Assembly: GCA_026988035.1 (NCBI GenBank)
Contig: JALSLY010000059.1
Location: 1-64,000, forward strand
From: Thermotogae bacterium
Lineage (GTDB): Bacteria > Thermotogota > Thermotogae > Mesoaciditogales > Mesoaciditogaceae
Length of the DNA stretch: 64,000 bases
Direction of reading: 5' to 3'
The translations under genes were made by a program, and so were the position numbers. Position 1 is the stretch's first letter; every line of letters starts with the position of its first letter. Shown piece after piece: positions 1 to 64,000 of the stretch. The notes under the pieces are model-generated. The model saw nothing but the letters and a program-made list of their open reading frames with translations, ran no database searches and had not been told where the DNA came from.

Positions 1-182
1 GGCTTAAGGGACTTCGTTGAGCGTATGAGAATAATTTATTACGTTGTACTTTTTCGCTTGATTGCACATAATCACAGATTTCGTCGTAAGCTTGAGAGTT
101 TTCTTAGTCAGACTTGCATAATTTGAGTACCGCTTTGAAATCATTTTAACACATTGCAACCTAATATTTCAATATGCCGAAT

Positions 183-201
183 ATTCAAATTCAATTTGAA
201 T
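183..201. repeat. Perfect 9-1-9 palindrome
   Basis: ATTCAAATT, one C, then AATTTGAAT form a perfect inverted repeat. The short spacer suits a protein-binding operator or a cruciform better than an RNA hairpin, because one unpaired base cannot close a loop. A weaker CCAAA/TTTGG pair follows at 202-216. No gene starts within 400 bases downstream, so any regulatory role is speculative. Confidence 0.5.
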
Positions 202-320
202 CCAAACTAAATTTGGTCCTCATCGATTTGACGGGGATAATTGAACTTTATATTCATTTCTGCTTTGCAAGTGGTCAGGGAATTTTTTTAGAAGTCTCGG
301 CAGGTCTTGTGTGTTTTTCA

Positions 321-380
321 ACCTCATATCTTGTGAACTTGACAATGGATAAACGAGCGAGTCAGTTTTGATAAAACTTC
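321..380 (+). repeat. Dispersed repeat segment X, copy 1
   Basis: This segment shares the core TCTTGTGAACTTG, then G/A-variant ATGG, and the ending AAACTTC with 27550-27607 in the same orientation. A few insertions and deletions separate the copies. Here it runs straight into repeat segment Y (377-460). In the other locus the X and Y parts are split and Y is inverted. Confidence 0.55.
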
Positions 381-460
381 AAAAAAATTCCCTTGTCGTT
401 TGAAAAGCGATGTATTTTTGTTAAAAGCCATTGACTTGTAAAGTTGACGCACAACTTGAG
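377..460 (+). repeat. Dispersed repeat segment Y, copy 1 (84 nt)
   Basis: This 84-nt stretch is the near-identical reverse complement of 27212-27295. By eye about nine in ten positions agree, and the last 25 positions (436-460) are identical. It contains an AAAAGC/GCTTTT-type pairing and the end GACGCACAACTTGAG. Two long near-identical non-coding copies 27 kb apart in opposite orientation point to a dispersed element, such as a MITE-like relic or a structured intergenic repeat. It has no protein-coding capacity. Confidence 0.85.
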
Positions 461-538
461 AATTATGATGTTTCACTATACAGGACACCGAATGTTAAGA
501 ATTAGTTAAACGTATGATCAAGAAACAGTGTAAGGGTG

Positions 539-544
539 TATAAT
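539..544 (+). promoter_or_regulatory. Possible -10 box of the Ig-protein operon
   Basis: TATAAT lies about 70 nt upstream of the GTG start of the first envelope gene. No good -35 hexamer is found at 16-18 nt spacing, so it is either weak, activator-dependent, or not the true promoter. Confidence 0.4.
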
Positions 545-613
545 TTAAAGAAGTATTTGGGAAGAACATTTATTTTTAGGCACTGTTAACCATTAATGAA
601 AGGGGGAATAAAA

Positions 614-3600
614 GTGAAGAAAGTTTCTTTCATTGGGGTGTTCTTTCTGTTGATCGCAGCAGTTTTTGCATTTGCACAAGTTAACCTTATTGTTAATCCC
701 CAAATGCTTCCACCAAAAGCGCCATTTACTGTAATGGTAAATTCAGATCTTAGGAATGTAGTTTCAGTAACTGCGAGTTTTGATGGAACATCTGAAACTT
801 TTGAAAGTGTTCCAGCATCTTTCAGATTCTATGCTCCGAATTTGCCTTCTTGGCAAACAAAAGCATCTACAACAGTTCATGTAACGGTCTTGACTAAAGA
901 TGGAAAAAAGCATTTGGGAAGTGTTACAGTTTACATTTCAGAACATGCCAATCCGGTTATCGTGGTAACACCCAAAATGAAGATCAGTAAGAACTCTTTC
1001 AGCGGTACGGCGGTATTTAATGTCAAAGTCTATGGAGGAATCGGGATACAAAAATTGCAATTCATGGTTGATGGAAATGTTATAAAAACCTGGAGCAATC
1101 CAACTCCTGCCTTACCGTGGATTCATGATTATACTTTTACATTTGGGACGGCTAAAATGCCAAACGGATGGCACACATTCTCAGCAAGGATTATAAACGT
1201 AAATGCCGAGTTGTATTCAAGTCCAAATAGTATCTTATCGTATAAAGTTGACAACAAGCCGCCTTTAGTTAAAATTTTCAAAGTGAGTAAATGTCTTCCA
1301 GCTTCCACAAGTGTTGATATCAAGATCACCGCCGTTTCCACTCTAAGTGGTATATCTTTTGTGAAGATAAATAATAAGAAAGCAAGAAGAGGACCAGAGA
1401 AAAACGAATGGACCTTGAAGCTCACAACGCCGGAAAAAACGGGACCATGGTCTATTTCTGTTGTGGCTGTTGATAACGCTGGCAATATAACGTCTAAGAA
1501 ATTAAATGTTTTTGTTGACGGTTCAAAACCAGAGATAGATATAAAAACCGATGCTCAATATTTTAATAATGTCAAAGGTAAGATTACACTGTGGAGGAAG
1601 AAATCCCCTTTGACTCTCACTGTTTGGGCTTCATCCACAAGTGAACTGTGTGGTATAAAACCGGTTTTCAAAGTTAACGGAAAGTCTCAGGAGTGGAACG
1701 TTTTTCAAACCAGGTTTGCCACAGCAGGAACTTACACCGTATCTATTATTGTCATCGATCCTGTCAATAGGCTTGAGGCATCCACGACTTTGAGGTTTTA
1801 TCTCAAGTTTGACCATCGTCCTCCATCTATAAAATCCATAAAATTTTCATCAAACAAATTTATCAACAACGATGGTTACGTTGTCATCGCTCCCACTTCC
1901 ACGTTGACAGTTACCATCACCGCTAACGATGGAACCGGTGTTGGATTGAAAAACATTACAATTTCTCCAGTAAAGGCTGTGGGAAAGGGAAATACTCGCA
2001 CCTTTTCAATCGCTCAATTGAAATCAGGAAGAAATCTTTATCCTTTAAAAATCACTCTGTGGGATAAATTAAACAATTCTACGACTATATCGACAACATT
2101 GAAGATATGTGTTGATGACGCATCTCCAACATTGTCAGTCACACCCAAAGCATCTCTTTTACATAATGGCATTTATTGGAACAAGACTCATCCATTGATC
2201 CTGAGTGTGAAGTCGATGACGATGTGTGACGTTTTGCCTGTAGTAATAGTTAAAGTCAACGGCGAAGGGGTGTTTAGCGGAAAGGCTACTTCCATTGACG
2301 TTGATTTGACAAAGTCGGGAAATAATTCCGTTTATATCATTAGTACCAATCCTGTCAATGGAAAAACAAATACTCTTAGAAAGACTTACATGGTTGGGTT
2401 TGACAATACGCCTCCAACAATTGAAAGTATTACGCTTCCAGCCACGAAGGGGCCCAGCCAAAGTGCCACAGTTATTGTAAAAGTCACAGATACTGGCATA
2501 GGAATAAAGAGTGTTAAAGTGAATGATGTCAAAGCCACATACTCAAATGGAAAGTATCAAGCGGTTTTAAAAACGCCTGAGTTGAGTAAAAGCGGTTATT
2601 GGACTGTGAAGGTTGTTGCAAAAGATTGGCTTGGGAATCAATCGCAAAAAGATAAAAAGATTTATATCGATGCTCGTTCACCGCAAATAACTTGCAGTCT
2701 CTTTCCAAACAATCACTACAGAAATGGCACTTATTGGACTAAAGGTGGACGTTCCTATGTGCCATTTTATATTAACGTTGTGGTGAAAACAGATTCCGGT
2801 GTTGAGCCAATAGCAACATGTACTCTGAAAAAAGATCAACCAGAATCATCGCCGTCGATGATATTTAATGGAGCTACACTTGTGACAAAATCCGGCGTTT
2901 ATACACTAAAATGCGAAGCGTTGAATCCTATAAATGGAAAGTCCACGGAATGCGCGAAAGAGTACAGACTTGGTTTTGACGGTACACCACCAGTTATTTC
3001 GAATGTAACTTTACCCGCGACGATTGGTCCAGATCAAAACTTTAAAGTTACGGCAAAAGTTGTTGATAGCGGTGGCGGAGTAAAATATGTGAGTGTAAAC
3101 AACAAACTCATGAAGAGGATAGCTCCTCACTCCGATCTTTGGAGTAAAACTCTCATTGCACCATCTTTCAAAAGGAGCAGGAATTTTAATGTCACCATTT
3201 CTGCCATAGATGTGTTTGGAAACAAACGGACATTGTCAAGAAAAGTTTTTGTTGATGTGAATCCGCCGAAGGTAACTCTCTATCTTGTGAGTAGCAACGG
3301 TAAAAAGGTACGCGTCAATCCAAATGGAGTGTATTACTTCAAAAGTAAACCGAAATTGGAATATGTGGCACTCACCGATGGAAAAGTTAAACCCGAAACA
3401 AAAATGTACATGGATTGGACTAAGAAACCAATTTCAAATGGCGCAATGATTTCCGGAACTCACTTCATCAAAGTCGTTTCCACTAATACTATCAATGGGA
3501 AAGTTACAACTGTTAAGGTTGGATTCTCCGTAGTCGTTGATAGTATACCTCCAAAGTTGAATATAGAAGTTCCGAATGTTGTGAATACTTCTTCAAGTGC

Positions 3601-4114
3601 AAACATAAAGTTTTCCATTGAAGATGAGTATTTGAAATACGGATATTTAGTGGTAAAATCCGAAAATGGAGCCATTCTTTACAGTCATGCTTACAATAAA
3701 AGCGGTACAAATACTGTGAATTTAAGACGTGCATTTTCTGGAATAAACGGCAAAAATATTTCGATCGAATTGAGTGCTGTCGATCTTGCCGGGAATCCTT
3801 CGACCGCGAATAAAAAGTACATCTACGTTGATACTGTTCCACCTTACATAAGGAACGTTAACATCACAAAAGATGGCGTTGTTATTATAACTATGAGTGA
3901 ATCCGTACAAGGCAAACCGGAAGTGGTATTGATCTCTTCCAACGGAAAAGAAAAGCTCACTGGAAGTGGCGAAGTGTCCGATAACGAAGTGATTGTGAAT
4001 CAATTTATAGGAGGAAAGATTCAGAGAAATAAAATCTACAAGGTGGAGATTAAAAATGTTACGGACAAAGCGGGAAATACTATTGGAAATAACTTCACAA
4101 ATTGGGCTTTCTAA
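614..4114 (+). CDS. Secreted multi-domain Ig-like repeat protein (1166 aa)
   Basis: An N-terminal signal peptide (KKVSFIGVFFLLIAAVFAFA, then Q) directs export. Ten tandem Ig-like modules follow. Each opens with a D-x-x-P/S-P linker (DNKPP near residue 212, then about 301, 399, 500, 597, 686, 789, 881, 976 and 1073), a period of roughly 90-103 residues. Most carry D-x-x-G-x-x motifs typical of bacterial Ig domains. The last module (ITMSESV through DKAGNTIGN) resembles the SbsA/Big_5 type. No SLH domain, LPXTG motif or C-terminal helix is visible, so attachment must be indirect. GTG at 614 was chosen because AAAGGGGG lies 5-7 nt before it; the in-frame ATG at 596 sits upstream of that site. First of four envelope genes. 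The role (surface layer, sheath or adhesion) is inference. Confidence 0.85.
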   Translation: MKKVSFIGVFFLLIAAVFAFAQVNLIVNPQMLPPKAPFTVMVNSDLRNVVSVTASFDGTSETFESVPASFRFYAPNLPSWQTKASTTVHVTVLTKDGKKHLGSVTVYISEHANPVIVVTPKMKISKNSFSGTAVFNVKVYGGIGIQKLQFMVDGNVIKTWSNPTPALPWIHDYTFTFGTAKMPNGWHTFSARIINVNAELYSSPNSILSYKVDNKPPLVKIFKVSKCLPASTSVDIKITAVSTLSGISFVKINNKKARRGPEKNEWTLKLTTPEKTGPWSISVVAVDNAGNITSKKLNVFVDGSKPEIDIKTDAQYFNNVKGKITLWRKKSPLTLTVWASSTSELCGIKPVFKVNGKSQEWNVFQTRFATAGTYTVSIIVIDPVNRLEASTTLRFYLKFDHRPPSIKSIKFSSNKFINNDGYVVIAPTSTLTVTITANDGTGVGLKNITISPVKAVGKGNTRTFSIAQLKSGRNLYPLKITLWDKLNNSTTISTTLKICVDDASPTLSVTPKASLLHNGIYWNKTHPLILSVKSMTMCDVLPVVIVKVNGEGVFSGKATSIDVDLTKSGNNSVYIISTNPVNGKTNTLRKTYMVGFDNTPPTIESITLPATKGPSQSATVIVKVTDTGIGIKSVKVNDVKATYSNGKYQAVLKTPELSKSGYWTVKVVAKDWLGNQSQKDKKIYIDARSPQITCSLFPNNHYRNGTYWTKGGRSYVPFYINVVVKTDSGVEPIATCTLKKDQPESSPSMIFNGATLVTKSGVYTLKCEALNPINGKSTECAKEYRLGFDGTPPVISNVTLPATIGPDQNFKVTAKVVDSGGGVKYVSVNNKLMKRIAPHSDLWSKTLIAPSFKRSRNFNVTISAIDVFGNKRTLSRKVFVDVNPPKVTLYLVSSNGKKVRVNPNGVYYFKSKPKLEYVALTDGKVKPETKMYMDWTKKPISNGAMISGTHFIKVVSTNTINGKVTTVKVGFSVVVDSIPPKLNIEVPNVVNTSSSANIKFSIEDEYLKYGYLVVKSENGAILYSHAYNKSGTNTVNLRRAFSGINGKNISIELSAVDLAGNPSTANKKYIYVDTVPPYIRNVNITKDGVVIITMSESVQGKPEVVLISSNGKEKLTGSGEVSDNEVIVNQFIGGKIQRNKIYKVEIKNVTDKAGNTIGNNFTNWAF

Positions 4115-4115
4115 G

Positions 4116-5408
4116 ATGGCAAACGTTAAAATTCTTTTGATTGCTGTGCTCATGCTCACGCTGTTTTCTATGGCGTGGGCGCAGCCTTTCGTTGTTCGTT
4201 CAGTAGGATTGGGACCGTCTTTTGAGGTGTATCCAGCAATTGTAATATTAGGAAGAAACGGAACTTTTAAGCTCACTTTTCTTTCGAGCGAAAAAAATGT
4301 CGTGTATGATATTCTAAGGGATGGAAAGACAATATTTTCAAATAATACTAATAAGAAATCTTTGGCACTTAAAATATCTCTTAAGAATGCGTGGTATTCT
4401 TATCTCACGGTCAGAGCCAAAAGCAAGTCCGATCCTTGGAATACTTCTGTAGCAACCATTTTGGTTCTTTCACCCAAAATAAATGTGGATGTGAATAAAG
4501 AAATTTCCATTTGGGCGGTTCCTAAATCTTTTAGTTTGATTTCACCAAGTACGGGAAGTGTTTTCGTGATTGTAAACTCCGCTTTTGGCAGAAAATCCCT
4601 TACGATCTCGTTGGATAAAACTATTCTGATAGACAGGGAACTTTCACCCGTTTCAAATTCTCCAAAAATCTTTGAAGTACCTTTCAGCACAAAAAAACTG
4701 GCAGATGGTGAACATTCACTTAAAGCTAAAATGCTTTTGATTACTGGTATGAAATTAACCGTCGCCGCGACGATAGTTGTTTATATCGCACCACCTGTTG
4801 TTCAATCTTTTGAAGTTTCCCCCAAGGTAGTAAAACCCCAAAAAGTTACATTCACAGCTTCTGTTGTTATAAAAGACGAAGCGGGAGTTAAAAGCGTCAA
4901 GATCAATGGCGTTGCTGCTGATTATAGAGATGGAAAGTGGGTGGCGTTGGTTCCGGTGGATTTTTCAAAAGTTATAGTAAGTGAGGCAACGAATGTGAAT
5001 TTCACGGTAAAAGCTACCAATAATTTTAATAAGTCGGCTGAGAAAAGATTTTCAAGAAAAATTTCTGTTAGAGTAATCCCACCTGTGCCGACAAATTTGC
5101 ACACAACTTCTGTAAGCTACAATTCGATCTCAATTGCGTGGAATGCATCTCCTGGGGCGTCTGATTATAAAATTTACCGCTCGACAAATGGTCAACATTT
5201 TTCTCGGATTGCTGAAACAAGTTCTACAAATTACACAGATAGTAGTCTCAATTTATCTACAACATATTACTACAAAGTAAAGGCAATCAATGCTTATGGA
5301 GAATCAGGCTATTCAAACGTAGTCAAAGCGACCACCTTGTGGATTTGGTGGTGGTTAATTGGGATTTTTGCATCAATCATGGTATTGTTGTTATTCACTA
5401 TCTACTGA
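4116..5408 (+). CDS. Secreted Ig-like/FN3 protein with C-terminal membrane anchor (430 aa)
   Basis: The signal peptide ends at AWA-Q (about residue 22). Beta-rich Ig-like segments follow, with a clear one beginning APPVVQSFEVSPK near residue 227. A fibronectin type III domain spans about 324-408 (N-term VPTNLHTTSV, core SISIAWNASPGASDYKIYR, and YYYKVKAINAYGESGYS). The protein ends in a Trp-rich transmembrane helix (WIWWWLIGIFASIMVLLLF). It therefore looks membrane-tethered, with Ig and FN3 domains outside. The start ATG lies 1 nt after the stop of the preceding gene; an upstream in-frame start would overlap that gene by about 60 nt. Probably co-translated with the large Ig protein and part of the same surface structure (inference). 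Confidence 0.85.
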   Translation: MANVKILLIAVLMLTLFSMAWAQPFVVRSVGLGPSFEVYPAIVILGRNGTFKLTFLSSEKNVVYDILRDGKTIFSNNTNKKSLALKISLKNAWYSYLTVRAKSKSDPWNTSVATILVLSPKINVDVNKEISIWAVPKSFSLISPSTGSVFVIVNSAFGRKSLTISLDKTILIDRELSPVSNSPKIFEVPFSTKKLADGEHSLKAKMLLITGMKLTVAATIVVYIAPPVVQSFEVSPKVVKPQKVTFTASVVIKDEAGVKSVKINGVAADYRDGKWVALVPVDFSKVIVSEATNVNFTVKATNNFNKSAEKRFSRKISVRVIPPVPTNLHTTSVSYNSISIAWNASPGASDYKIYRSTNGQHFSRIAETSSTNYTDSSLNLSTTYYYKVKAINAYGESGYSNVVKATTLWIWWWLIGIFASIMVLLLFTIY

Positions 5409-5429
5409 TAAAGGGGAGGTGTAAGATCG

Positions 5430-5459
5430 TTGAACATTAAAACGATCAAAGTCAAATGA
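5430..5459 (+). CDS. Nine-codon leader ORF coupled to the barrel gene
   Basis: A TTG codon with an ideal GGGGAGGTG site 8 nt upstream (5413-5421) opens a frame of nine codons (L/M-N-I-K-T-I-K-V-K). It stops at TGA, overlapping the ATG of the next gene as ATGA. The real gene has no ribosome binding site of its own, so translation probably passes through this mini-ORF by coupling. The alternative is that the lysine-rich nonapeptide is the true N-terminus and one base was gained or lost in the sequence. Confidence 0.5.
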   Translation: MNIKTIKVK

Positions 5460-5947
5460 GAAAATTTGCTTTAATATCTTTGCTTTTGCTACTATCCTCG
5501 GTTGCGGTTTTCGGAGTTGCATCAATAAACGGAAGTATAGGCATCATAACTTCAACTGCTTCTCCGAATTATGCAATTGGGGTGACGGTCAAATCCCTGG
5601 GAACTATCGGTTTTGAATTAACGGTGGAGGGGAATCTTGGAAGCAATTTTGATTTCAGCAAGGTTGGGAGCATTCAACGATGGAACCTTATGCCTTCTAT
5701 ACTGTTTTCACTTCCAACTGGGGAAATAAGGCCTTACATGGGTGTTGGAATACTTACATGGTATGATATTCCCAATAGTAAGTTTGGCCCTGTCTCATTT
5801 GAACCTCTTTATTACAGAGGAGGAGTGGACGTGTTTTTGAAAGGAGTTGCGTTTTTTGCTGAAGCGCAAGGTACGTTCACTTATCAGCCTAAATGGTCTT
5901 TTAGTGGTATAGATGAATGGAGATTTGGCGTAGGTCTGGCGTTTTAA
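5456..5947 (+). CDS. Small outer-membrane beta-barrel-like protein (163 aa)
   Basis: A signal peptide (MRKFALISLLLLLSSVAVFG) is followed by alternating hydrophobic/polar strands rich in glycine and aromatics (for example IGFELTVEG, IRPYMGVGILTWYD, RRFGVGLAF-like end). The chain ends in phenylalanine, a common C-terminal signature of outer-membrane barrels. At about 140 mature residues it matches a small eight-stranded barrel of the OmpA/OmpW size class. It sits between two Ig-domain genes and may anchor or export them. Start codon overlaps a nine-codon leader ORF (ATGA). No sequence family recognised with certainty. Confidence 0.65.
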   Translation: MRKFALISLLLLLSSVAVFGVASINGSIGIITSTASPNYAIGVTVKSLGTIGFELTVEGNLGSNFDFSKVGSIQRWNLMPSILFSLPTGEIRPYMGVGILTWYDIPNSKFGPVSFEPLYYRGGVDVFLKGVAFFAEAQGTFTYQPKWSFSGIDEWRFGVGLAF

Positions 5948-5948
5948 T

Positions 5949-7367
5949 ATGGAAAAGTTTGTATTTTTTGTCTCCTTGGTGGTGTTGCTTCTTTTGCTGA
6001 CATCTTGTATGCTTGTCAAAGATAACACACCGCCGTCAATAACGAATTTCACAACATCTTCAACGTTGCTTTCGAGAACAAATATATCTTTCAGTGCCGA
6101 TGTGATTGATACGGGAAGTGGAGTTGACAGTGTGGTTTTTGAGATAGATGGTTCTCCACTTCCCACGTCTCAAAAAGGCACATCTGTTTACATATCGAAT
6201 TGGTATGGAGTTTACGGTTCACATCGTGTTACTGTCTTAGCCGAAGATCGCGCTGGCAATTTGGCTACCAAGAAGGATAGTTTTTTTGTTGCTGATTCTA
6301 CTCCCCCGATTGTTAATGTAAAATTTCCTAAAACTGTAGCCGTAGGGGTAAAGTTTCCTATCACGTTGAAAGTTTACGATCTTCAAAGTGGCATTGAATC
6401 AGTTTCGATGACGATCGACGGAGAAAATGTGCCTTTGATATCTGATACAATTGATTGGACATTTTCAAATATAGGAATTCATAAGATCTCGGTTACGGCT
6501 TTTAACGGTCAAGGATTAGTAACAACAAAGAATTTTGAAATAAGTTCGATCAACGCCAGAAATGTCCCACCTTATGTTCAATTTGTGAAGTGGCCAAGTG
6601 TGGTTAAAAGCGGTAAAAGTGCAACTTTTACGGTTTATGCTTACTCTCCAAATGGAATTGGAAAAGTTGGTTTAAAATTCGATAATGTTATTCGTGTTCT
6701 AACGGCTAATCCTGATAACGTTTATACTTTCGTGATAGATGTTCCAAACGTTGGCAATGGCATTTTGCAAGCCACTTGTACCGTTACTGATGGTGTTGGA
6801 ATAAAAAAGACGATTCATGAAGAGATTATGACACTTTCGAAAAACTCGACAGCTAACGTGATCATTCCAAAAATCAGTGTGAAAACCCCCATTGCAAAAA
6901 TACCTTTTTTCGTTGGTACAGTCTCAAAATCCGTTAAAGTTTCCGCCATGGTAGATGGAATACCCGTAGATGTAGAAGGAAGTTTTCCGGAAATGTTTGC
7001 TATTTGTCAATTGACACCTGGAAAGCATACAATTAATGTGATTTTAAATGGAAAAGTATTTGGAAAGGCAATGTTTTCTTCTTTCCTTCCTCCGGTAAAG
7101 ATCATAGGAATTTCTAAGACTTCTACAGAATTAACAGTCGAATTCTCAGGCCAAGTTGAAGCTTATGCAGATCCAGTGTTCGAATTAAGTTTTGGTGCCA
7201 CTTCAACCATTTTAATTAACAAGAGAGACATTATCATTAAGGGAAAAATGGTTTCATTTCCAATTTCTATGATTCCAACTTCGTTTTCTATAAAGGCAAT
7301 TGGATTGAGGGACATTTACGGACGAGTGATAAGTTCTTCTTTTGATATTTCAGAAAGTGCAAAGTGA
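5949..7367 (+). CDS. Ig-like repeat lipoprotein (472 aa)
   Basis: The N-terminus is a lipoprotein signal with lipobox LLTSC; Cys20 would be lipidated. Tandem Ig-like domains follow, opening with DNTPPSITNF (about 26) and DSTPPIVNVKF (about 115) and then more divergent copies around 205 and 295. The repeats resemble those of the 1166-residue protein upstream, including the motif DxAGN (DRAGNLATKK). The gene starts 1 nt after the barrel gene and ends directly before the ATG of the glycosylase gene. A lipid-anchored partner for the larger Ig protein is the natural reading, but no function is known. Confidence 0.8.
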   Translation: MEKFVFFVSLVVLLLLLTSCMLVKDNTPPSITNFTTSSTLLSRTNISFSADVIDTGSGVDSVVFEIDGSPLPTSQKGTSVYISNWYGVYGSHRVTVLAEDRAGNLATKKDSFFVADSTPPIVNVKFPKTVAVGVKFPITLKVYDLQSGIESVSMTIDGENVPLISDTIDWTFSNIGIHKISVTAFNGQGLVTTKNFEISSINARNVPPYVQFVKWPSVVKSGKSATFTVYAYSPNGIGKVGLKFDNVIRVLTANPDNVYTFVIDVPNVGNGILQATCTVTDGVGIKKTIHEEIMTLSKNSTANVIIPKISVKTPIAKIPFFVGTVSKSVKVSAMVDGIPVDVEGSFPEMFAICQLTPGKHTINVILNGKVFGKAMFSSFLPPVKIIGISKTSTELTVEFSGQVEAYADPVFELSFGATSTILINKRDIIIKGKMVSFPISMIPTSFSIKAIGLRDIYGRVISSSFDISESAK

Positions 7368-8036
7368 ATGAGAGAACCTAACGTTCAAGAATTAAAACAT
7401 ATTTTCAGAATATTATTGGATACCTATGGCCCTCAGCACTGGTGGCCAGCGAGTACGCGTTTTGAAATTGCTATTGGAGCTATTCTTGTTCAGAATACGA
7501 TGTGGAGAAATGTGAAGATATCGATCAAAAATCTGGAAAAAGCTGGGCTCTTGGAACCTTACAGAATGTATGTGGCTTCTTCTGAAAAAATAGCAAATGC
7601 CATTAAGACATCTGGCTTTCCAAGGCTCAAAACAGATCGTCTTAGAAATTTTCTAAAGTTTTTTGAGAATTTTTCATTTGACTTTGATGAAATGGATAAA
7701 TTGGAAACGGATTCATTGCGGAAGTCATTATTATCAGTGAACGGCATCGGCAAGGAAACAGCCGATTCTTTGTTGTTATACATTTTTAACCGCCCTACAC
7801 TTATAGTTGATGCTTACACAAAACGATTTTTTCTGAGATTGGGATATTCACCTTTATCTTTTAAAGAAAAAGGCAAATCGCAGCTCATGAATGCACTTAA
7901 AAATGATCCAAGTGAGCTTGGGGAATTTCATGCACTTGTAGTTCAGCATTCAAAAGCATATTGTAGAACAAAGCCACTTTGTGATAAATGCCCGCTGAGT
8001 AGTATATGCGAGTTTGGCGGTGCATATTATGATTAG
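7368..8036 (+). CDS. EndoIII-related / MagIII-type DNA glycosylase (222 aa)
   Basis: HhH-GPD base-excision glycosylase with an iron-sulfur cluster. The helix-hairpin-helix reads VNGIGKETAD (about 124-133) and the catalytic Asp is in VDAYTKR (about 147). C-terminal Cys199, 205, 208 and 214 form a C-x5-C-x2-C-x5-C cluster loop. In true endonuclease III the residue after GVGR is the lyase Lys; here it is Glu (GIGKE), as in the monofunctional MagIII-like 3-methyladenine glycosylases. The protein should therefore excise alkylated bases without beta-lyase activity (inference). ATG follows the lipoprotein stop with no gap, so expression is probably coupled. Confidence 0.85.
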   Translation: MREPNVQELKHIFRILLDTYGPQHWWPASTRFEIAIGAILVQNTMWRNVKISIKNLEKAGLLEPYRMYVASSEKIANAIKTSGFPRLKTDRLRNFLKFFENFSFDFDEMDKLETDSLRKSLLSVNGIGKETADSLLLYIFNRPTLIVDAYTKRFFLRLGYSPLSFKEKGKSQLMNALKNDPSELGEFHALVVQHSKAYCRTKPLCDKCPLSSICEFGGAYYD

Positions 8037-8631
8037 TGAACACTATTTTTCTAAGAAGCCAACAAGTGAGATCGTGGAAAAGGTTTTTGAAATAAAAATA
8101 GATGGATCTAAAATAAAATTTACGACTGTGAGCGGCGTTTTTTCTTTTGGAAAACCAGATCGCGCTTCTTTGATTTTGCTTAAGAATTTTCCGAATTTTT
8201 CTGGAGATATTTTGGATCTTGGATGTGGATATGGATTGATAGGGATAACTTTGAAAGTTACGAGACCCGCTCTCAACGTTTTTATGAGTGATGTTAATGA
8301 GCGAGCAATCAGATATGCCCGAATAAACGCCAAAAACAACAATGCTACAGTTACAATTGTCGAAGGGGATGGTTTGTCACCGTGGAAAGGGCGTCTTTTT
8401 GATTCCATTGTTTTAAATCCTCCTATTTCAGCTGGGAAAAAAGTCTGGGTGAATTTGATCTTTCAAGCACGTGAGCATCTCAAAAATGAAGGAGCACTTG
8501 TGTGTGTAGGATTTCACAACAAAGCTGGAAAAACTGTAGAAAGAGAAATGAAAGAAATATTTGGTAACGTGTTAACACTTGTGAAAAGTGGCGGAGTTAG
8601 AGTTTACATGTCAAGGAGGGCTAATGAGTGA
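8029..8631 (+). CDS. Class I SAM methyltransferase, RsmC/RlmG-like (200 aa)
   Basis: Small-methyltransferase domain. The SAM-binding motif ILDLGCGYGLIG sits near residues 61-72 and the catalytic NPPI motif near 130, which is typical of N-methylation of exocyclic amines in RNA guanines or glutamine. The N-terminal HYFSKKPTS is a hallmark of single-domain RsmC-like proteins. Target is probably rRNA guanine (inference from family). Start ATG overlaps the preceding gene by 8 nt, with GGCGGTG upstream; an earlier TTG is less well placed. Confidence 0.8.
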   Translation: MISEHYFSKKPTSEIVEKVFEIKIDGSKIKFTTVSGVFSFGKPDRASLILLKNFPNFSGDILDLGCGYGLIGITLKVTRPALNVFMSDVNERAIRYARINAKNNNATVTIVEGDGLSPWKGRLFDSIVLNPPISAGKKVWVNLIFQAREHLKNEGALVCVGFHNKAGKTVEREMKEIFGNVLTLVKSGGVRVYMSRRANE

Positions 8632-9440
8632 TAAAGTTTGATAGAGTGTATTTTCAATATGATAATTTGCCTGTCCTTAAAAATATAGATCTCGAAATTG
8701 TGGAAGGGGAGCTCATCGTGCTCCTTGGCTTGAATGGCTCAGGGAAAACCTCTCTTTTTAAAATGATAAACGGCCTTCTTAAACCATCTTCTGGAAAAGT
8801 GTTTGTTGATGGAATGGATACGAAGGAGGAGGCGCTTTTATGGGAAATAAGAAAAAAGGTGGGAATGATTTTTCAAAATCCTGAGAGCCAAATTGTTGGA
8901 ACTACGGTAGAAGAAGACATTGCCTTTGGTATGGAGAATATAGGTGTTCCGCGAGATGAGATGATAGGAAGAGTGGATCAAGTTTTAAATTTTGTAAAGA
9001 TGAGTGAGCTCAAGCATGTTGAACCCCATCGCCTTTCAGGAGGGCAAAAACAGCTTCTTTGCATTGCTTCAACTTTGGCTATGCATCCAAAATATATGGT
9101 GATGGATGAGCCGACTTCCATGATAGATCCAATCAGTCGTGAAAACATTCTCAAAACTATTGTTGATCTTCACAGACTCGGAAAAACTGTTCTTTTTTCC
9201 ACACATATCTTGGATGAGATAGTTATTGCTCCAAGGGTGATTTATTTGAGAAATGGAAAGATCGTTTTCGACGGTTCTCCGATTGAGGTGATCAATTCAG
9301 TAAGAGAAGAATTCGGAACGTCTGATTTTATAGAGTTTCAATCCGATCTTTGTCGCCGTGGAATCATAGATCATTTCATGGACGTTGAAAAATTGAGCGA
9401 AAGGCTGGTGGATCTTTGCCAATCCTCTTTGAAGAAGTAA
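8628..9440 (+). CDS. ecfA1: ECF transporter ATP-binding protein A1 (270 aa)
   Basis: ABC ATPase of an energy-coupling factor importer for vitamins or metal ions. Walker A is GLNGSGKTS (about 35-43), Q-loop FQNPESQIVGTTVEEDIAFG (characteristic of EcfA/CbiO), signature LSGGQKQ (about 136), Walker B YMVMDEPTSMID with the usual Glu, and switch His in FSTHILDE. GTG start overlaps the methyltransferase stop by 4 nt, behind AAGGAGGG. Forms a pair with the next gene. No EcfT membrane subunit or S component lies nearby, so these must be encoded elsewhere. Confidence 0.9.
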   Translation: MIKFDRVYFQYDNLPVLKNIDLEIVEGELIVLLGLNGSGKTSLFKMINGLLKPSSGKVFVDGMDTKEEALLWEIRKKVGMIFQNPESQIVGTTVEEDIAFGMENIGVPRDEMIGRVDQVLNFVKMSELKHVEPHRLSGGQKQLLCIASTLAMHPKYMVMDEPTSMIDPISRENILKTIVDLHRLGKTVLFSTHILDEIVIAPRVIYLRNGKIVFDGSPIEVINSVREEFGTSDFIEFQSDLCRRGIIDHFMDVEKLSERLVDLCQSSLKK

Positions 9441-10255
9441 AATATGTATACGATCCTCGTACACCATTTGAGAAAGAGGCTCTCAATAATATCAATCTGA
9501 AGATTTCAGAGGGTGAATTCGTTACAATACTTGGTAAAACAGGCTCCGGAAAGTCTACACTTCTTCAACTCATGAATGGTATCCTAAAGCCATCTTCTGG
9601 AACAGTCAGTGTTGACAAGATTTTGACGTCGAGAAATGATGACTCAATTTTCAACATTAGAAGAAGAGTAGGACTGGTTTTTCAATATCCTGAACATCAA
9701 TTTTTTGAAGAGAATGTCTTCAAAGAAATAGCTTTTGGACCTAAGAACTTTGGTGTTGAAGCTAACGAGCTAAATCGTGTTGTCTTAGAGGCAGTGGAGA
9801 TGGTAGGTTTACCAAGAACTGTGTTGAGCAAATCTCCTTTCAATCTCTCCGGTGGAGAAAAACGCAAAGTAGCGATTGCCTCTGTTATCTCGTGTAACCC
9901 CAAATATCTTGTTTTTGATGAGCCAACATCGGGATTGGATCCAGTAAGTGTAAATTTATTCTTTGATATGGTGAAAAGGTTCAGAAAATTTGGAAAGACC
10001 ATTATTATTGTTACCCATTCTGTGAAAGAAGCGATTCAGAATTCTGAAAGAATAATTGTCATGACAAAAGGTCAAATTGTCTTTGACGGGGATATTCAAA
10101 CATTTATAAAATCTAAGAAGTTGATAGAATGGGGAATGTTGCCTCCTCCTCTTTACAGATTAGCTTGGAAAATAAAGGAAAAAGTTGATGATTTTGATAT
10201 CAAGGACGATAGGTTATCCGAAGCTGTAAGCCTACTGAAAAGCATGATAAATTGA
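9416..10255 (+). CDS. ecfA2: ECF transporter ATP-binding protein A2 (279 aa)
   Basis: Second EcfA-type ATPase, expected to heterodimerise with the product of the overlapping upstream gene. The N-terminal VKYVYDPRTPFEKEAL insertion is typical of EcfA2. Walker A GKTGSGKST (about 40-48), Q-loop FQYPEHQFFEENVFKEIAFGP, signature LSGGEKR (about 143), Walker B YLVFDEPTSGLDP, switch VTHS. TTG start lies 25 nt inside ecfA1, indicating tight coupling. The C-terminal extension (SLLKSM) is short. A transporter core (EcfT) would normally follow but adenine phosphoribosyltransferase comes next. Confidence 0.9.
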   Translation: MPILFEEVKYVYDPRTPFEKEALNNINLKISEGEFVTILGKTGSGKSTLLQLMNGILKPSSGTVSVDKILTSRNDDSIFNIRRRVGLVFQYPEHQFFEENVFKEIAFGPKNFGVEANELNRVVLEAVEMVGLPRTVLSKSPFNLSGGEKRKVAIASVISCNPKYLVFDEPTSGLDPVSVNLFFDMVKRFRKFGKTIIIVTHSVKEAIQNSERIIVMTKGQIVFDGDIQTFIKSKKLIEWGMLPPPLYRLAWKIKEKVDDFDIKDDRLSEAVSLLKSMIN

Positions 10256-10274
10256 TACAGCTGTCATGATTTGT

Positions 10275-10282
10275 GATATGAT
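10275..10282 (+). promoter_or_regulatory. Extended -10 promoter before apt
   Basis: TGATATGAT (extended -10, TATGAT at 10277-10282) lies about 60 nt before apt. A TTGATA at 10252 is 19 nt upstream, a long spacer. It would separate apt-pgi from the ecfA operon. Confidence 0.45.
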
Positions 10283-10342
10283 AACTTTAGTTAAAATACT
10301 TCGATATGTTGATTCGAAATCTAAACCAAGAAGGAGTGCAGT

Positions 10343-10861
10343 GTGGAAATGGATTTGAAGTCTTACATAAGGGATATACCTGACTTTCCAACTGAAGGTG
10401 TGATCTTCAAAGATATCACCCCGCTTTTGAGAAATCCAAAGGCTTTTTCATTCGCAATTGATAAAATGTCTGAGTTGGTTAGTGAATTCAAGCCAGATAT
10501 AATCGTTGCTGCAGAGGCACGTGGGTTTATTTTCGCATCTTCTATAGCGTATAAGCTTGGTGTTGGATTTGCTCCAATAAGAAAACCTGGGAAACTTCCT
10601 TATTTTACGGTTAACGAAGAGTATTATCTCGAGTACGCAAAAGAGAAAATAGAAATACACGTCGATGCCATAGATCCGGATGAAAATGTTGTTGTTGTTG
10701 ATGATATACTTGCTACAGGTGGTACTGCATTAGCTATGGCACATCTGGTTGAAAAACTCGGTGGAATAGTTTCTGGTATGATTTTTCTTGGAGAACTGAG
10801 TTTTTTGAAACCGAGAGAAAAATTGAGAGGTTACGATGTTAAAAGTGTCATAACTTACTGA
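10343..10861 (+). CDS. apt: Adenine phosphoribosyltransferase (172 aa)
   Basis: Purine salvage: adenine plus PRPP to AMP. The family is recognised from DFPTEGVIFKDITPLL near the N-terminus, AAEARGFIF, and the PRPP-binding loop VVVVDDILATGGTA (about 115-128). Length is the usual 170-180 residues. GTG at 10343 was chosen because AAGGAG ends 6 nt before it; the ATG two codons later is too far (12 nt). Next gene pgi begins with its ribosome binding site right behind the stop codon. Confidence 0.95.
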   Translation: MEMDLKSYIRDIPDFPTEGVIFKDITPLLRNPKAFSFAIDKMSELVSEFKPDIIVAAEARGFIFASSIAYKLGVGFAPIRKPGKLPYFTVNEEYYLEYAKEKIEIHVDAIDPDENVVVVDDILATGGTALAMAHLVEKLGGIVSGMIFLGELSFLKPREKLRGYDVKSVITY

Positions 10862-10875
10862 ATGGGGGATTGAAA

Positions 10876-12246
10876 TTGAAGTTTGATTTTACAAATGCCG
10901 TTGGAACTAATGTAGAAGGTGGCGTATCTATTGAAAGTATAAAATCCATAACTGGGAAACTTCATGATTTTTTAGAATCTTTTCGACAAAGCCCTCCAGG
11001 ATTTGTTAAGGTTTTGAGCAGTTCATCTGAGCTAAACAAAGTACTTGAATTCGCAGAAAAATATAGGAAATTTCAGAATTTTGTTGTTGTGGGCATAGGG
11101 GGTTCTGCACTCGGCATTCAAGCCATTCAAGGAGCTCTCCTTCCTCTTGGATGGAATTCATTGAATAGTGAAAAACGTAATCAACACCCACGTCTTTTTG
11201 TTCTGGATAACGTTGATCCAGAGTACACCACCTCTATATTAGAAACCCTTGATTTATCTGAGACCGTGTTCAACGTCATAAGTAAGTCAGGTTCGACCGC
11301 AGAAACCATGGCCAATTACATGGTTGTAAGGGGACTTCTTGAATCACACAGAATAGACCCAAAATCTCATATTATTTTTACCACAGACCCTAATGAGGGA
11401 GCTTTGAGAAAGATCTCCATAGACGAAGAAATTCCAAGTCTTGAAATACCCTCAAATGTGGGTGGAAGATTCAGTGTGTTAACACCTGTTGGGCTCATGA
11501 GTTCAGCTATTACTGGGATAGATATTGAATCTCTGATCAGCGGTGCCAAAGAATCGATATCTTCTTTCCTTTCTCAGGATGATACGCTTAAGAATCCAGT
11601 TCTTTTTAACGCAGCGGTTCACTACCTTTATTCAAAGATGGGTAAGAGAATATCTGTCATGATGTCTTACTCAAATGCGCTTTACACACTCGCCGATTGG
11701 TATCGTCAACTTTGGGCTGAATCTCTCGGCAAAGAAAGAACGCTGACAGGGGAAGTGATAAATGCAGGTCAGACTCCTGTTAAAGCTTTGGGTACTATAG
11801 ACCAGCATTCTCAAGTACAGCTGTATATGGAAGGTCCAAACGATAAAATAATAACTTTTCTCAAAGTGAACAAATTCAGGAAAAAGATCACGATTCCGAA
11901 AATTCATGGGGATCGAAAGGAGTTTTCTTACCTTGGAGGCGCTGATATGTCAGAGTTGATAAACATTGAGCAAGAAGCCACCGCACTTGCGCTTTTGGAA
12001 AAAGGAAGACCGAATTTAACTGTAATTTTTGATGAAATCAACGCATTTGAGGTTGGAAGATTTTTCGGCTATTATGAATCACTTGTAACAGCCATGGGAT
12101 ATCTTTATGGAATTAACACCTTCGATCAGCCAGGAGTTGAACTTGGAAAGCTTAATACCTATGCGCTTATGAAAAAAGAGGGATATGAGTCACAGCGCGA
12201 ACATATTGAGGAAATAAAAGGAAAACTGAAATCTTTCATCATGTGA
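10876..12246 (+). CDS. pgi: Glucose-6-phosphate isomerase (456 aa)
   Basis: Interconverts glucose-6-phosphate and fructose-6-phosphate in the cytoplasm. Sugar-phosphate-binding motifs: VVGIGGSALGIQAIQ (about 71-86), ISKSGSTAETM (about 135), NVGGRFSVLTPVG (about 193) and QLWAESLGKE (about 278). Length matches the short Bacillus/Thermotoga type of about 450 residues. TTG at 10876 gives a 7-nt spacing from GGGGG; the TTG at 10870 would have only one base. Provides the upper glycolytic step; fba lies further along the window. Confidence 0.95.
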   Translation: MKFDFTNAVGTNVEGGVSIESIKSITGKLHDFLESFRQSPPGFVKVLSSSSELNKVLEFAEKYRKFQNFVVVGIGGSALGIQAIQGALLPLGWNSLNSEKRNQHPRLFVLDNVDPEYTTSILETLDLSETVFNVISKSGSTAETMANYMVVRGLLESHRIDPKSHIIFTTDPNEGALRKISIDEEIPSLEIPSNVGGRFSVLTPVGLMSSAITGIDIESLISGAKESISSFLSQDDTLKNPVLFNAAVHYLYSKMGKRISVMMSYSNALYTLADWYRQLWAESLGKERTLTGEVINAGQTPVKALGTIDQHSQVQLYMEGPNDKIITFLKVNKFRKKITIPKIHGDRKEFSYLGGADMSELINIEQEATALALLEKGRPNLTVIFDEINAFEVGRFFGYYESLVTAMGYLYGINTFDQPGVELGKLNTYALMKKEGYESQREHIEEIKGKLKSFIM

Positions 12247-12259
12247 GGAGATGATCTGT

Positions 12260-13564
12260 TTGAGCGTGTGGACCTTTAAAGGAGGTGTGCATCCTCTAAC
12301 TAAGAAATTTGGGAGAAAGGCTTCAATTGAGAAGATGCCGATTCCGCAGAGAGTGCATCTTTTCATTGCGCAAAATCTTGGCAAACCTCCTAAAGCTATT
12401 GTTGAAGTGGGAATGGAAGTAAAAACAGGGCAAAAAATTGCTGAAGCGGACGGATTTGTTTCGGTACCATTGCATTCTCCTGTAACCGGGCGTGTTGTGG
12501 AAATAAAAAAGCAAAAGCATCCGGTGACTTCTCGGCCAGCGGAAGTAATAGTAATTGAAACGACAGGTGATGATGAGTGGATAAAGCTTAATCCTGCTAA
12601 GCCTTATGAACAATTCACACCGGAGGAAATCGTAAAGCGTGCTCAAGAAGCAGGACTTGTAGGAATGGGTGGAGCAACTTTTCCAACGCATGTGAAATTG
12701 TCGCCATCCAAAAAAGTTGACATATTGATACTAAATGGCGCAGAATGCGAACCATATTTGACGATTGACGATAGGGTAATGGTGGAATTTTCAGAAGAGA
12801 TAATAAAGGGTGGACTTGCTTTTGCAAAAGCGATAGGAGTAAAAGAGATACTCATTGGAATAGAAGAAAATAAACCATCTGCGATTGACGCTATGAAGCG
12901 TGTTGGTGGACCATTGGGAATAGACGTGCTCAAGCTGACGACAAAGTATCCGCAAGGTTCTGAAAAACACCTCATATATGCAATGACAAAGCGCATTGTT
13001 CCATCTGGTGGACTTCCAATGGATATTGGGGTTGTAGTTCAAAATGTTTCAACTGCTCGTGCAATGTATCGCGCGCTTGAGCTTGGAGAGCCTCTTATTG
13101 AAAGAGGTTTGAGCATTACCGGCGAAGGTGTTGAGACTCCCAAAAACGTGATCGCAAGAATTGGAGCACCTGTATCAGAACTTCTTGATTTTTCAAAGGT
13201 AAAGGATGAAGCATCTCGCGTTATATTGGGTGGACCTATGATGGGAATCGCGGTCAACGTCCTCGATATTGGGATAATGAAAGGAACTTCTGGCATAACG
13301 GTTTTGACTGACAATGTTGTGAAAAAAGGCACAGAAACAAATTGTATTGGATGTGCAATGTGTGTTAGAGCATGTCCAATGGGGTTAGAGCCATATTTAC
13401 TTTACAAGATGTTTAAAAAGAGGAGATTTAACGATATGATGGACACTCATTTGATGGATTGTATAGAATGTGGTGCATGTGCCTACGTTTGTCCGTCAAA
13501 TATAGACCACGTTAAAGCATTTAAGACAGCGAAAAATGTAATAAGAGCTCTCAGGAGGCGATAA
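12260..13564 (+). CDS. rnfC: Rnf complex subunit RnfC (434 aa)
   Basis: Peripheral NADH-interacting subunit of the Rnf ferredoxin:NAD+ oxidoreductase, which couples electron transfer to Na+ or H+ translocation. N-terminal FKGGVHPLTKK and barrel-sandwich region (VPLHSPVTGRVV), a flavin/NADH-binding Rossmann part (EAGLVGMGGATFPTHVKL, NGAECEPYLTIDDRVM), SLBB region, then two 4Fe-4S motifs: CIGCAMCVRACPMG (about 361) and CIECGACAYVCPS (about 400). TTG at 12260 lies 9 nt behind GAGGAG; the ATG at 12251 abuts that site. First gene of rnfCDGEAB. Confidence 0.95.
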   Translation: MSVWTFKGGVHPLTKKFGRKASIEKMPIPQRVHLFIAQNLGKPPKAIVEVGMEVKTGQKIAEADGFVSVPLHSPVTGRVVEIKKQKHPVTSRPAEVIVIETTGDDEWIKLNPAKPYEQFTPEEIVKRAQEAGLVGMGGATFPTHVKLSPSKKVDILILNGAECEPYLTIDDRVMVEFSEEIIKGGLAFAKAIGVKEILIGIEENKPSAIDAMKRVGGPLGIDVLKLTTKYPQGSEKHLIYAMTKRIVPSGGLPMDIGVVVQNVSTARAMYRALELGEPLIERGLSITGEGVETPKNVIARIGAPVSELLDFSKVKDEASRVILGGPMMGIAVNVLDIGIMKGTSGITVLTDNVVKKGTETNCIGCAMCVRACPMGLEPYLLYKMFKKRRFNDMMDTHLMDCIECGACAYVCPSNIDHVKAFKTAKNVIRALRRR

Positions 13565-13566
13565 AC

Positions 13567-14556
13567 ATGAAACTAACTCTTGCACCCGCTCCGCACATAC
13601 ATTCTCCATTTTCTACGAGAAGAATAATGATTGATGTCTTGATTGCTCTCATTCCCGCTGGCATCTTAGCTGTTTTAATGTGGGGATGGTACATGCTTGT
13701 TCTTGAAATTGGATCGATGGTTTTGGCAGAACTTCTCGAATTTTTTATCATGCGTGTTTTTTTAAAGAGAAAGAATTTTTGGCCCGATGGTTCTGCAGCT
13801 GTGACTGGTCTTCTTTTAGCATTCAACGTTCCAGCAGGTATTCCATGGTGGATGTTAATGGTTGGTGTCTTTATTGCAGTGGTTGTTGGGAAAGAAGTTT
13901 ATGGTGGAATTGGGAATAATCCTTTCAATCCAGCACTTGTCGGTAGACTTTTTATGTACATATCATTTCCGGTTGCAATGACTACTTGGCCAAAGGTGGA
14001 TTGGTTGAATTTCAGTCGTGCCGCTTTTAATCTTCAAACTACCGCAACTCCACTGAACGTTATAAAATTGCACGGAGTTACTGCCGCCCTACAGAAGTTT
14101 CACAATCTACCATTGAATTCTTTTTTAGGCATTATCCCAGGCTCTCCTGGAGAGATGAGCGTTGTCGCTCTCGTTGGTGGGTTTCTTTACCTATGGTGGC
14201 GTGGTATTGTGTCTTACGAAATACCAGCAGCGTATATAGGGACAACTTTTATCCTCTCGGCACTTTTTTGGATGGCTAACCCTTCAGCATATATCGATCC
14301 GGTAACTGCAATAATGCTTGGTGGTGTGATGCTTGGAGCACTTTTCATGGCAACGGATCCGGTTACAAGTCCCGTTACTGCCAAAGGTAAATGGATATTC
14401 GGAATAGGCTGTGGTGTTATAACTGTTTTGATACGTTATATTGGTGCTTATCCTGAAGGTGTGAATTTTGCCATACTTCTGATGAATGCGCTTGTTCCCT
14501 TTATAAACCAAATTGCCAAGCCAAGGGTTTTTGGGGTGGTGAGGAAAAATGGGTAA
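13567..14556 (+). CDS. rnfD: Rnf complex subunit RnfD (329 aa)
   Basis: Integral membrane subunit of the NqrB/RnfD family, with about nine to ten hydrophobic helices. The N-terminal LAPAPHIHS and GKEVYGGIGNNPFNPALVGR are family hallmarks. FMN is attached covalently through Thr in the family motif [S/T]-x-A-T-P; here TTATPL gives Thr161. Starts 2 nt after rnfC behind GGAGG and overlaps rnfG by 8 nt. Confidence 0.95.
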   Translation: MKLTLAPAPHIHSPFSTRRIMIDVLIALIPAGILAVLMWGWYMLVLEIGSMVLAELLEFFIMRVFLKRKNFWPDGSAAVTGLLLAFNVPAGIPWWMLMVGVFIAVVVGKEVYGGIGNNPFNPALVGRLFMYISFPVAMTTWPKVDWLNFSRAAFNLQTTATPLNVIKLHGVTAALQKFHNLPLNSFLGIIPGSPGEMSVVALVGGFLYLWWRGIVSYEIPAAYIGTTFILSALFWMANPSAYIDPVTAIMLGGVMLGALFMATDPVTSPVTAKGKWIFGIGCGVITVLIRYIGAYPEGVNFAILLMNALVPFINQIAKPRVFGVVRKNG

Positions 14557-15265
14557 ATATATCAAGACTGCGTTGATTTTAGCTTCTTTGATGATAGTAA
14601 TTGGCATTATTCTTGGTCTGGTTTATATGGCCACAGAAAAAGCTATGGCGAAGGCTGATTTGAATGCTAAGCTCTCGGCAATAAAATTTGTTCTTACCAA
14701 TCCTCGAACAGGAAAACTTCTTGTAAGTGAAAACCAAATTCCCACAACTCTTGCAGAACTCGATTTGAAGATATGGAAGTCAAGCCGTTCGGGAATACTT
14801 TACAGTGATCCCAAATACCCGGGGTTTGTACTCTCACCAGTATACCGATTTTTGGGTAAGAATGGTGAAAAAATATATGTTCTTACTGGTTTTGGAGTCG
14901 GGTTTGGCGGAAGGGTTGTCACAGTCGCTGGATTTGTACAGCAAAAAAGTGGGTTTTATGAGAATGCGATAGATGTCACCGATTATTCAAATGAAACTCC
15001 CGGCATGGGGGCCAAAATAAATGATCCTGATATAAGAAGACGTTTTTTCTCGATACCGAATTCGGGCTTTGAAAAGGGATTAAAAGTAAACAAAGATGCT
15101 TTTCTTTTTCCTCTTCCAGCAGGTTATCTTTCTAAGCTCAGCCAGTACAAAAAGAAAGGGATTGTCGTTACGAGTGATGTTATGACAGGTGCAACGATAA
15201 CCCCGCGTGCAGTTGTCAATACGCTTAACGCTATGTATGATTTCCTCGAAAAGGAGGCGAAATAA
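14549..15265 (+). CDS. rnfG: Rnf complex subunit RnfG (238 aa)
   Basis: Membrane-anchored subunit with one N-terminal helix (IKTALILASLMIVIGIILGLVYMA) and an extracytoplasmic FMN-binding domain. Motifs: FGVGFGGRVVTVAGF, NETPGMGAKI and the flavinylation site MTGATITPRA, in which Thr216 should carry FMN through a phosphoester bond. Overlaps rnfD by 8 nt and rnfE by 1 nt. The covalent flavin requires an ApbE flavin transferase, which is not in this window. Confidence 0.95.
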   Translation: MGKYIKTALILASLMIVIGIILGLVYMATEKAMAKADLNAKLSAIKFVLTNPRTGKLLVSENQIPTTLAELDLKIWKSSRSGILYSDPKYPGFVLSPVYRFLGKNGEKIYVLTGFGVGFGGRVVTVAGFVQQKSGFYENAIDVTDYSNETPGMGAKINDPDIRRRFFSIPNSGFEKGLKVNKDAFLFPLPAGYLSKLSQYKKKGIVVTSDVMTGATITPRAVVNTLNAMYDFLEKEAK

Positions 15266-15897
15266 TGGCGGATAGCAGAGGTAATTTCTCAAATTTTGGG
15301 ATATTCACTGCAGGTTTGATACGTCAAAATCCAACCTTTGCTCAAATCCTTGGCCTTTGCCCAACTTTGGCAACATCAACAACGGCAGAGAATGCACTTG
15401 GAATGGGGCTTGCGACGTTTATTGTGCTTGTTGCTTCAAATTTCTTCATATCTATGATAAGAAAACTGATACCTACCGAGATAAGAATCCCAGCGTACAT
15501 TGCCGTTATAGCTTCTTTTGTAACGGTTATCGATCTTTTCATGCATGGATATACTTATCAAATGTGGAAAACTTTGGGTCTTTACATACCATTAATAGTT
15601 GTCAACTGTATAATTATGGGACGTGCTGAGTCTTTTGCTTCTAAGAACGGGATGTTCAAGTCTCTACTTGACGGTCTCGGAATGGGATTTGGCTTCATAG
15701 GGGCAATATTGCTTTTAGGAATAACGCGCGAACTTTTTGGTAGTGGTACGATTTTTGGGTACACGGTCTGGGCAAAAAGTTACGAAGTTTTTGTTTTTGT
15801 CCTCCCACCAGGAGCTTTTCTGGTTATAGGATTTTACTTGGCGCTTTTTCATTATATTGGAAGCAGGAAAAAAGCAAAATCAACCAAGAAAGCTTAA
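15265..15897 (+). CDS. rnfE: Rnf complex subunit RnfE (210 aa)
   Basis: Integral membrane protein of the NqrD/RnfE family. Six hydrophobic helices; N-terminal GLIRQNPTFAQILGLCPTLATST is the family signature with the half-channel Cys that, in related complexes, helps ligate an intramembrane iron centre together with RnfA. Also GLYIPLIVVNCIIMGRAESFAS carries the second Cys. The start overlaps the stop of rnfG (TAATG). Confidence 0.95.
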   Translation: MADSRGNFSNFGIFTAGLIRQNPTFAQILGLCPTLATSTTAENALGMGLATFIVLVASNFFISMIRKLIPTEIRIPAYIAVIASFVTVIDLFMHGYTYQMWKTLGLYIPLIVVNCIIMGRAESFASKNGMFKSLLDGLGMGFGFIGAILLLGITRELFGSGTIFGYTVWAKSYEVFVFVLPPGAFLVIGFYLALFHYIGSRKKAKSTKKA

Positions 15898-15910
15898 GGA
15901 GATGAGCTAA

Positions 15911-16495
15911 ATGGACTTTTCCAAGCTTTTGGCTTTAATGTTTGTAGCAATGCTGGTAAACAATTTCTTGCTCACGAGATTCCTCGGACTTTGTCCTTTC
16001 TTTGGTGTTTCGAAGAAAATGGATACGGCTGTTGGAATGTCTATGGGAGTTATTTTTGTTATGGTTGTTGCAGGAGTGATCACGTGGTTTTTGAATCTTC
16101 TTCTCATTGCTTGGCATGTTGAATTTTTGCAAATACTGACTTTCATACTTGTTATAGCAGCTCTTGTACAATTGATAGAACTATTTTTGAAGAAGACGAA
16201 TCCAACACTTTATAGCGCGCTTGGAATATACCTCCCTCTTATAACAACAAACTGTGCCATTCTTGGCCTTGTTCTCATAAACGCTGGGGCAAATTACACA
16301 CTTATGGAAACATTTTTCAATTCTCTTGGTTCGGCTTTAGGTTATGCGTTGGCTCTTATTCTTTTCTCGTCCTTAAGAGGAAGATTGGACATAAACGAAC
16401 TTCCAGCTGCTTTTGATGGAATGCCGGCGGCATTCATAACCGCGTTCATTTTGTCGATGAGTTTTGAGGCTTTTGTAGGAATAATAAAGGTGTGA
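15911..16495 (+). CDS. rnfA: Rnf complex subunit RnfA (194 aa)
   Basis: Integral membrane protein paralogous to RnfE but in inverted topology (NqrE/RnfA family). The N-terminal LVNNFLLTRFLGLCPFFGVSKK and the central GIYLPLITTNCAILG contain the paired Cys that ligate the membrane iron-sulfur centre in characterised complexes. Six helices. Ribosome binding site AAGGAGATGAG lies about 5-9 nt before ATG. Confidence 0.95.
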   Translation: MDFSKLLALMFVAMLVNNFLLTRFLGLCPFFGVSKKMDTAVGMSMGVIFVMVVAGVITWFLNLLLIAWHVEFLQILTFILVIAALVQLIELFLKKTNPTLYSALGIYLPLITTNCAILGLVLINAGANYTLMETFFNSLGSALGYALALILFSSLRGRLDINELPAAFDGMPAAFITAFILSMSFEAFVGIIKV

Positions 16496-16782
16496 TGGAA
16501 ATGCAGACTTTAATTTATACTGTTCTTCTTCTGGGTGTTATGGGTTTTGTGGCTGGTCTTGGCTTGTCGATTGCCGCAAAAAAATTTGAAGTTCAAGAGG
16601 ATCCGCGTGTTGAGGAAATTGTAAAAATATTGCCTGGTGCCAATTGTGGCTTGTGTGGATACCCTGGTTGTTCAGCTTATGCACATGCGGTAGTTGAAAA
16701 AGGCGCCTCAAATGATCTATGCGTTCCAGGGAAAAAAGCTGGCGTAAGTGATAAGATAAAAAAAATTATGAAAGAAAAATAA
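16495..16782 (+). CDS. rnfB: Short RnfB lacking the ferredoxin domain (95 aa)
   Basis: N-terminal membrane helix (LIYTVLLLGVMGFVAGLGLSIAA) followed by the RnfB-type 4Fe-4S domain with Cys51, 54, 59 and 76 (C-x2-C-x4-C-x16-C, GANCGLCGYPGC). The protein then ends at SDKIKKIMKEK. RnfB proteins I know carry at least one further ferredoxin-like domain with two or more 4Fe-4S clusters; it is absent. No continuing frame downstream encodes it: the following 80 bases are a palindromic spacer. ATG at 16495 overlaps the rnfA stop (TGATG); ATG 16501 is an alternative. The 60-residue ferredoxin gene 1.5 kb downstream could supply the missing electron path (inference). Confidence 0.85.
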   Translation: MEMQTLIYTVLLLGVMGFVAGLGLSIAAKKFEVQEDPRVEEIVKILPGANCGLCGYPGCSAYAHAVVEKGASNDLCVPGKKAGVSDKIKKIMKEK

Positions 16783-16802
16783 AATTAACCCCATCGTTCT
16801 TT

Positions 16803-16831
16803 GAATGATAACTATTTTAGTATTATCATTC
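16803..16831. promoter_or_regulatory. Inverted repeat between rnfB and decarboxylase gene
   Basis: GAATGATAA (16803-16811), 11-nt spacer, TTATCATTC (16823-16831): a perfect 9-bp stem. An outer pair ACCCCA (16788-16793) and TGGGGT (16854-16859) can extend the fold so that the decarboxylase ribosome binding site GAGGTGGGG is paired. It may be an RNA switch, an operator, or a processing hairpin. It lacks the U-tract of a terminator. Confidence 0.6.
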
Positions 16832-16862
16832 GTTGAATTCTCTTTGAAAGAGGTGGGGTGGC

Positions 16863-18029
16863 ATGGAAGTCACACCAATGGTGCGTGAATTTGCCAAAAG
16901 TACGCGTACACCGTTTGTCTTAATGGATTTGAAGATTGTCAAGAGGAATTACGAGAGATTGAGAGATTCTATCCCAGGAGTAAGAATATTTTATGCCGTA
17001 AAGGCAAATTCTCACACACGTGTGTTGAAAAAACTCCATGATCTTGGTTCTTCTTTTGATGTTGCATCACGTGGTGAGATAGAGAAACTTTTAAACATAG
17101 GCGTTCCGGCTTCAAAACTCAGCTTTGGGAATACCATAAAAAAAGAAGAGGATATAAAATTCGCAAGTGACAGGGGCGTAAGCTTTTTTGCTGCGGATGC
17201 TGAGATGGAACTTGAAAAGATCGCTAGGAATGCTCCTAATTCAAAGGTGTACTTTAGGATCGCCATGGGAGGATCAGACAGTGATTGGCCTCTCTCAAGA
17301 AAGTTTGGAACAAACGTAGATCACGTTAAAGATCTAGTGGTTTATGCGAAAGAGCTTTGCCTTAATCCAATTGGTGTTTCTTTCCATGTAGGTTCACAAT
17401 GTTACGATAAATACAGTTGGAAAGAAGCTCTTATGAAAGTGGCAGATATCTTTTGGTTTGCACGTCTTCAAGGAATAAGAATGAACACCATAAATCTTGG
17501 TGGAGGAATGCCCGTAAATTATGTTAGAGATATTCCAACTGTCGAAGAAATAGGTGAAGTTATAAACGAGAGTATAGAAGAATACTTCAATTTTATGGAT
17601 CGCCCAACGTTGTTCGTAGAACCGGGTAGATCAATGGTTGGAGATGCTGGCATACTTGTATCGCGGGTAATACTCAGATCTACTAAGGACATGAAAGATT
17701 GGGTGTATTTAGATGCAGGAGTATTCCATGGTTTGATGGAAACCATTGAAGATCTTAGATACACGCTCGTGGTTGATGGAAAAGAAAACACCCCTTGCAG
17801 ATCCTTTACTTTGGCAGGACCAACATGTGATAGTGTAGACATCATATATGACGAGGTAAGTCTTCCTGAAGACATAACACTTGGAGACATCGTTTATTTT
17901 CTAAATGCAGGTGCATACACCGTAGATTATAACACCCAATTTAATGGAATAGAAGGACCCTACGAATGCTTCCTGGATGACACTGACTTAAAAGAAGAAG
18001 AAGAGGTGTCACAGGTAGTCAGCAATTAA
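16863..18029 (+). CDS. PLP-dependent ornithine/lysine decarboxylase (388 aa)
   Basis: Fold-type III decarboxylase of the Orn/DAP/Arg family 2. PLP Lys in YAVKANSH (about Lys47), FDVASRGEIEKL, HVGSQC (about 178), glycine-rich phosphate loop NLGGGMPV (about 218), EPGRSMV (about 257) and the active-site Cys motif GPTCDSVDI (about 320). CDS in this motif and the compact 388-residue length match ornithine/lysine decarboxylases rather than LysA. It would make putrescine or cadaverine for polyamines; substrate preference cannot be read. The C-terminal tail is acidic (DLKEEEEVSQ). Start ATG follows a ribosome binding site that can be sequestered in the upstream inverted repeat. Confidence 0.8.
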   Translation: MEVTPMVREFAKSTRTPFVLMDLKIVKRNYERLRDSIPGVRIFYAVKANSHTRVLKKLHDLGSSFDVASRGEIEKLLNIGVPASKLSFGNTIKKEEDIKFASDRGVSFFAADAEMELEKIARNAPNSKVYFRIAMGGSDSDWPLSRKFGTNVDHVKDLVVYAKELCLNPIGVSFHVGSQCYDKYSWKEALMKVADIFWFARLQGIRMNTINLGGGMPVNYVRDIPTVEEIGEVINESIEEYFNFMDRPTLFVEPGRSMVGDAGILVSRVILRSTKDMKDWVYLDAGVFHGLMETIEDLRYTLVVDGKENTPCRSFTLAGPTCDSVDIIYDEVSLPEDITLGDIVYFLNAGAYTVDYNTQFNGIEGPYECFLDDTDLKEEEEVSQVVSN

Positions 18030-18091
18030 AGTCAAAGCTTATGAGAATCAAGTGCACAGCGAGCGTTCTTCAAAGGTATGCTGTGAAATAT

Positions 18092-18099
18092 GTTATAAT
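18092..18099 (+). promoter_or_regulatory. Extended -10 promoter of the ferredoxin gene
   Basis: TGTTATAAT (TG-N-TATAAT with perfect -10 at 18094-18099) lies about 145 nt before the ferredoxin start; no good -35 is seen. Transcription from about 18106 would include the structured leader. Confidence 0.55.
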
Positions 18100-18147
18100 T
18101 TGCTCATAGTGAACTTTAATTTATCCTGCCGCAGAGAAAAAATTTAC

Positions 18148-18428
<281 letters not shown>

Positions 18429-18438
18429 GAAAGACAAT

Positions 18439-18463
18439 AGGGGTGGAAAGCTTCACCCCTTTT
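18439..18463 (+). terminator. Rho-independent terminator after ferredoxin
   Basis: AGGGGTGGA / TTCACCCCT stem (one G-U pair) with AAGC loop, followed by TTTTGCGTTTC. Confidence 0.75.
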
Positions 18464-18502
18464 GCGTTTCTTATAAAGGATTTTTTTAGAAGGTGTAGTG
18501 GT

Positions 18503-18799
18503 TTACTTTTTGAATTGATTAACAAAGTTCAATTGAAGATTCGCGATCTGATTTTTTATGTTTTTAAGTGTTTTTTCTTCAAGGTAGGATTCGAAGCCTT
18601 CTACCATTTTTGAGAGAGTGTCTATCAAAAGTTTAGCTTCTTCTCTCGATTTATGAAATTCACCGTCTGCGTCTTTAACCAGTCCCAGCGAGATCCATGC
18701 CTTTTCTTCTATAATGCTGAAAGCAAAAATGACGGTTTCTTGAGGTGTTAGAGTTTTTTTGATTTGCTCTTTTTCTTTACCGACTTTTTCCTCACTCAT
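18503..18799 (-). CDS. DUF1844 family protein (98 aa)
   Basis: Small cytoplasmic alpha-helical protein. [51 protein letters not shown] matches the DUF1844 pattern: a helix ending in A-W-x-x-L-G-L, a short polar loop, then E-A-K-x-x-I-D. Function of the family is unknown. The start overlaps the stop of the AAA+ gene (ATGA) behind GGAGGT, so it is the last gene of the chaperone operon. A link to protein quality control is suggested only by position. Confidence 0.8.
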
Positions 18800-21213
18800 T
18801 TTTCTACCTCCAGCGCAGCTTTTCTTATCACTATTATATCTTCTTCAGCATCTACTTCAATGTTGTCGTCCTCTTTGATTTCTCCGGAAATCAGCATATC
18901 GGCGATTCTGTTTTCGATTTCCGATTCTATAATTCTTCTAAGTGGTCTTGCACCCAAAGACGGATCATATCCTCTTTCGGCAAGGAGAGATTTGGCTTTT
19001 TGAGTAACTTTGATTTTTATGTTTTTATCTTCCAAGAGCTTCGTGACTTTAGCGATGAATTTTTCTGCGATTTCTTCCATATGTTCTTTACTCAATGGTT
19101 TAAATGCAATAATAGAATCCAGTCTGTTAAGAAATTCTGGTTTAAAGTGGTGCCTTATCTCCATAAGCATTCTTTCGTCAAGGTAATTCGTTTTGCCCTT
19201 TTCAACACTGTCAAGTATGTACTCTGAGCCCACATTAGAAGTCATAATTATTATCGTATTTTTGAAATCAATGGTATTTCCTTTTCCATCCGTGAGTCTG
19301 CCATCTTCTAAGACTTGAAGAAGGGTGTTGAAAATTTCGGGATGAGCTTTCTCGATTTCATCAAGGAGAATAACACTGTAAGGTCGTCTTCTAACTGCTT
19401 CTGTGAGCTGACCTCCCTCTTCATACCCTACATATCCCGGAGGTGCACCTATAAGTCTTGAAACAGTGTGTTTTTCCGAGTACTCTGACATATCGATTCG
19501 TATCAAGGCATTTTCGCTGTTAAACAGCACTTCGGCCAGAACTCTTGCTAATTCTGTTTTTCCAACGCCTGTTGGTCCTACGAATATGAAAGAACCAAGG
19601 GGCCTGCTTGGATCTTTAAGACCAGCTCGCGAACGTCTCACCGTTGCGGCGACCATATTTACGGCCTCTTCTTGATCAACGATTCTGTTGTGAATAAGAT
19701 TTTCGAGATTCATGAGTTTTTGACGTTCATCTTCAAGCAAGCGGCTCACTGGAATGCCTGTCCAGCGCTCTATAATCTTGGCAATCACATCTTCATTTAC
19801 CACTTTCGGAATATTTTTCTGCCTTTCTTGCCATTCTTTTTGCTTTTCATCAAGTTGAGTTTTTGCTTTCTCCAACTCTGTTTTTTTCAAAGCAGCATCT
19901 TCATAATTTCCTTCAAGAGCGGCATTGTTGATCTCTTCTTCCAGTTTTGTGATATACTTCTCCATTTCCACCAATTCTGTTGGAGCGAAAGAGTTTTCAA
20001 ATTTTACCTGTGATGCTGCTTCATCTATCAAATCTATTGCTTTGTCTGGAAGAAATCTATCGCTTATGTACCTTGATGACAATTTCACAGCGGCTTCGAT
20101 TGCTTCCTTTTCGATTTTAACACCATGGTGTTTTTCATAACTTTCCTTTAGCCCATTTAATATTTCTATTGTTTCTTCTTCGCTGGGTTCCTTGATATAT
20201 ATAGTTTGAAATCTTCGTGCAAGGGCTTTATCTTTTTCCACATATTTCCTGTATTCTTCAACGGTAGTAGCACCTATGCACCTCAATTCTCCACGTGAAA
20301 GAGCTGGTTTAAGCATGTTTGAAGCGTCCAAACTTCCTTCAACGCTTCCTGCACCAACAACTGTATGAAGTTCGTCGATAAAGAGTATTATATTACCGTT
20401 TGATGCTTTTACAGTGTCGATCAAGGACTTTAATCTTTCTTCAAATTCGCCTCGAAATTTTGTCCCAGCTACGAGTCTTCCCATATCAATCGATAATATT
20501 CGCTTGTTTCTCATGTAATCAGGGACTTTGCCATTTACAATAAGCTGAGCAAGCCCTTCAACAACAGCAGTTTTACCAACCCCAGGATCACCCAACAGTA
20601 CTGGATTATTCTTGCGCTTTCTTCCAAGGATTTCTATTGTACGCTCAATTTCCTCTTCTCGTCCTATAACAGGATCAAGCTTATGTGCACGAGCTTCCTC
20701 AGTAAGATCTATGGTGAATTTTGCCAAGACATCAAGGTTCTCACCTTCTTTTGATTTGCCACTACGCCTAATACTCAAAATCGCATTGTACACTTTTTCA
20801 TCATTTACTCTAAACCTTTCGAGTACGCGTGCAGCCATCGAATCGGATGTTTTGACCATACTAAGCAACAAGTGCTCGGTACCTATTCGCTCATCTCCCA
20901 TTCGAAATGCCTCTTTTTTTGCTCCTTCAAGTACATGTCTGGCATCTGGAGTAATGTACATTTGCTTTATGCTGCCACTTGTAGGTCTTGAACCGCCGTA
21001 TTCTCTTACGAGCTCTTCAGTTTTTTCTTTTAATTTGTCAAGGCTTACTTTTAAATCTTTAAGTACATCTATTGCTACATTTTCTCCATCTTCGAGGAGG
21101 GCAAGCAAAATATGCTCAGATCTCAATTGATCTTGCCCATATCTTGTGAGAATATCTTGGGTAGACATCAGCACTTGGGCCGCTTTTTCAGTATATTCAT
21201 CAAAATTCAACAT
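18796..21213 (-). CDS. Hsp100 AAA+ chaperone, ClpB/ClpC hybrid features (805 aa)
   Basis: Two-ring protein unfoldase. N-terminal Clp repeat domain (1-145), AAA-1 with Walker [11 protein letters not shown] (about 206-215) and Walker B ILFIDELH, middle domain about 410-470, AAA-2 with Walker [11 protein letters not shown] (about 545), GYVG pore loop and C-terminal D2-small domain. The middle domain is a single short coiled coil (ClpC/UVR size), not the long 120-residue ClpB propeller. Yet the hydrophobic [ILVM]-G-F loop that docks on ClpP is missing between TSNVGSEYI and [12 protein letters not shown]. Its operon partners dnaK and hsp20 fit a disaggregase role (inference). Compare the 831-residue ClpC at 53845, which keeps the loop. 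Confidence 0.9.
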
Positions 21214-21233
21214 ATATCACACCTCCAAAGACA

Positions 21234-21254
21234 AGAGGGGCAATTTGCCCCTCT
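21234..21254 (-). terminator. Intra-operon hairpin between hsp20 and AAA+ gene
   Basis: Read on the minus strand, AGAGGGGCA / TGCCCCTCT form a 9-bp GC-rich stem with a 3-nt loop, followed by TGTCTTT and then the ribosome binding site of the AAA+ gene. The tail is weak in U, so it is probably a partial terminator or an RNA-stability element that sets the hsp20:clp ratio. Confidence 0.6.
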
Positions 21255-21268
21255 CATATTTTGCTTCA

Positions 21269-21733
21269 TTACTTGACTTCGATCTTGACTTTTTTCGTTT
21301 TGGATTCAGGGCGTTTTGGAATTGTGAGTTTAAGTACTCCGTTTTCATATTTTGCACTAATATTTTCACTATCTGCATCTTCTGGCACGGTAAAGGATCT
21401 TTCAAACGCACCGTAACTTCTCTCAAGGATCTTGGAGCCTTTCTTTTCCTCAACATGTTCATTCTTTTTCTCTCCTTTTATGGTGAGAACACGGTTGTTG
21501 AGGCTTACTTCAATTTCATCACGATTCATGCCGGGAAGTTCAACTTCAAGCTCATACCCCTTGTCACTTTCAAAAACATCTATTGCTGGCATGAACCCTT
21601 CCATTCTTGATGCAAAAGTTGGCCATTCGTACGGAAATTCATCAAAGATTCTGTCGATCATTTTTTGCATCTCTTTGAAAGGAGTGTAGAAATCCAGGCT
21701 TTCGCTTCTTCCTTTCCTCTTTTCAATCGCCAT
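21269..21733 (-). CDS. hsp20: Small heat-shock protein Hsp20 (154 aa)
   Basis: ATP-independent holdase of the alpha-crystallin family. The alpha-crystallin domain spans about 48-140: MPAIDVFESDKGYELEVELPGM, EVSLNNRVLTIKGEKK, YGAFERSFTVPEDAD, and the GVLKLTIPK strand (motif A-x-x-x-n-GVL). The C-terminal tail is Lys-rich and lacks a clear I-x-I anchor (VKIEV). ATG at 21733 follows AGGAGGTGG; an upstream in-frame GTG is part of that ribosome binding site. Second gene after dnaK. Confidence 0.95.
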   Translation of the reverse strand: MAIEKRKGRSESLDFYTPFKEMQKMIDRIFDEFPYEWPTFASRMEGFMPAIDVFESDKGYELEVELPGMNRDEIEVSLNNRVLTIKGEKKNEHVEEKKGSKILERSYGAFERSFTVPEDADSENISAKYENGVLKLTIPKRPESKTKKVKIEVK

Positions 21734-21769
21734 ACGAACCACCTCCTAAAATTTATTTTAAAAATTGAA

Positions 21770-23626
21770 TCACTTTCCCTGATATTCAGCATTCACTGTT
21801 TCATCACCAGAGTCGCTATCCGATACGTCCTGTCCTGCTTTTCCACCTGGACCCCCGGTGGAGCTTCCAGTAGCAGCGCCAGAAGCTTGTTGGTAAAGTT
21901 TTTGACCAATTTCCTGAGACTTCTTTTGAAGATCATCCATCAGAACTTTCATTCTTGCATAATCGTCATGTTCTATAGCATCCTTCAAGTCTTTGACCAT
22001 AGATTCCACCTCAGATCTCAAAGCGGGATCGACTTTGTCGCCCTGGTCTTTAAGAAGTTTTTCCATCTGATATACGAGAGAATCCGCATTGTTTTTAAGC
22101 TCAACCTGTTGTTTGCGCTTCCTGTCTTCTTCTTCGTATTTTTTAGCCTCTTCTACCATTTTATCGACTTCTGCTTCTGAAAGGTTAGAGCTTCCACTTA
22201 TAACTATCGACTGTTCTTTGCCGGTAGCTTTATCTCTTGCGGAAACATGAACTATACCATCAGAATCTATATCAAATGTAACTTCTATTTGTGGTATTCC
22301 CCTTGGCGCGGGAGGAATACCGGTAAGGGTGAATCTTCCAAGAGATTTATTATCGGCAGCCATTTCTCTTTCACCCTGAAGAACGTTGATTTCAACTTCT
22401 GACTGCCCATCTTCCGCGGTGGTGAAAATCTCCGATTTCTTTGTTGGAATTGTTGTGTTACGTTTGATAAGTTTGTGCATAAGTCCACCTTTGACTTCAA
22501 CCCCAAGTGAAAGAGGAGTTACATCGACTAAGACCACTTCTTTTTTTATTTCGCCTGTCAATATGGATGCTTGAAGTGCTGCACCAAGTGCCACGGCTTC
22601 ATCCGGGTTGACGGCTTTGGAGGGTTCTTTATGAAAAATGTTTTTCAAAAATCTCTGAATAATAGGCATTCTTGTTGAACCACCGACCAACAAGATTTCA
22701 GCTATGTCGTCTGGCGTGATCTTTGCATCACTTAACACTGTTTCTATCGGTTCTCGCATTTTTTCCACCACATCTTGAATGAGACTTTCGAGTTTTGCTC
22801 TTGTAAGAGTTGCTTCAAGGTGTTTAGGCCCTGTTGCATCAGCCGTAATGTAAGGCAAGCTTATTTGCGTTTCCATTTTAGTAGTAAGTTCGATCTTAGC
22901 CCTTTCAGAAGCATCTTTTAACCTTTGAAGTGCTTGCTTGTCATTGGAAAGATCGATGCCTGTATCTTTTTTGAAACTGTCGATCAGCCAATTCATTATC
23001 CTTTGGTCAAAATCATCTCCACCAAGATGATTATTTCCACTTGTGGCTTTGACTTCTATGACGCCACCCCCAATTTCAAGTAACGAAACATCAAAGGTGC
23101 CACCACCTAAATCGCAAACTATGACGTTCTCCTCCTTGTTCATATCAACACCGTAAGCAAGTGCGGCGGCTGTGGGTTCATTTATGATTCTCATAACTTC
23201 AAGTCCTGCTATTCTTCCAGCATCTTTTGTAGCCTGGCGCTGTGAGTCTTCAAAGTAAGCTGGCACAGTTATCACAGCTTTTTTAACCTTTCCGCCAAGT
23301 CCCGCTTCCGCATCTTTTTTGAGTTTTCTTAACACAAATGCACTTATTTCTTGTGGCGTGTACTCTTTGTTGTCAATCTTTACTTTGTAATTTGAGCCCA
23401 TATGCCTTTTTATAGATCGTACGGTTCTCTCCGCATTCAATATTGCCTGCCTTTTCGCAGGTTCCCCTACGAGAATTTCTCCTGTTTTGCTGAAAGCTAC
23501 TACCGACGGGGTTAATCTAGCCCCTTCAGCGTTTTGAATAACCTCGGGTTTTCCGTTTCTCACCACGGCTATTTCAGAATTGGTTGTACCCAAGTCTATT
23601 CCAACTACAAATTCCTGTTCAGCCAT
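21770..23626 (-). CDS. dnaK: Molecular chaperone DnaK (618 aa)
   Basis: Hsp70 ATPase-dependent chaperone. ATP-binding domain about 1-370 ([62 protein letters not shown]), linker [14 protein letters not shown], peptide-binding domain and helical lid, ending with a Gly/Ser-rich tail ([16 protein letters not shown]). The tail ends AEYQGK instead of the EEVD-like or DAEF ends. Ribosome binding site GGAGGTG. First gene of dnaK-hsp20-clp-DUF1844. GrpE, DnaJ and HrcA are not adjacent. Confidence 0.97.
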
Positions 23627-23654
23627 TTACGTCACCTCCATCTTTTTCATTTGA

Positions 23655-23683
23655 ATTATAACCATCTCGCGAATGAATGTCAA
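23655..23683 (-). promoter_or_regulatory. Consensus sigma-70 promoter of dnaK operon
   Basis: On the minus strand TTGACA (23683-23678), a 17-nt spacer and TATAAT (23660-23655) match the housekeeping consensus exactly. It predicts a start near 23648 and a leader of about 22 nt. No CIRCE element overlaps it, so HrcA repression is not supported. Confidence 0.9.
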
Positions 23684-23781
23684 GGGTGTTTTATCACTTT
23701 ATATAAAAATGCAATCCCGTATGAAATGGCATTTTTCAAGTGGTAAATTTTAAATAAATTAAATTGTTAAGCACTCTTAAT

Positions 23782-25137
23782 CTATATTTGCCAATTTTTG
23801 ATTTCTTTTATCATATTCTGAAGTAAGCGTCTATCCATTCCAGCAAGTTCTGCTGCTTTACTGACATTTCCGTTGGTTTTCCTTAAAATGGAGGATATAA
23901 ATCGCCTTTGGAGCTCTTTATAAAGTTTTTCTTTTTCAATTTTCTTTCTGATGAGATACGTTTTATAATCCATGAACTCTTCTTCTTTTTTTATCTCGTT
24001 GGGTAAATCCTGTATTTTGATTTCTTCTGAAGAAGCGTTGATCATTGCTCGCAATATGACGTTCTCAAGTTCTCTAACATTTCCAGGCCATTCGTATTCT
24101 TTTAACATGTTCATTGCTTTTGGTGATATGCTCTTTACACTTTCTCCGAATTTTTTCGAATAATTCTTTAAGTAGTGCATCGCTATAGCTTCAATATCCT
24201 CTGGCCGCTTTCTAAGAGGAGGAATTTCAATTCTCATCACGTTTATCCTGTAATACAGATCTTGCCTAAATTTTCCATTTTCAGTCATTTTATCCAACGG
24301 TTTGTTTGTTGCACAGACAAGGCGAAAATCAACTTCGATTTCTTTGACACTTCCCAAACGAGTGATTTTTGAGTCTTGTAGAACACGAAGAAGCTTGGCT
24401 TGATGTTCGAGACGCATGTCCCCTATTTCATCCAGAAAAAGTGTACCTCTATTTGCTGCTTCGAATTTTCCTGTTTTTTCTGATAATGCACCTGTGAAAG
24501 CCCCTTTTTCGTAACCAAAAAATTCGCTTTCAAAGAGGTCTTCTGGAATAGCAGAAACATTAACAGCGATAAACGGCCCAAGGTATCTTTTACTTCGGGC
24601 ATGGATCTCGCGCGCAATGAGTTCTTTTCCAGTTCCGCTCTCTCCAAGTATTAAAACTGGTAGATCTTTTTCAGCATATTCGGGTAATTTCTTGAGAATT
24701 TCCAGCATTGTCGTGTTCCTTGTTACCAATCCTGATACTTTTCGAATGCGTTTCTTAAGTGCCATGTTTTCTTGTTTTATGTTAGAATATTCCAAAGCTC
24801 TTTGAATTTTCATTTCCAGATCACGGACATTTATTGGCTTAGAAATGTAATCATAGGCTCCTGCTTTTATTGCATCTACAGCGTTTTCTATAGTTCCAAA
24901 TGCGGTAACGACGATAATTGGTATATCTAATATTTTCTTGGTTTCTTTAAGAAGTGTCATACCATCCATTTTAGGCATTTTTACATCTGTAACCAATAAT
25001 TCTGGATGCTTTGATTGAATTAGTCTTAGAGCTTCAATACCATCTTTTGCTGTTAAAACGTTGTACTTCTTTGAAAAATGCATTGACATGAGCTCAAGCA
25101 TATGTGCTTCATCATCTACAAAAAGAATCGTGTTCAT
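23782..25137 (-). CDS. NtrC-family response regulator (451 aa)
   Basis: Three domains: receiver (1-120) with phospho-acceptor Asp51 in VTDVKMPKMDG and Lys in ISKPI; AAA+ sigma-54 activator domain (about 140-370) with Walker A GESGTGKE, the sigma-54 contact loop GAFTGA (about 212-217), Walker B LFLDEIGD and WPGNVRELENV; C-terminal Fis-type helix-turn-helix (NGNVSKAAELAGMDRRLLQNMIK). An intact GAFTGA implies a partner sigma-54 factor, RpoN, which must be encoded elsewhere. The start overlaps the stop of the kinase gene (ATGA), so the two form a two-component pair. Confidence 0.9.
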   Translation of the reverse strand: MNTILFVDDEAHMLELMSMHFSKKYNVLTAKDGIEALRLIQSKHPELLVTDVKMPKMDGMTLLKETKKILDIPIIVVTAFGTIENAVDAIKAGAYDYISKPINVRDLEMKIQRALEYSNIKQENMALKKRIRKVSGLVTRNTTMLEILKKLPEYAEKDLPVLILGESGTGKELIAREIHARSKRYLGPFIAVNVSAIPEDLFESEFFGYEKGAFTGALSEKTGKFEAANRGTLFLDEIGDMRLEHQAKLLRVLQDSKITRLGSVKEIEVDFRLVCATNKPLDKMTENGKFRQDLYYRINVMRIEIPPLRKRPEDIEAIAMHYLKNYSKKFGESVKSISPKAMNMLKEYEWPGNVRELENVILRAMINASSEEIKIQDLPNEIKKEEEFMDYKTYLIRKKIEKEKLYKELQRRFISSILRKTNGNVSKAAELAGMDRRLLQNMIKEIKNWQI

Positions 25138-27149
25138 TCTTTTCCCTCCAAAAAAGGTGGAAGAACAGGATTTCTCAACTTTGTCTCAGAGTTTTTTACT
25201 TCCACTGGCAGAATAACAGTAAATTTTGTTTCTTTTTCATTGCTCATAACATTCACATTTCCTCCCATATTATGAACGTAATTGTAGACTATCGCAAGGC
25301 CCAAACCGGTCCCGTTTTTTTTGGTGGTATAAAATGGTTCGAATATACGATGTATGTCATTTGGATCGATCATCTTTCCATCATCAGATACTTCTATGTG
25401 AAAAGTTCTTTTGTTAGAAGTGAGTTTGAATTCTATGTTTCCTTCTACTTCAACCCCATCTAAGGCATTTGTTCCGAGATTAAGCAAGATCTCCATTAAC
25501 ATGTTTTTGTCAAAGTATGCCATCACAGGTGTTTCTGGAACTCTTGTTGATATTTTGACTGACTTCTTTAATGCATTTTCAGCCAAGAGCAAGACCGTTT
25601 TGTTGATCAGTTCTCTCACATCCCCTTTCTCTATTGAAGGAGATTTTTGACGGGCAAAATCGAGGAAGTTTTCAAGTATACTGTTGATCCGTTCAATTTC
25701 TTCTTGAATGTAACCCTTGAGCTTTTCAGTCGATGAAGAATCTTCACGTAGAATTTGAAGAGATGTTGAAATCACATTAAGTGGATTTCTTATCTCGTGA
25801 GCTACTCCGAAAGCCAACTTTCCAAGAGAAACCATTCTTTCTTGAAAGAACATGTTACGTTCTGCTTTTCTTACACGCTGAATGCTTCTGAAGCGCGACA
25901 TGAAGAGTGTGATTTGATTCGAAATGAGCTCTAAAATTTCCATATCAAGACCAGTATATTTCCCGAATTGTTTATGCCCCAAAAGCAAAAATCCTTCCAC
26001 TTTGTCGACATTTTTCATCCATACAAGTAATTCTTTTCCTCTAAAATGTGAAGGCTTATTTGGCACTGTGTACAGATCGACCGTTTTCGAAGTGGAAAAT
26101 GCTTGATTCATCTTGAAATCGAGTTTTAAAGAAGTGTGAAGCGATCTATAAATGCCACTGTCTTCTCTGAAAAAAATCTCGACATCCTTCACATTTAGGA
26201 TCTTTCGGCAGTAGCTCATAACAATTGGTTCTAAATCCTCGAGCGTATCAATTTCAAGTATTTGTCGAACGAAACTCATCATATTTTCACGGTAGTAATA
26301 CGAACCGCTTTTTGATACCTTTTCAAGTAATCTGTCAAATTTTTTCAAGTAGCCACTGAAAGCGAAAAAAGCAAAAAAGATTAGAGCAAAGCTTACGAAA
26401 AAAGATTGCATTATTCCCATTTTACCGACAAAATATGAATTAACGTAATAACCTATCACAAAGAATACTGATATGACAAAAGAGATAGATGCTACGTAAA
26501 GTGTATTTTTGAGAAATCCAGTAGACGTTAATCTTCTGTAGCCGTAATGAATGTTGAGAAGAACATACAAGTATATGGGTAGAACCAAGGAATTCGCAGA
26601 TAGTAAATAAGCTCCTACGGATGCCGAAGAAATTTCAACCCAAATGGACGATATTTCAAATGCAGAAAAAGCAGAATAGTAGATTATATGCAAAATTATT
26701 CTGGATCTTCTGCTGAAAGATCTGGTTTTTAAGTGTTCGTGTGCTAAATATCCTATAACTAAAATGGAGTTTATTGTGAAGAATACAGCCCCCCAAATTC
26801 TGATATTGGAAAATAGAAATTGTGTCACGGGAAGTGAAATACCAAAGGCGAATAACAAGCACAATTCTAACCAATACAGTTTTTCCAATGCTAAGCTGCG
26901 TGATATGTGCAGAACAGGCGTAATTGAAACCATTGCAAGAAATGCAATGAAAAAAATCGATTGAAGATCCACTCTTCCAAATGTTTTGGAAAATTCTGAA
27001 ATATTCCACAATAAGAACGACGATGCTATCAGAACTATGTAAAGATTTTGGGCTTCTTTTTGGGAATAAAAATGATATCTCAGAGCAAAAAGCATCATCA
27101 ATCCTGTAGCTACGCTACCAGCGAGATTCATGTAAAAGGTAAAGTACAT
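25134..27149 (-). CDS. Membrane sensor histidine kinase with GAF domain (671 aa)
   Basis: The first ~270 residues hold about eight hydrophobic helices. A GAF-like domain follows (about 290-430; LEPIVMSYCRKILNVKDVEIFF to GLDMEILELISNQITLFMSRF). HisKA has the phospho-accepting His in LAFGVAHEIRNPLN (about 452), then an HATPase with N box (LLNLGTNALDGV), G1 (VSDDGKMID) and G2 (GTGLGLAI). The many-helix sensor plus GAF resembles the 7TM/PrsK-like kinase architecture. Signal unknown. Ends 4 nt inside the NtrC-type regulator. Ribosome binding site is weak (GGAAAGGGCGTGAG); the first ATG was taken. Confidence 0.88.
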   Translation of the reverse strand: MYFTFYMNLAGSVATGLMMLFALRYHFYSQKEAQNLYIVLIASSFLLWNISEFSKTFGRVDLQSIFFIAFLAMVSITPVLHISRSLALEKLYWLELCLLFAFGISLPVTQFLFSNIRIWGAVFFTINSILVIGYLAHEHLKTRSFSRRSRIILHIIYYSAFSAFEISSIWVEISSASVGAYLLSANSLVLPIYLYVLLNIHYGYRRLTSTGFLKNTLYVASISFVISVFFVIGYYVNSYFVGKMGIMQSFFVSFALIFFAFFAFSGYLKKFDRLLEKVSKSGSYYYRENMMSFVRQILEIDTLEDLEPIVMSYCRKILNVKDVEIFFREDSGIYRSLHTSLKLDFKMNQAFSTSKTVDLYTVPNKPSHFRGKELLVWMKNVDKVEGFLLLGHKQFGKYTGLDMEILELISNQITLFMSRFRSIQRVRKAERNMFFQERMVSLGKLAFGVAHEIRNPLNVISTSLQILREDSSSTEKLKGYIQEEIERINSILENFLDFARQKSPSIEKGDVRELINKTVLLLAENALKKSVKISTRVPETPVMAYFDKNMLMEILLNLGTNALDGVEVEGNIEFKLTSNKRTFHIEVSDDGKMIDPNDIHRIFEPFYTTKKNGTGLGLAIVYNYVHNMGGNVNVMSNEKETKFTVILPVEVKNSETKLRNPVLPPFLEGKE

Positions 27150-27211
27150 ATGGTTCTCACGCCCTTTCCTCTAATGAATGATATAATGATAAATAAACTC
27201 GATATATATTA

Positions 27212-27295
27212 CTCAAGTTGTGCGTCAACTTTACAAGCCAATGGCTTTTAACAAATATACATCGCTTTTCAAGCGATAAAGGGATTTTTTCGAAG
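27212..27295 (-). repeat. Dispersed repeat segment Y, copy 2 (inverted)
   Basis: Reverse complement of 377-460 with roughly nine in ten positions equal and one single-base insertion balanced by a deletion. The outermost 25 nt (27212-27236) match exactly. Here Y lies 255 nt from X and in the opposite orientation, unlike the contiguous copy at the window start. Confidence 0.85.
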
Positions 27296-27359
27296 ATGTC
27301 ATCCCGGACCTGATCCGGGATCTCATCCTTAGATTCCGGCTCGTAGGCCGGAATGACAT
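27296..27359. repeat. REP-like three-stem palindromic element
   Basis: Outer stem ATGTCAT (27296-27302) / ATGACAT (27353-27359) encloses two hairpins: ATCCCGGA / TCCGGGAT (27301-27321, 5-nt loop) and ATTCCGGC / GCCGGAAT (27333-27354, 6-nt loop). GC-rich CCGG cores of this kind are typical of bacterial interspersed palindromes in proteobacteria and other groups. Base composition differs strongly from the A+T-rich surroundings, which suggests insertion. Confidence 0.8.
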
Positions 27360-27419
27360 TATGGTCAAGGACTCTGTTATGATTGTCAAGCCCGTAATGA
27401 CGTTATGGTCAAAGACTCT
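27352..27419 (+). repeat. Imperfect direct repeat, 24 nt, 44-nt period
   Basis: 27352-27375 and 27396-27419 share 22 of 24 positions (AATGACRTTATGGTCAARGA core, then CTCT), separated by 20 nt. The first unit includes the right end of the REP-like element, so the second may be a partial duplication of it. Confidence 0.7.
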
Positions 27420-27518
27420 ACAGAAAATCGTGAGACACGCTCAGACACTCATGAGTGAGTGCTTCGCTTTCTCGACACATCCATGTGTCTTCTTTGCAGC
27501 TACCGCTTTGGTCGTAAA

Positions 27519-27552
27519 AGCGAGAAAATATTGCACACAATGCAATCTCGCT
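27519..27552. repeat. Bulged hairpin
   Basis: AGCGAG (27519-27524) pairs with CTCGCT (27547-27552); after a 5-nt bulge ATTGCA (27530-27535) pairs with TGCAAT (27541-27546), loop CACAA. Nearby are a 12-bp palindrome CACTCATGAGTG (27446-27457) and GACACAT/ATGTGTC (27474-27489). Confidence 0.6.
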
Positions 27553-27607
27553 CCTCACTCTTGTGAACTTGGCGATGGGCGAGCTCATATGTCTTGATGA
27601 AAACTTC
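27550..27607 (+). repeat. Dispersed repeat segment X, copy 2
   Basis: Shares CCTCA...TCTTGTGAACTTGGC, ATGGG, GAGC and the terminal TTGAT(G)AAAACTTC with 321-380, same orientation, with gaps. Confidence 0.5.
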
Positions 27608-27742
27608 GAGGGGGATGTTAAATCTCCTTCTTTACGAACTTTGGATCGCCTTGTAATCTTCGTGCACAATCTGAATATATTATAGACTTTTTGACTTACG
27701 ATACAATCCGTAATCGAAAAACGAACTAAGGAGGATACATAT

Positions 27743-28306
27743 ATGGGATGGATTTTAGGAATAATAATCAGCACCTTGATTTTCATAATCGTTGTAGGAA
27801 TAGTAGTTGCTTACAATTCTTTGATTACATTGAAAAAAAGAGGGCAAAATGCCTGGGCACAAATAGACGTTCAGCTAAACAGGCGTCACGATCTGATACC
27901 AAATCTTGTTAACTCGGCTAAAGGCTATATGAAATTTGAGCAGGAAACCCTTCAAAAGGTTATAGATGCAAGATCCAAAGCCTTAGGCGCTGGCAATATT
28001 AAGGACAAGATGAAAGCGGAAAATCAGCTTACTGGTGCACTTGGAAAACTCATAGCGGTTTTTGAACGATACCCAGACTTGAAAGCGAATCAAAATGTTG
28101 CGGATTTGATGAAGCAATTAACTGATACTGAAAACAAGATCGCGTATGCTCGACAATTTTACAACGATGTTGTTACTCGTTACAACACAAAAATCATGGT
28201 TTTTCCTTCTAACATAGTGGCAGGAACTTTTCATTTTGAAGAAATGCCTTTATTCGAAGTGCCAGAAGAAATTAAAACTGCTCCAAAGGTCGATTTGAAC
28301 TTTTGA
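27743..28306 (+). CDS. lemA: LemA family membrane protein (187 aa)
   Basis: One N-terminal transmembrane helix (GWILGIIISTLIFIIVVGIVVAYN) followed by the family signature NSLITLKKRGQNAWAQIDVQLNRRHDLIPNLVNSAKGY and the coiled region through KQLTDTENKIAYARQFYNDVVTRYNTKI. LemA proteins have a helical-bundle exterior; their biochemical role is not established. AAGGAGGATACATAT gives a clear start. The 3' end overlaps the convergent GGDEF gene by 35 nt. Confidence 0.92.
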   Translation: MGWILGIIISTLIFIIVVGIVVAYNSLITLKKRGQNAWAQIDVQLNRRHDLIPNLVNSAKGYMKFEQETLQKVIDARSKALGAGNIKDKMKAENQLTGALGKLIAVFERYPDLKANQNVADLMKQLTDTENKIAYARQFYNDVVTRYNTKIMVFPSNIVAGTFHFEEMPLFEVPEEIKTAPKVDLNF

Positions 28307-29510
28307 ATTGGTACATTCTTTCATCGGCTAATTGCAGTGCTTTTTGAAAGTTGCCTCTTACTTCTGCAAATGAGGCTATTCCATAACTTGCATGAACGCT
28401 GAGAATTTGACCTTCAAACTCAAATGGTTTTGAGAATTCGTCCGAAATTCTGTGCGCTATGATCTTTGCATCCTCAACAGTCTCCCTTTGAACTGCGATA
28501 AATTCATCTCCTCCTATTCGTATAGCAAAATCCTCTCTCCTGCATAATGATGAGAGCACTTGGGAAAATCTTTTCAAAACGGCATCACCGGTTTTATGAC
28601 CAAAACTGTCGTTAATTCTCTTCATGTTATCTACATCAAAAAGTATGACTGTTTTCCAATTCATCTTTTCCAATTCATCAAACATGTATCTGTTGTATAA
28701 ACCGGTAAGCTGATCATGATTGTACATTTTTTCAAGTTTTCTCAGGAGAAAAGCGTTTTCGAGTGTTGTCCCGAGATAATTTGAAAGTATGCGCATGGAA
28801 TTGAGATCGTTTTCGCTAAAGGCATCTTTCTTTTTGCTGTCGAGATTGAAGTAGCCGTATGTTTCGCCACTGACGGTTATTTTGGTTATTAGGGTAGAAT
28901 GCATCTTATCAACTCCAACACTCTTGAAAACACTTTTTATTTTTGCTGGCAGGTTTTTATCATATTGATATATATTTTCGAATATGCTAATGTTTTCGCT
29001 GGATTGAGCAAAAGATTCTTCTGGTATGCGAATGGACTTCAATTTATCCAGATCATATCCCACGGCTGCTACAAAGACGTAATATCCATTTTCGTATTTC
29101 ACGGCGCTTCCCTTTTCGGCATTTTTTATATCTCTTATACATAACTTTATAAGTCTTTGAAAGAGATCATCAATTGTTTGAGAAGAATTTATCTCATTTG
29201 TGATCTCCAAAGTCATTCGATAGCTCGATAAACTTTGAGAAGTGAACTCTAAAATTTTTAAAAGTATGGAAAGAAAAGCGATGCTGCCAGCCGTTAAAGA
29301 GATCGTTTCGATCGTATCTGATAATAAAAAAAAGATCCCGTGCTGGTTGAGTATTTCGACCACTCCACCAGATACGATAAAACCCACAGAAAAGATAATA
29401 GGCAACATATATTTCTTGTATTGTCTTATTAGCTTCCATGCCAAGATAACTATTAGAAATAATGTCAAAAGAATAGATATGATTATAATGTATTTTTCAA
29501 CTTGCTCCAT
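28272..29510 (-). CDS. Membrane GAF-GGDEF diguanylate cyclase (412 aa)
   Basis: Predicted to make cyclic di-GMP from two GTP. About three N-terminal membrane helices (residues 7-27, 36-58 and 68-90), a GAF-like sensor domain (about 105-250), then a GGDEF domain (about 258-405; DQLTGLYNRYMF start). The active-site motif is intact (RIGGDEF, about 330) and the inhibitory site R-R-E-D lies 5 residues before it, so product feedback is expected. Start ATG follows AAAAGGGGGAA. Convergent with lemA. Confidence 0.92.
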   Translation of the reverse strand: MEQVEKYIIIISILLTLFLIVILAWKLIRQYKKYMLPIIFSVGFIVSGGVVEILNQHGIFFLLSDTIETISLTAGSIAFLSILLKILEFTSQSLSSYRMTLEITNEINSSQTIDDLFQRLIKLCIRDIKNAEKGSAVKYENGYYVFVAAVGYDLDKLKSIRIPEESFAQSSENISIFENIYQYDKNLPAKIKSVFKSVGVDKMHSTLITKITVSGETYGYFNLDSKKKDAFSENDLNSMRILSNYLGTTLENAFLLRKLEKMYNHDQLTGLYNRYMFDELEKMNWKTVILFDVDNMKRINDSFGHKTGDAVLKRFSQVLSSLCRREDFAIRIGGDEFIAVQRETVEDAKIIAHRISDEFSKPFEFEGQILSVHASYGIASFAEVRGNFQKALQLADERMYQFKSSNRPLEQF

Positions 29511-29536
29511 TTAAAAATTCCCCCTTTTAAATTTTA

Positions 29537-29566
29537 ATTATATCATCATTTAATATTTATTTGCAA
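29537..29566 (-). promoter_or_regulatory. Promoter of the GGDEF gene
   Basis: Minus strand TTGCAA (29566-29561), 18-nt spacer, TATAAT (29542-29537), with the start codon about 27 nt beyond. Confidence 0.65.
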
Positions 29567-29711
29567 ATTTTGATCTTTTAAATGTCTTAAATGATGCAAA
29601 TTGATATCTGTGTGTTTAAAGTCGCTCTGAAATGATTTCAAATCCTATTAAGCAAAGTACACAAATTGAGAAATGTTCAAGATCTCTTAAAAACTTATAG
29701 TTATTGCTCGT

Positions 29712-29719
29712 GATATACT
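29712..29719 (+). promoter_or_regulatory. Extended -10 promoter of fba
   Basis: TGATATACT-type box (TG at 29711-29712, TATACT 29714-29719) about 27 nt before the fba start; -35 region poor. Confidence 0.5.
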
Positions 29720-29745
29720 TTACATACGAAGGGAGGCTTTAACAA

Positions 29746-30690
29746 ATGTATGTGAAAAACACAAAAGAGATACTCGATAAGGCCAATGCCAATTATTACG
29801 GTGTTGGGGCATTCAACATTAACAACTTGGAATTCTTGCAAGCCATAATAGATGCGGCAATTGAAAAAAGAGCACCTGTTATTGTGGAGACTAGTGAAGG
29901 TGCCATGTTTTACGCAGGGAATGGTGACTTCAGAAAGGGAGCAAGAGTTTTGGCTGAAATGGTTATGGAATTTGCTAAGGACGCTCCGATCCCTGTGGCA
30001 CTTCATCTCGATCATGGACATGATGTTGAACATGTTATGGCAGCTATACAAGCAGGCTATTCCTCAGTTATGATCGATGCCTCGGCAAAGCCTTACAAGG
30101 AAAACGTGAAGATTACTGCAGAAGTGGTTCGAATTGCCCATGCTGCCAATATTTCTGTTGAAGCGGAATTGGGAAGGCTTGTTGGTATAGAAGATAACGT
30201 ATCGGTTTTGGAAAGAGATGCCACTCTGGTTGATCCGAGTGAAGCGAAAGATTTCGTCGAAAGAACGGGTGTGGATTTCTTAGCACCAGCTATTGGCACA
30301 AGCCATGGGGCTTTTAAATTCAAAGGTGAGGCAAAACTCGATTTTGATAGACTTAAGAAGGTAAAAGAAATCACAAAGATGCCACTTGTTTTGCATGGAG
30401 CCTCAACTGTGCTTCCAAGGTACGTGGAAAAAGCTAATAAATATGGAGCTAAAATCGAAGGAGCGAAGGGTGTACCTTATAACATTCTAAGAGAATCTGT
30501 TAAATATGGTATAAACAAAATCAACACTGACACTGATTTGCGAGTTGCATTCCTTGCCGAATTAAGAAAGGCTCTTTATGATGATGTTTCTCAAATCGAT
30601 CCAAGGAAACTCTTTAAACCTGCAATGAAAGCTATAAAAGAAGTTGTGATGGAAAGAATAGATGTTCTCGGTTCTACCGGGAAATATTGA
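29746..30690 (+). CDS. fba: Class II fructose-bisphosphate aldolase (314 aa)
   Basis: Zn-dependent aldol cleavage of fructose-1,6-bisphosphate. N-terminal YYGVGAFNINNLEFLQAII, catalytic/zinc motif HLDHGHD (His87, Asp89, His90), E-x-x-G region VEAELGRLVG, LAPAIGTSHGAFK (zinc His), and phosphate-binding LVLHGAST with NTDTDLR. Length typical of the short class IIB form. Behind GGGAGG. Followed 14 nt later by acetate kinase. Confidence 0.95.
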   Translation: MYVKNTKEILDKANANYYGVGAFNINNLEFLQAIIDAAIEKRAPVIVETSEGAMFYAGNGDFRKGARVLAEMVMEFAKDAPIPVALHLDHGHDVEHVMAAIQAGYSSVMIDASAKPYKENVKITAEVVRIAHAANISVEAELGRLVGIEDNVSVLERDATLVDPSEAKDFVERTGVDFLAPAIGTSHGAFKFKGEAKLDFDRLKKVKEITKMPLVLHGASTVLPRYVEKANKYGAKIEGAKGVPYNILRESVKYGINKINTDTDLRVAFLAELRKALYDDVSQIDPRKLFKPAMKAIKEVVMERIDVLGSTGKY

Positions 30691-30704
30691 TGGAGGTGTA
30701 GCAA

Positions 30705-31916
30705 TTGAAAGTACTTGTTATAAACTCCGGAAGTTCTTCATTGAAATATCAACTCTTTGATATGAAGGACGAGTCTGTTTTATGCAGCGGAATAGTTGAA
30801 AGAATAAAGCTAAATGGCTCAAGACTTGTACACAAAGTTGGGGCAAAACGTTACACGTTTGAAACACCAGTAAGTGATCATAAAGTGGCTCTTAAAATCG
30901 TTTTAAGCACGTTGACAGACGCTGAAAAGGGTGTCATTAAATCTATGAACGAAATTGATGCAGTTGGTCACAGAGTTGTCCACGGTGGTGAAACCTTTTC
31001 TGGGTCTGTCTTGATAGAAGAAGAAGTGATGAAAGCGCTTGAGGACAACATAGAACTTGCCCCTCTTCATAATCCTCCTAATATTATGGGAATCGTTGCA
31101 GCTAAAGGGCTTCTCCCAAATGTTCCTCATGTTGGTGTATTTGATACAGCCTTTCACCAAAGTTTGTCTAAAAAATCGTATCTCTATGCTATACCGATGA
31201 AGTATTACACCAAATACAAAGTCAGACGTTACGGTTTTCACGGCACTTCACATTTTTATGTTTCAAGACGTGCTGCTGAAATACTTGCCAAACCAGTGGA
31301 GGATTTAAAAATAATAACCTGTCACATCGGTAACGGCGCATCGATCACGGCCGTTAAGTACGGAAAAAGTGTTGATACTTCCATGGGTTTTACACCACTT
31401 GAAGGGCTTGTTATGGGTACAAGATGTGGGGATATGGATCCAGCCATTGTTACTTTTCTTCAGGAAAAGGAACATCTTACAGCCAGTGAGATTAACGATA
31501 TTCTTAACAAGAAGAGTGGTATTTACGGCATCACAAATGGTTTTAGTAGTGACATGCGTGACATTGAAGAAGCGGCAGAAGATGGAAATGAACTCGCGAA
31601 AATTGCACTTGAAATGTATGATTATCGTATTGCAAAGTACATAGGTGCCTATGCTGCAGCAATGAATGGTGTGGATGCTATTGTCTTTACTGCAGGTGTT
31701 GGGGAAAGTTCTCCTTATACTAGAAAAGATGTGTGTTCGTATCTTGAATTTTTAGGATTGAAAATCGACGACAAGCGCAATGATGTTCATGGAAAAGAAT
31801 CGATAATTTCAACAGAAGATTCCAAGGTAAAAGTTTTAGTTGTACCAACCAATGAAGAATTGGTAATCGCACGCGATACCAAGAAAATAGTTGAAAGTAT
31901 GAAATCTAAAATTTGA
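30705..31916 (+). CDS. ackA: Acetate kinase (403 aa)
   Basis: Acetyl-phosphate plus ADP to acetate plus ATP, the last energy-conserving step of acetate fermentation. N-terminal VLVINSGSSSLKYQLF, GHRVVHGGETF (about 86-96), VFDTAFHQ, RRYGFHGTSHFYVS, IGNGASI, and TAGVGESS. Length of 403 is standard. TTG start is placed by GGAGGTG 7 nt upstream. No phosphotransacetylase gene is adjacent. Confidence 0.97.
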   Translation: MKVLVINSGSSSLKYQLFDMKDESVLCSGIVERIKLNGSRLVHKVGAKRYTFETPVSDHKVALKIVLSTLTDAEKGVIKSMNEIDAVGHRVVHGGETFSGSVLIEEEVMKALEDNIELAPLHNPPNIMGIVAAKGLLPNVPHVGVFDTAFHQSLSKKSYLYAIPMKYYTKYKVRRYGFHGTSHFYVSRRAAEILAKPVEDLKIITCHIGNGASITAVKYGKSVDTSMGFTPLEGLVMGTRCGDMDPAIVTFLQEKEHLTASEINDILNKKSGIYGITNGFSSDMRDIEEAAEDGNELAKIALEMYDYRIAKYIGAYAAAMNGVDAIVFTAGVGESSPYTRKDVCSYLEFLGLKIDDKRNDVHGKESIISTEDSKVKVLVVPTNEELVIARDTKKIVESMKSKI

Positions 31917-31946
31917 GAAGCTTGCAATTTGAGAGGAGGAAGTGTG

Positions 31947-32879
31947 ATGATCGATCTCAAGGGAAAGAGCATAGTGAGCATTGATGATCTTAGCACAGAA
32001 GAATTAGTGCAACTTATCGACACATCACTAAGATTAAAAGACGAACTTTACGTTGGTGAATCTCATGAGGTATTACACGGCAAAACACTTGGAATGATAT
32101 TTGAGAAGCCATCTCTCAGAACAAGAGTGGCCTTTGAGACTGCGATGACCCAACTTGGCGGCCATGCAATTTATCTTGGTCCAAATGATATAAAACTGGG
32201 AAAGCGAGAAACCACTGAAGATATAGCAAAAGTACTTTCAAGTATGGTCAATGTAATAATGGCCAGAGTTTTTGCTCACAAAACTGTTGAAGATCTTGCC
32301 AAATATTCAAAAGTTCCCGTTATAAATGCCCTTTCTGATTTTGAGCATCCGACACAGATTATTGGAGATATGCTCACAATCAAAGAGAAATTTGGAGGCT
32401 TTAAAGGTTTGAAATTGGCGTTTATAGGAGATGGCAACAATGTGGCTCATTCTTTAATGCTTGCTGGAGCAAAACTCGGCATACATGTTGTTATTGCGTC
32501 TCCAAAAGGATATGAACCATCCACGAAAGTTGTTGAAAGATGCCATGAGATTTCAAAAGCGACCTCTGCCACTATTGAACTGGTGAATGATCCAGAAGCA
32601 GCTGCTTCGGAGGCAGATGTTGTCTACACAGATGTTTGGGCTTCAATGGGGCAAGAGAGTGAAGCTGAAGAGAGAAAGCGAATATTCGCATCATATCAGG
32701 TTAATTCTAATCTTATGTCTTTAGCCAAACCAACGGCAATATTCCTGCATTGCTTACCAGCACATTATGGTGATGAAGTTACCGAGGAAGTGGGACACGG
32801 ACCGCAAAGTGCGATATTCCAAGAAGCAGAAAACAGACTTCATTCTATAAAAGCTATGCTTGTTCACACTGCAAAATAA
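31947..32879 (+). CDS. argF: Ornithine carbamoyltransferase (310 aa)
   Basis: Ornithine plus carbamoyl phosphate to citrulline. Carbamoyl-phosphate loop is SLRTR (KPSLRTRVAFE, about 51), not STRTR; HPTQ (about 131), ornithine-binding DVWASMGQ (about 226) and HCLPAH (about 265) are present. ATG at 31947 follows GGAGG at 7 nt; a GTG one codon earlier is possible. No other arginine genes are near, so whether it is biosynthetic or catabolic is open. Ends before a bidirectional hairpin. Confidence 0.93.
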   Translation: MIDLKGKSIVSIDDLSTEELVQLIDTSLRLKDELYVGESHEVLHGKTLGMIFEKPSLRTRVAFETAMTQLGGHAIYLGPNDIKLGKRETTEDIAKVLSSMVNVIMARVFAHKTVEDLAKYSKVPVINALSDFEHPTQIIGDMLTIKEKFGGFKGLKLAFIGDGNNVAHSLMLAGAKLGIHVVIASPKGYEPSTKVVERCHEISKATSATIELVNDPEAAASEADVVYTDVWASMGQESEAEERKRIFASYQVNSNLMSLAKPTAIFLHCLPAHYGDEVTEEVGHGPQSAIFQEAENRLHSIKAMLVHTAK

Positions 32880-32898
32880 AAAAACATAACTTTGCCTG

Positions 32899-32922
32899 TA
32901 AAGGCCGGCTGTTGCCGGCCTT
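32899..32922. terminator. Terminator hairpin between convergent argF and alaS
   Basis: AAAGGCCGGC, loop TGTT, GCCGGCCTTT: perfect 10-bp GC-rich stem between two convergent genes. T-tracts on both sides are short, so termination may be aided by the very stable stem. Confidence 0.8.
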
Positions 32923-33020
32923 TCGCGATTTTCGGTTCATCTGTCATCGGTTGATTTTATTTGATAAGCATATTCTTGGCCATTGAAGCGTCAACATTGT
33001 TATCCTTGTACTCTTGTGAT

Positions 33021-35633
33021 TCAAATAGAATCTTTGTCTACAAACTCTTCAACGATCTTTCTGATTTTATTAATATCAGCTTTGCCGTTCCAACCACCTT
33101 GTGCCATCTCATCACGTCCCCCACCTTTCCCGCGAAAAGATTCTGCGATTGTTTTTGCTATTTCTTTAGCTTTAATGTGTGGATCTTTCGACTTGACAAC
33201 GAAGGAGGTTTTTTCTCCATTTGTGCTGATTATTACGGCTACTCCCTCTCCGATCGTGCTAATAGCAGAATCTGCCAAATCTCGAGTGTCTGAGGAGGAC
33301 AACCCGGAAACATTGAAGATCACAAAGCTACGTCCCAATTTTTTTGTCTGTTCAACTTTGTCTTTCAATTTGTTGAGGATGCTTTGACGTTTTACGAATG
33401 CATTCTCTTTTCTGAGTTCACTATTTTCCTTCAAAAGCGCGTTAAGTTTGGATTCAATATTACTTTCCGGTGTTTCAAGTATTTTCGAAATCATAACTAT
33501 TCTTGAACGAATATCCCTAAGCAGATCCACAACAGACCAACCAGTAATGGCTTCCACTCTTCTTACACCTGCTGCGATGGCATGTTCTCCCATTATGAAA
33601 AAAGAGCCTATTTCGCCTGTATTTGCGACGTGTGTTCCAGCACACAACTCCATGCTAAAGTCATCTACGCTAACGACTCTAACCTTGTCTCCGTACTTTT
33701 CCCCAAATAAGGCCATTGCACCTGTTTTTTTTGCTTCTTCCAAGGGCATTACGCGTGTAATAACTGGAATGTTTTTAAAGATATAAGAATTGACCACATC
33801 TTCGACTTTTTTCAATTGATTTTTGGTAAGTGGGTTAGAATGGGTAAAGTCAAAACGCAGCTTGCTCGGTTCAACCAGAGAACCAGCTTGTTTGACATGT
33901 TTACCGAGCACTTCTCTTAAGGCTGCGTGGAGTAAGTGGGTGGCAGTATGATTTCTTGCAATGGCTTTTCTGCGCTCGATGTCTACCTTAAGCTTTATAT
34001 TGGACCTGATTTTGAGGATTCCATTTGTAACCTTTATCTTATGGATGTGAAGGTTTCCTCTCATGTAAGTATCCAAGATCTTCGCACTTCCATCTTTAAA
34101 TTCACACCATCCAGTATCCCCAATTTGTCCACCCTTTTCGGCGTAAAAGGATGTTCGATCGAATATGATTTCTCCTTCTTCGCCTTTATCTAAAGATTCA
34201 ACCTCTTCTCCTTTTGATATAATAGCCATGACAGTTGCATTCAAATTCAGAGTATCGTAGCCAAGAAATTCTGTCTTTATGCTTGCCAAAGATTCATAAA
34301 CACCGTTTATAAAAAATTTGTTTCCCCTACTTTTCCTGGCCCTTTCTCTCTGTTCTTCCATGAGAGAATTGAAACCTTCCACATCAATTTTCACTCCCTT
34401 TTCCGATGCTATATCCAGCATTATGTCCAATGGCATACCATAAGTATCGTAAAGTTTGAACGCTTCAGCGGATGAAATGCTGGAGGAGGAAGAAATTATT
34501 TTTTCCATCAAAGCGAGTCCCTGATCAAGCGTTTTAAAAAATCTTTCCTCTTCAATTTTCACAGTTTCTTTTATGAACTCAAGTCTTTCCGAGATCTCAG
34601 AATAGAATTCTCCCATTACTTTATTGATTGTGTCTGAGAATTTATAAAGGAAAGGTTCATTCACACCCAAAAGTTTGCCGTGGCGAACAGCTCGCCTTAT
34701 TAAGCGCCTGAGAACGTAACCACGCTCGGTGTTGGAAGGAAAAACTCCATCTGCAATTAGAAAGGTTGCTGCTCGACTGTGATCGGCAATGACTTTCATT
34801 GAAATGTCGGCTTCTTGGTTTTTCCCATATTCAATGTTGAATATATTCTGAGCTTGTCGGATCATGGGCATGAAAAGATCGGTGTCGAAGTCACTTTTTA
34901 CATTTTGAAGAATAGATGCGAGGCGCTCTAATCCCATTCCAGTATCGATGTTTTTGTGCTTCAGCTCTCCCATTTTTCCATTTTCATCTTGATAAAGACC
35001 TGTAAAGACAAGATTCCATACTTCAAGAAATCTGTCACAATCGCAAGCTGGTGTGCATTTTTCAGGTTCTGGGCATTCTTTGGCAGGTATGCGCAGATCG
35101 TAGAAGATTTCCGAGTCTGGTCCACATGGTCCACTTGGGCCAACTGGCCCCCAAAAGTTGTCTTTTTTGCCCATTCTGACTATCTTGTTTGGATCGAGTC
35201 CTATAACCTTTGTCCATATGTTGTAGGCTTCATTATCATCTTTGTATATCGAGACCCATAATCTATCTTCTGGCATTTCTAATCGTTCCGCCAAGAACTC
35301 CCATGCGTATTCTATTGCTTCGCGCTTGAAATAATCGCCAAATGAAAAATTTCCAAGCATCTCAAAGAAAGTGTGATGACGTGGGGTTTTCCCTACGTTT
35401 TCTATATCATTAGTTCTTAAGCATTTTTGGACTGTCACTACTCGTTTGTATTTTGGCTTTTCTAAACCCCAAAATATCTTCTTAAATGGGACCATTCCTG
35501 CTACTGTGAAAAGTAACTGTGGATCATCTGGGATTAAAGAAACACTTGGCAATATATGATGGCCCTTCGATTCAAAAAAATCCAGAAAGGCTTTTCTTAT
35601 CGCTTTTGAAGATAAACTTTTCAACTTTCTCAT
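33021..35633 (-). CDS. alaS: Alanyl-tRNA synthetase (870 aa)
   Basis: Charges tRNA-Ala. Class II catalytic domain (1-240: FTVAGMVPFKKIF, RTNDIENVGKTPRHHTFFEMLGNFSFGDY), tRNA-recognition helices, editing domain with HTATHLLH (zinc/hydrolysis) and CAGTHVANTGEIG, and C-Ala domain ending GGGRDEMAQGG. A Cys-rich insertion (CPEPEKCTPACDCDRF, about 190-205) follows the PSGPCGPDSEIFYD motif. Length standard. Start overlaps the cdsA stop by 4 nt. Last gene of a long minus-strand run. Confidence 0.97.
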   Translation of the reverse strand: MRKLKSLSSKAIRKAFLDFFESKGHHILPSVSLIPDDPQLLFTVAGMVPFKKIFWGLEKPKYKRVVTVQKCLRTNDIENVGKTPRHHTFFEMLGNFSFGDYFKREAIEYAWEFLAERLEMPEDRLWVSIYKDDNEAYNIWTKVIGLDPNKIVRMGKKDNFWGPVGPSGPCGPDSEIFYDLRIPAKECPEPEKCTPACDCDRFLEVWNLVFTGLYQDENGKMGELKHKNIDTGMGLERLASILQNVKSDFDTDLFMPMIRQAQNIFNIEYGKNQEADISMKVIADHSRAATFLIADGVFPSNTERGYVLRRLIRRAVRHGKLLGVNEPFLYKFSDTINKVMGEFYSEISERLEFIKETVKIEEERFFKTLDQGLALMEKIISSSSSISSAEAFKLYDTYGMPLDIMLDIASEKGVKIDVEGFNSLMEEQRERARKSRGNKFFINGVYESLASIKTEFLGYDTLNLNATVMAIISKGEEVESLDKGEEGEIIFDRTSFYAEKGGQIGDTGWCEFKDGSAKILDTYMRGNLHIHKIKVTNGILKIRSNIKLKVDIERRKAIARNHTATHLLHAALREVLGKHVKQAGSLVEPSKLRFDFTHSNPLTKNQLKKVEDVVNSYIFKNIPVITRVMPLEEAKKTGAMALFGEKYGDKVRVVSVDDFSMELCAGTHVANTGEIGSFFIMGEHAIAAGVRRVEAITGWSVVDLLRDIRSRIVMISKILETPESNIESKLNALLKENSELRKENAFVKRQSILNKLKDKVEQTKKLGRSFVIFNVSGLSSSDTRDLADSAISTIGEGVAVIISTNGEKTSFVVKSKDPHIKAKEIAKTIAESFRGKGGGRDEMAQGGWNGKADINKIRKIVEEFVDKDSI

Positions 35634-36475
35634 CCTTTCATTATTAGAAGATGGAAATGCTTCAGTGATTCAAGAATGATGAAATATACTGGTGTTGTGA
35701 CAACAAGACCGTCAATTCTGTCCCAAAAGCCACCGTGACCGGGCAATAAGGCACCAGCATTCTTTAATTGCCTATTCCTCTTGAAAACGGACTGTGTCAG
35801 ATCTCCAACTGTGTCAAATAAAGTTATTGCTAAAGAGATGATCAGTATAGAACCCCACCAATAATGTCTCCATCCAAAAAATGGTGTGAGAACTGCGTCG
35901 TATACAAAGAAAAAGACCACAGTAAATACAAATCCACCCATTATCCCCTCGAGAGATTTACCTGAACTTATCCTTTTGACAAACCTATGCTTTCCCCACT
36001 TTGTTCCAATAAAGTATGCAGCAGAGTCGTAAGAAAAAATAGCTCCAAGAAGTGCAAGAGAATATACAGAATCGAATCTGTAATAAACGGCGATAAAAAA
36101 AGAAAGATTGAAAGACAAATACCAGAGTCCCAACGAGCCATAAACGATGTTTTTCTCAATAGTTTCGTTTGGATCTTTAAAAGCAATGGACAATACAAAT
36201 CCACCACTCATCGTTGCTGCATAAACTGCAACCACTTTGAAAGGATCCATAGCGAGAAATCCAAAAGCCACAGCTAACGCTGGAATAGCAAAAATGTAGA
36301 AAAACTTGTGTATTCTCCTTGAATCTTCCAGAACGATGTTTATATAATTGTATCCAGCCATTCCAATTGCAACTGCAACAAGCCCCACTACTCCCCAGTA
36401 GTTTACAAAACATAAAACAGCTGAAGGTATAGCAATAGCGGCAGTCAACAGTCTAAGTTTTCTCTCTTTCTTCAC
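35630..36475 (-). CDS. cdsA: Phosphatidate cytidylyltransferase (281 aa)
   Basis: Makes CDP-diacylglycerol from phosphatidate and CTP in the membrane. About eight hydrophobic helices and the C-terminal signature SVFKRNRQLKNAG...PGHGGFWDRID. In the family this signature reads K-R-x4-K-D; here the Asp, a metal ligand in the characterised Thermotoga enzyme, is Asn (codon AAT). All other signature residues, including the later DRID, are present. Sits in frr-uppS-cdsA, an order conserved in many bacteria. Confidence 0.9.
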   Translation of the reverse strand: MKKERKLRLLTAAIAIPSAVLCFVNYWGVVGLVAVAIGMAGYNYINIVLEDSRRIHKFFYIFAIPALAVAFGFLAMDPFKVVAVYAATMSGGFVLSIAFKDPNETIEKNIVYGSLGLWYLSFNLSFFIAVYYRFDSVYSLALLGAIFSYDSAAYFIGTKWGKHRFVKRISSGKSLEGIMGGFVFTVVFFFVYDAVLTPFFGWRHYWWGSILIISLAITLFDTVGDLTQSVFKRNRQLKNAGALLPGHGGFWDRIDGLVVTTPVYFIILESLKHFHLLIMKG

Positions 36476-37131
36476 GCTATTCCACCATACTTTCTATGGC
36501 GCTTAGAAAAAATTTCGAAAGCATGATCAAGTTCTTTTTCTGTGAAGTCCGGCCACAAGACGTCTGTAAAATAAAGCTCGGTGTAAGCCATTTGCCATAG
36601 CATAAAATTACTTATACGCATTTCTCCTCCAGTGCGGATCAAAAGATCTGGATCAGGTTGACCCGCAGTGTAAAGGTGTGATTCAAAATCGTTGTGGCCA
36701 TTCCACTCTCGAGCAGCTTTTAAAATTTCATGTCGCCCACCGTAATTTAGAGCTACATTCAACACCATTCCGTTACATTTAGCGGTGCGTGCACTTGCTT
36801 GAAGACACACTCTTTTTACTTTATCGTCGAGTTTATCTATATCACCTATGAATTTCAGTTTTACGTTGTTTTCAGCAAGTTCATCTGTCTTCTCTTTGAG
36901 ATACTTAGCCAATATGAGAAAAATTGCGTGAACTTCTTCTGGAGGTCTTTTCCAATTTTCAGTAGAAAAGGAAAAAAGTGTTAAATATTTTACTCCTTTG
37001 TCGTTGCACCATCTTACAACATTTTGAGCAACTTCAGCCCCTTTCCAATGACCTTGCGAACGATGCATACCATGTAATAAGGCCCATCTCCCGTTTCCAT
37101 CCATAATCACTGCAAGATGTGTAGGAATCAA
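36472..37131 (-). CDS. uppS: Isoprenyl (undecaprenyl) diphosphate synthase (219 aa)
   Basis: cis-prenyltransferase that builds the lipid carrier for cell-wall glycans. [13 protein letters not shown] (catalytic Asp, about 10) at the N-terminus, [21 protein letters not shown] (about 56), and C-terminal [23 protein letters not shown] (about 164). Slightly short for the family (usually 230-250). Overlaps both neighbours by 4 nt. Confidence 0.95.
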
Positions 37132-37688
37132 AATTCCATTATCTCCTTTTCTTTTTCAGAGTACACCTCATCCAGTTTTTCAATGTGTTCATTCGTTACT
37201 TGTTGAAGTTCATTTTCGAGTGATTTTGCATCATCTTCCGGCATTTCACCATTTTCTTTTTTTTCTTTTATAACTTTCATGATTTCACGTCGAACATTTC
37301 TAACAGCAATTTTGCCTTCTTCAACTATCGATTTAGCCTTTTTGCTAAGATGTTTGCGTTGATCAGTAGTTGGGGAAGGAAAGATCAATCTCACAACGGT
37401 TCCATCATTGACTGGATTTATCCCAAGATCTGAAGCTTGAATAGCTTTTTCTATAGCACTTATCATGTTACGATCCCAGGGTTTTACCACCAAAGTTCTT
37501 GATTCGCTCACAGATACGGTGGACAACTGCGAAACGGGGGTGGGTGTGCCATAGTAATCTACTTTTATCTCTTCAAGGAGCGCAGCAGAGGGTCTTCCTG
37601 TTCTCAAGTGATTGAGCTCATTTTTAATCGCCTCAATTGATTTTTCCATTTTCTCTTTTGCTTGAGATATCAGCGGATGAGTTCTCAT
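37128..37688 (-). CDS. frr: Ribosome recycling factor (186 aa)
   Basis: Splits post-termination ribosomes together with EF-G. Recognised from [34 protein letters not shown], then [29 protein letters not shown] and the coiled C-terminal arm ending [15 protein letters not shown] at 37688 is preceded by AAGGAGGAGG; a longer in-frame N-terminus reading back to 37763 would overlap priA and has no homologous character. 186 residues is the normal size. Confidence 0.97.
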
Positions 37689-37734
37689 TGTTTCCTCCTC
37701 CTTGTTTTTGAAATATTCCTTCGTATTATACCAT

Positions 37735-39861
37735 TCAAAAGGTTGAGTACGGCTGGACATCAATCTTCAAAGTGATAGTTGGATCGAATCCCAAGATCGT
37801 TTGAGTCAAATGTTTCGTCAAAAATTCAACACTTTTGATGAGATCGTCGCATTTTAAGAGGATTTGATAGCGGTAAACTGACATGAGTTTGAAAATTGGC
37901 GACTCGACAGGTCCAAGAATCTCAAAGGGACCTTCTTCTAACTTTCTCTTCACTGTTTCGATTCGTTCTTTTGCTATGCTTGGCGTTTTTCCAATAGATG
38001 TTAGCAAAATAAGTTCTTTAAACGGAGGATATCCAAGAGCTTTTCTTCTCTCTATTTCGGAGCTGTAAAAGTCATCTGCATTATTATTGACGATTGAGCG
38101 CAGAGCCGGATTGTTTGGTTCTCTGCTCTGGACTATTACACGTCCTATAACTCCCCTTCCCGCACGCCCAGACATTTGAGAGATGAGTTGAAAAGTGCGT
38201 TCCGTAGCACGAAAATCGGGCATTGCCAGAGTATGATCGGCATCTACCATACCAACAAGCGCAACCCGCGGAAAGTCCAGACCTTTTGTTATCATCTTTG
38301 TTCCTACAACTATATCCACTTTCATCTGAGAAATTTCTTTAAGTACCTTTTCAAGAGACGCAATGTCGTTTATCTCTTCTCTATCTATTCTTTTAACTCT
38401 AAGGCCTGGAAAGATCTTGCTAACTTCGAATTCCACTCTTTCTGTCCCAACACCACCACGCATCACGTTTTCGGATCCACAAATTGGGCACCTATTCGGA
38501 AGAGGTTCAGTGTGACCGCAATAATGGCATTTTAACATTCTCTGATTTTTGTGATAAGTAAGCGCAACATCACAATTTGGGCAACTGAATATGTATCCAC
38601 ATTCCAAACATTGAACTCGCGTAGAAAACCCCTTTTTTGGAACAAAAAGGAATGTTTGATTTTCATCACGTGCTACTTTATCCATTTCCTTTATGAGTTC
38701 ACTTGATAATATTTCACCTTTACGGTGGCGCATATCTATAATAAATATTTCTGGCATTTTTCCAAACGGTCGTGATCGCATTTCGTGTAACATAATTTTG
38801 CCTTTGTGAGCAGAATAATAAGTTTCTACACGTGGTGTCGCTGAAGAAAGGACAAAAATCGCTCCCTCTATTTCAGCCCGCCTTCGAGCCACATCAACAG
38901 CGTTGTAGTAAGGGCGCATGGCGTATTGTTTGTATGATTCATCTTGTTCTTCATCTACGACGATGAGTCCAAGATCCTTGATTGGTACCCAAATGGCACT
39001 TCGTGTTCCAAGAAGTATGTCGGTTTTTCCATCAACGGCTCTGTCCCATTCCCTTTTTCTTGAAGCACCCAATGAGCTATGATAAATACCAATTGTGTAA
39101 TGGGGAAATCTCGCGTTGGTTCGGATCAAAAGTTGAGGTGTCAGGGATATTTCCGGAACGAGAAATAAAACTTTTTTTCCGGAGCTTAGAACTTTATCTG
39201 CTATTTCAAAGTACACCTCTGTCTTTCCTGAACCAGTAACACCATATATCAAGTGAGGACGCTTACTATTTGTCAATATCTCTTTTACAACCTCTTTTTG
39301 ATTTTCATTCAAACTAACTCTTTTCGTAGGTGGCAATTCGCCTTCAAATTCTACAATTTCTATAAATCTCTTCCTGATGAGAGATTGAATGGTCGAACGG
39401 GGGATTTTTTTTAAAACGGTTGAATACTCAATCATGTTAGATTCCAAAAGTATTTCGATGAGTTCCGATTCTCTTGGTCCAAGTCGGAATTTTAAAATAT
39501 CTGATATCGAGGCTTTTAATGTGATATACTTGTCGCTCTTTTTTTTCGTTCTGGATCCTTTTAATCTTGAAGGTGGAAAAGATAAGTCAAGTATCTCACC
39601 GATTGGGGAAGCGTATTTTTCAGACATTTCACGAGCAAGAAGCAGCATGTTTTCGCTTATTATGGGTTCTTTGTCAATTATTTCCAGTATTTCTCGAGTT
39701 TTAAATGAAGGCTTAGGTGCTGAACCAACTATATAGCCTACACGTTTTGAATTTCTAACTGGTACAATCACTCTTGAACCATTTTTCAATGGTTCTTTTG
39801 AAGCATAGACAAGTGGCGGAATTGGATATTTAGAAAGTGCCACGAGAAAGTATGATGTCAT
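37735..39861 (-). CDS. priA: Primosomal helicase PriA (708 aa)
   Basis: 3'-to-5' DNA helicase that reloads the replisome at stalled forks. N-terminal DNA-binding domain (1-110), helicase domain with Walker [11 protein letters not shown] (about 208), Walker [12 protein letters not shown] (DEEQ where E. coli PriA has DEEH), zinc-binding region [20 protein letters not shown] and [22 protein letters not shown] (eight Cys), then motifs V-VI ([24 protein letters not shown]). Start overlaps the preceding unknown gene by 4 nt and has a poor ribosome binding site, so it is probably coupled. Confidence 0.95.
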
Positions 39862-40295
39862 TTTTCTCGAGTGTTATCAGTGTTCCCAACATCTTTGATA
39901 TCTATCTCAAGACTACCAATAAACAGAGCAAGCATTGGGATATCTCCCAATCCCACTTCTGAGAGATAAGCTCTTTCATTTTCCTCGTTCTCGTAAAAAA
40001 CGTGTAGAATCTCTAATCGTGCAAGTTCCATCTTAGAAGTCAAAACTACCCCAACTTCTCGAACGATTTTAACCTTGTCTATTTTGTATTCGTCTTGTAC
40101 CATTATGTCCCTATAAAGGGAAACAGTTTTAACTGTTCCGCTGCCTTTCTCGATAACTTCCATCTCTACCATTTTGGGGAGAACAATATTTTCAAAGTTG
40201 GATCTCTTAGATTGAAAAAAATCAGATGCCCTTTCCAACGTGTTGTTTAGAACATTTTCAAGTGCTGAAAAAGCCGCTTCCTTTACGTTCAACAT
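39858..40295 (-). CDS. Conserved-looking hypothetical protein (145 aa)
   Basis: I do not recognise a family. The protein is cytoplasmic, without signal or membrane helices. An N-terminal amphipathic helix (MLNVKEAAFSALENVLNNTLERASDFFQS) is followed by alternating beta strands (VEMEVIEKGSGTVKTVSLY, IDKVKIVREVGVVLTS, LARLEILHVFYENEE, MLALFIGSLEIDI), an arrangement suggesting an alpha-plus-beta domain. Good ribosome binding site GGAGGTG, and overlaps of 7 and 4 nt with manA and priA, support it being real. A DNA or nucleotide role by neighbourhood would be speculation. Confidence 0.7.
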   Translation of the reverse strand: MLNVKEAAFSALENVLNNTLERASDFFQSKRSNFENIVLPKMVEMEVIEKGSGTVKTVSLYRDIMVQDEYKIDKVKIVREVGVVLTSKMELARLEILHVFYENEENERAYLSEVGLGDIPMLALFIGSLEIDIKDVGNTDNTREK

Positions 40296-41098
40296 GACAC
40301 CTCCATTTCGAAAACCCTTCCCTTGATGCGCAATTCTTCATTGTTGATGCTCACAAATGCTGTAGGTACATCGAATCTTTCACCAGCAAACTCGCCAGTT
40401 TCAGCAAGATAAACCACATTTTTTTTGGTGTTAAGAATGTTATCGACTTTCGTCATACGAACTGTGAAATATGGAGATGAAAATTTTTCAAGAACGAATG
40501 GTTCAGCAATTATCTCGCGTGCCACTTTTAAAGCCTCTTCAAAATGTATTTTTCTTTTTCTTCCCCAGTCATAAAATCTGTAGGTCATGTCAGATGTGAG
40601 CTGAAATTCATAAACTTCTATGCCGGGCCCCATTGCGTGAACAGTTCCAGGTGAGATGTACATTGCTTCTCCAGCTTTTACCGTAGTAAAATGTAAAAGA
40701 GATTCCCAATCTCTATCGCCACTTTTCAGCCTTTCAAGTGCTCCTGGGTTGAGACCGTTTATAATCTTGCCACCTTTGATAAAATACCACATTTCTGGTT
40801 TTCCCCACGGTTCTCCAACTTCTTGAGCAAATTTATTATTTGGATGCACTTGCACAGAAAGCCAACTGGCAGAATGAATGTGCTTGACAAGAAATGGAAA
40901 TCGTTCGACTCCCCATTGCTTATTCACGTCTGACCACTTAAATTCCCTGTCATATTTGTCTATGAGTCTTGTTTCATGCCCATGGTAGTTGGAACATAGC
41001 CACACTTCACCTATTTTGCCACTGCTGTTGTAAACACGCGCCAAAGACTCGTTACCCCAGATTTCTTCGACGAGTTCTGGCAAACATTTCAAAACCAT
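40289..41098 (-). CDS. manA: Mannose-6-phosphate isomerase, type I (269 aa)
   Basis: Cupin-fold zinc enzyme interconverting mannose-6-phosphate and fructose-6-phosphate. LPELVEEIWGNESLA N-terminus, zinc motif SVQVHPNNKFA (about 80), KPEMWYF (Glu, about 97) and PGTVHAMGPGIEVYEFQ (His, about 152). The length of 269 is that of compact bacterial ManA. Feeds GDP-mannose-type glycan synthesis or mannose use. GGAGGTAGG upstream. Confidence 0.92.
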   Translation of the reverse strand: MVLKCLPELVEEIWGNESLARVYNSSGKIGEVWLCSNYHGHETRLIDKYDREFKWSDVNKQWGVERFPFLVKHIHSASWLSVQVHPNNKFAQEVGEPWGKPEMWYFIKGGKIINGLNPGALERLKSGDRDWESLLHFTTVKAGEAMYISPGTVHAMGPGIEVYEFQLTSDMTYRFYDWGRKRKIHFEEALKVAREIIAEPFVLEKFSSPYFTVRMTKVDNILNTKKNVVYLAETGEFAGERFDVPTAFVSINNEELRIKGRVFEMEVSC

Positions 41099-41101
41099 CT
41101 T

Positions 41102-42259
41102 TTAGCCTACCTCCTGAATTTTTTCGATATTTGAGAAAATAAATACGGCAAGTGTTACGAAGATCGCTGAATATAGAATTAAAGGGAATACGTCCCCAAG
41201 AAAAACGTCGGATATTGAGTAATTAAGTATATTCATTCGTTGCATGGCGTCTGCCATAAAGGTTATTGGAAAAGCTTTCGAAATGATCTGTGCGATTTTT
41301 GGCATTTGATGAATGGGTACGAAGAGCCCACTCACAAATATAGACGGAAAGACGTAGCCAACGCTCAATATATTGGAGAGACGCTGATTAGGTGAAATCG
41401 CTGATATGGTCATTCCTATACCTGCGAATGCGAATGCTCCAATCAAGAGTATAAAGATGGATCGGAAAGGAGTTCCCAACCCGCTAGAAAAGAAAATTTG
41501 AGCACCTATTAGTGCTAACAGTCCTTTCAATGTTCCATCTAATGTATGTGCTGTGATCTTTCCAAGAGTATGCAATGGTCTGTTTACACTGCTGATTAGA
41601 ATTCCCTTAAGTACACCATGCTCTTTTTCATAAGAAACCGAAGTTGAAAGTGTTATGGAAACACTTGCCAAAGCAATTAGTACAGCAAAACCAGGTATCA
41701 TGAAACTCACGTAGTTCATTTTTTTATCGGTAGATCCTAATATCGTGAGCTTTGGTATAGATATTGCAACGCGATTTTTTGGATTTCTATACAATTCTAA
41801 AATGTTGCGAACAACCACAGCATTTCCTATTTCGGACAAAAGAGTTTTGAAGGTGTTGTATATGATCACAGATGTTTGGATGTTAACAGTGGATGGAATG
41901 AAAACCAGATCAAACTTTCTACCTTCCTCAACGGCTTTTGAGAATCCCTTTGGCACCAAAATTGCACCATCATAAGTACCATTATTGAGAAGGGTGTCCA
42001 TTTCCTTCTTGCTTTTTACTCTTACGAGTGTTTGCCCTCTGATCATGGCATACACCAGGGACATGGCAAGATTGGAATATACTCCTTTATCTTCATTGTA
42101 AACCGCTATTTTGTAATTCTTCATATTCGATACATTAGGGAAGATCAGGCCCATGATGATCATTGTAACAATTGGTATGATCAATGTCATGACGATCATC
42201 ATCTTTGATCTGTAAACAATTCTCAGTTCGTTGAGAAGAGCACGGAGGAAGTCACTCAT
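41102..42259 (-). CDS. ABC-2 type transporter permease (385 aa)
   Basis: Membrane subunit of an ABC exporter: one N-terminal helix (MMIVMTLIIPIVTMIIMGLIF), a ~150-residue external domain (Ig of YhbS/YhfS type not evident), then five or six C-terminal helices with the ABC-2 pattern (MIPGFAVLIALASVSITLSTSVSYEKEHGVLKGILISSVNRP). The YEKE-RG-like segment is where the ATPase normally docks. No ATPase gene lies in this window region, so its partner is elsewhere. Substrate unknown. Overlaps the neighbouring unknown gene by 8 nt. Confidence 0.88.
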   Translation of the reverse strand: MSDFLRALLNELRIVYRSKMMIVMTLIIPIVTMIIMGLIFPNVSNMKNYKIAVYNEDKGVYSNLAMSLVYAMIRGQTLVRVKSKKEMDTLLNNGTYDGAILVPKGFSKAVEEGRKFDLVFIPSTVNIQTSVIIYNTFKTLLSEIGNAVVVRNILELYRNPKNRVAISIPKLTILGSTDKKMNYVSFMIPGFAVLIALASVSITLSTSVSYEKEHGVLKGILISSVNRPLHTLGKITAHTLDGTLKGLLALIGAQIFFSSGLGTPFRSIFILLIGAFAFAGIGMTISAISPNQRLSNILSVGYVFPSIFVSGLFVPIHQMPKIAQIISKAFPITFMADAMQRMNILNYSISDVFLGDVFPLILYSAIFVTLAVFIFSNIEKIQEVG

Positions 42260-43124
42260 CGATCAACACTATCCTACCTATCTTACTGTCATTATCCACA
42301 ATGACAAACTCATCTTTGAATTTACACAAACAAGTTGAGAACTTTCCAACAGCATTTTTTCTATGTGTTAAAGATTGCCCATTGTCGTAAATAATGTTTA
42401 GACTCATATCGCATATTTTTCTTGTTCTAACGCTCTTTCCGAATGTATCAAACACGGACATCTCTATTATCCCCTTTACAATTTGTCTTCGCGCCCATGC
42501 ATAATTTGCCACGCATGCCAAAGCACTGTAAGTTGTTCGTCCTTCGTCAGAGCAATATTTTACTTTTTTCATTTCATTGACAACAGCGTCCGAAAAACCT
42601 CCCGCACCTCCGAGTATGGTGACAGCCATATCACCGTTTTTTAAAAATGTTCTTCTTTTATCCAAATCCACTCTCCAAAATTTTATTTCGAAGTCAGAAA
42701 AATCCATCATGACATTTTTGGCTACTTCAAAAGCTTCATAGCTTATAACTGTAGGATCAGAAAAAGAGAAAACTCCGGAAAATTCTGTAACTTTCATATC
42801 TTCTTCTATTCCGAAAGCTGTGTCAATAGCCCAACGTATTCCTTTTGTAAAAAGGGATTTTATGCCACGTTTCCCCATATCTTTCATTCTCCTGATTATT
42901 TTGCTCTTGCGCGAGTGAAAAGCTTCCCTTATTTTGAGAGCAGAAGCTTTTTCACCCCTCTGTTCTATGGTTACAAACGATACGCCGAGATTGACAGGAG
43001 ACGCGATGGAGGGATATATATAAGCAATGCGCCTATCAAAGTCAACTTTATATCCACCCCAACAATTGTCTTTTTGATACTTCAGGAAGCCTTTCTCTTT
43101 TTCAAAAAAATTCATGTTATTCAT
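42252..43124 (-). CDS. Hypothetical protein (290 aa)
   Basis: I recognise no family. Predicted cytoplasmic, soluble, with mixed alpha/beta character. Landmarks: DRRIAYIYPSIASPVNLGVSF (about 30-50), a basic stretch SRKSKIIRRMKDMGKRG (about 72-88), AVTILGGAGGFSDAVVNEMKK (glycine-rich turn, about 168-188), a C-terminal region with several Cys (CSDEGRTTYSALACV, FSTCLCKF) and LIDE at the end. The glycine-rich GGAGG is not a clear nucleotide-binding motif. It is flanked with 8-nt overlaps by the GH13 gene and the ABC-2 permease, so the three are co-translated. A link to carbohydrate or envelope processes is inference from position. Confidence 0.7.
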   Translation of the reverse strand: MNNMNFFEKEKGFLKYQKDNCWGGYKVDFDRRIAYIYPSIASPVNLGVSFVTIEQRGEKASALKIREAFHSRKSKIIRRMKDMGKRGIKSLFTKGIRWAIDTAFGIEEDMKVTEFSGVFSFSDPTVISYEAFEVAKNVMMDFSDFEIKFWRVDLDKRRTFLKNGDMAVTILGGAGGFSDAVVNEMKKVKYCSDEGRTTYSALACVANYAWARRQIVKGIIEMSVFDTFGKSVRTRKICDMSLNIIYDNGQSLTHRKNAVGKFSTCLCKFKDEFVIVDNDSKIGRIVLIDE

Positions 43125-44388
43125 TTTCAGTCACACTCGATAATAACAAATAATCGTTGACATCAAATGTAACTTTTCCGTCTTTGTTTATGTAGAATGT
43201 ATGAGGTTTGTTTTTGACATGATCAAAAGCATGAATGTAAGTGTCAGAGAATTTCCGCTCAAATTCCAGAGTGATCTTTTGAGGCTCTCCCTCAAGATTT
43301 CCAATGTAAAGCAAAATGGAATTGGCCATTTTTCTGAAGACAGCGATCGCTTCATTCGGTACACTGTTCTTAATTATGTGCATTTGTCCGTATCTCATTA
43401 CTTCGGTTTGGTTTCTTAAGGTTAGCAACTCTTTCATAAAAATCTCAAAATTTGTATCACCTTTCGAAAAGTCAAATCTGTATTCATTAAAAATATCTGG
43501 TTTATCGCTAAGTGCAAATTCTTGACCGTTGTATAGCAACAACGCCCCTTTTTGTACTGCCAAGAATGTTGTCCAAGCTTGTAACTTATCTGTCGAGACG
43601 TAGTGAGCAATTCTTTCTTGATCATGATTTTCAAGGAATCTGAGTTTCACATTGCCGTTGAAAACCTGTTTTTGATACTCAAAGTGCATTGAATAATCAT
43701 TTAATGAGCCTTTGCCATTAAAGTGTGCTTTCAATATATCATATCCGTCATAATCATAAGTAAGGTCAAATGCCTGGTACATATATGGTTCCTTCGATTC
43801 CGAGAGCCATATAAGTTTTTTAAGTTCAGAAACTTCAGCTCGAGCTCTGTGCCAAAAAGTTATTGGTATAAGTCCTGCGACATCGCATCTAAATCCATCT
43901 ACGTCGAATTTCCTGATCCAGAATTTTAATGTATCGACAAGATATTCCATAAGTTCAAAGTTGGAAAAATCAAAGTCCACCACGTCTGTCCAATCTTTAA
44001 CTTTGCGGCTTGGCCCATTTTCATCATGCAAAAACCATTCTGGGTGCTCGTTTATTAGGACTGAATCAACAGCCATGTGATTGAAAACTACATCCATCAT
44101 CACTTTCAAACCAATGGAATGTGCACTTGATACCAAATGTTTGAAATCTTCATCAGTCCCAAGATGAGGATCTACTGCGCGATAATCGCGTATGGCATAC
44201 GGAGAACCAAGAGTTCCCTTGGCGTTAATTTTTCCAGCTGGATGTATCGGCATGAACCATACGGTATTTACGCCAAGTTTCTTTATTCTTTCCAAATCCT
44301 CTTCAACGGCGCTGAATCCACCGTAAGCTCTTGCAAAGACTTCATATATTACCATGTCTTCAAGATTCTCGGGAGTATTTAAAGCCAA
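43117..44388 (-). CDS. GH13 alpha-amylase family enzyme (423 aa)
   Basis: Cytoplasmic (no signal) glycoside hydrolase of the amylase superfamily. GH13 regions: I DVVFNHMAVD, II GFRCDVAGL (nucleophile Asp, about 168), III LSESKEP (acid/base Glu, about 198), IV FLENHDQER (Asp, about 258). N-terminal VIYEVFARAYGGFSAVEEDLERIKKLGVNTVWFMPI and ENGPSRKVKDWTDV are consistent with an intracellular alpha-glucosidase or maltodextrin hydrolase. TTG at 44388 has GGAGG at 8-nt spacing; a TTG at 44409 lies upstream of it. Its translation-start region is the exact inverse of that of queA. Confidence 0.9.
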   Translation of the reverse strand: MALNTPENLEDMVIYEVFARAYGGFSAVEEDLERIKKLGVNTVWFMPIHPAGKINAKGTLGSPYAIRDYRAVDPHLGTDEDFKHLVSSAHSIGLKVMMDVVFNHMAVDSVLINEHPEWFLHDENGPSRKVKDWTDVVDFDFSNFELMEYLVDTLKFWIRKFDVDGFRCDVAGLIPITFWHRARAEVSELKKLIWLSESKEPYMYQAFDLTYDYDGYDILKAHFNGKGSLNDYSMHFEYQKQVFNGNVKLRFLENHDQERIAHYVSTDKLQAWTTFLAVQKGALLLYNGQEFALSDKPDIFNEYRFDFSKGDTNFEIFMKELLTLRNQTEVMRYGQMHIIKNSVPNEAIAVFRKMANSILLYIGNLEGEPQKITLEFERKFSDTYIHAFDHVKNKPHTFYINKDGKVTFDVNDYLLLSSVTENE

Positions 44389-44486
44389 AATATTATCCTC
44401 CGATCGCAAATGTTATAATTTCTATGGTATATTTTAGCACAGTTGTTGGTTGCTTAGAATTAAGGAGTATGGAGGATAATATTTTG
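44386..44486. repeat. 16-nt perfect inverted repeat at two divergent start sites
   Basis: The minus-strand sequence at 44401-44386 and the plus-strand sequence at 44471-44486 are both GGAGGATAATATTTTG: ribosome binding site through TTG start, for the amylase and queA genes respectively. The 69 bases between hold the promoters. Confidence 0.95.
44411..44419 (+). promoter_or_regulatory. Extended -10 promoter toward queA
   Basis: TGTTATAAT (TATAAT at 44414-44419) in the divergent spacer, about 65 nt before the queA start. On the other strand TGCTAAAAT (around 44433-44441) could serve the amylase operon. -35 boxes are poor for both. Confidence 0.5.
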
Positions 44487-45473
44487 AAACTTGAAAATTT
44501 TGATTATGAATTTCCAAGAAAAGCGATAGCTCAAACACCTATTTATCCAAGAGATCATGCAAAACTTATGGTAATCCACAGAAGTACGGGAAATATAGAA
44601 GACAGAATTTTTTATGAGATTTCAAATTATTTAAGTTCTGGGGATCTTTTAGTTGTGAACGAAACGAAAGTCATACGTGCAAGACTCTTCGGAAAAAAAC
44701 CAACAGGGGCACGCATTGAAGTTTTTCTCCTGAGGAAAATAGGACCTTGCACATGGCATACACTTGTACGCCCAGGATCAAAAGTAAAAGAGGGAACAGA
44801 AGTAATATTTAATAATAATGCAAAAGGCAAATGTATACGCCACTTAAAGGATGGAACAAGGTATTTCGAATTTGATGTAGATGATGATGAACTTGAAAAG
44901 ATAGGAAAGATTCCACTTCCACCTTATATAACTAAACCAATTGACGATCCAGATGATTATCAAACTGTATATGCTAATGTTCCAGGATCAGTTGCTGCTC
45001 CAACAGCTGGCCTTCACTTTACATCGGAGCTTCTTGAAAAAATAGAGAACATGGGAGTAAAAATTTTAAAAGTTTCTCTTGATGTGGGACTTGACACTTT
45101 TAAACCGATAAAAGTGGAAGAAGTGGAGAAACACAAGATGCATACAGAATTTTATCGGATAGATGAGAAAGTAGCAAAAGAAATCAAAAGCAGAAGCGGA
45201 AAAGTTTTTGCCGTTGGAACCACTGTTGTTAGGACACTGGAATCTTGGGCGAAAACCGGGAAACTTTCGGGATATACTGACCTGTACATCTATCCACCTT
45301 ACAAATTCCAAATTGTAGATGCGTTAATTACGAATTTTCACATACCAAAATCTTCTCTTTTAGTTCTCGTTTCTGCGTTTGCCGGCAGGGAACTCGTTAT
45401 GAAGGCGTACAAAAAGGCGTTAGAATCAAGCTACAGATTTTTCTCTTTTGGCGACGCTTGTCTTTTCTTGTGA
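44484..45473 (+). CDS. queA: tRNA preQ1(34) ribosyltransferase-isomerase QueA (329 aa)
   Basis: Transfers ribose from SAM to preQ1 in tRNA wobble position 34, making epoxyqueuosine. N-terminal LENFDYEFPRKAIAQTPIYPRDHAKLMV, LLVVNETKVIRARL, LVRPGSKVKEG, and SVAAPTAGLHFT (about 172), then FAVGTTVVRTLES and HIPKSSLLVLVSAFAG. The first in-frame ATG at 44469 lies upstream of GGAGG; TTG at 44484 is 8 nt beyond and gives the usual MKLxxFDYxxP start. Followed by radC after 7 nt. Confidence 0.93.
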   Translation: MKLENFDYEFPRKAIAQTPIYPRDHAKLMVIHRSTGNIEDRIFYEISNYLSSGDLLVVNETKVIRARLFGKKPTGARIEVFLLRKIGPCTWHTLVRPGSKVKEGTEVIFNNNAKGKCIRHLKDGTRYFEFDVDDDELEKIGKIPLPPYITKPIDDPDDYQTVYANVPGSVAAPTAGLHFTSELLEKIENMGVKILKVSLDVGLDTFKPIKVEEVEKHKMHTEFYRIDEKVAKEIKSRSGKVFAVGTTVVRTLESWAKTGKLSGYTDLYIYPPYKFQIVDALITNFHIPKSSLLVLVSAFAGRELVMKAYKKALESSYRFFSFGDACLFL

Positions 45474-45480
45474 GGCAAAG

Positions 45481-46131
45481 ATGGAAAAGCCGAGAGAGCG
45501 AGCGATCAATTATGGGATCAAATCATTAAGCAACGCAGAATTGATTTCAATATTATTGAGAACTGGTAGAAAAGGTAAAAACGTTGTTGAGGTTTCCAAA
45601 TCAGTACTAAAAAAGTTTGGAAATTCTCTGTTAGAAATGCAGCGCGCGGGTGTTGGAGACCTTTCGGAAATTAAAGGTGTTGGAACTGCAAAGGCTCTTA
45701 CGATACAAGCAGCACTTGAAATCGGTTATAGGATGTGGAACGAATCTTTAAGAGAGAAAAAGACTATCAAATCCGCGGAAGATGTTTATAATCTATGTGA
45801 AGACATGACGTTGCTAAATGTTGAAACCGTTAGGGTAATAGTGTTGGATTCTCAATTGGGAATGATAGCGATCCGAGATATCACAGTTGGCATAGCCACA
45901 GCTTCGTTGATTCATCCGCGTGAAATATTTAGCGTGGCAGTGAGATATCCAGCATCTGGTATTGTCCTTGTTCACAATCATCCATCTGGAAGTCCAAAAC
46001 CCAGTGGAGACGATTTCGAAGTGACCAAACGTGTGAAAGAGGCGGGAAAAATCATGGGAATAAAATTGTTAGATCACGTTATAGTAGCTTCCAACGGTTA
46101 TTACAGTTTTGCTCAAGAAGAAAAAATGTAA
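45481..46131 (+). CDS. radC: RadC/JAMM domain protein (216 aa)
   Basis: Helix-hairpin-helix region at the N-terminus (KGVGTAKALTIQAALEIG, about 64-81) and a JAB1/MPN metalloprotease-like domain with E-x-n-HNHPSGSPKPSGDD (His165, His167, Asp about 178). The proposed role in recombination repair was retracted for E. coli; the true substrate of RadC proteins is not established. Behind GAGGCAAAG; shares a unit with queA. Confidence 0.92.
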   Translation: MEKPRERAINYGIKSLSNAELISILLRTGRKGKNVVEVSKSVLKKFGNSLLEMQRAGVGDLSEIKGVGTAKALTIQAALEIGYRMWNESLREKKTIKSAEDVYNLCEDMTLLNVETVRVIVLDSQLGMIAIRDITVGIATASLIHPREIFSVAVRYPASGIVLVHNHPSGSPKPSGDDFEVTKRVKEAGKIMGIKLLDHVIVASNGYYSFAQEEKM

Positions 46132-46170
46132 ATTCTCAATTGTGCAAGTCAAGTTGAATAGTGAAACTCA

Positions 46171-46199
46171 TTGAAAAAGGTACGAAATTTCACTATAAT
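46171..46199 (+). promoter_or_regulatory. Sigma-70 promoter before DUF501 gene
   Basis: TTGAAA (46171-46176), 17-nt spacer, TATAAT (46194-46199). The start codon of the DUF501 gene lies about 90 nt beyond. It would transcribe DUF501-glpK-transaldolase-acyltransferase. Confidence 0.8.
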
Positions 46200-46287
46200 C
46201 GTTATAGACTAAAATTTATTTCATCAAGTATGGATTTATTCTCACTATCTCGAATAGAACTAAACAAAGAGGTATGAAGGTGAAAAA

Positions 46288-46821
46288 ATGTTGTCAACGA
46301 ACTTTTCTCTCTCTGAAGAAGACATAAAGATTGTGTCCCATCAATTAGGGAGGACTCCAAAGAACATTATACAAATTGCACGTCGATGCTCATATGGATT
46401 TCCCGTTGTTATCGAATCTTCTCCCGTTTTGGAGGGAAAACCTTTTCCAACGATATATTGGCTCACGTGTCCGTATTTGAGGTATCAGGTCTCGAGATTA
46501 GAATCAAATGGTGGTGTCGCGAGGTTTGAAGGTCTTCTTTCAAAGTCGCCGAAGTTGTATGCTGAGTATGTAGAGGCCCATTTAAAATCCAAAGAGAAAG
46601 CAGTGGAACTCGCCCAAAATGCTCCAAATTCTGTACTCAAAAGATTATCCAAATGCGGAATGGGAGGTATTGAGGATTTCGAACATATCAAGTGTTTGCA
46701 CATGCATGTAGCTTATCATATTGGTGGCATAAAGAATCCTGTGGGCAGGATGATATTATGCGAGCTGAAAAATGTTGAGTGCAATAATGGCATATGTGAG
46801 AAATACACAAGGGAGCGATAG
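46288..46821 (+). CDS. DUF501 family protein (177 aa)
   Basis: Conserved single-domain protein, biochemical role unknown. Motifs: LGRTPKN (N-terminus, about 20), CSYGFPVVIESSPVLEGKPFPTIYWLTCPYLRYQVSRLESNGGVARF and CLHMHVAYHIGG with multiple Cys/His (C, C-x-H-x-H-x3-H), suggestive of a metal site. In many bacteria DUF501 proteins accompany Ppx/GppA genes; here it precedes glycerol kinase by 2 nt, so it belongs to the glpK unit. Confidence 0.85.
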   Translation: MLSTNFSLSEEDIKIVSHQLGRTPKNIIQIARRCSYGFPVVIESSPVLEGKPFPTIYWLTCPYLRYQVSRLESNGGVARFEGLLSKSPKLYAEYVEAHLKSKEKAVELAQNAPNSVLKRLSKCGMGGIEDFEHIKCLHMHVAYHIGGIKNPVGRMILCELKNVECNNGICEKYTRER

Positions 46822-46823
46822 AA

Positions 46824-48263
46824 TTGTCTGAGTATACAGTTATTGTAGATGAAGGAACAACAAGTACACGTGCGATGGTTTTTAACGAGGATGGAATAGT
46901 CATTTCAAGTGCCAGACGTCCTCTAAAAACGTTGTATCCAAAACCAGGTTGGGTTGAACAATCAGCAGAGGAAATATATACTAAAAGTGTGGAAGCAATC
47001 CAAGAGGCCATTAAAAAATGTAGATGTATGCCTAAAATTTTGGGGGTCACGAATCAGCGTGAGACAGTAGTTGCTTGGGATCCAAAAACTGGTGAAACAC
47101 TGTACAACGCAATAGTTTGGAGAGATAAGCGTGGCCAAACACTGTGTGAAGATTTGAGGGCCAAGGGTTATGAAGATGCCATTCGTTATAAAACAGGGCT
47201 CGTTTTAGATCCATATTTTTCAGCATCCAAAATAAAGTGGATGATCGATAATGTTCCTGTAATTGCGGAAGGCTTGAAAAAACATAGGGTGAAATTTGGA
47301 ACAATTGATTCTTACCTCGTGTGGAAACTTACTGGAAATCATCTTACGGAACCTTCAAATGCATCGAGGATGATGCTTTTCAACATTTCGGATTTCGCCT
47401 GGGATGAAGAACTGCTTGAAATCTTTGGGGTTCCATTCGAATCGTTACCCGAGGTGAATTTTTCAAATCACGATTTCGGAAGTTCCAAATATGGCGAAAT
47501 ACTTGCAATAGTTGGAGATCAACAATCAGCTCTTCTTGGAAATAAGTGCATTTCACCTGGACAGGTGAAATGTACTTATGGAACAGGAGCATTTGTTCTT
47601 GCAAATGCTGGGAAGTTCAAAAAACCCCCGAGTACGGGGCTTCTTAAAACTATAGCTTGGAACATAAGTGGTGAAGTAGATTATGCTTTAGAAGGTTCGA
47701 TACTTTCAAGTGGAGAAAGCATAAACTGGCTTAAAAGGGTGAATATCATTCAAAGTGATGATGAGATAGAATCTCTCGCAAGATCCATTTCGTCAAGTGA
47801 AGGACTTTTTTTTGTGCCTGCGCTTGATGGTCTTGGTGCACCACGTTGGATTCCACGCGCACGAGGTTTGTTTGTGGGATTAAGTGCTTTTCACACACGT
47901 GCTCACCTCGTCAGATCTGTTATTGATTCTATGGCTTTTTCTGTTGCCGAAGTGATCGATGCTTTCAGAGAAAACGGCTTGTTGATTTCGAAAATAAGTG
48001 TGGATGGTGGAGGTGCCCAAAATTCCTTACTCGTTCAGATACTTGCGGACGCAACGAATGTTTTAGTAGAAAGACCGCATTTTCATGAAATGACTGCATA
48101 CGGCGCTTTTTTAATGAGTGGCATCGGAGCTAAACGTTGGAAGTTTGAAGATTTGAGGAATTTGAAAAGCTCTTCAGATCTTTTTAAACCATTAAATGAT
48201 GTAAGAGATGATTATTCTAAATGGCTACGCTCTGAGGATTTTTCGATAAAATGGTCCGAATAG
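46824..48263 (+). CDS. glpK: Glycerol kinase family (479 aa)
   Basis: FGGY kinase: glycerol to glycerol-3-phosphate. N-terminal VDEGTTSTRAMVF, where the usual DQGTTS reads DEGTTS. Then GWVEQSAEEI, GVTNQRETVVAWD, NAIVWRDKRG (about 93), SPGQVKCTYGTGAF (about 247) and C-terminal DGGGAQNSLL (about 396). The fit to GlpK (about 500 residues) is strong, with a slightly short C-terminus. Asp-Glu at the N-terminal position is unusual; another sugar kinase of the family cannot be excluded. TTG start is set by GGGAG at 8 nt. Confidence 0.85.
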   Translation: MSEYTVIVDEGTTSTRAMVFNEDGIVISSARRPLKTLYPKPGWVEQSAEEIYTKSVEAIQEAIKKCRCMPKILGVTNQRETVVAWDPKTGETLYNAIVWRDKRGQTLCEDLRAKGYEDAIRYKTGLVLDPYFSASKIKWMIDNVPVIAEGLKKHRVKFGTIDSYLVWKLTGNHLTEPSNASRMMLFNISDFAWDEELLEIFGVPFESLPEVNFSNHDFGSSKYGEILAIVGDQQSALLGNKCISPGQVKCTYGTGAFVLANAGKFKKPPSTGLLKTIAWNISGEVDYALEGSILSSGESINWLKRVNIIQSDDEIESLARSISSSEGLFFVPALDGLGAPRWIPRARGLFVGLSAFHTRAHLVRSVIDSMAFSVAEVIDAFRENGLLISKISVDGGGAQNSLLVQILADATNVLVERPHFHEMTAYGAFLMSGIGAKRWKFEDLRNLKSSSDLFKPLNDVRDDYSKWLRSEDFSIKWSE

Positions 48264-48276
48264 TAAGGAGGCGGAT

Positions 48277-48939
48277 ATGAATTTTTACATTGATTCTGCG
48301 AAAACGGAAGAAATAGAAAGAGCAATATCTCTTGGATATGTTCAAGGAATAACAACCAATCCCACTTTGTTGAAACGCGCCGAAATATGGAAAGAGTTCA
48401 AAAACTTGTACGAATTTTATTCAAAACTTATGAAAATGTGCGATGGAGAAGTGTTTGTTCAAGTACCCTCTCAAAATTACGAACACATGTTAAAAGAAAT
48501 GGAAAGGCTTGACAGTTCAAAGCTTGTGATCAAGATTCCATCTGTTCCCAGTGGAATAAAAGCAGCTAATAACATCATGAACATGGGATATTCTGTTTGC
48601 GCAACAGCGGTTTACACCACGTCTCAAGCAGCCATGTGGTCATCCATTGGTGTTGACTATGTAGCCATTTATGTTAGTAGGATGGAAAAGCGTGGGTTTA
48701 ACACAAAGGAAAATATTGTTTCGATACTGAACGTGCTATCAAATACGAGAACTAAAGTACTTGCTGCAAGTGTGAAGACAATTGAACAACTCTCTTATTT
48801 GATAGACTCGGGAATTGAGTATATAACTCTTGGGTATGAAATGCTTGAAGCCATCACAAAATGTAATTTTAGCATCGATGATGTTAAAATTTTCGATGAT
48901 GATTTAGAAGAAGTCATAAAAAGATTCATGGAAAGATGA
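48277..48939 (+). CDS. Transaldolase / fructose-6-phosphate aldolase-type (220 aa)
   Basis: Schiff-base aldolase of the short TalC/Fsa family. Begins NFYIDSAKTEEIERAISLGYVQGITTNPTLL; the active Lys is in KLVIKIPSV (about Lys85); VCATAVYTTSQAAMWSSIGVDYVAIYVSRM is typical. Converts sedoheptulose-7-phosphate and glyceraldehyde-3-phosphate, or cleaves fructose-6-phosphate; the two activities cannot be told apart from sequence. Behind AAGGAGG after glpK. Confidence 0.85.
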   Translation: MNFYIDSAKTEEIERAISLGYVQGITTNPTLLKRAEIWKEFKNLYEFYSKLMKMCDGEVFVQVPSQNYEHMLKEMERLDSSKLVIKIPSVPSGIKAANNIMNMGYSVCATAVYTTSQAAMWSSIGVDYVAIYVSRMEKRGFNTKENIVSILNVLSNTRTKVLAASVKTIEQLSYLIDSGIEYITLGYEMLEAITKCNFSIDDVKIFDDDLEEVIKRFMER

Positions 48940-49997
48940 GAATTCGAGAATTTGATATCCTCAAAGGATTTGCGATATCCGTAGTGGTTTTTGCTCATGC
49001 CACGTTTTTCAACTTTAATAAGTTCCCCGTGGTTTCTCAAAATTTGTTGATGATTCTCGCAACATTCCTTGCGCCAGCGATCGCGATTTTCTTTTTTATT
49101 TCGGGGTTTCTTGGGTATAAAAGCTACATGAAGCGAAAGAATTTCAGTAGTTTTGAAATGTCAAAATTCAAACTCATTTTGCCACCATATTTAATGTGGT
49201 CAACTATTTATTTGATACTTCAAGCATTGTTTGGTCAAATCATTGGAATTCCTTATCATTTTGAACTTGTGGATGTTATAAAGAAATACTTATTTGGTGA
49301 GGCTTTTCTGCCGTTTTACTACATCGTTTTGTTGTTGTTGTTCTATGTGTTAACACCCTGGCTTTCAAACCTTAAAGAGAAAACTTTTAAAAATCTTCTG
49401 CCTGTATTATTCATTGTTGGCTTCTTTGTCATGGGAATGTATTTTGTTCCTCAATACTTTGGAAAAGAGTACATTCATTCGTTAATAACATACAGAAATC
49501 CATTTGCATGGATATTTTTCTATGTATGGGGAATGTACGTAGCTAAATCCGAAAAGATTTTTTGGAGAAAATTACCTTCTTTTTGGACAATTGTTGGTTT
49601 TTTTGTGGCTTATTCATTTTCAGCATTTGAGATGGTAACCGTTCCAAAGTTGAATCAAGATTGGGAGTCTTATCTAATATTGGGACCAGGTGTGTATGTG
49701 TTTTATTTCTTTGCGATAAAAGTGCTTTTGTGGGTGAGTTATAAAATGCCTGAAAGTTTGAAATTGGTATCAAAAACTTTTTCAGCGCTTGGAAAAAATT
49801 CGTTTGGGATTTATTTAAGCCATGGCGTGATACTCATGAGTATTCTTGGAATCGTTGTGTTATTCAACAAGAATTTTTTGAATGAAGGCTACCTTAGCTT
49901 AAACTTTTTGGGTGGATTGATGGGGATCATAATGTGTTACGGATTTTCGGAAGCCATGCGCAGACTTCCAAAAGCTATGAGAGGAGCTCTGATGTGA
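48936..49997 (+). CDS. Acyltransferase 3 family membrane protein (353 aa)
   Basis: Polytopic membrane O-acyltransferase: about ten hydrophobic helices, N-terminal REFDILKGFAISVVVFAHATFFNF with His and Arg that fit the family active site (R-x-x-D-x-L-K-G and H), ISGFLGY, and C-terminal GKNSFGIYLSHGVIL. Probably acetylates or acylates a cell-surface glycan, in line with the glycosyltransferases that follow on the other strand. Overlaps the transaldolase stop by 4 nt. Confidence 0.9.
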   Translation: MRIREFDILKGFAISVVVFAHATFFNFNKFPVVSQNLLMILATFLAPAIAIFFFISGFLGYKSYMKRKNFSSFEMSKFKLILPPYLMWSTIYLILQALFGQIIGIPYHFELVDVIKKYLFGEAFLPFYYIVLLLLFYVLTPWLSNLKEKTFKNLLPVLFIVGFFVMGMYFVPQYFGKEYIHSLITYRNPFAWIFFYVWGMYVAKSEKIFWRKLPSFWTIVGFFVAYSFSAFEMVTVPKLNQDWESYLILGPGVYVFYFFAIKVLLWVSYKMPESLKLVSKTFSALGKNSFGIYLSHGVILMSILGIVVLFNKNFLNEGYLSLNFLGGLMGIIMCYGFSEAMRRLPKAMRGALM

Positions 49998-50002
49998 TTT
50001 TT

Positions 50003-51112
50003 TTACAATTGCTCTAAAATATTCAATATTTTTTCGCTTGCGTGTCCGTCGCCAAAAGGACTTATAGCGTGTGACATTTTCTGGTATTCTTCTCTGTCTT
50101 CGATGAGTTTTAAGGTATTTTCGAATACAACTTTCGTGTCAGTTCCGATGATCTTTGACACTCCAGCCTCGACAGCTTCTGGCCTTTCAGTTGTTTTTCT
50201 CAAGACAAGACAAGGTTTTCCAAAAACTGGAGCTTCTTCTTGAATACCACCAGAGTCTGTGAGGACAAAATCGCACTTCTCTAAAAGAGAAACAAGAGTT
50301 ATGTACGATACAGGTGCTGTTAAAATTGTGTTTGCATCTTTTCCCAATTCATTGAAGGCTATCTCTTTTACTGTAGGATTCAGATGAACGGGGAAAATAA
50401 TTTTGTATTCTGGGTGAATTTTTAAGATTCTTTTTAATCCTCTTAAAGCGTTTTGCATAGGAACTCCCCAGTTTTCGCGTCTGTGCATTGTTAAGAGAAT
50501 GAACTTGTCTTGCTTAGACAACGAGAATTTTTTGATTTCGCGCTCTAAGCTTTTTCGTTTGTTAGCAATAATCCATTTCAGCGCATCTACAACAGTATTT
50601 CCTGTGACTTCTACAATGTCACTAGGTATATTTTCTTTTATCAAATTCCTTCGTGCCCTCTGGGTTGGAGCAAAGTGAAAATTTGCCAATGTTGCTGTTA
50701 ATTTTCTATTTGCTTCTTCTGGAAAAGGATTATTCATATCATAAGTTCTTAGCCCCGCTTCGACGTGCCCAACTGGCACATGATGGTAAAAAGAACTAAG
50801 AGCTCCTGCAAATGTTGAAGTCGTGTCTCCTTGAACTAATGTGAAGTCTATTCTTTCTTTTGAAAGAACTTCATCAAGTCTACTGATTATTTTGGAAGTA
50901 AGAGCGGAAAGACTTTGTCTCTCCGTCATAACATTTAAATCGTAACCGACTTCTATATTGAAAAATCTGTTTACTTGGTCGAGCATTTCTCGATGTTGTG
51001 CTGTAATGATTATAATGGGCTCAAAATTCTTTGAGTCTCTCAACGCTAAATAAATGGGAGCCATTTTTATTGCTTCTGGCCTCGTTCCGTAAATTAGAGC
51101 GATTTTTTTCAT
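50003..51112 (-). CDS. wecB: UDP-GlcNAc 2-epimerase, non-hydrolysing (369 aa)
   Basis: Makes UDP-N-acetylmannosamine for surface glycans. ALIYGTRPEAIKMAPIYLAL, TAQHREMLDQV, LVQGDTTSTFAGAL, HVEAGLRTYDMNNPFPEEANRKLTA, TVVDALKW, LTMHRRENWG and LTDSGGIQEEAPVFGKPCLVLRKTTERPEAVEAG are all present. Standard length. Its start overlaps the glycosyltransferase gene by 4 nt, so the two form an operon. Confidence 0.95.
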   Translation of the reverse strand: MKKIALIYGTRPEAIKMAPIYLALRDSKNFEPIIIITAQHREMLDQVNRFFNIEVGYDLNVMTERQSLSALTSKIISRLDEVLSKERIDFTLVQGDTTSTFAGALSSFYHHVPVGHVEAGLRTYDMNNPFPEEANRKLTATLANFHFAPTQRARRNLIKENIPSDIVEVTGNTVVDALKWIIANKRKSLEREIKKFSLSKQDKFILLTMHRRENWGVPMQNALRGLKRILKIHPEYKIIFPVHLNPTVKEIAFNELGKDANTILTAPVSYITLVSLLEKCDFVLTDSGGIQEEAPVFGKPCLVLRKTTERPEAVEAGVSKIIGTDTKVVFENTLKLIEDREEYQKMSHAISPFGDGHASEKILNILEQL

Positions 51113-52290
51113 TTCACGCCCTCCCTTGGGGTTTTATACCATTTGAGTTTCTTGTTAATTGAAAATGGCACTTGGAATGCTGACAAGCTCAGCACGACAA
51201 GATCGAAAACGTAAGACAAACAAGTCCCAAACCAGGTAAAAAAAGGATTTTTAATGTTAAATCTTTTGAAATTGATCGTTGTAATCAAAAGCGATGAGAA
51301 AAATAAGGATAAAAGCAATGTCGCTAATGGAGAAAAAGGCTTAAATGGGAGTAAAGCAAATGCCGCATCAGCAAGGAATGTGCCGAAAATTGACAAAAGA
51401 AAGAGCAATTTATTGTTCTCGATCATCTCAGTTAGTGCTCCTAAAAACCAACGTTTTCTTTGTTTGAAAAGCGGAAGAAATTTTACTGGCACACTTTGAG
51501 AGGATACCACAAGAGGATGGAAAACGCTTCTCATTCCAAGACCCCGAATGGCAAGAGAAATTTGAGCATCCTCGCTAATCGTAGTTTCTTTCAAAGGAAG
51601 GATTTTTTCTATTACAGATCGTCGTATAAGAAAACCAGTGCCGAAAGATCTAGGATTTAATAAATACTCCATAAGAATGTTGGTAAAAGCCAAATCAGCA
51701 TCACCTAAGAACGAGATGAAATTCACGATGTTATAGCCCCTTATTCCAGTTTGAACAGCTCCTATATCTGGATTTTCAAATGGCCGAGTTGCCTCTTTTA
51801 AAAAATCCTTATTTAGCAACACATCAGCATCTATTATAAGGACAACGTCGCCGCTTACAATTGTGAAAGCTCTATTTAATGCTGCAGCCTTTCCGTGGAT
51901 TTCACTTTCAACAGGTACATGTAATACTCTGAGATTTTTGTATTCTAATTTGAGACGGTTCAGTTTTTCGGCAGTTGAATCAGTAGAACCATCATCAATA
52001 ACTACAATTTCAAAATTCTCATAATCCATCTTTTCCGCTTCTCTGATAGTTTTTTCTATAACGATTTCTTCATTTTTTGCAGCTATAACTATAGAAACTT
52101 TTCCATCAAATTCTCCTTCGTATTTCCTTGGAGCTCTTAATACTTTTAAAATAGAGAAAATAGGGACTACCAAAATTGCTAATGAAAAATAGAGTGGAAC
52201 TTTTAAAGAGAAAAAAGAGATTAAGATGACCAAGATTAAGGATATAGCAATCGAAACTATTGCAAGAAACTTTTTAGAAATAGCACTCAT
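51109..52290 (-). CDS. Membrane-bound family 2 glycosyltransferase (393 aa)
   Basis: Processive-type glycosyltransferase: N-terminal two helices (ISLILVILISFFSLKVPLYFSLAIL), GT-A domain with VIAAKNEE, DDGSTDSTAEKL (about 98), LIIDADVLLNKDF (DxD, about 153), EDAQISLAIRGLGMRS and QRKRWFLGAL (Q-x-x-R-W, about 258), then three to four C-terminal helices. Architecture matches poly-GlcNAc/hyaluronan-type synthases. Possible polysaccharide product with UDP-ManNAc from the next gene (inference). Confidence 0.88.
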   Translation of the reverse strand: MSAISKKFLAIVSIAISLILVILISFFSLKVPLYFSLAILVVPIFSILKVLRAPRKYEGEFDGKVSIVIAAKNEEIVIEKTIREAEKMDYENFEIVVIDDGSTDSTAEKLNRLKLEYKNLRVLHVPVESEIHGKAAALNRAFTIVSGDVVLIIDADVLLNKDFLKEATRPFENPDIGAVQTGIRGYNIVNFISFLGDADLAFTNILMEYLLNPRSFGTGFLIRRSVIEKILPLKETTISEDAQISLAIRGLGMRSVFHPLVVSSQSVPVKFLPLFKQRKRWFLGALTEMIENNKLLFLLSIFGTFLADAAFALLPFKPFSPLATLLLSLFFSSLLITTINFKRFNIKNPFFTWFGTCLSYVFDLVVLSLSAFQVPFSINKKLKWYKTPREGVK

Positions 52291-52413
52291 TTTTCAAACC
52301 TCTTCTCCTCAAGAATATGTTTGAAATAAAAACCTGTTCGTGTTTTGCCGCCGTTATGTTATCATATTTCATAGGTGTTTTGAAATTTTGTTTTCGTGAA
52401 ACGAGGGAATTTG

Positions 52414-53139
52414 ATGAATAAAAAAGTAAATTTGAAGGTATCTATTGTAATACCTGCGTACAATGAAGAAGAAACCATTGAAAGGACCATAAAAAGTCTT
52501 TTAAAACAAACGTACGGCAATTACGAGATTCTTGTGGTGGATAACAACAGCAAGGATAAGACAAAGAAGATCGCATCAGATTACGTTCGTACCATTACCG
52601 AAACGAAACAGGGGTACATATTTGCGGTAAAACGAGGTGTGAGTGAAACGGACGGTGAAATCGTCACCATATGTGATGCGGATTCGATTTATCCCTCTAA
52701 ATGGCTTGAAAGCATGATGAAGTCTTTTAGAGACGAACGTGTTGTGGCAACATACGGTAGTGCAAAATTCCACGACACGGGATTGTTTATGTCTTTCATT
52801 AGTTTAATCGCCTATTCATCATTTTTAATTGTTTCGAAATTCTTTGGGCTTGACAATACAGCTGGATTCAATTTTTTGTTCAGAAGGGATGCGTACGAGA
52901 AGATAGGCGGATACGATGAAAATTGGAAATGGGGAAGCCCGGATATAGAACTTGGAAAACGCTTAAAAAACTTGGGGAAAGTTAAACTCAGAATGAAAGC
53001 CGTTATGACTTCCTCAAGAAGGTTCAAAAAGGGTGGACTTTTGAAAACGACTAAAATGTTTCTCGGCATGTGGAAAAAAATGCTTAAAAACGAAAGGCCA
53101 GATATCAGCTACGATGATTACAACAAAAACAGAAGATAA
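52414..53139 (+). CDS. Family 2 glycosyltransferase (241 aa)
   Basis: Soluble or peripheral GT-A enzyme: VSIVIPAYNEEETIERTIKSLLKQTY, VVDNNSKDKT, ICDADSIYPSKW (DxD, about 82) and GGYDENWKWGSPDIELGKRLKNLG. Ends with a basic, Arg/Lys-rich tail. ATG at 52414 follows GAGGG at about 7 nt; a GTG at 52396 lies too close to that site. Divergent from the other glycosyltransferase, sharing a 120-nt spacer. Confidence 0.85.
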   Translation: MNKKVNLKVSIVIPAYNEEETIERTIKSLLKQTYGNYEILVVDNNSKDKTKKIASDYVRTITETKQGYIFAVKRGVSETDGEIVTICDADSIYPSKWLESMMKSFRDERVVATYGSAKFHDTGLFMSFISLIAYSSFLIVSKFFGLDNTAGFNFLFRRDAYEKIGGYDENWKWGSPDIELGKRLKNLGKVKLRMKAVMTSSRRFKKGGLLKTTKMFLGMWKKMLKNERPDISYDDYNKNRR

Positions 53140-53169
53140 CCCTAAGGATGGTGTATAATACTTTCAATT

Positions 53170-53829
53170 GTGGGTAAAGACGTGGAATTTCATATAGATT
53201 TTAAAGATTTTTTAAACGTGATAGCCGCTTTGTTGCCTTTTTTAGCGGTGGTTTTTGTGCTTGATGCTCTAAAGATGCTTTCTCTGCAGATCTCTGCCTT
53301 AGCTTTGATCTTCTTTTCGATATATATAGTTTGGTGTTTTCACATCGTGTTAAAATCGAAAGGATACGGCATAGGATCGTGGTTCAAAATGTCCACATTT
53401 GGGCCCGATTTGGTGTGGAGTATAATAATGTTTCCCGCTGTTTTGGGGATATATTTACCCATGACATTTTTAACTTCCTATATTTGGAGCGGGAGACCGA
53501 TTTTTGGAAGATTATTGATAAACCCCGGACCACTTTTAGGAGTCATAAGCATGGGATTGTTTTTTCCAGTGGCGGAAGAGGTCATTTTTAGAGGTGCTTT
53601 GTACAGTTATCTTGAAAGGGTATTTTCGGCGGAATTTTCCATAGTTATGGCTTCAGCAGCTTTTGCCGTTGTGCATCCTTTTGAGGACTGGATGAAAAGT
53701 TTTGTTCTCGGAATGATTCTAAATTTGCTATACTATAAGAGAAGGACTCTAACAGTTCCAGCGACGATTCATGTTATGGTGAATTTGTTGTATTTGTCAG
53801 CAATGTATTTGCATCTGTTAAGAGTCTAA
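53170..53829 (+). CDS. CPBP intramembrane metalloprotease family (219 aa)
   Basis: Membrane protein with about six to seven helices and CPBP (Abi) motifs: EEVIFRG (Glu136-Glu137 pair and Arg), VVHPF (His, about 175) and IHVMVN (His, about 202) supply the metal site. Family members cleave prenylated or other membrane substrates; bacterial targets are mostly unknown. GTG at 53170 is only about 11 nt past TATAAT (53154-53159), so the transcript may be almost leaderless; GTG at 53182 is an alternative. Immediately precedes clpC. Confidence 0.85.
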   Translation: MGKDVEFHIDFKDFLNVIAALLPFLAVVFVLDALKMLSLQISALALIFFSIYIVWCFHIVLKSKGYGIGSWFKMSTFGPDLVWSIIMFPAVLGIYLPMTFLTSYIWSGRPIFGRLLINPGPLLGVISMGLFFPVAEEVIFRGALYSYLERVFSAEFSIVMASAAFAVVHPFEDWMKSFVLGMILNLLYYKRRTLTVPATIHVMVNLLYLSAMYLHLLRV

Positions 53830-53844
53830 AAGAGGTGGTTGATC

Positions 53845-56340
53845 ATGTTTAACAAATTTTCAAAACGGGCAGCTCAAGTTTTTGTAAATGCTCAGGATGA
53901 AGCCAGATCCCTTGGTCATTCTTATGTTGGAACCGAACACCTGCTTTTGGGGATCATGAAATCCGCCAACGGAGAAGCTTACAACGCACTTCGTGAGCAT
54001 GGCGTAGATTATTCGTCGCTTAGGCAAGAGGTCATAGCCGTTGTAGGAGCTGGGATACCAAGAGAAAACTTTTCTTCTCCTCAAATGACCCCAAGAGCAA
54101 GGAAAATTATAGAGTTAGCTTATGAAGAAGCACAAATACTTAAGCAAAATTACATATCTACAGAGCATATACTCCTTGCTATGTTGCGAGAAGGCGAGGG
54201 AGTTGCGGCACACATTCTGAGAAAGTTTGGCATAGACCTTGCAGAAATGAGGAGAGAGCTTATAGATGAAATCGGTGGCTTCTCAAGAGGGAGAGAATAC
54301 GAGGATGAGAGTTTTGGTAAGCGAAGCCACGAAACACCCAGAACTGTTAAGACGTTAGAGGGACTTGGAGTGGATTTAACTGAAGAAGCAAGAAAAGCAA
54401 AATTAGACCCTGTAATTGGTCGTGAACGCGAGATAGAAAGAATAATGCAAATTTTATCGAGACGTAAGAAAAACAATCCTGCCTTGATAGGTGAACCCGG
54501 TGTTGGGAAAACGGCTATTGTTGAAGGGTTGGCTCAAAAAATTGCAGCAGGTGACGTTCCTGAACTTTTGAAAGGAAAGGTTATATTCTCATTGGATATA
54601 GCTGCTCTCATAGCTGGCACCAAATATCGTGGTGAGTTTGAAAAAAGGTTGAAAAAGGTTATTAACACAGTTAAAGATGACAAAAATATAATCCTTTTTA
54701 TAGACGAGGTGCATACTATTGTTGGTGCTGGAGCTGCCGAAGGTGCAGTCGATGCGGCAAATATACTCAAGCCGCCTTTGTCAAGGGGAGAAATACAGAT
54801 AATAGGTTCAACCACTCCAGATGAATACAGGCAGTACATAGAAAAAGACGGAGCACTTGAACGAAGATTCCAAAAAATACTTGTGAATGAACCTACAACT
54901 GAACAAACGCTTGAGATACTTGAAGGGCTAAAATCCAAGTATGAAGTTCATCATGGGGTTAAATATACCGAGGATGCTCTTGAATTGGCTGTTCGACTAT
55001 CACAGCGTTATATAACCGATCATTATCTTCCGGATAAAGCAATAGACGTGATAGATGAGGCTGGTGCCAGAGCGAGGTTAAAAAAATTGGTAATACCTGA
55101 AGAAATCAAAAGACTTGAGGAACAAATAAAGTCTATTCAAGAAGAAAAGGAATTGGCAGTTGCAAGGCAAGATTACGATCGAGCCGCTGAAGTAAGATTG
55201 AAAGAACGTGAGTTACAACAAAAACTTAATGATAACTACAACAGATGGAAGAAAAAAGGTGAAACAGAGATAATTACGATAGGAGCCAACGATATATCGA
55301 GAACCGTTTCCAATTGGACTGGAATTCCCTTAACAAAGATCGAGAAAACCGAAAGTCAGAAATTGCTGAAACTTGAAGATGAATTGCACAAACGCATTGT
55401 TGCCCAAGAAGAAGCTATAAAGGCTGTTTCAAAAGCGATACGGCGTGCCCGTTCTGGATTAAAAGATCCGCGTCGTCCAATGGGTTCTTTTATGTTTTTA
55501 GGTCCAACAGGTGTAGGAAAGACCGAGCTTGCAAAAGCTCTTGCAGAGTACCTGTTTGGTAATGAAAATGCGCTTATAAGAATTGACATGTCTGAATATA
55601 TGGAGCGTTTTGCGGTTTCCAGGCTTGTCGGCGCACCTCCGGGATATATTGGATACGAGGAAGGTGGAACTCTAACTGAAAAAATCAGAAGACGTCCATT
55701 TTCAGTTATACTATTGGACGAAATAGAAAAAGCACATCCTGATGTTTTCAATCTACTACTTCAAATACTTGATGATGGTAGATTAACAGATTCTCAGGGA
55801 CATACTGTTGATTTCAGAAACACGATCGTGATTATGACCTCTAATCTTGGAGGAGAGATTATAAATAAAACAAAGCGTGCTATGGGATTTGTTGAAGAAA
55901 CAAATGAAGAAGCTTCATACGAATCCATGAAATCCATAGTCATGAATGAGGTCAAGCGCACATTTAGACCTGAATTTCTTAACAGACTTGATGAGGTTAT
56001 CGTTTTTCATTCCTTAACCAAAGAGCATATTGGAAAAATCATAGATATATTACTCAGCGATGTTCGCAAACGACTTGCCGAGCGTGATCTGAAACTTGTA
56101 ATTGGTAAAAAAGCGAAAGAGTTACTAATATCTAAGGGATTTGATCCTATTTATGGTGCTCGTCCCCTTAAACGTGAAATTCAGAAAGATATAGAAGATC
56201 CCCTCTCAGAAGAGCTTCTTTCAAATAAATTTGAAAATGGTGATACAATTATAGCTACTGTTAACGGGGGTAAGATCTCTTTTAGAAGGAAAAAGAAGAA
56301 AAACAACAAGGTAGTGCTCAGTGAAACGAGTAAGGGATAG
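53845..56340 (+). CDS. clpC: ATP-dependent Clp protease ATPase subunit ClpC (831 aa)
   Basis: Hsp100 unfoldase that feeds the ClpP protease. Two Clp-N repeats (1-150), AAA-1 Walker A GEPGVGKTAI (about 212), short UVR-type middle domain (about 420-475, ELAVARQDYDRAAEVRLKE), AAA-2 Walker [11 protein letters not shown] (about 553), GYIG pore loop, and the ClpP-docking loop MGFVEE in RAMGFVEETNEE (about 680). ATG at 53845 follows GAGGTGG at 7 nt. Leads clpC-radA-disA-yacL-ispD. CtsR and McsA/McsB are not encoded upstream. Confidence 0.96.
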   Translation: MFNKFSKRAAQVFVNAQDEARSLGHSYVGTEHLLLGIMKSANGEAYNALREHGVDYSSLRQEVIAVVGAGIPRENFSSPQMTPRARKIIELAYEEAQILKQNYISTEHILLAMLREGEGVAAHILRKFGIDLAEMRRELIDEIGGFSRGREYEDESFGKRSHETPRTVKTLEGLGVDLTEEARKAKLDPVIGREREIERIMQILSRRKKNNPALIGEPGVGKTAIVEGLAQKIAAGDVPELLKGKVIFSLDIAALIAGTKYRGEFEKRLKKVINTVKDDKNIILFIDEVHTIVGAGAAEGAVDAANILKPPLSRGEIQIIGSTTPDEYRQYIEKDGALERRFQKILVNEPTTEQTLEILEGLKSKYEVHHGVKYTEDALELAVRLSQRYITDHYLPDKAIDVIDEAGARARLKKLVIPEEIKRLEEQIKSIQEEKELAVARQDYDRAAEVRLKERELQQKLNDNYNRWKKKGETEIITIGANDISRTVSNWTGIPLTKIEKTESQKLLKLEDELHKRIVAQEEAIKAVSKAIRRARSGLKDPRRPMGSFMFLGPTGVGKTELAKALAEYLFGNENALIRIDMSEYMERFAVSRLVGAPPGYIGYEEGGTLTEKIRRRPFSVILLDEIEKAHPDVFNLLLQILDDGRLTDSQGHTVDFRNTIVIMTSNLGGEIINKTKRAMGFVEETNEEASYESMKSIVMNEVKRTFRPEFLNRLDEVIVFHSLTKEHIGKIIDILLSDVRKRLAERDLKLVIGKKAKELLISKGFDPIYGARPLKREIQKDIEDPLSEELLSNKFENGDTIIATVNGGKISFRRKKKKNNKVVLSETSKG

Positions 56341-57646
56341 AAAAACTTACGTTTGTTCAAGCTGTGGATACAGATCAAATAAGTGGTTTGGCAGATGCCC
56401 ACAATGTGGAGAATGGAATACTGTAATGGAAATTGAGGGGGCACTGGAGGGTGCCCCTTCAATAGTCGATTTCAAACCTTCCACAGCGGCTATAGATGTT
56501 CAGAAACGTTTAACGACATCTATGAGGGAAATGGATCGTGTGCTTGGAGGAGGCTTAACTCCTGGAAGTGTGGTTTTAGTGGCTGGTGGTCCGGGAATGG
56601 GAAAATCAACGTTACTTTTAGAATATGCCAGTGCACTTGCCACACAAGGGGATGTGTATTATGTGAGTGGAGAAGAATCTGTGCCTCAAGTGCTGTCAAG
56701 AGTTAAAAGGCTTGGCATAGAACGTGATAAGCTTTTTCTGTCATCTACCGTGAGTGTTGACGATGTACTTACATCGATTAAAAGAGAACCAACTGCTTTA
56801 GTTTTTGACTCTATTCAAACGGTTCACACATCTGGTATGAATGCTCTTACTGGAAGCGTAACTCAAATGCGTGAGTGTACAGTTAAACTTGTGGAATACG
56901 CTAAATCTTCGAGTGCCTCCGTTTTCATGATCGGTCATATAACAAAAGGTGGAAATATCGCGGGTCCTATGGTACTCGAGCATATGGTCGACACGGTTCT
57001 TTATCTTGAAGGTGAATCGCGATCTGGAAGAAGAATACTCAGAGCAATCAAAAATAGATTTGGACCTACAGATGAGATAGCTGTGTACGAAATGAGAGAA
57101 AATGGTATGATAGAAATTTCAGATCCATCACGTATTTTCGCAGATACAGAGTCAGAAGAAGCCGGAAACGCCATCTCAATAGTTGTTGAGGGTTCAAGAT
57201 CGTTGATGATCAATGTTCAAGCTTTAACAACTCCCAATCACAAATCAAGCCCCATCAGAATAGCAAGAGGATTTGAGAATGCCAGACTACTTATGTTAAC
57301 GGCTTTAGTCTCGAATTACCTTGGAGTTTCCCTTGAAAATCGTGATGTGTACCTCAACGTGTTAGGAGGATTAAAGATATCAGATCCAGGTATGGACCTT
57401 GCTGTCATAGCAGCTTTATATTCAGCTACAAAGAATATTTGCTTTCCTTCCAAAACGGCTTTTGTGGGAGAAGTTGGGCTCGATGGGAGAGTAAGAGCTG
57501 TACAGCAAACACGGATGCGAGTTGCCGAAGCCAAAAGAATGGGAATGAAACGTGTGATTGCCTCTTATCAGTCTAAGGAAGACGGTGTGATGGGAGTTAG
57601 GACTGTAAGAGAAGCTATAGCCAAAGCTCTTTCTGGAGATGGATGA
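56321..57646 (+). CDS. radA: DNA repair protein RadA/Sms (441 aa)
   Basis: RecA-like branch-migration factor. Zinc finger CSSCGYRSNKWFGRCPQCGEW (about 11-31), Walker A GGPGMGKSTLL (about 87), Walker B-like VFDSIQTV, KNRFGPTDEIAVYEM (about 243; the KNRFG motif) and a C-terminal Lon-like domain. GTG at 56321 lies 20 nt inside clpC, so it is translationally coupled. Confidence 0.96.
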   Translation: MKRVRDRKTYVCSSCGYRSNKWFGRCPQCGEWNTVMEIEGALEGAPSIVDFKPSTAAIDVQKRLTTSMREMDRVLGGGLTPGSVVLVAGGPGMGKSTLLLEYASALATQGDVYYVSGEESVPQVLSRVKRLGIERDKLFLSSTVSVDDVLTSIKREPTALVFDSIQTVHTSGMNALTGSVTQMRECTVKLVEYAKSSSASVFMIGHITKGGNIAGPMVLEHMVDTVLYLEGESRSGRRILRAIKNRFGPTDEIAVYEMRENGMIEISDPSRIFADTESEEAGNAISIVVEGSRSLMINVQALTTPNHKSSPIRIARGFENARLLMLTALVSNYLGVSLENRDVYLNVLGGLKISDPGMDLAVIAALYSATKNICFPSKTAFVGEVGLDGRVRAVQQTRMRVAEAKRMGMKRVIASYQSKEDGVMGVRTVREAIAKALSGDG

Positions 57647-57647
57647 A

Positions 57648-58712
57648 ATGGATTATGAAGAAATACTGAAAATGCTTGTACTTGTTTCTCCTGGAACTCC
57701 TCTTAGAAATGCGATAGACGATATAATGCGAGGAGACAATGGAGCTCTCATATTTTTTGTTCAGGATCCAAAAGAATACGTAAGAAAAGGAATCATTCAG
57801 ATTGGCTTTGAACTAAATTGTCCATTTACACCCAATAAGTTGTATGAACTAGCTAAAATGGATGGTGCAATAGTTGTTTCGGAAGATCTAAAGACGATAT
57901 GGTACGCGAATGTGCATGTTGTACCTGACAGTACAATAGCGAGTACCGAAACGGGTGTACGGCACAAAACTGCTGAAAGGTTAGCAATTCAGACGGGGAA
58001 ATTAGTGGTTTGCATTTCTCAACGAAGAAAAGTGGTAACTTTGTATCGTGGTAATTGGAAACATATGCTAAGCGATGTTTCGTTTATTGTCATGCAAATG
58101 AATCAAGGTTTAAGGGCAGTTGAGAGATATAGAAGCAATTTCGACAAAGGAATTTCGTCGATAGATATAATGGAGATAGAAAACCGTGTCACGCTTTTCG
58201 ACGTTGTCGAAGTTCTTGACAGAGGAATAACTGTGCTTCAAATTTCCAAAGAGTTAAACTTTTATTTGGCTGAGCTTGGAAATGCCGGAACTCTTGCAAA
58301 AGTGCATCTTGAAGAGCTTCTCTACGAGGTTAGAGAAATTTTGAATTTGCTGATAATGGACTATGCAACTGAGGAATCAATTGGTGAAGATCACGAACCA
58401 GAAGAGGTTTTTGAGTTGTTGATGAACAGAAAGGGAGGCATTGATTCCATTGCTAATATTTTAGGTTATGAAGAACAGAAAGCACAACTTTTTGAATTTA
58501 TGGTGCAGCCTAGAGGTTATAGACTGCTTAGAAACATTCCAAGAATACCTATGAGCGTGGCTAAAAATATGATAAAGAGATTCAAAAATCTTTCTGGATT
58601 GCTGAATGCTTCTTTTGAGGAACTCACGATGGTCGAGGGAATTGCTGAGAAACGAGCAAAGGCGATAATAAACGGAATAACTTCTTTGAGAAATCGGGCA
58701 AATCTTAGATAA
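57648..58712 (+). CDS. disA: Diadenylate cyclase DisA (354 aa)
   Basis: Makes c-di-AMP from two ATP and scans DNA for lesions. DAC domain with MDGAIVVSEDL (about 71-81) and GVRHKTAERLA (about 104). The family motif is RHR; here RHK. A spacer of helices (about 145-285) leads to a C-terminal HhH DNA-binding domain (LNASFEELTMVEGIAEKRAKAI). Probably starts at ATG 57648, 10 nt beyond GGAGATGG; ATG 57639 abuts that site. Follows radA by one base, the order known from Firmicutes. Confidence 0.94.
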   Translation: MDYEEILKMLVLVSPGTPLRNAIDDIMRGDNGALIFFVQDPKEYVRKGIIQIGFELNCPFTPNKLYELAKMDGAIVVSEDLKTIWYANVHVVPDSTIASTETGVRHKTAERLAIQTGKLVVCISQRRKVVTLYRGNWKHMLSDVSFIVMQMNQGLRAVERYRSNFDKGISSIDIMEIENRVTLFDVVEVLDRGITVLQISKELNFYLAELGNAGTLAKVHLEELLYEVREILNLLIMDYATEESIGEDHEPEEVFELLMNRKGGIDSIANILGYEEQKAQLFEFMVQPRGYRLLRNIPRIPMSVAKNMIKRFKNLSGLLNASFEELTMVEGIAEKRAKAIINGITSLRNRANLR

Positions 58713-58739
58713 AAGCTTAAAAAATAGGGGGAATGTTTT

Positions 58740-59702
58740 ATGAAATGGGTGCTGAGTTTATTACCAACACTGTTGGGGCTTTATTTGGGCTACGAATTAC
58801 ATCCTTTTATGGGTATCCTACCTGGAGGAGTTATAGGAGCGTCGGCTGGTGTTGTACTTTACCTTTTGGCCAACGATGTTCAAAGTAAAAAAATTGAACC
58901 TATTGGATTTTCAGTTGGGCTTGCTTCTTTTGCTATTTTCGTATCAACTGGCAGTTTTATCATTACGAATTTTCTCGGTGAAAATTCTGTAACGATCACA
59001 ATCGGGAAATCTGTAATTGTTCTAATTGCACTTTTTGGAGCAATCCTCATAGCTAAAAGAGTTGAGCTTTCGCGTCTTCTAATGTGGAAGCGTGCATCAA
59101 ATTACGGTAGTTTTATATTTGACACTTCTGCACTTTTAGAAGACAAAATACTCGACCTTTTTGATATAGGTTTATTCAGTAGCAAAATAATTGTTCCTCA
59201 ATTCGTATTAGCAGAACTTCAAAAACTGGCTGATAGTACAGATGACGAAAAAAAGGAAAAAGGTCGTAGGGGATTTGAAATCGTAGATAAGATTAAAAAA
59301 ATGCCAGATGTTGAGCTTATAATAGATGATACCATAACATATGAGGATGGGAAAGTAGATGAAGAAATCGTAAATCTCGCACGCAAGTTTAGTGGTCAGA
59401 TTGTGACTCTTGATTACAATCTAACAAAAGTTGCTCAACTTCAGGGCGTTAAAGTGTTGAATCTGAATCATCTTGCTGAGTTACTTAAACCTACTCTGTT
59501 GCCTGGTCAACGAGTTTCGATTCATATAATTAGGCGTGGTAAAAATAAAGAACAAGGAATAGGGTTCACTGAAGATGGTACAATGATAGTTGTCGAAGAT
59601 GGTGGAGATTTCGTAGGGATGCAACGGGAAATCGTTATAACAAATATACTCAGGACTAATGCTGGGAAATTACTTTTTGGGAGGATAAAGCTCAAACCAT
59701 GA
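58740..59702 (+). CDS. PIN-TRAM domain membrane protein, YacL family (320 aa)
   Basis: Four N-terminal membrane helices (about 1-105), a PIN nuclease domain (about 125-240; Asp in FIFDTSALLED, Glu in LAELQKLAD, Asp in VTLDYNLTKVA) and a C-terminal TRAM domain (about 255-320). Members of this family sit next to disA in Bacillus. RNA nuclease activity is inferred; biological target unknown. ATG follows AGGGGGAA. Confidence 0.92.
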   Translation: MKWVLSLLPTLLGLYLGYELHPFMGILPGGVIGASAGVVLYLLANDVQSKKIEPIGFSVGLASFAIFVSTGSFIITNFLGENSVTITIGKSVIVLIALFGAILIAKRVELSRLLMWKRASNYGSFIFDTSALLEDKILDLFDIGLFSSKIIVPQFVLAELQKLADSTDDEKKEKGRRGFEIVDKIKKMPDVELIIDDTITYEDGKVDEEIVNLARKFSGQIVTLDYNLTKVAQLQGVKVLNLNHLAELLKPTLLPGQRVSIHIIRRGKNKEQGIGFTEDGTMIVVEDGGDFVGMQREIVITNILRTNAGKLLFGRIKLKP

Positions 59703-60352
59703 CAAGTGCCGTGCTATTGTGTGCCGGAAAATCATCAAGATTTTCAAAAGGGTTGATGAACAAGACGCTCTACAAATTAAATGGTAAACCTTTGTTTATG
59801 TACTCACTTGAGGCTTTTGAAGATTGGGGAGTGGATGAAGTAATATTGGTTGTTCGAAAGCAAGAGCGAAACATCTTTGAGAAATTCACGGCATCCTTCA
59901 GTAACATTAAGATCTCTTTTGGGGGAGAAAGACGACAAGATTCTGTAATGAACGCGCTGAATATTATTTCAGCCGAAGAGCACGTGTTAATTCACGACGG
60001 TGCAAGACCCATGCTCTCAAGTGAATTGATAGAAAGAGTAGCAGGCTTAATTTCGGAAAAAAGATGCGTTGTGCCTGTGATACCGAGTGATGATACTCTT
60101 CGAATTGAAGAAAACGGAAAGCTGGTCACACTTGATAGATCCAGAATCTTCAGAATGCAAACTCCCCAAGGATGTATTGCCGGAGAATTAAAGGCTCTTT
60201 ATAAGCGATTCTACGATGTGTACTTTTATGATGATGCTGCTGCTTTTGAAAAAGCCGGATTGGAAGTTTTTCCGGTTGAAGGTGATAGAAAAAATATAAA
60301 GATCACCACTCAAGATGAGATAAAGCTGTGGAATGTGAGGAATCATGAATGA
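59699..60352 (+). CDS. ispD: 2-C-methyl-D-erythritol 4-phosphate cytidylyltransferase (217 aa)
   Basis: MEP isoprenoid pathway: CTP plus MEP to CDP-ME. LLCAGKSSRFSKGLMNKTLYKLNGKPLF (nucleotide motif), GGERRQDSVMNAL, VLIHDGARPMLS (about 97) and VIPSDDTL, TPQGCIAG. Overlaps the YacL gene by 4 nt and the phosphate transporter gene by 4 nt. Confidence 0.95.
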   Translation: MTSAVLLCAGKSSRFSKGLMNKTLYKLNGKPLFMYSLEAFEDWGVDEVILVVRKQERNIFEKFTASFSNIKISFGGERRQDSVMNALNIISAEEHVLIHDGARPMLSSELIERVAGLISEKRCVVPVIPSDDTLRIEENGKLVTLDRSRIFRMQTPQGCIAGELKALYKRFYDVYFYDDAAAFEKAGLEVFPVEGDRKNIKITTQDEIKLWNVRNHE

Positions 60353-61293
60353 ATCATTATTTGCTTTTGCTTGCGCTTCCAGCAATATTTCTGGGATGGA
60401 CTCTTGGATACAACAACATGTCAGCCCTTTTCGGGCCACCAGTTGTTGCCGGGGTTATAAAATACAGGACATCTACGATACTTGCGGCAATTTTCATAAT
60501 TCTTGGAACGCTTGTAGGAGGAAGCGCTGGAATGAAGACCATAAGTTCTATTGCAACTACTGGAAACATAACAGCGATAAGTGCTTCACTTGGAACGGCA
60601 ATTGTTATATTGGTAATGTCAGCGTTCTCTCTCCCGGTTTCCATGACGCAAGGGATAGCTGGTGCACTGATTGGCATTGGAATCATCGATAATACTATAC
60701 GATGGGGAGTTGTTGAGAAGGTTATTCTAATGTCAACGATTGCGCCATTCGGTTCAATTGTGATAGCTTACGTAGCTCATAGAGCTGTTTCTGTTTTTTA
60801 CAATCGGTTTAGATCTATAAAGGTTAAAGGAACTTTCGTTCGGTTGCTTTCCTTTTCAGTTGGTATTTATACCGCTTATTCATTTGGTGCCAATAACGTT
60901 GCAAATGTTACCGGGCCTTTTATAGGTGTCAGTATGTTCAACATTCAGCAAGCGCTCATCTTTGGAGCGATTGCCATGGCGCTTGGGGTGCTTACATCGA
61001 GTAAAAAAGTTATTTACACAGTCGGAAGTGGCATAACAACCCTTGATCCTTTCGATGCAGCTGTTGCTTTGTTTTCCGAAGCATCAACTTTATTTATATT
61101 TTCAATAGTAGGAGTACCGATATCAAGTGTACAAGCAATTGTTGGAGCAGTGATCGGTGTTGGGCTTGTTAAAGGAACGAAGATGATCAATTCCAAAACG
61201 TTAACTCGGATCATATCAGGGTGGGCAGCGACTCCCGTTGCCACAGGAACGGTTGCTGTTATAATATATTCGATATTAAAAATCTGGAGGTGA
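60349..61293 (+). CDS. pit: PiT family inorganic phosphate transporter (314 aa)
   Basis: Cation-coupled phosphate permease with ten hydrophobic helices. Duplicated family motif: GYNNMSALFGPPVVAG (about 20) and FGANNVANVTGPFIGVS (about 178), each with the N-N pair. Paired with the PhoU-like gene 3 nt downstream, the usual Pit arrangement. Confidence 0.93.
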   Translation: MNHYLLLLALPAIFLGWTLGYNNMSALFGPPVVAGVIKYRTSTILAAIFIILGTLVGGSAGMKTISSIATTGNITAISASLGTAIVILVMSAFSLPVSMTQGIAGALIGIGIIDNTIRWGVVEKVILMSTIAPFGSIVIAYVAHRAVSVFYNRFRSIKVKGTFVRLLSFSVGIYTAYSFGANNVANVTGPFIGVSMFNIQQALIFGAIAMALGVLTSSKKVIYTVGSGITTLDPFDAAVALFSEASTLFIFSIVGVPISSVQAIVGAVIGVGLVKGTKMINSKTLTRIISGWAATPVATGTVAVIIYSILKIWR

Positions 61294-61296
61294 GTT

Positions 61297-61932
61297 ATGT
61301 CACTTCTGTTTGGAAAAAAAGAAAACGAAGTAATTAGTTCATTTAAAAGGCACTTGCAAGTTGTTCAAAAAGTTGTAGAAAGTACTTTTAATATTCTTGA
61401 AGCCCAGGAATCAGAAAGAGAAAGCATTGTAAAAGATGTTAGAAAATATGAAACAGAGGCTGATTCAATTAGGAGAGATACAGAAACCATGATGTATTCA
61501 GGTGCATTCCTTGCTCATGCACGCGGAGATATGTTAGGACTTATCGAATCGGTAGACAAGATCGCAAATAAAGCAGAAACGGTGGCGGATGTTGTGTATC
61601 TCCAGAATCTAAAAATACCGAATTCTTTACTGGATAAATACATGGAAGAGTACAAGTATTCCTTAAATGCGTATAAAGCACTTGAAAAGTCCATTGAAAC
61701 CCTATTTAGCGATACAGAGAAAACGAAAGAGTTTGTCCTGGAAGTTGAAAAATGGGAAAATACAGGCGATAAAGTTGAAAGAAGTTTGATAGTCGATATC
61801 TTCAAATTGGATTTAGAGCTCGCATGGAAAATTCAGCTTCGAGAACTTGCTCTCCAGATCGGAGATATTGCAGATAGATCTGAAGATGCTTCGGATAGAA
61901 TAGAGATCATAATTCTAAAAACGAGTGCATGA
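61297..61932 (+). CDS. DUF47/PhoU-like phosphate transport regulator (211 aa)
   Basis: All-helical PhoU-fold protein typically encoded beside pit and thought to gate or support it. FGKKENEVISSFKRHLQVVQKVV N-terminus, YETEADSIRRDTE (about 49) and the repeated WENTGDKVERSL, with E-x-x-A/G-D metal-binding patterns. Behind GGAGGTG. Confidence 0.92.
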   Translation: MSLLFGKKENEVISSFKRHLQVVQKVVESTFNILEAQESERESIVKDVRKYETEADSIRRDTETMMYSGAFLAHARGDMLGLIESVDKIANKAETVADVVYLQNLKIPNSLLDKYMEEYKYSLNAYKALEKSIETLFSDTEKTKEFVLEVEKWENTGDKVERSLIVDIFKLDLELAWKIQLRELALQIGDIADRSEDASDRIEIIILKTSA

Positions 61933-61935
61933 GAT

Positions 61936-62700
61936 ATGGAAAAACCAGAAAATATTTTTAAAGTTATAGAAACGATGAAAAAACTCAGGGCCCCTGGAGG
62001 TTGTGAGTGGGACGCCAAACAAACTCATGAAAGCCTGAAACCTTATATAATAGAAGAAGCTTTTGAGGTTGTTGAGGCGATCGATTCAAAAGATCCTCAT
62101 AAGTTGAAAGAAGAACTGGGAGATGTACTTCTTCAGATTATCTTTCATTCTTTGATTGGAGAAGAAAATGGAGAGTTTGATTTTTATGATATTGCAAAAG
62201 ATTTGAACGCAAAGCTGATCAGACGTCATCCACATGTTTTTGGAAATGCAAAGGGTTATTCTTATGAAAGGTGGGAAGATATAAAAGCCTCTGAAAAGAA
62301 AGAAAAAAAGAGGAAGATTGGAAAGGTAAATTCGGCTCTCCCAGGACTCTCGATGGCAAGACGTGTACAAGAAAATGCTGCGGAATACAACTTTGATTGG
62401 GACTCTCCAGAACCGGTTTTTAACAAGGTGTTGGAAGAAATAGATGAATTGAGACGTACCACCACTCAGGATGAACGCACTGAGGAAATAGGCGATCTTA
62501 TTTTTGCTGTTGTAAATCTTGCGAGGCACCTGAACATTGATCCAGAAGTTGCAGTCAGAAAATCAACCGAGAAATTCATAGATCGTTTTGAACGAATGAG
62601 TAAAATTGCCGAAAAAAAAGGAATAGAATTCAAATCTCAACCAATTGAGATAATGGAAAAACTCTGGCAGAAAGCCAAAGAGGGGAGTGAAAGATCTTGA
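61936..62700 (+). CDS. mazG: Nucleoside triphosphate pyrophosphohydrolase MazG (254 aa)
   Basis: Hydrolyses (d)NTPs to NMP and PPi as a house-cleaning enzyme. Two tandem MazG domains: RAPGGCEWDAKQTHESLKPYIIEEAFEVVEAI (E-E-x-x-E, about 33-37) with KEELGDVLLQIIFHS, and the second (about 155-230) with KVLEEIDELRRTT and EIGDLIFAVVNLARH. Length of 254 is normal for the two-domain enzyme. Confidence 0.95.
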   Translation: MEKPENIFKVIETMKKLRAPGGCEWDAKQTHESLKPYIIEEAFEVVEAIDSKDPHKLKEELGDVLLQIIFHSLIGEENGEFDFYDIAKDLNAKLIRRHPHVFGNAKGYSYERWEDIKASEKKEKKRKIGKVNSALPGLSMARRVQENAAEYNFDWDSPEPVFNKVLEEIDELRRTTTQDERTEEIGDLIFAVVNLARHLNIDPEVAVRKSTEKFIDRFERMSKIAEKKGIEFKSQPIEIMEKLWQKAKEGSERS

Positions 62701-63722
62701 AAAAAGTGTTGTTATTTTTATCCATTCTTGGAATGGTAGGTATCATATCTTTTGCCGCGTCAGGGACTACACCTGTTAGCACACCAGCTTCTGCAATGGT
62801 GGTAGCATCAGTGAATGGTGAGCCAATATATGCGAGTATTCTGCAAAGTGCAGCCAATATAGGGCAGACACTCATGGCGATAAGAAAAGTAAATCCCAAA
62901 ATGTACCAACTTCTCCTATCGTCAAAAGCAGGAACGGACTTTTTAAAAGCTTACAACCGTGCAGTATTAGATGACTTGGTAAATTCTGTTCTCATGGAGC
63001 AAATTGCGCTTAAAGATTATAACATCCAGGTAACGGAGAAAGAAGCGCTCAACAAAGTTAAAGAACAGGTTGCTAAGATGTTAGCTTCTTACAATATAAC
63101 AAAAGAGCAGTTTTCACAATATTTGCAATCTCAAGGATATGGGAATATAGAACAATTTGAGAAGAGTTCCGTTTTTACAGTTAAATTTTCCATGACAGTC
63201 GAACTTCTCAGAAAAGCGGTTACTTCTTCTGCTACCGTTAGCAACGAAGAAATCAAGCAGTATTACAATGCCAACATCGATTCTTTTAAAACTCCCAAAC
63301 AAATAAATGTAGAACATATCATGCTCAGCTCAGAAGCTAGCGCGAATAAAATACTCAAAGAGATAAAATCCAATGCGATCACATTTGAATCGGCAGCTGC
63401 CAAATATTCACTTGATGTCCAAACAAAGAACAAAAATGGGGATATTGGATGGATACCTGAGAGCAAAAACATGCCAAGTTATGAAGTCAAGCTATTTAAC
63501 GCGAACATCGAGGATATAATTGGACCTGTTAAAACTTCATATGGCTGGGAATTGTTTAAGGTTATTGGAAAAAAGAGCGCATCCATTAAAAGCTTAGCCG
63601 AGGCTTCTAAAGAAATAAGAAGTACCCTTCTTTCTAAAAAACAGGAAAAACTTTGGAGCGACTGGCTCAATAGTGTTTTTAAGAAATTCAAATCGAACAG
63701 TAAAATAAAGATAATGATATAA
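62697..63722 (+). CDS. Secreted parvulin-type peptidyl-prolyl isomerase (341 aa)
   Basis: SurA/PrsA-like periplasmic foldase. Signal peptide (MKKVLLFLSILGMVGIISFAA), SurA-N-like helical region (about 50-180; DLVNSVLMEQIALKDYNIQVTEKE), then a PPIC rotamase domain (about 200-300: QINVEHIML, FESAAAKYSLDVQTKNKNGDIGWIP, IIGPVKTSYGWELFKV). It could assist the folding of exported Ig-repeat proteins and outer-membrane barrels (inference). TTG start overlaps mazG by 4 nt with GGGGAGTG upstream. Confidence 0.9.
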   Translation: MKKVLLFLSILGMVGIISFAASGTTPVSTPASAMVVASVNGEPIYASILQSAANIGQTLMAIRKVNPKMYQLLLSSKAGTDFLKAYNRAVLDDLVNSVLMEQIALKDYNIQVTEKEALNKVKEQVAKMLASYNITKEQFSQYLQSQGYGNIEQFEKSSVFTVKFSMTVELLRKAVTSSATVSNEEIKQYYNANIDSFKTPKQINVEHIMLSSEASANKILKEIKSNAITFESAAAKYSLDVQTKNKNGDIGWIPESKNMPSYEVKLFNANIEDIIGPVKTSYGWELFKVIGKKSASIKSLAEASKEIRSTLLSKKQEKLWSDWLNSVFKKFKSNSKIKIMI

Positions 63723-63770
63723 TGCAGAGACAAGGCCCTGTATCTGCTTGTAAAGAAATGAGGTGAAATG

Positions 63771-64000
63771 ATGGCCGTTACAAAAGAAGAAGTAATGAAT
63801 GCTCTTAAATCCGTGATGGATCCTGAAATAGGGCTGGACGTTGTCTCACTTGGTCTCGTATACGATGTTGATATTTCAGAGTCTGGTGAAGTTTACGTTA
63901 AAATGACCATGACCACCCCTGGATGTCCGTTGGTGGGAATGATGACAGAGGACGCTAAAAATGTGGTAGAATCCATTAATGGTGTGAAATCTGTTCAAGT
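63771..64000 (+). CDS. MIP18/PaaD-like (DUF59, SufT-type) protein, truncated by window end
   Basis: Start only (77 codons seen). TKEEVMNALKSVMDPEIGLDVVSLGLVYDVDI and MTMTTPGCPLVGM match the DUF59 family that helps iron-sulfur cluster assembly. ATG 63771 lies 5 nt after GAGGTG; the previous ATG (63768) is in the same frame. The C-terminus is outside the window. Confidence 0.88.
   Translation, partial: MAVTKEEVMNALKSVMDPEIGLDVVSLGLVYDVDISESGEVYVKMTMTTPGCPLVGMMTEDAKNVVESINGVKSVQ

Follow-up and report, generated by a model that had tools for sequence, protein, structure and literature searches.

A conserved four-gene set in Mesoaciditogaceae (Thermotogota), probably encoding one cell-surface assembly, and the recurrent pairing of its barrel gene with lipoprotein genes

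The window, i.e., the whole stretch of 64,000 nucleotides that was analysed, corresponds to contig JALSLY010000059.1 (G000:C59) of a Thermotogae bacterium of the family Mesoaciditogaceae, from its first base onward. Close to its beginning lie four genes, designated here P1 to P4, and three candidate control elements:

539–544, forward strand: candidate −10 box TATAAT, 5' of P1, without a good −35 box
614–4114, forward strand: P1, 1166 amino acids, GTG start; signal peptide and about 12 tandem β-sandwich (Ig-like) domains
4116–5408, forward strand: P2, 430 amino acids; signal peptide, Ig-like domains, FN3 domain (residues 325–405) and C-terminal hydrophobic helix (residues ~408–426)
5413–5421, forward strand: Shine-Dalgarno-like (SD) sequence GGGGAGGTG, 34 nt before the ATG of P3 (5456)
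5425–5447, forward strand: 7-bp RNA hairpin GATCGTT/AACGATC, between the SD sequence and the ATG of P3
5456–5947, forward strand: P3, 163 amino acids; predicted 8-stranded outer-membrane β-barrel with terminal Phe
5949–7367, forward strand: P4, 472 amino acids; lipoprotein (lipobox Cys20) with Ig-like domains

The genes are separated by 1, 47 and 1 nt, in agreement with the preliminary description of this DNA, which had listed the same four open reading frames with spacings of 1 to about 50 nt. Each of the four proteins begins with a signal-peptide-like segment. Pfam matches were to Ig-like families in P1 and P4 and to fn3 in P2; the family cut-offs were exceeded by P1 for Big_3_3 (score 42.1, cut-off 27) and Big_13 (34.8, cut-off 27) and by P4 for Big_7 (37.9, cut-off 24.1). 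The domain-family search gave no match of P1–P4 to SLH or sortase families, as had also been stated before, and Rfam and tRNA searches of the window found nothing.

P1 is probably the first gene of the set, because it is preceded by the TATAAT box and a GGGG-type ribosome binding site (AGGGGG, just 5' of the start) and begins with GTG. The box was present 5' of P1 in eight of nine orthologous loci, followed in all nine by a GGGG-type site and a GTG start; a promoter scan which demands both hexamers does not list the box at 539–544. The DNA 5' of P1 in genome G009 (L059:12238–12400) includes a stretch that resembles the 3' part of a tRNA (TTCGATTCCCGTCGCCTCCACCA), unlike that of all other orthologues. 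At the other end, P4 abuts the next gene (7368) with zero gap, and the transcript may therefore continue into housekeeping genes; the designation as an operon, used previously, holds insofar as the four genes are conserved as a unit, whereas their transcript may run past P4. The nearly gapless run of housekeeping genes at 7368–16495 (endonuclease III-like, methyltransferase, two ABC ATPases, phosphoribosyltransferase, sugar-phosphate isomerase-like and further genes) was kept in three genera, not in genus g2.

Five genomes, from two genera, have the hairpin in the leader of P3, with 35 of 35 stem cells paired, including G-U changes; two-sided compensatory change was absent among the five genomes, the folding energy was significant in one genome only, and the hairpin is missing from genera g2 and g4. 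It may bring the SD sequence to a short effective spacing, by analogy with phage T4 genes 38 and 25, where the same layout of SD, hairpin and AUG brings SD and AUG to a working distance (PMC3014915), and is regarded here as a lead. The whole segment of SD, hairpin and ATG (5413–5459) might act in a thermophile as a switch for translation.

A domain parse of P1 gave about 12 β-domains, starting approximately at residues 22, 113, 213, 302, 403, 507, 602, 686, 789, 881, 976 and 1073. Two are N-terminal, nine are of A or B type, and one is C-terminal, the terminal domains belonging to types other than A and B. Type A comprises domains 3, 5 (a divergent A), 7, 9 and, weakly, 11, and type B domains 4, 6, 8 and 10; domains 3–10 thus form four alternating A/B dyads. 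In module-against-module comparisons the strongest A–A z-scores were 12–18, B–B scores were 6–10 except 4–10, and A–B scores were mostly near zero (highest 4.5). Ten Ig modules of ~95 residues had been proposed for this protein; the exported Ig-repeat protein was recovered, with about 12 domains instead of ten and a pair of domains as the repeat unit. An AlphaFold2 model was all-β throughout (pLDDT 79.5), and its low pTM is expected for a flexible chain. With an Ig-like domain being about 4 nm long, the rod of about 12 domains is estimated at about 40–50 nm. P1 measured 1141–1166 amino acids in eight of nine orthologues, despite identities of 31–49%; in G009 it is one dyad (~190 amino acids) shorter and lacks residues 434–620 of P1. 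The missing segment starts within A-module 5 and ends at the equivalent position of A-module 7, the outcome expected of unequal recombination between A modules.

The profile of P1 matched 2yn3 (E = 1.5 × 10−4), which we take to be Salmonella SiiE, and a Foldseek search with the P1 model matched the grappling-hook protein GhpA (9flp); the latter search was discarded as a clue to function, since it matches any long Ig chain. P1 thus shares a long Ig-like chain with tandem bacterial Ig adhesins, by matches generic to such chains, and is unlike them in its Sec signal peptide and in having partners in the same operon. Two very large exported proteins with lipobox-like starts are encoded in the same genome, one of 1969 amino acids (L064:1922–7831), with modules related to the C-terminal part of P1, and one of more than 1850 amino acids (L171:13943–19501), with FN3-like modules.

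The Ig-like regions of P2 were recognised from the alignment and from cross-hits. The description of P2 as a membrane-anchored Ig/FN3 protein was upheld for the anchor, a C-terminal hydrophobic stretch of ~20 residues being present in all ten orthologues, and has to be narrowed for FN3, which is limited to the genus of the window (3 of 10); the orthologues in g2 are shorter, with about 325–331 amino acids. P2 may be an inner-membrane anchor, as suggested earlier, or may sit in the outer membrane, as the tail of toga OmpA, which is of the same type, may do. In P4, the cysteine (Cys20) of the lipobox L[ST]SC, a predicted lipidation site, was invariant in 10/10 orthologues, as would suit the lipid anchor suggested earlier; the C-terminal domain is missing in some of them. 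Within the same genomes the P1 profile matched P2 and P4, and the P2 profile matched P1; these cross-matches would fit Ig–Ig contacts.

In the AlphaFold2 model of P3 (pLDDT 89.9), the signal helix is followed by eight strands. Its best Foldseek matches were OmpW, the OmpA barrel, NspA and OmpX (E = 8.7 × 10−6 to about 10−3), and all 13 matches with E ≤ 0.001 were small outer-membrane or designed barrels, in line with the β-barrel outer-membrane element postulated before. The sequence profile alone found OmpW (E = 0.003); the cut-off of the OmpW family PF03922 was not reached, with only 2 of 17 members matching at all (best E = 0.042). The terminal Phe163 was invariant in Mesoaciditogaceae and present in 16/17 rows of alignment A7. 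P3 is therefore like the 8-stranded barrels of the OmpW/OmpA/OmpX/NspA type (2f1t, 1qjp, 1p4t) in fold, size and terminal aromatic β-signal, and unlike the OmpW/OmpA class in its identity of ~15%, its scores below every Pfam cut-off and its recurrent gene pairing with a lipoprotein. An 8-stranded barrel is too narrow for export of P1.

Ten genomes from four genera of Mesoaciditogaceae were compared, among them G007, whose contig starts inside P1, less than 40 residues from its end; the order P1–P2–P3–P4 was kept in nine of nine testable genomes. Conserved order in relatives had been named as a check in the preliminary description, and its outcome is favourable. The genes 3' of P4, from the endonuclease III-like gene onward, are shared with the window in three genera; in g2 they are entirely different (alaS-like in G001 and G002, others in G003 and G004), and the genes upstream of the quartet also differ from those of the window. 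Since the order is intact while the flanks differ among three groups, the quartet is a unit. P2 is 25–57% identical to its orthologues (25–34% between genera), and this divergence, together with the unrelated flanks in g2, argues for retention of the order beyond chance; judging from the gene neighbourhoods, simple lack of rearrangement fails to explain four genes together in at least three contexts.

Among 103 Thermotogota genomes, profiles of P1, P2 and P4 found no full-length relatives outside Mesoaciditogaceae and matched there only pieces of other Ig proteins. A P4 pattern scan of 84,980 species genomes, which is limited to sequences that contain the selected peptides, returned eight loci, all from Mesoaciditogaceae, including Mesoaciditogaceae/Mesoaciditoga assemblies and Athalassotoga saccharophila NAS-01. 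Ig proteins of 830–1700 amino acids in other Thermotogota families were rejected as orthologous operons, there being no barrel, P2 or P4 arrangement nearby. The combination of the P1–P4 domains in conserved order was absent from the literature searched, which is weak evidence given the search coverage. The domain types were already known; apparently new are their combination with conserved order and the pairing of barrel and lipoprotein genes.

Concerning this pairing, the P3 profile found weak relatives in other Thermotogota families. In the first eight outside loci (families f4, f10 and f11) the barrel gene lies directly 5' of a gene for a vWA lipoprotein of ~355 amino acids, and 16 of 16 additional loci (f6 and f9) whose upstream DNA was available have a P3/A6-family barrel immediately upstream of the vWA lipoprotein, at −52 to +22 nt; the count is without two loci that end before the upstream gene. 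These loci (L154–L161 and L199–L215), from five Thermotogota families, were undescribed in the papers searched, and a search of the literature on Thermosipho vWA lipoproteins likewise yielded nothing. The profile of the vWA lipoprotein had some match in 51 of 103 genomes, with strong matches in six other families and a single weak one in Mesoaciditogaceae (G005). From 1023 frames of the fetched loci, an HMM of P3 only picked at E < 10−3 solely the pairing barrels and P3 itself; hhalign of P3 with two outside barrel sets gave 98.7%, from shallow alignments, and 96.9%. Similarity among small barrels can be partly generic.

Within Mesoaciditogaceae, paralogues of P3 (G001, G007) adjoin a different vWA lipoprotein of 207 amino acids; at L217:2162–3281 and L218:405–1563 this second P3-like barrel and its lipoprotein occur with the lipoprotein gene first. 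A third P3-like paralogue (G006) is without a lipoprotein neighbour, and in G039 (f7) the gene after the barrel encodes a lipoprotein with carboxypeptidase-regulatory/prealbumin-like β-sandwich domains. A relationship of P4 to the vWA lipoproteins was considered and rejected, as the signal peptide alone aligns. Because most of these barrels have a lipoprotein gene beside them, whose ectodomain is swapped for other interaction folds, a dedicated barrel–lipoprotein pair is suggested, and P3–P4 would be best read as a barrel–lipoprotein presentation pair, on top of which Mesoaciditogaceae built an Ig-rod system. It is possible, in our estimate rather less than probable, that Thermotogota have a general surface-presentation module, consisting of a small barrel and a lipoprotein with swapped ectodomain (vWA, Ig, or other β-sandwich), which became a dedicated surface fibre in Mesoaciditogaceae through the addition of the Ig rod, made of dyads, and of a holder anchored by its tail. 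Caution is counselled by OmpA–RcsF, where the site on OmpA to which the lipoprotein binds is the periplasmic domain and not the barrel (PMC7553776).

A link of the quartet to the toga, as proposed in the preliminary description, was not borne out. A toga-type locus with a tyrS-like ORF, an SLH protein and a β-rich ORF is situated on a different contig (G000:C31, ~17.8 kb; L180, L182), the SLH protein of this type of locus having 347–348 amino acids and a hydrophobic tail; a second SLH ORF (314 amino acids) occurs at G000:C84. Since tyrS–ompA–ompB-like genes lie elsewhere, identity of the quartet with the toga genes was rejected; the synteny secG–tyrS–ompA–ompB is not seen at the quartet, nor the hallmark of toga OmpA1, SLH plus coiled coil, P1–P4 being without SLH match and P1 all-β Ig-like. 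With OmpA1 (Omp-α) and OmpB (Omp-β) of Thermotoga, from the same phylum, the quartet has in common that a rod, a C-terminal hydrophobic tail and a barrel are encoded side by side, and a tail like the ~20-residue anchor of OmpA1 is present in all ten P2 proteins, a resemblance of layout, not homology. It differs from the toga pair by an Ig rod instead of SLH plus coiled coil, by tail and rod on separate proteins, by the small 8-strand barrel and by the added lipoprotein. Deinococcus, a deep-branching diderm, has in SlpA and its accessory lipoprotein DR_0644 likewise a barrel, a long periplasmic rod and a lipoprotein (PMC9388160); SlpA, in contrast to the quartet, is a single chain with a 30-stranded barrel and SLH/coiled coil, without an Ig rod.

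P1–P4 probably represent one previously undescribed cell-surface assembly. More specifically, and with somewhat less than even confidence, we infer its location and function as follows: the assembly would be associated with the outer membrane, where P3 and P4 would form a dedicated barrel–lipoprotein pair, the local version of the phylum-wide one; P4 and P2 would hold the P1 rod by Ig–Ig contacts; and P1 would be exposed on the outer membrane or farther out, where it would serve adhesion or contact with other cells or a matrix. It should be kept in mind that vWA and Ig domains are common in non-adhesive proteins too. Exit through the outer membrane may be possible for P1, since secretin genes are present in the genome or family and Omp85 genes in the family.

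The main rival, which we consider unlikely on balance, is a periplasmic strut or spacer formed by P1. P1 has no recognisable T1SS, autotransporter, T9SS or sortase feature and no other sequence evidence for crossing of the outer membrane, and without a known secretion signal it could be periplasmic; its nearly constant length at low identity would also suit a spacer, as would the resemblance of its estimated 40–50 nm to the toga–membrane distance of ~50 nm set by OmpA1 (PMC3387000). This is opposed by the presence of SLH/OmpA-type genes in Mesoaciditogaceae and by the lack of any membrane or cell-wall anchor in P1 itself. Replacement of OmpA by P1 as spacer is weakened by G009, whose P1 lost a dyad while its SLH ORF, with 345 amino acids, kept the usual length, so that the two lengths do not scale together.

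Capture of nutrients or glycans appears improbable, although the toga of Thermotogota carries hydrolases (PMC3387000). The Ig/FN3 proteins would then bind surface polysaccharide, with the barrel as a small channel, in principle after the manner of SusCD. Modules of the Ig/FN3 kind are frequently found with glycan enzymes, and the nearest fold of P3, OmpW, is a small channel, but the quartet contains no catalytic or recognised carbohydrate-binding domain, and no transporter is conserved with it across contexts. Similarly little probability is given to four exported proteins which share a promoter and act separately, with slow rearrangement and translational coupling as the reasons why their order persists. 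Overlapping or abutting genes do favour retention, and Ig proteins are numerous in Mesoaciditogaceae genomes; however, the flanks were exchanged around an intact quartet in three genomic contexts, and barrels of the P3 type retain a lipoprotein neighbour even when the lipoprotein is non-homologous.

The envelope of Thermotogota is known mainly from OmpA1 and OmpB. The quartet, read as an outer-membrane-associated assembly, would be a second conserved multi-protein outer-membrane set, confined to the deepest-branching family. If true, the phylum-wide barrel–lipoprotein pair with swappable ectodomains would provide candidates for the delivery or holding of lipoproteins at this unusual outer membrane, and quartet and pair together would offer concrete, testable candidates for components that decorate the toga or organise it.
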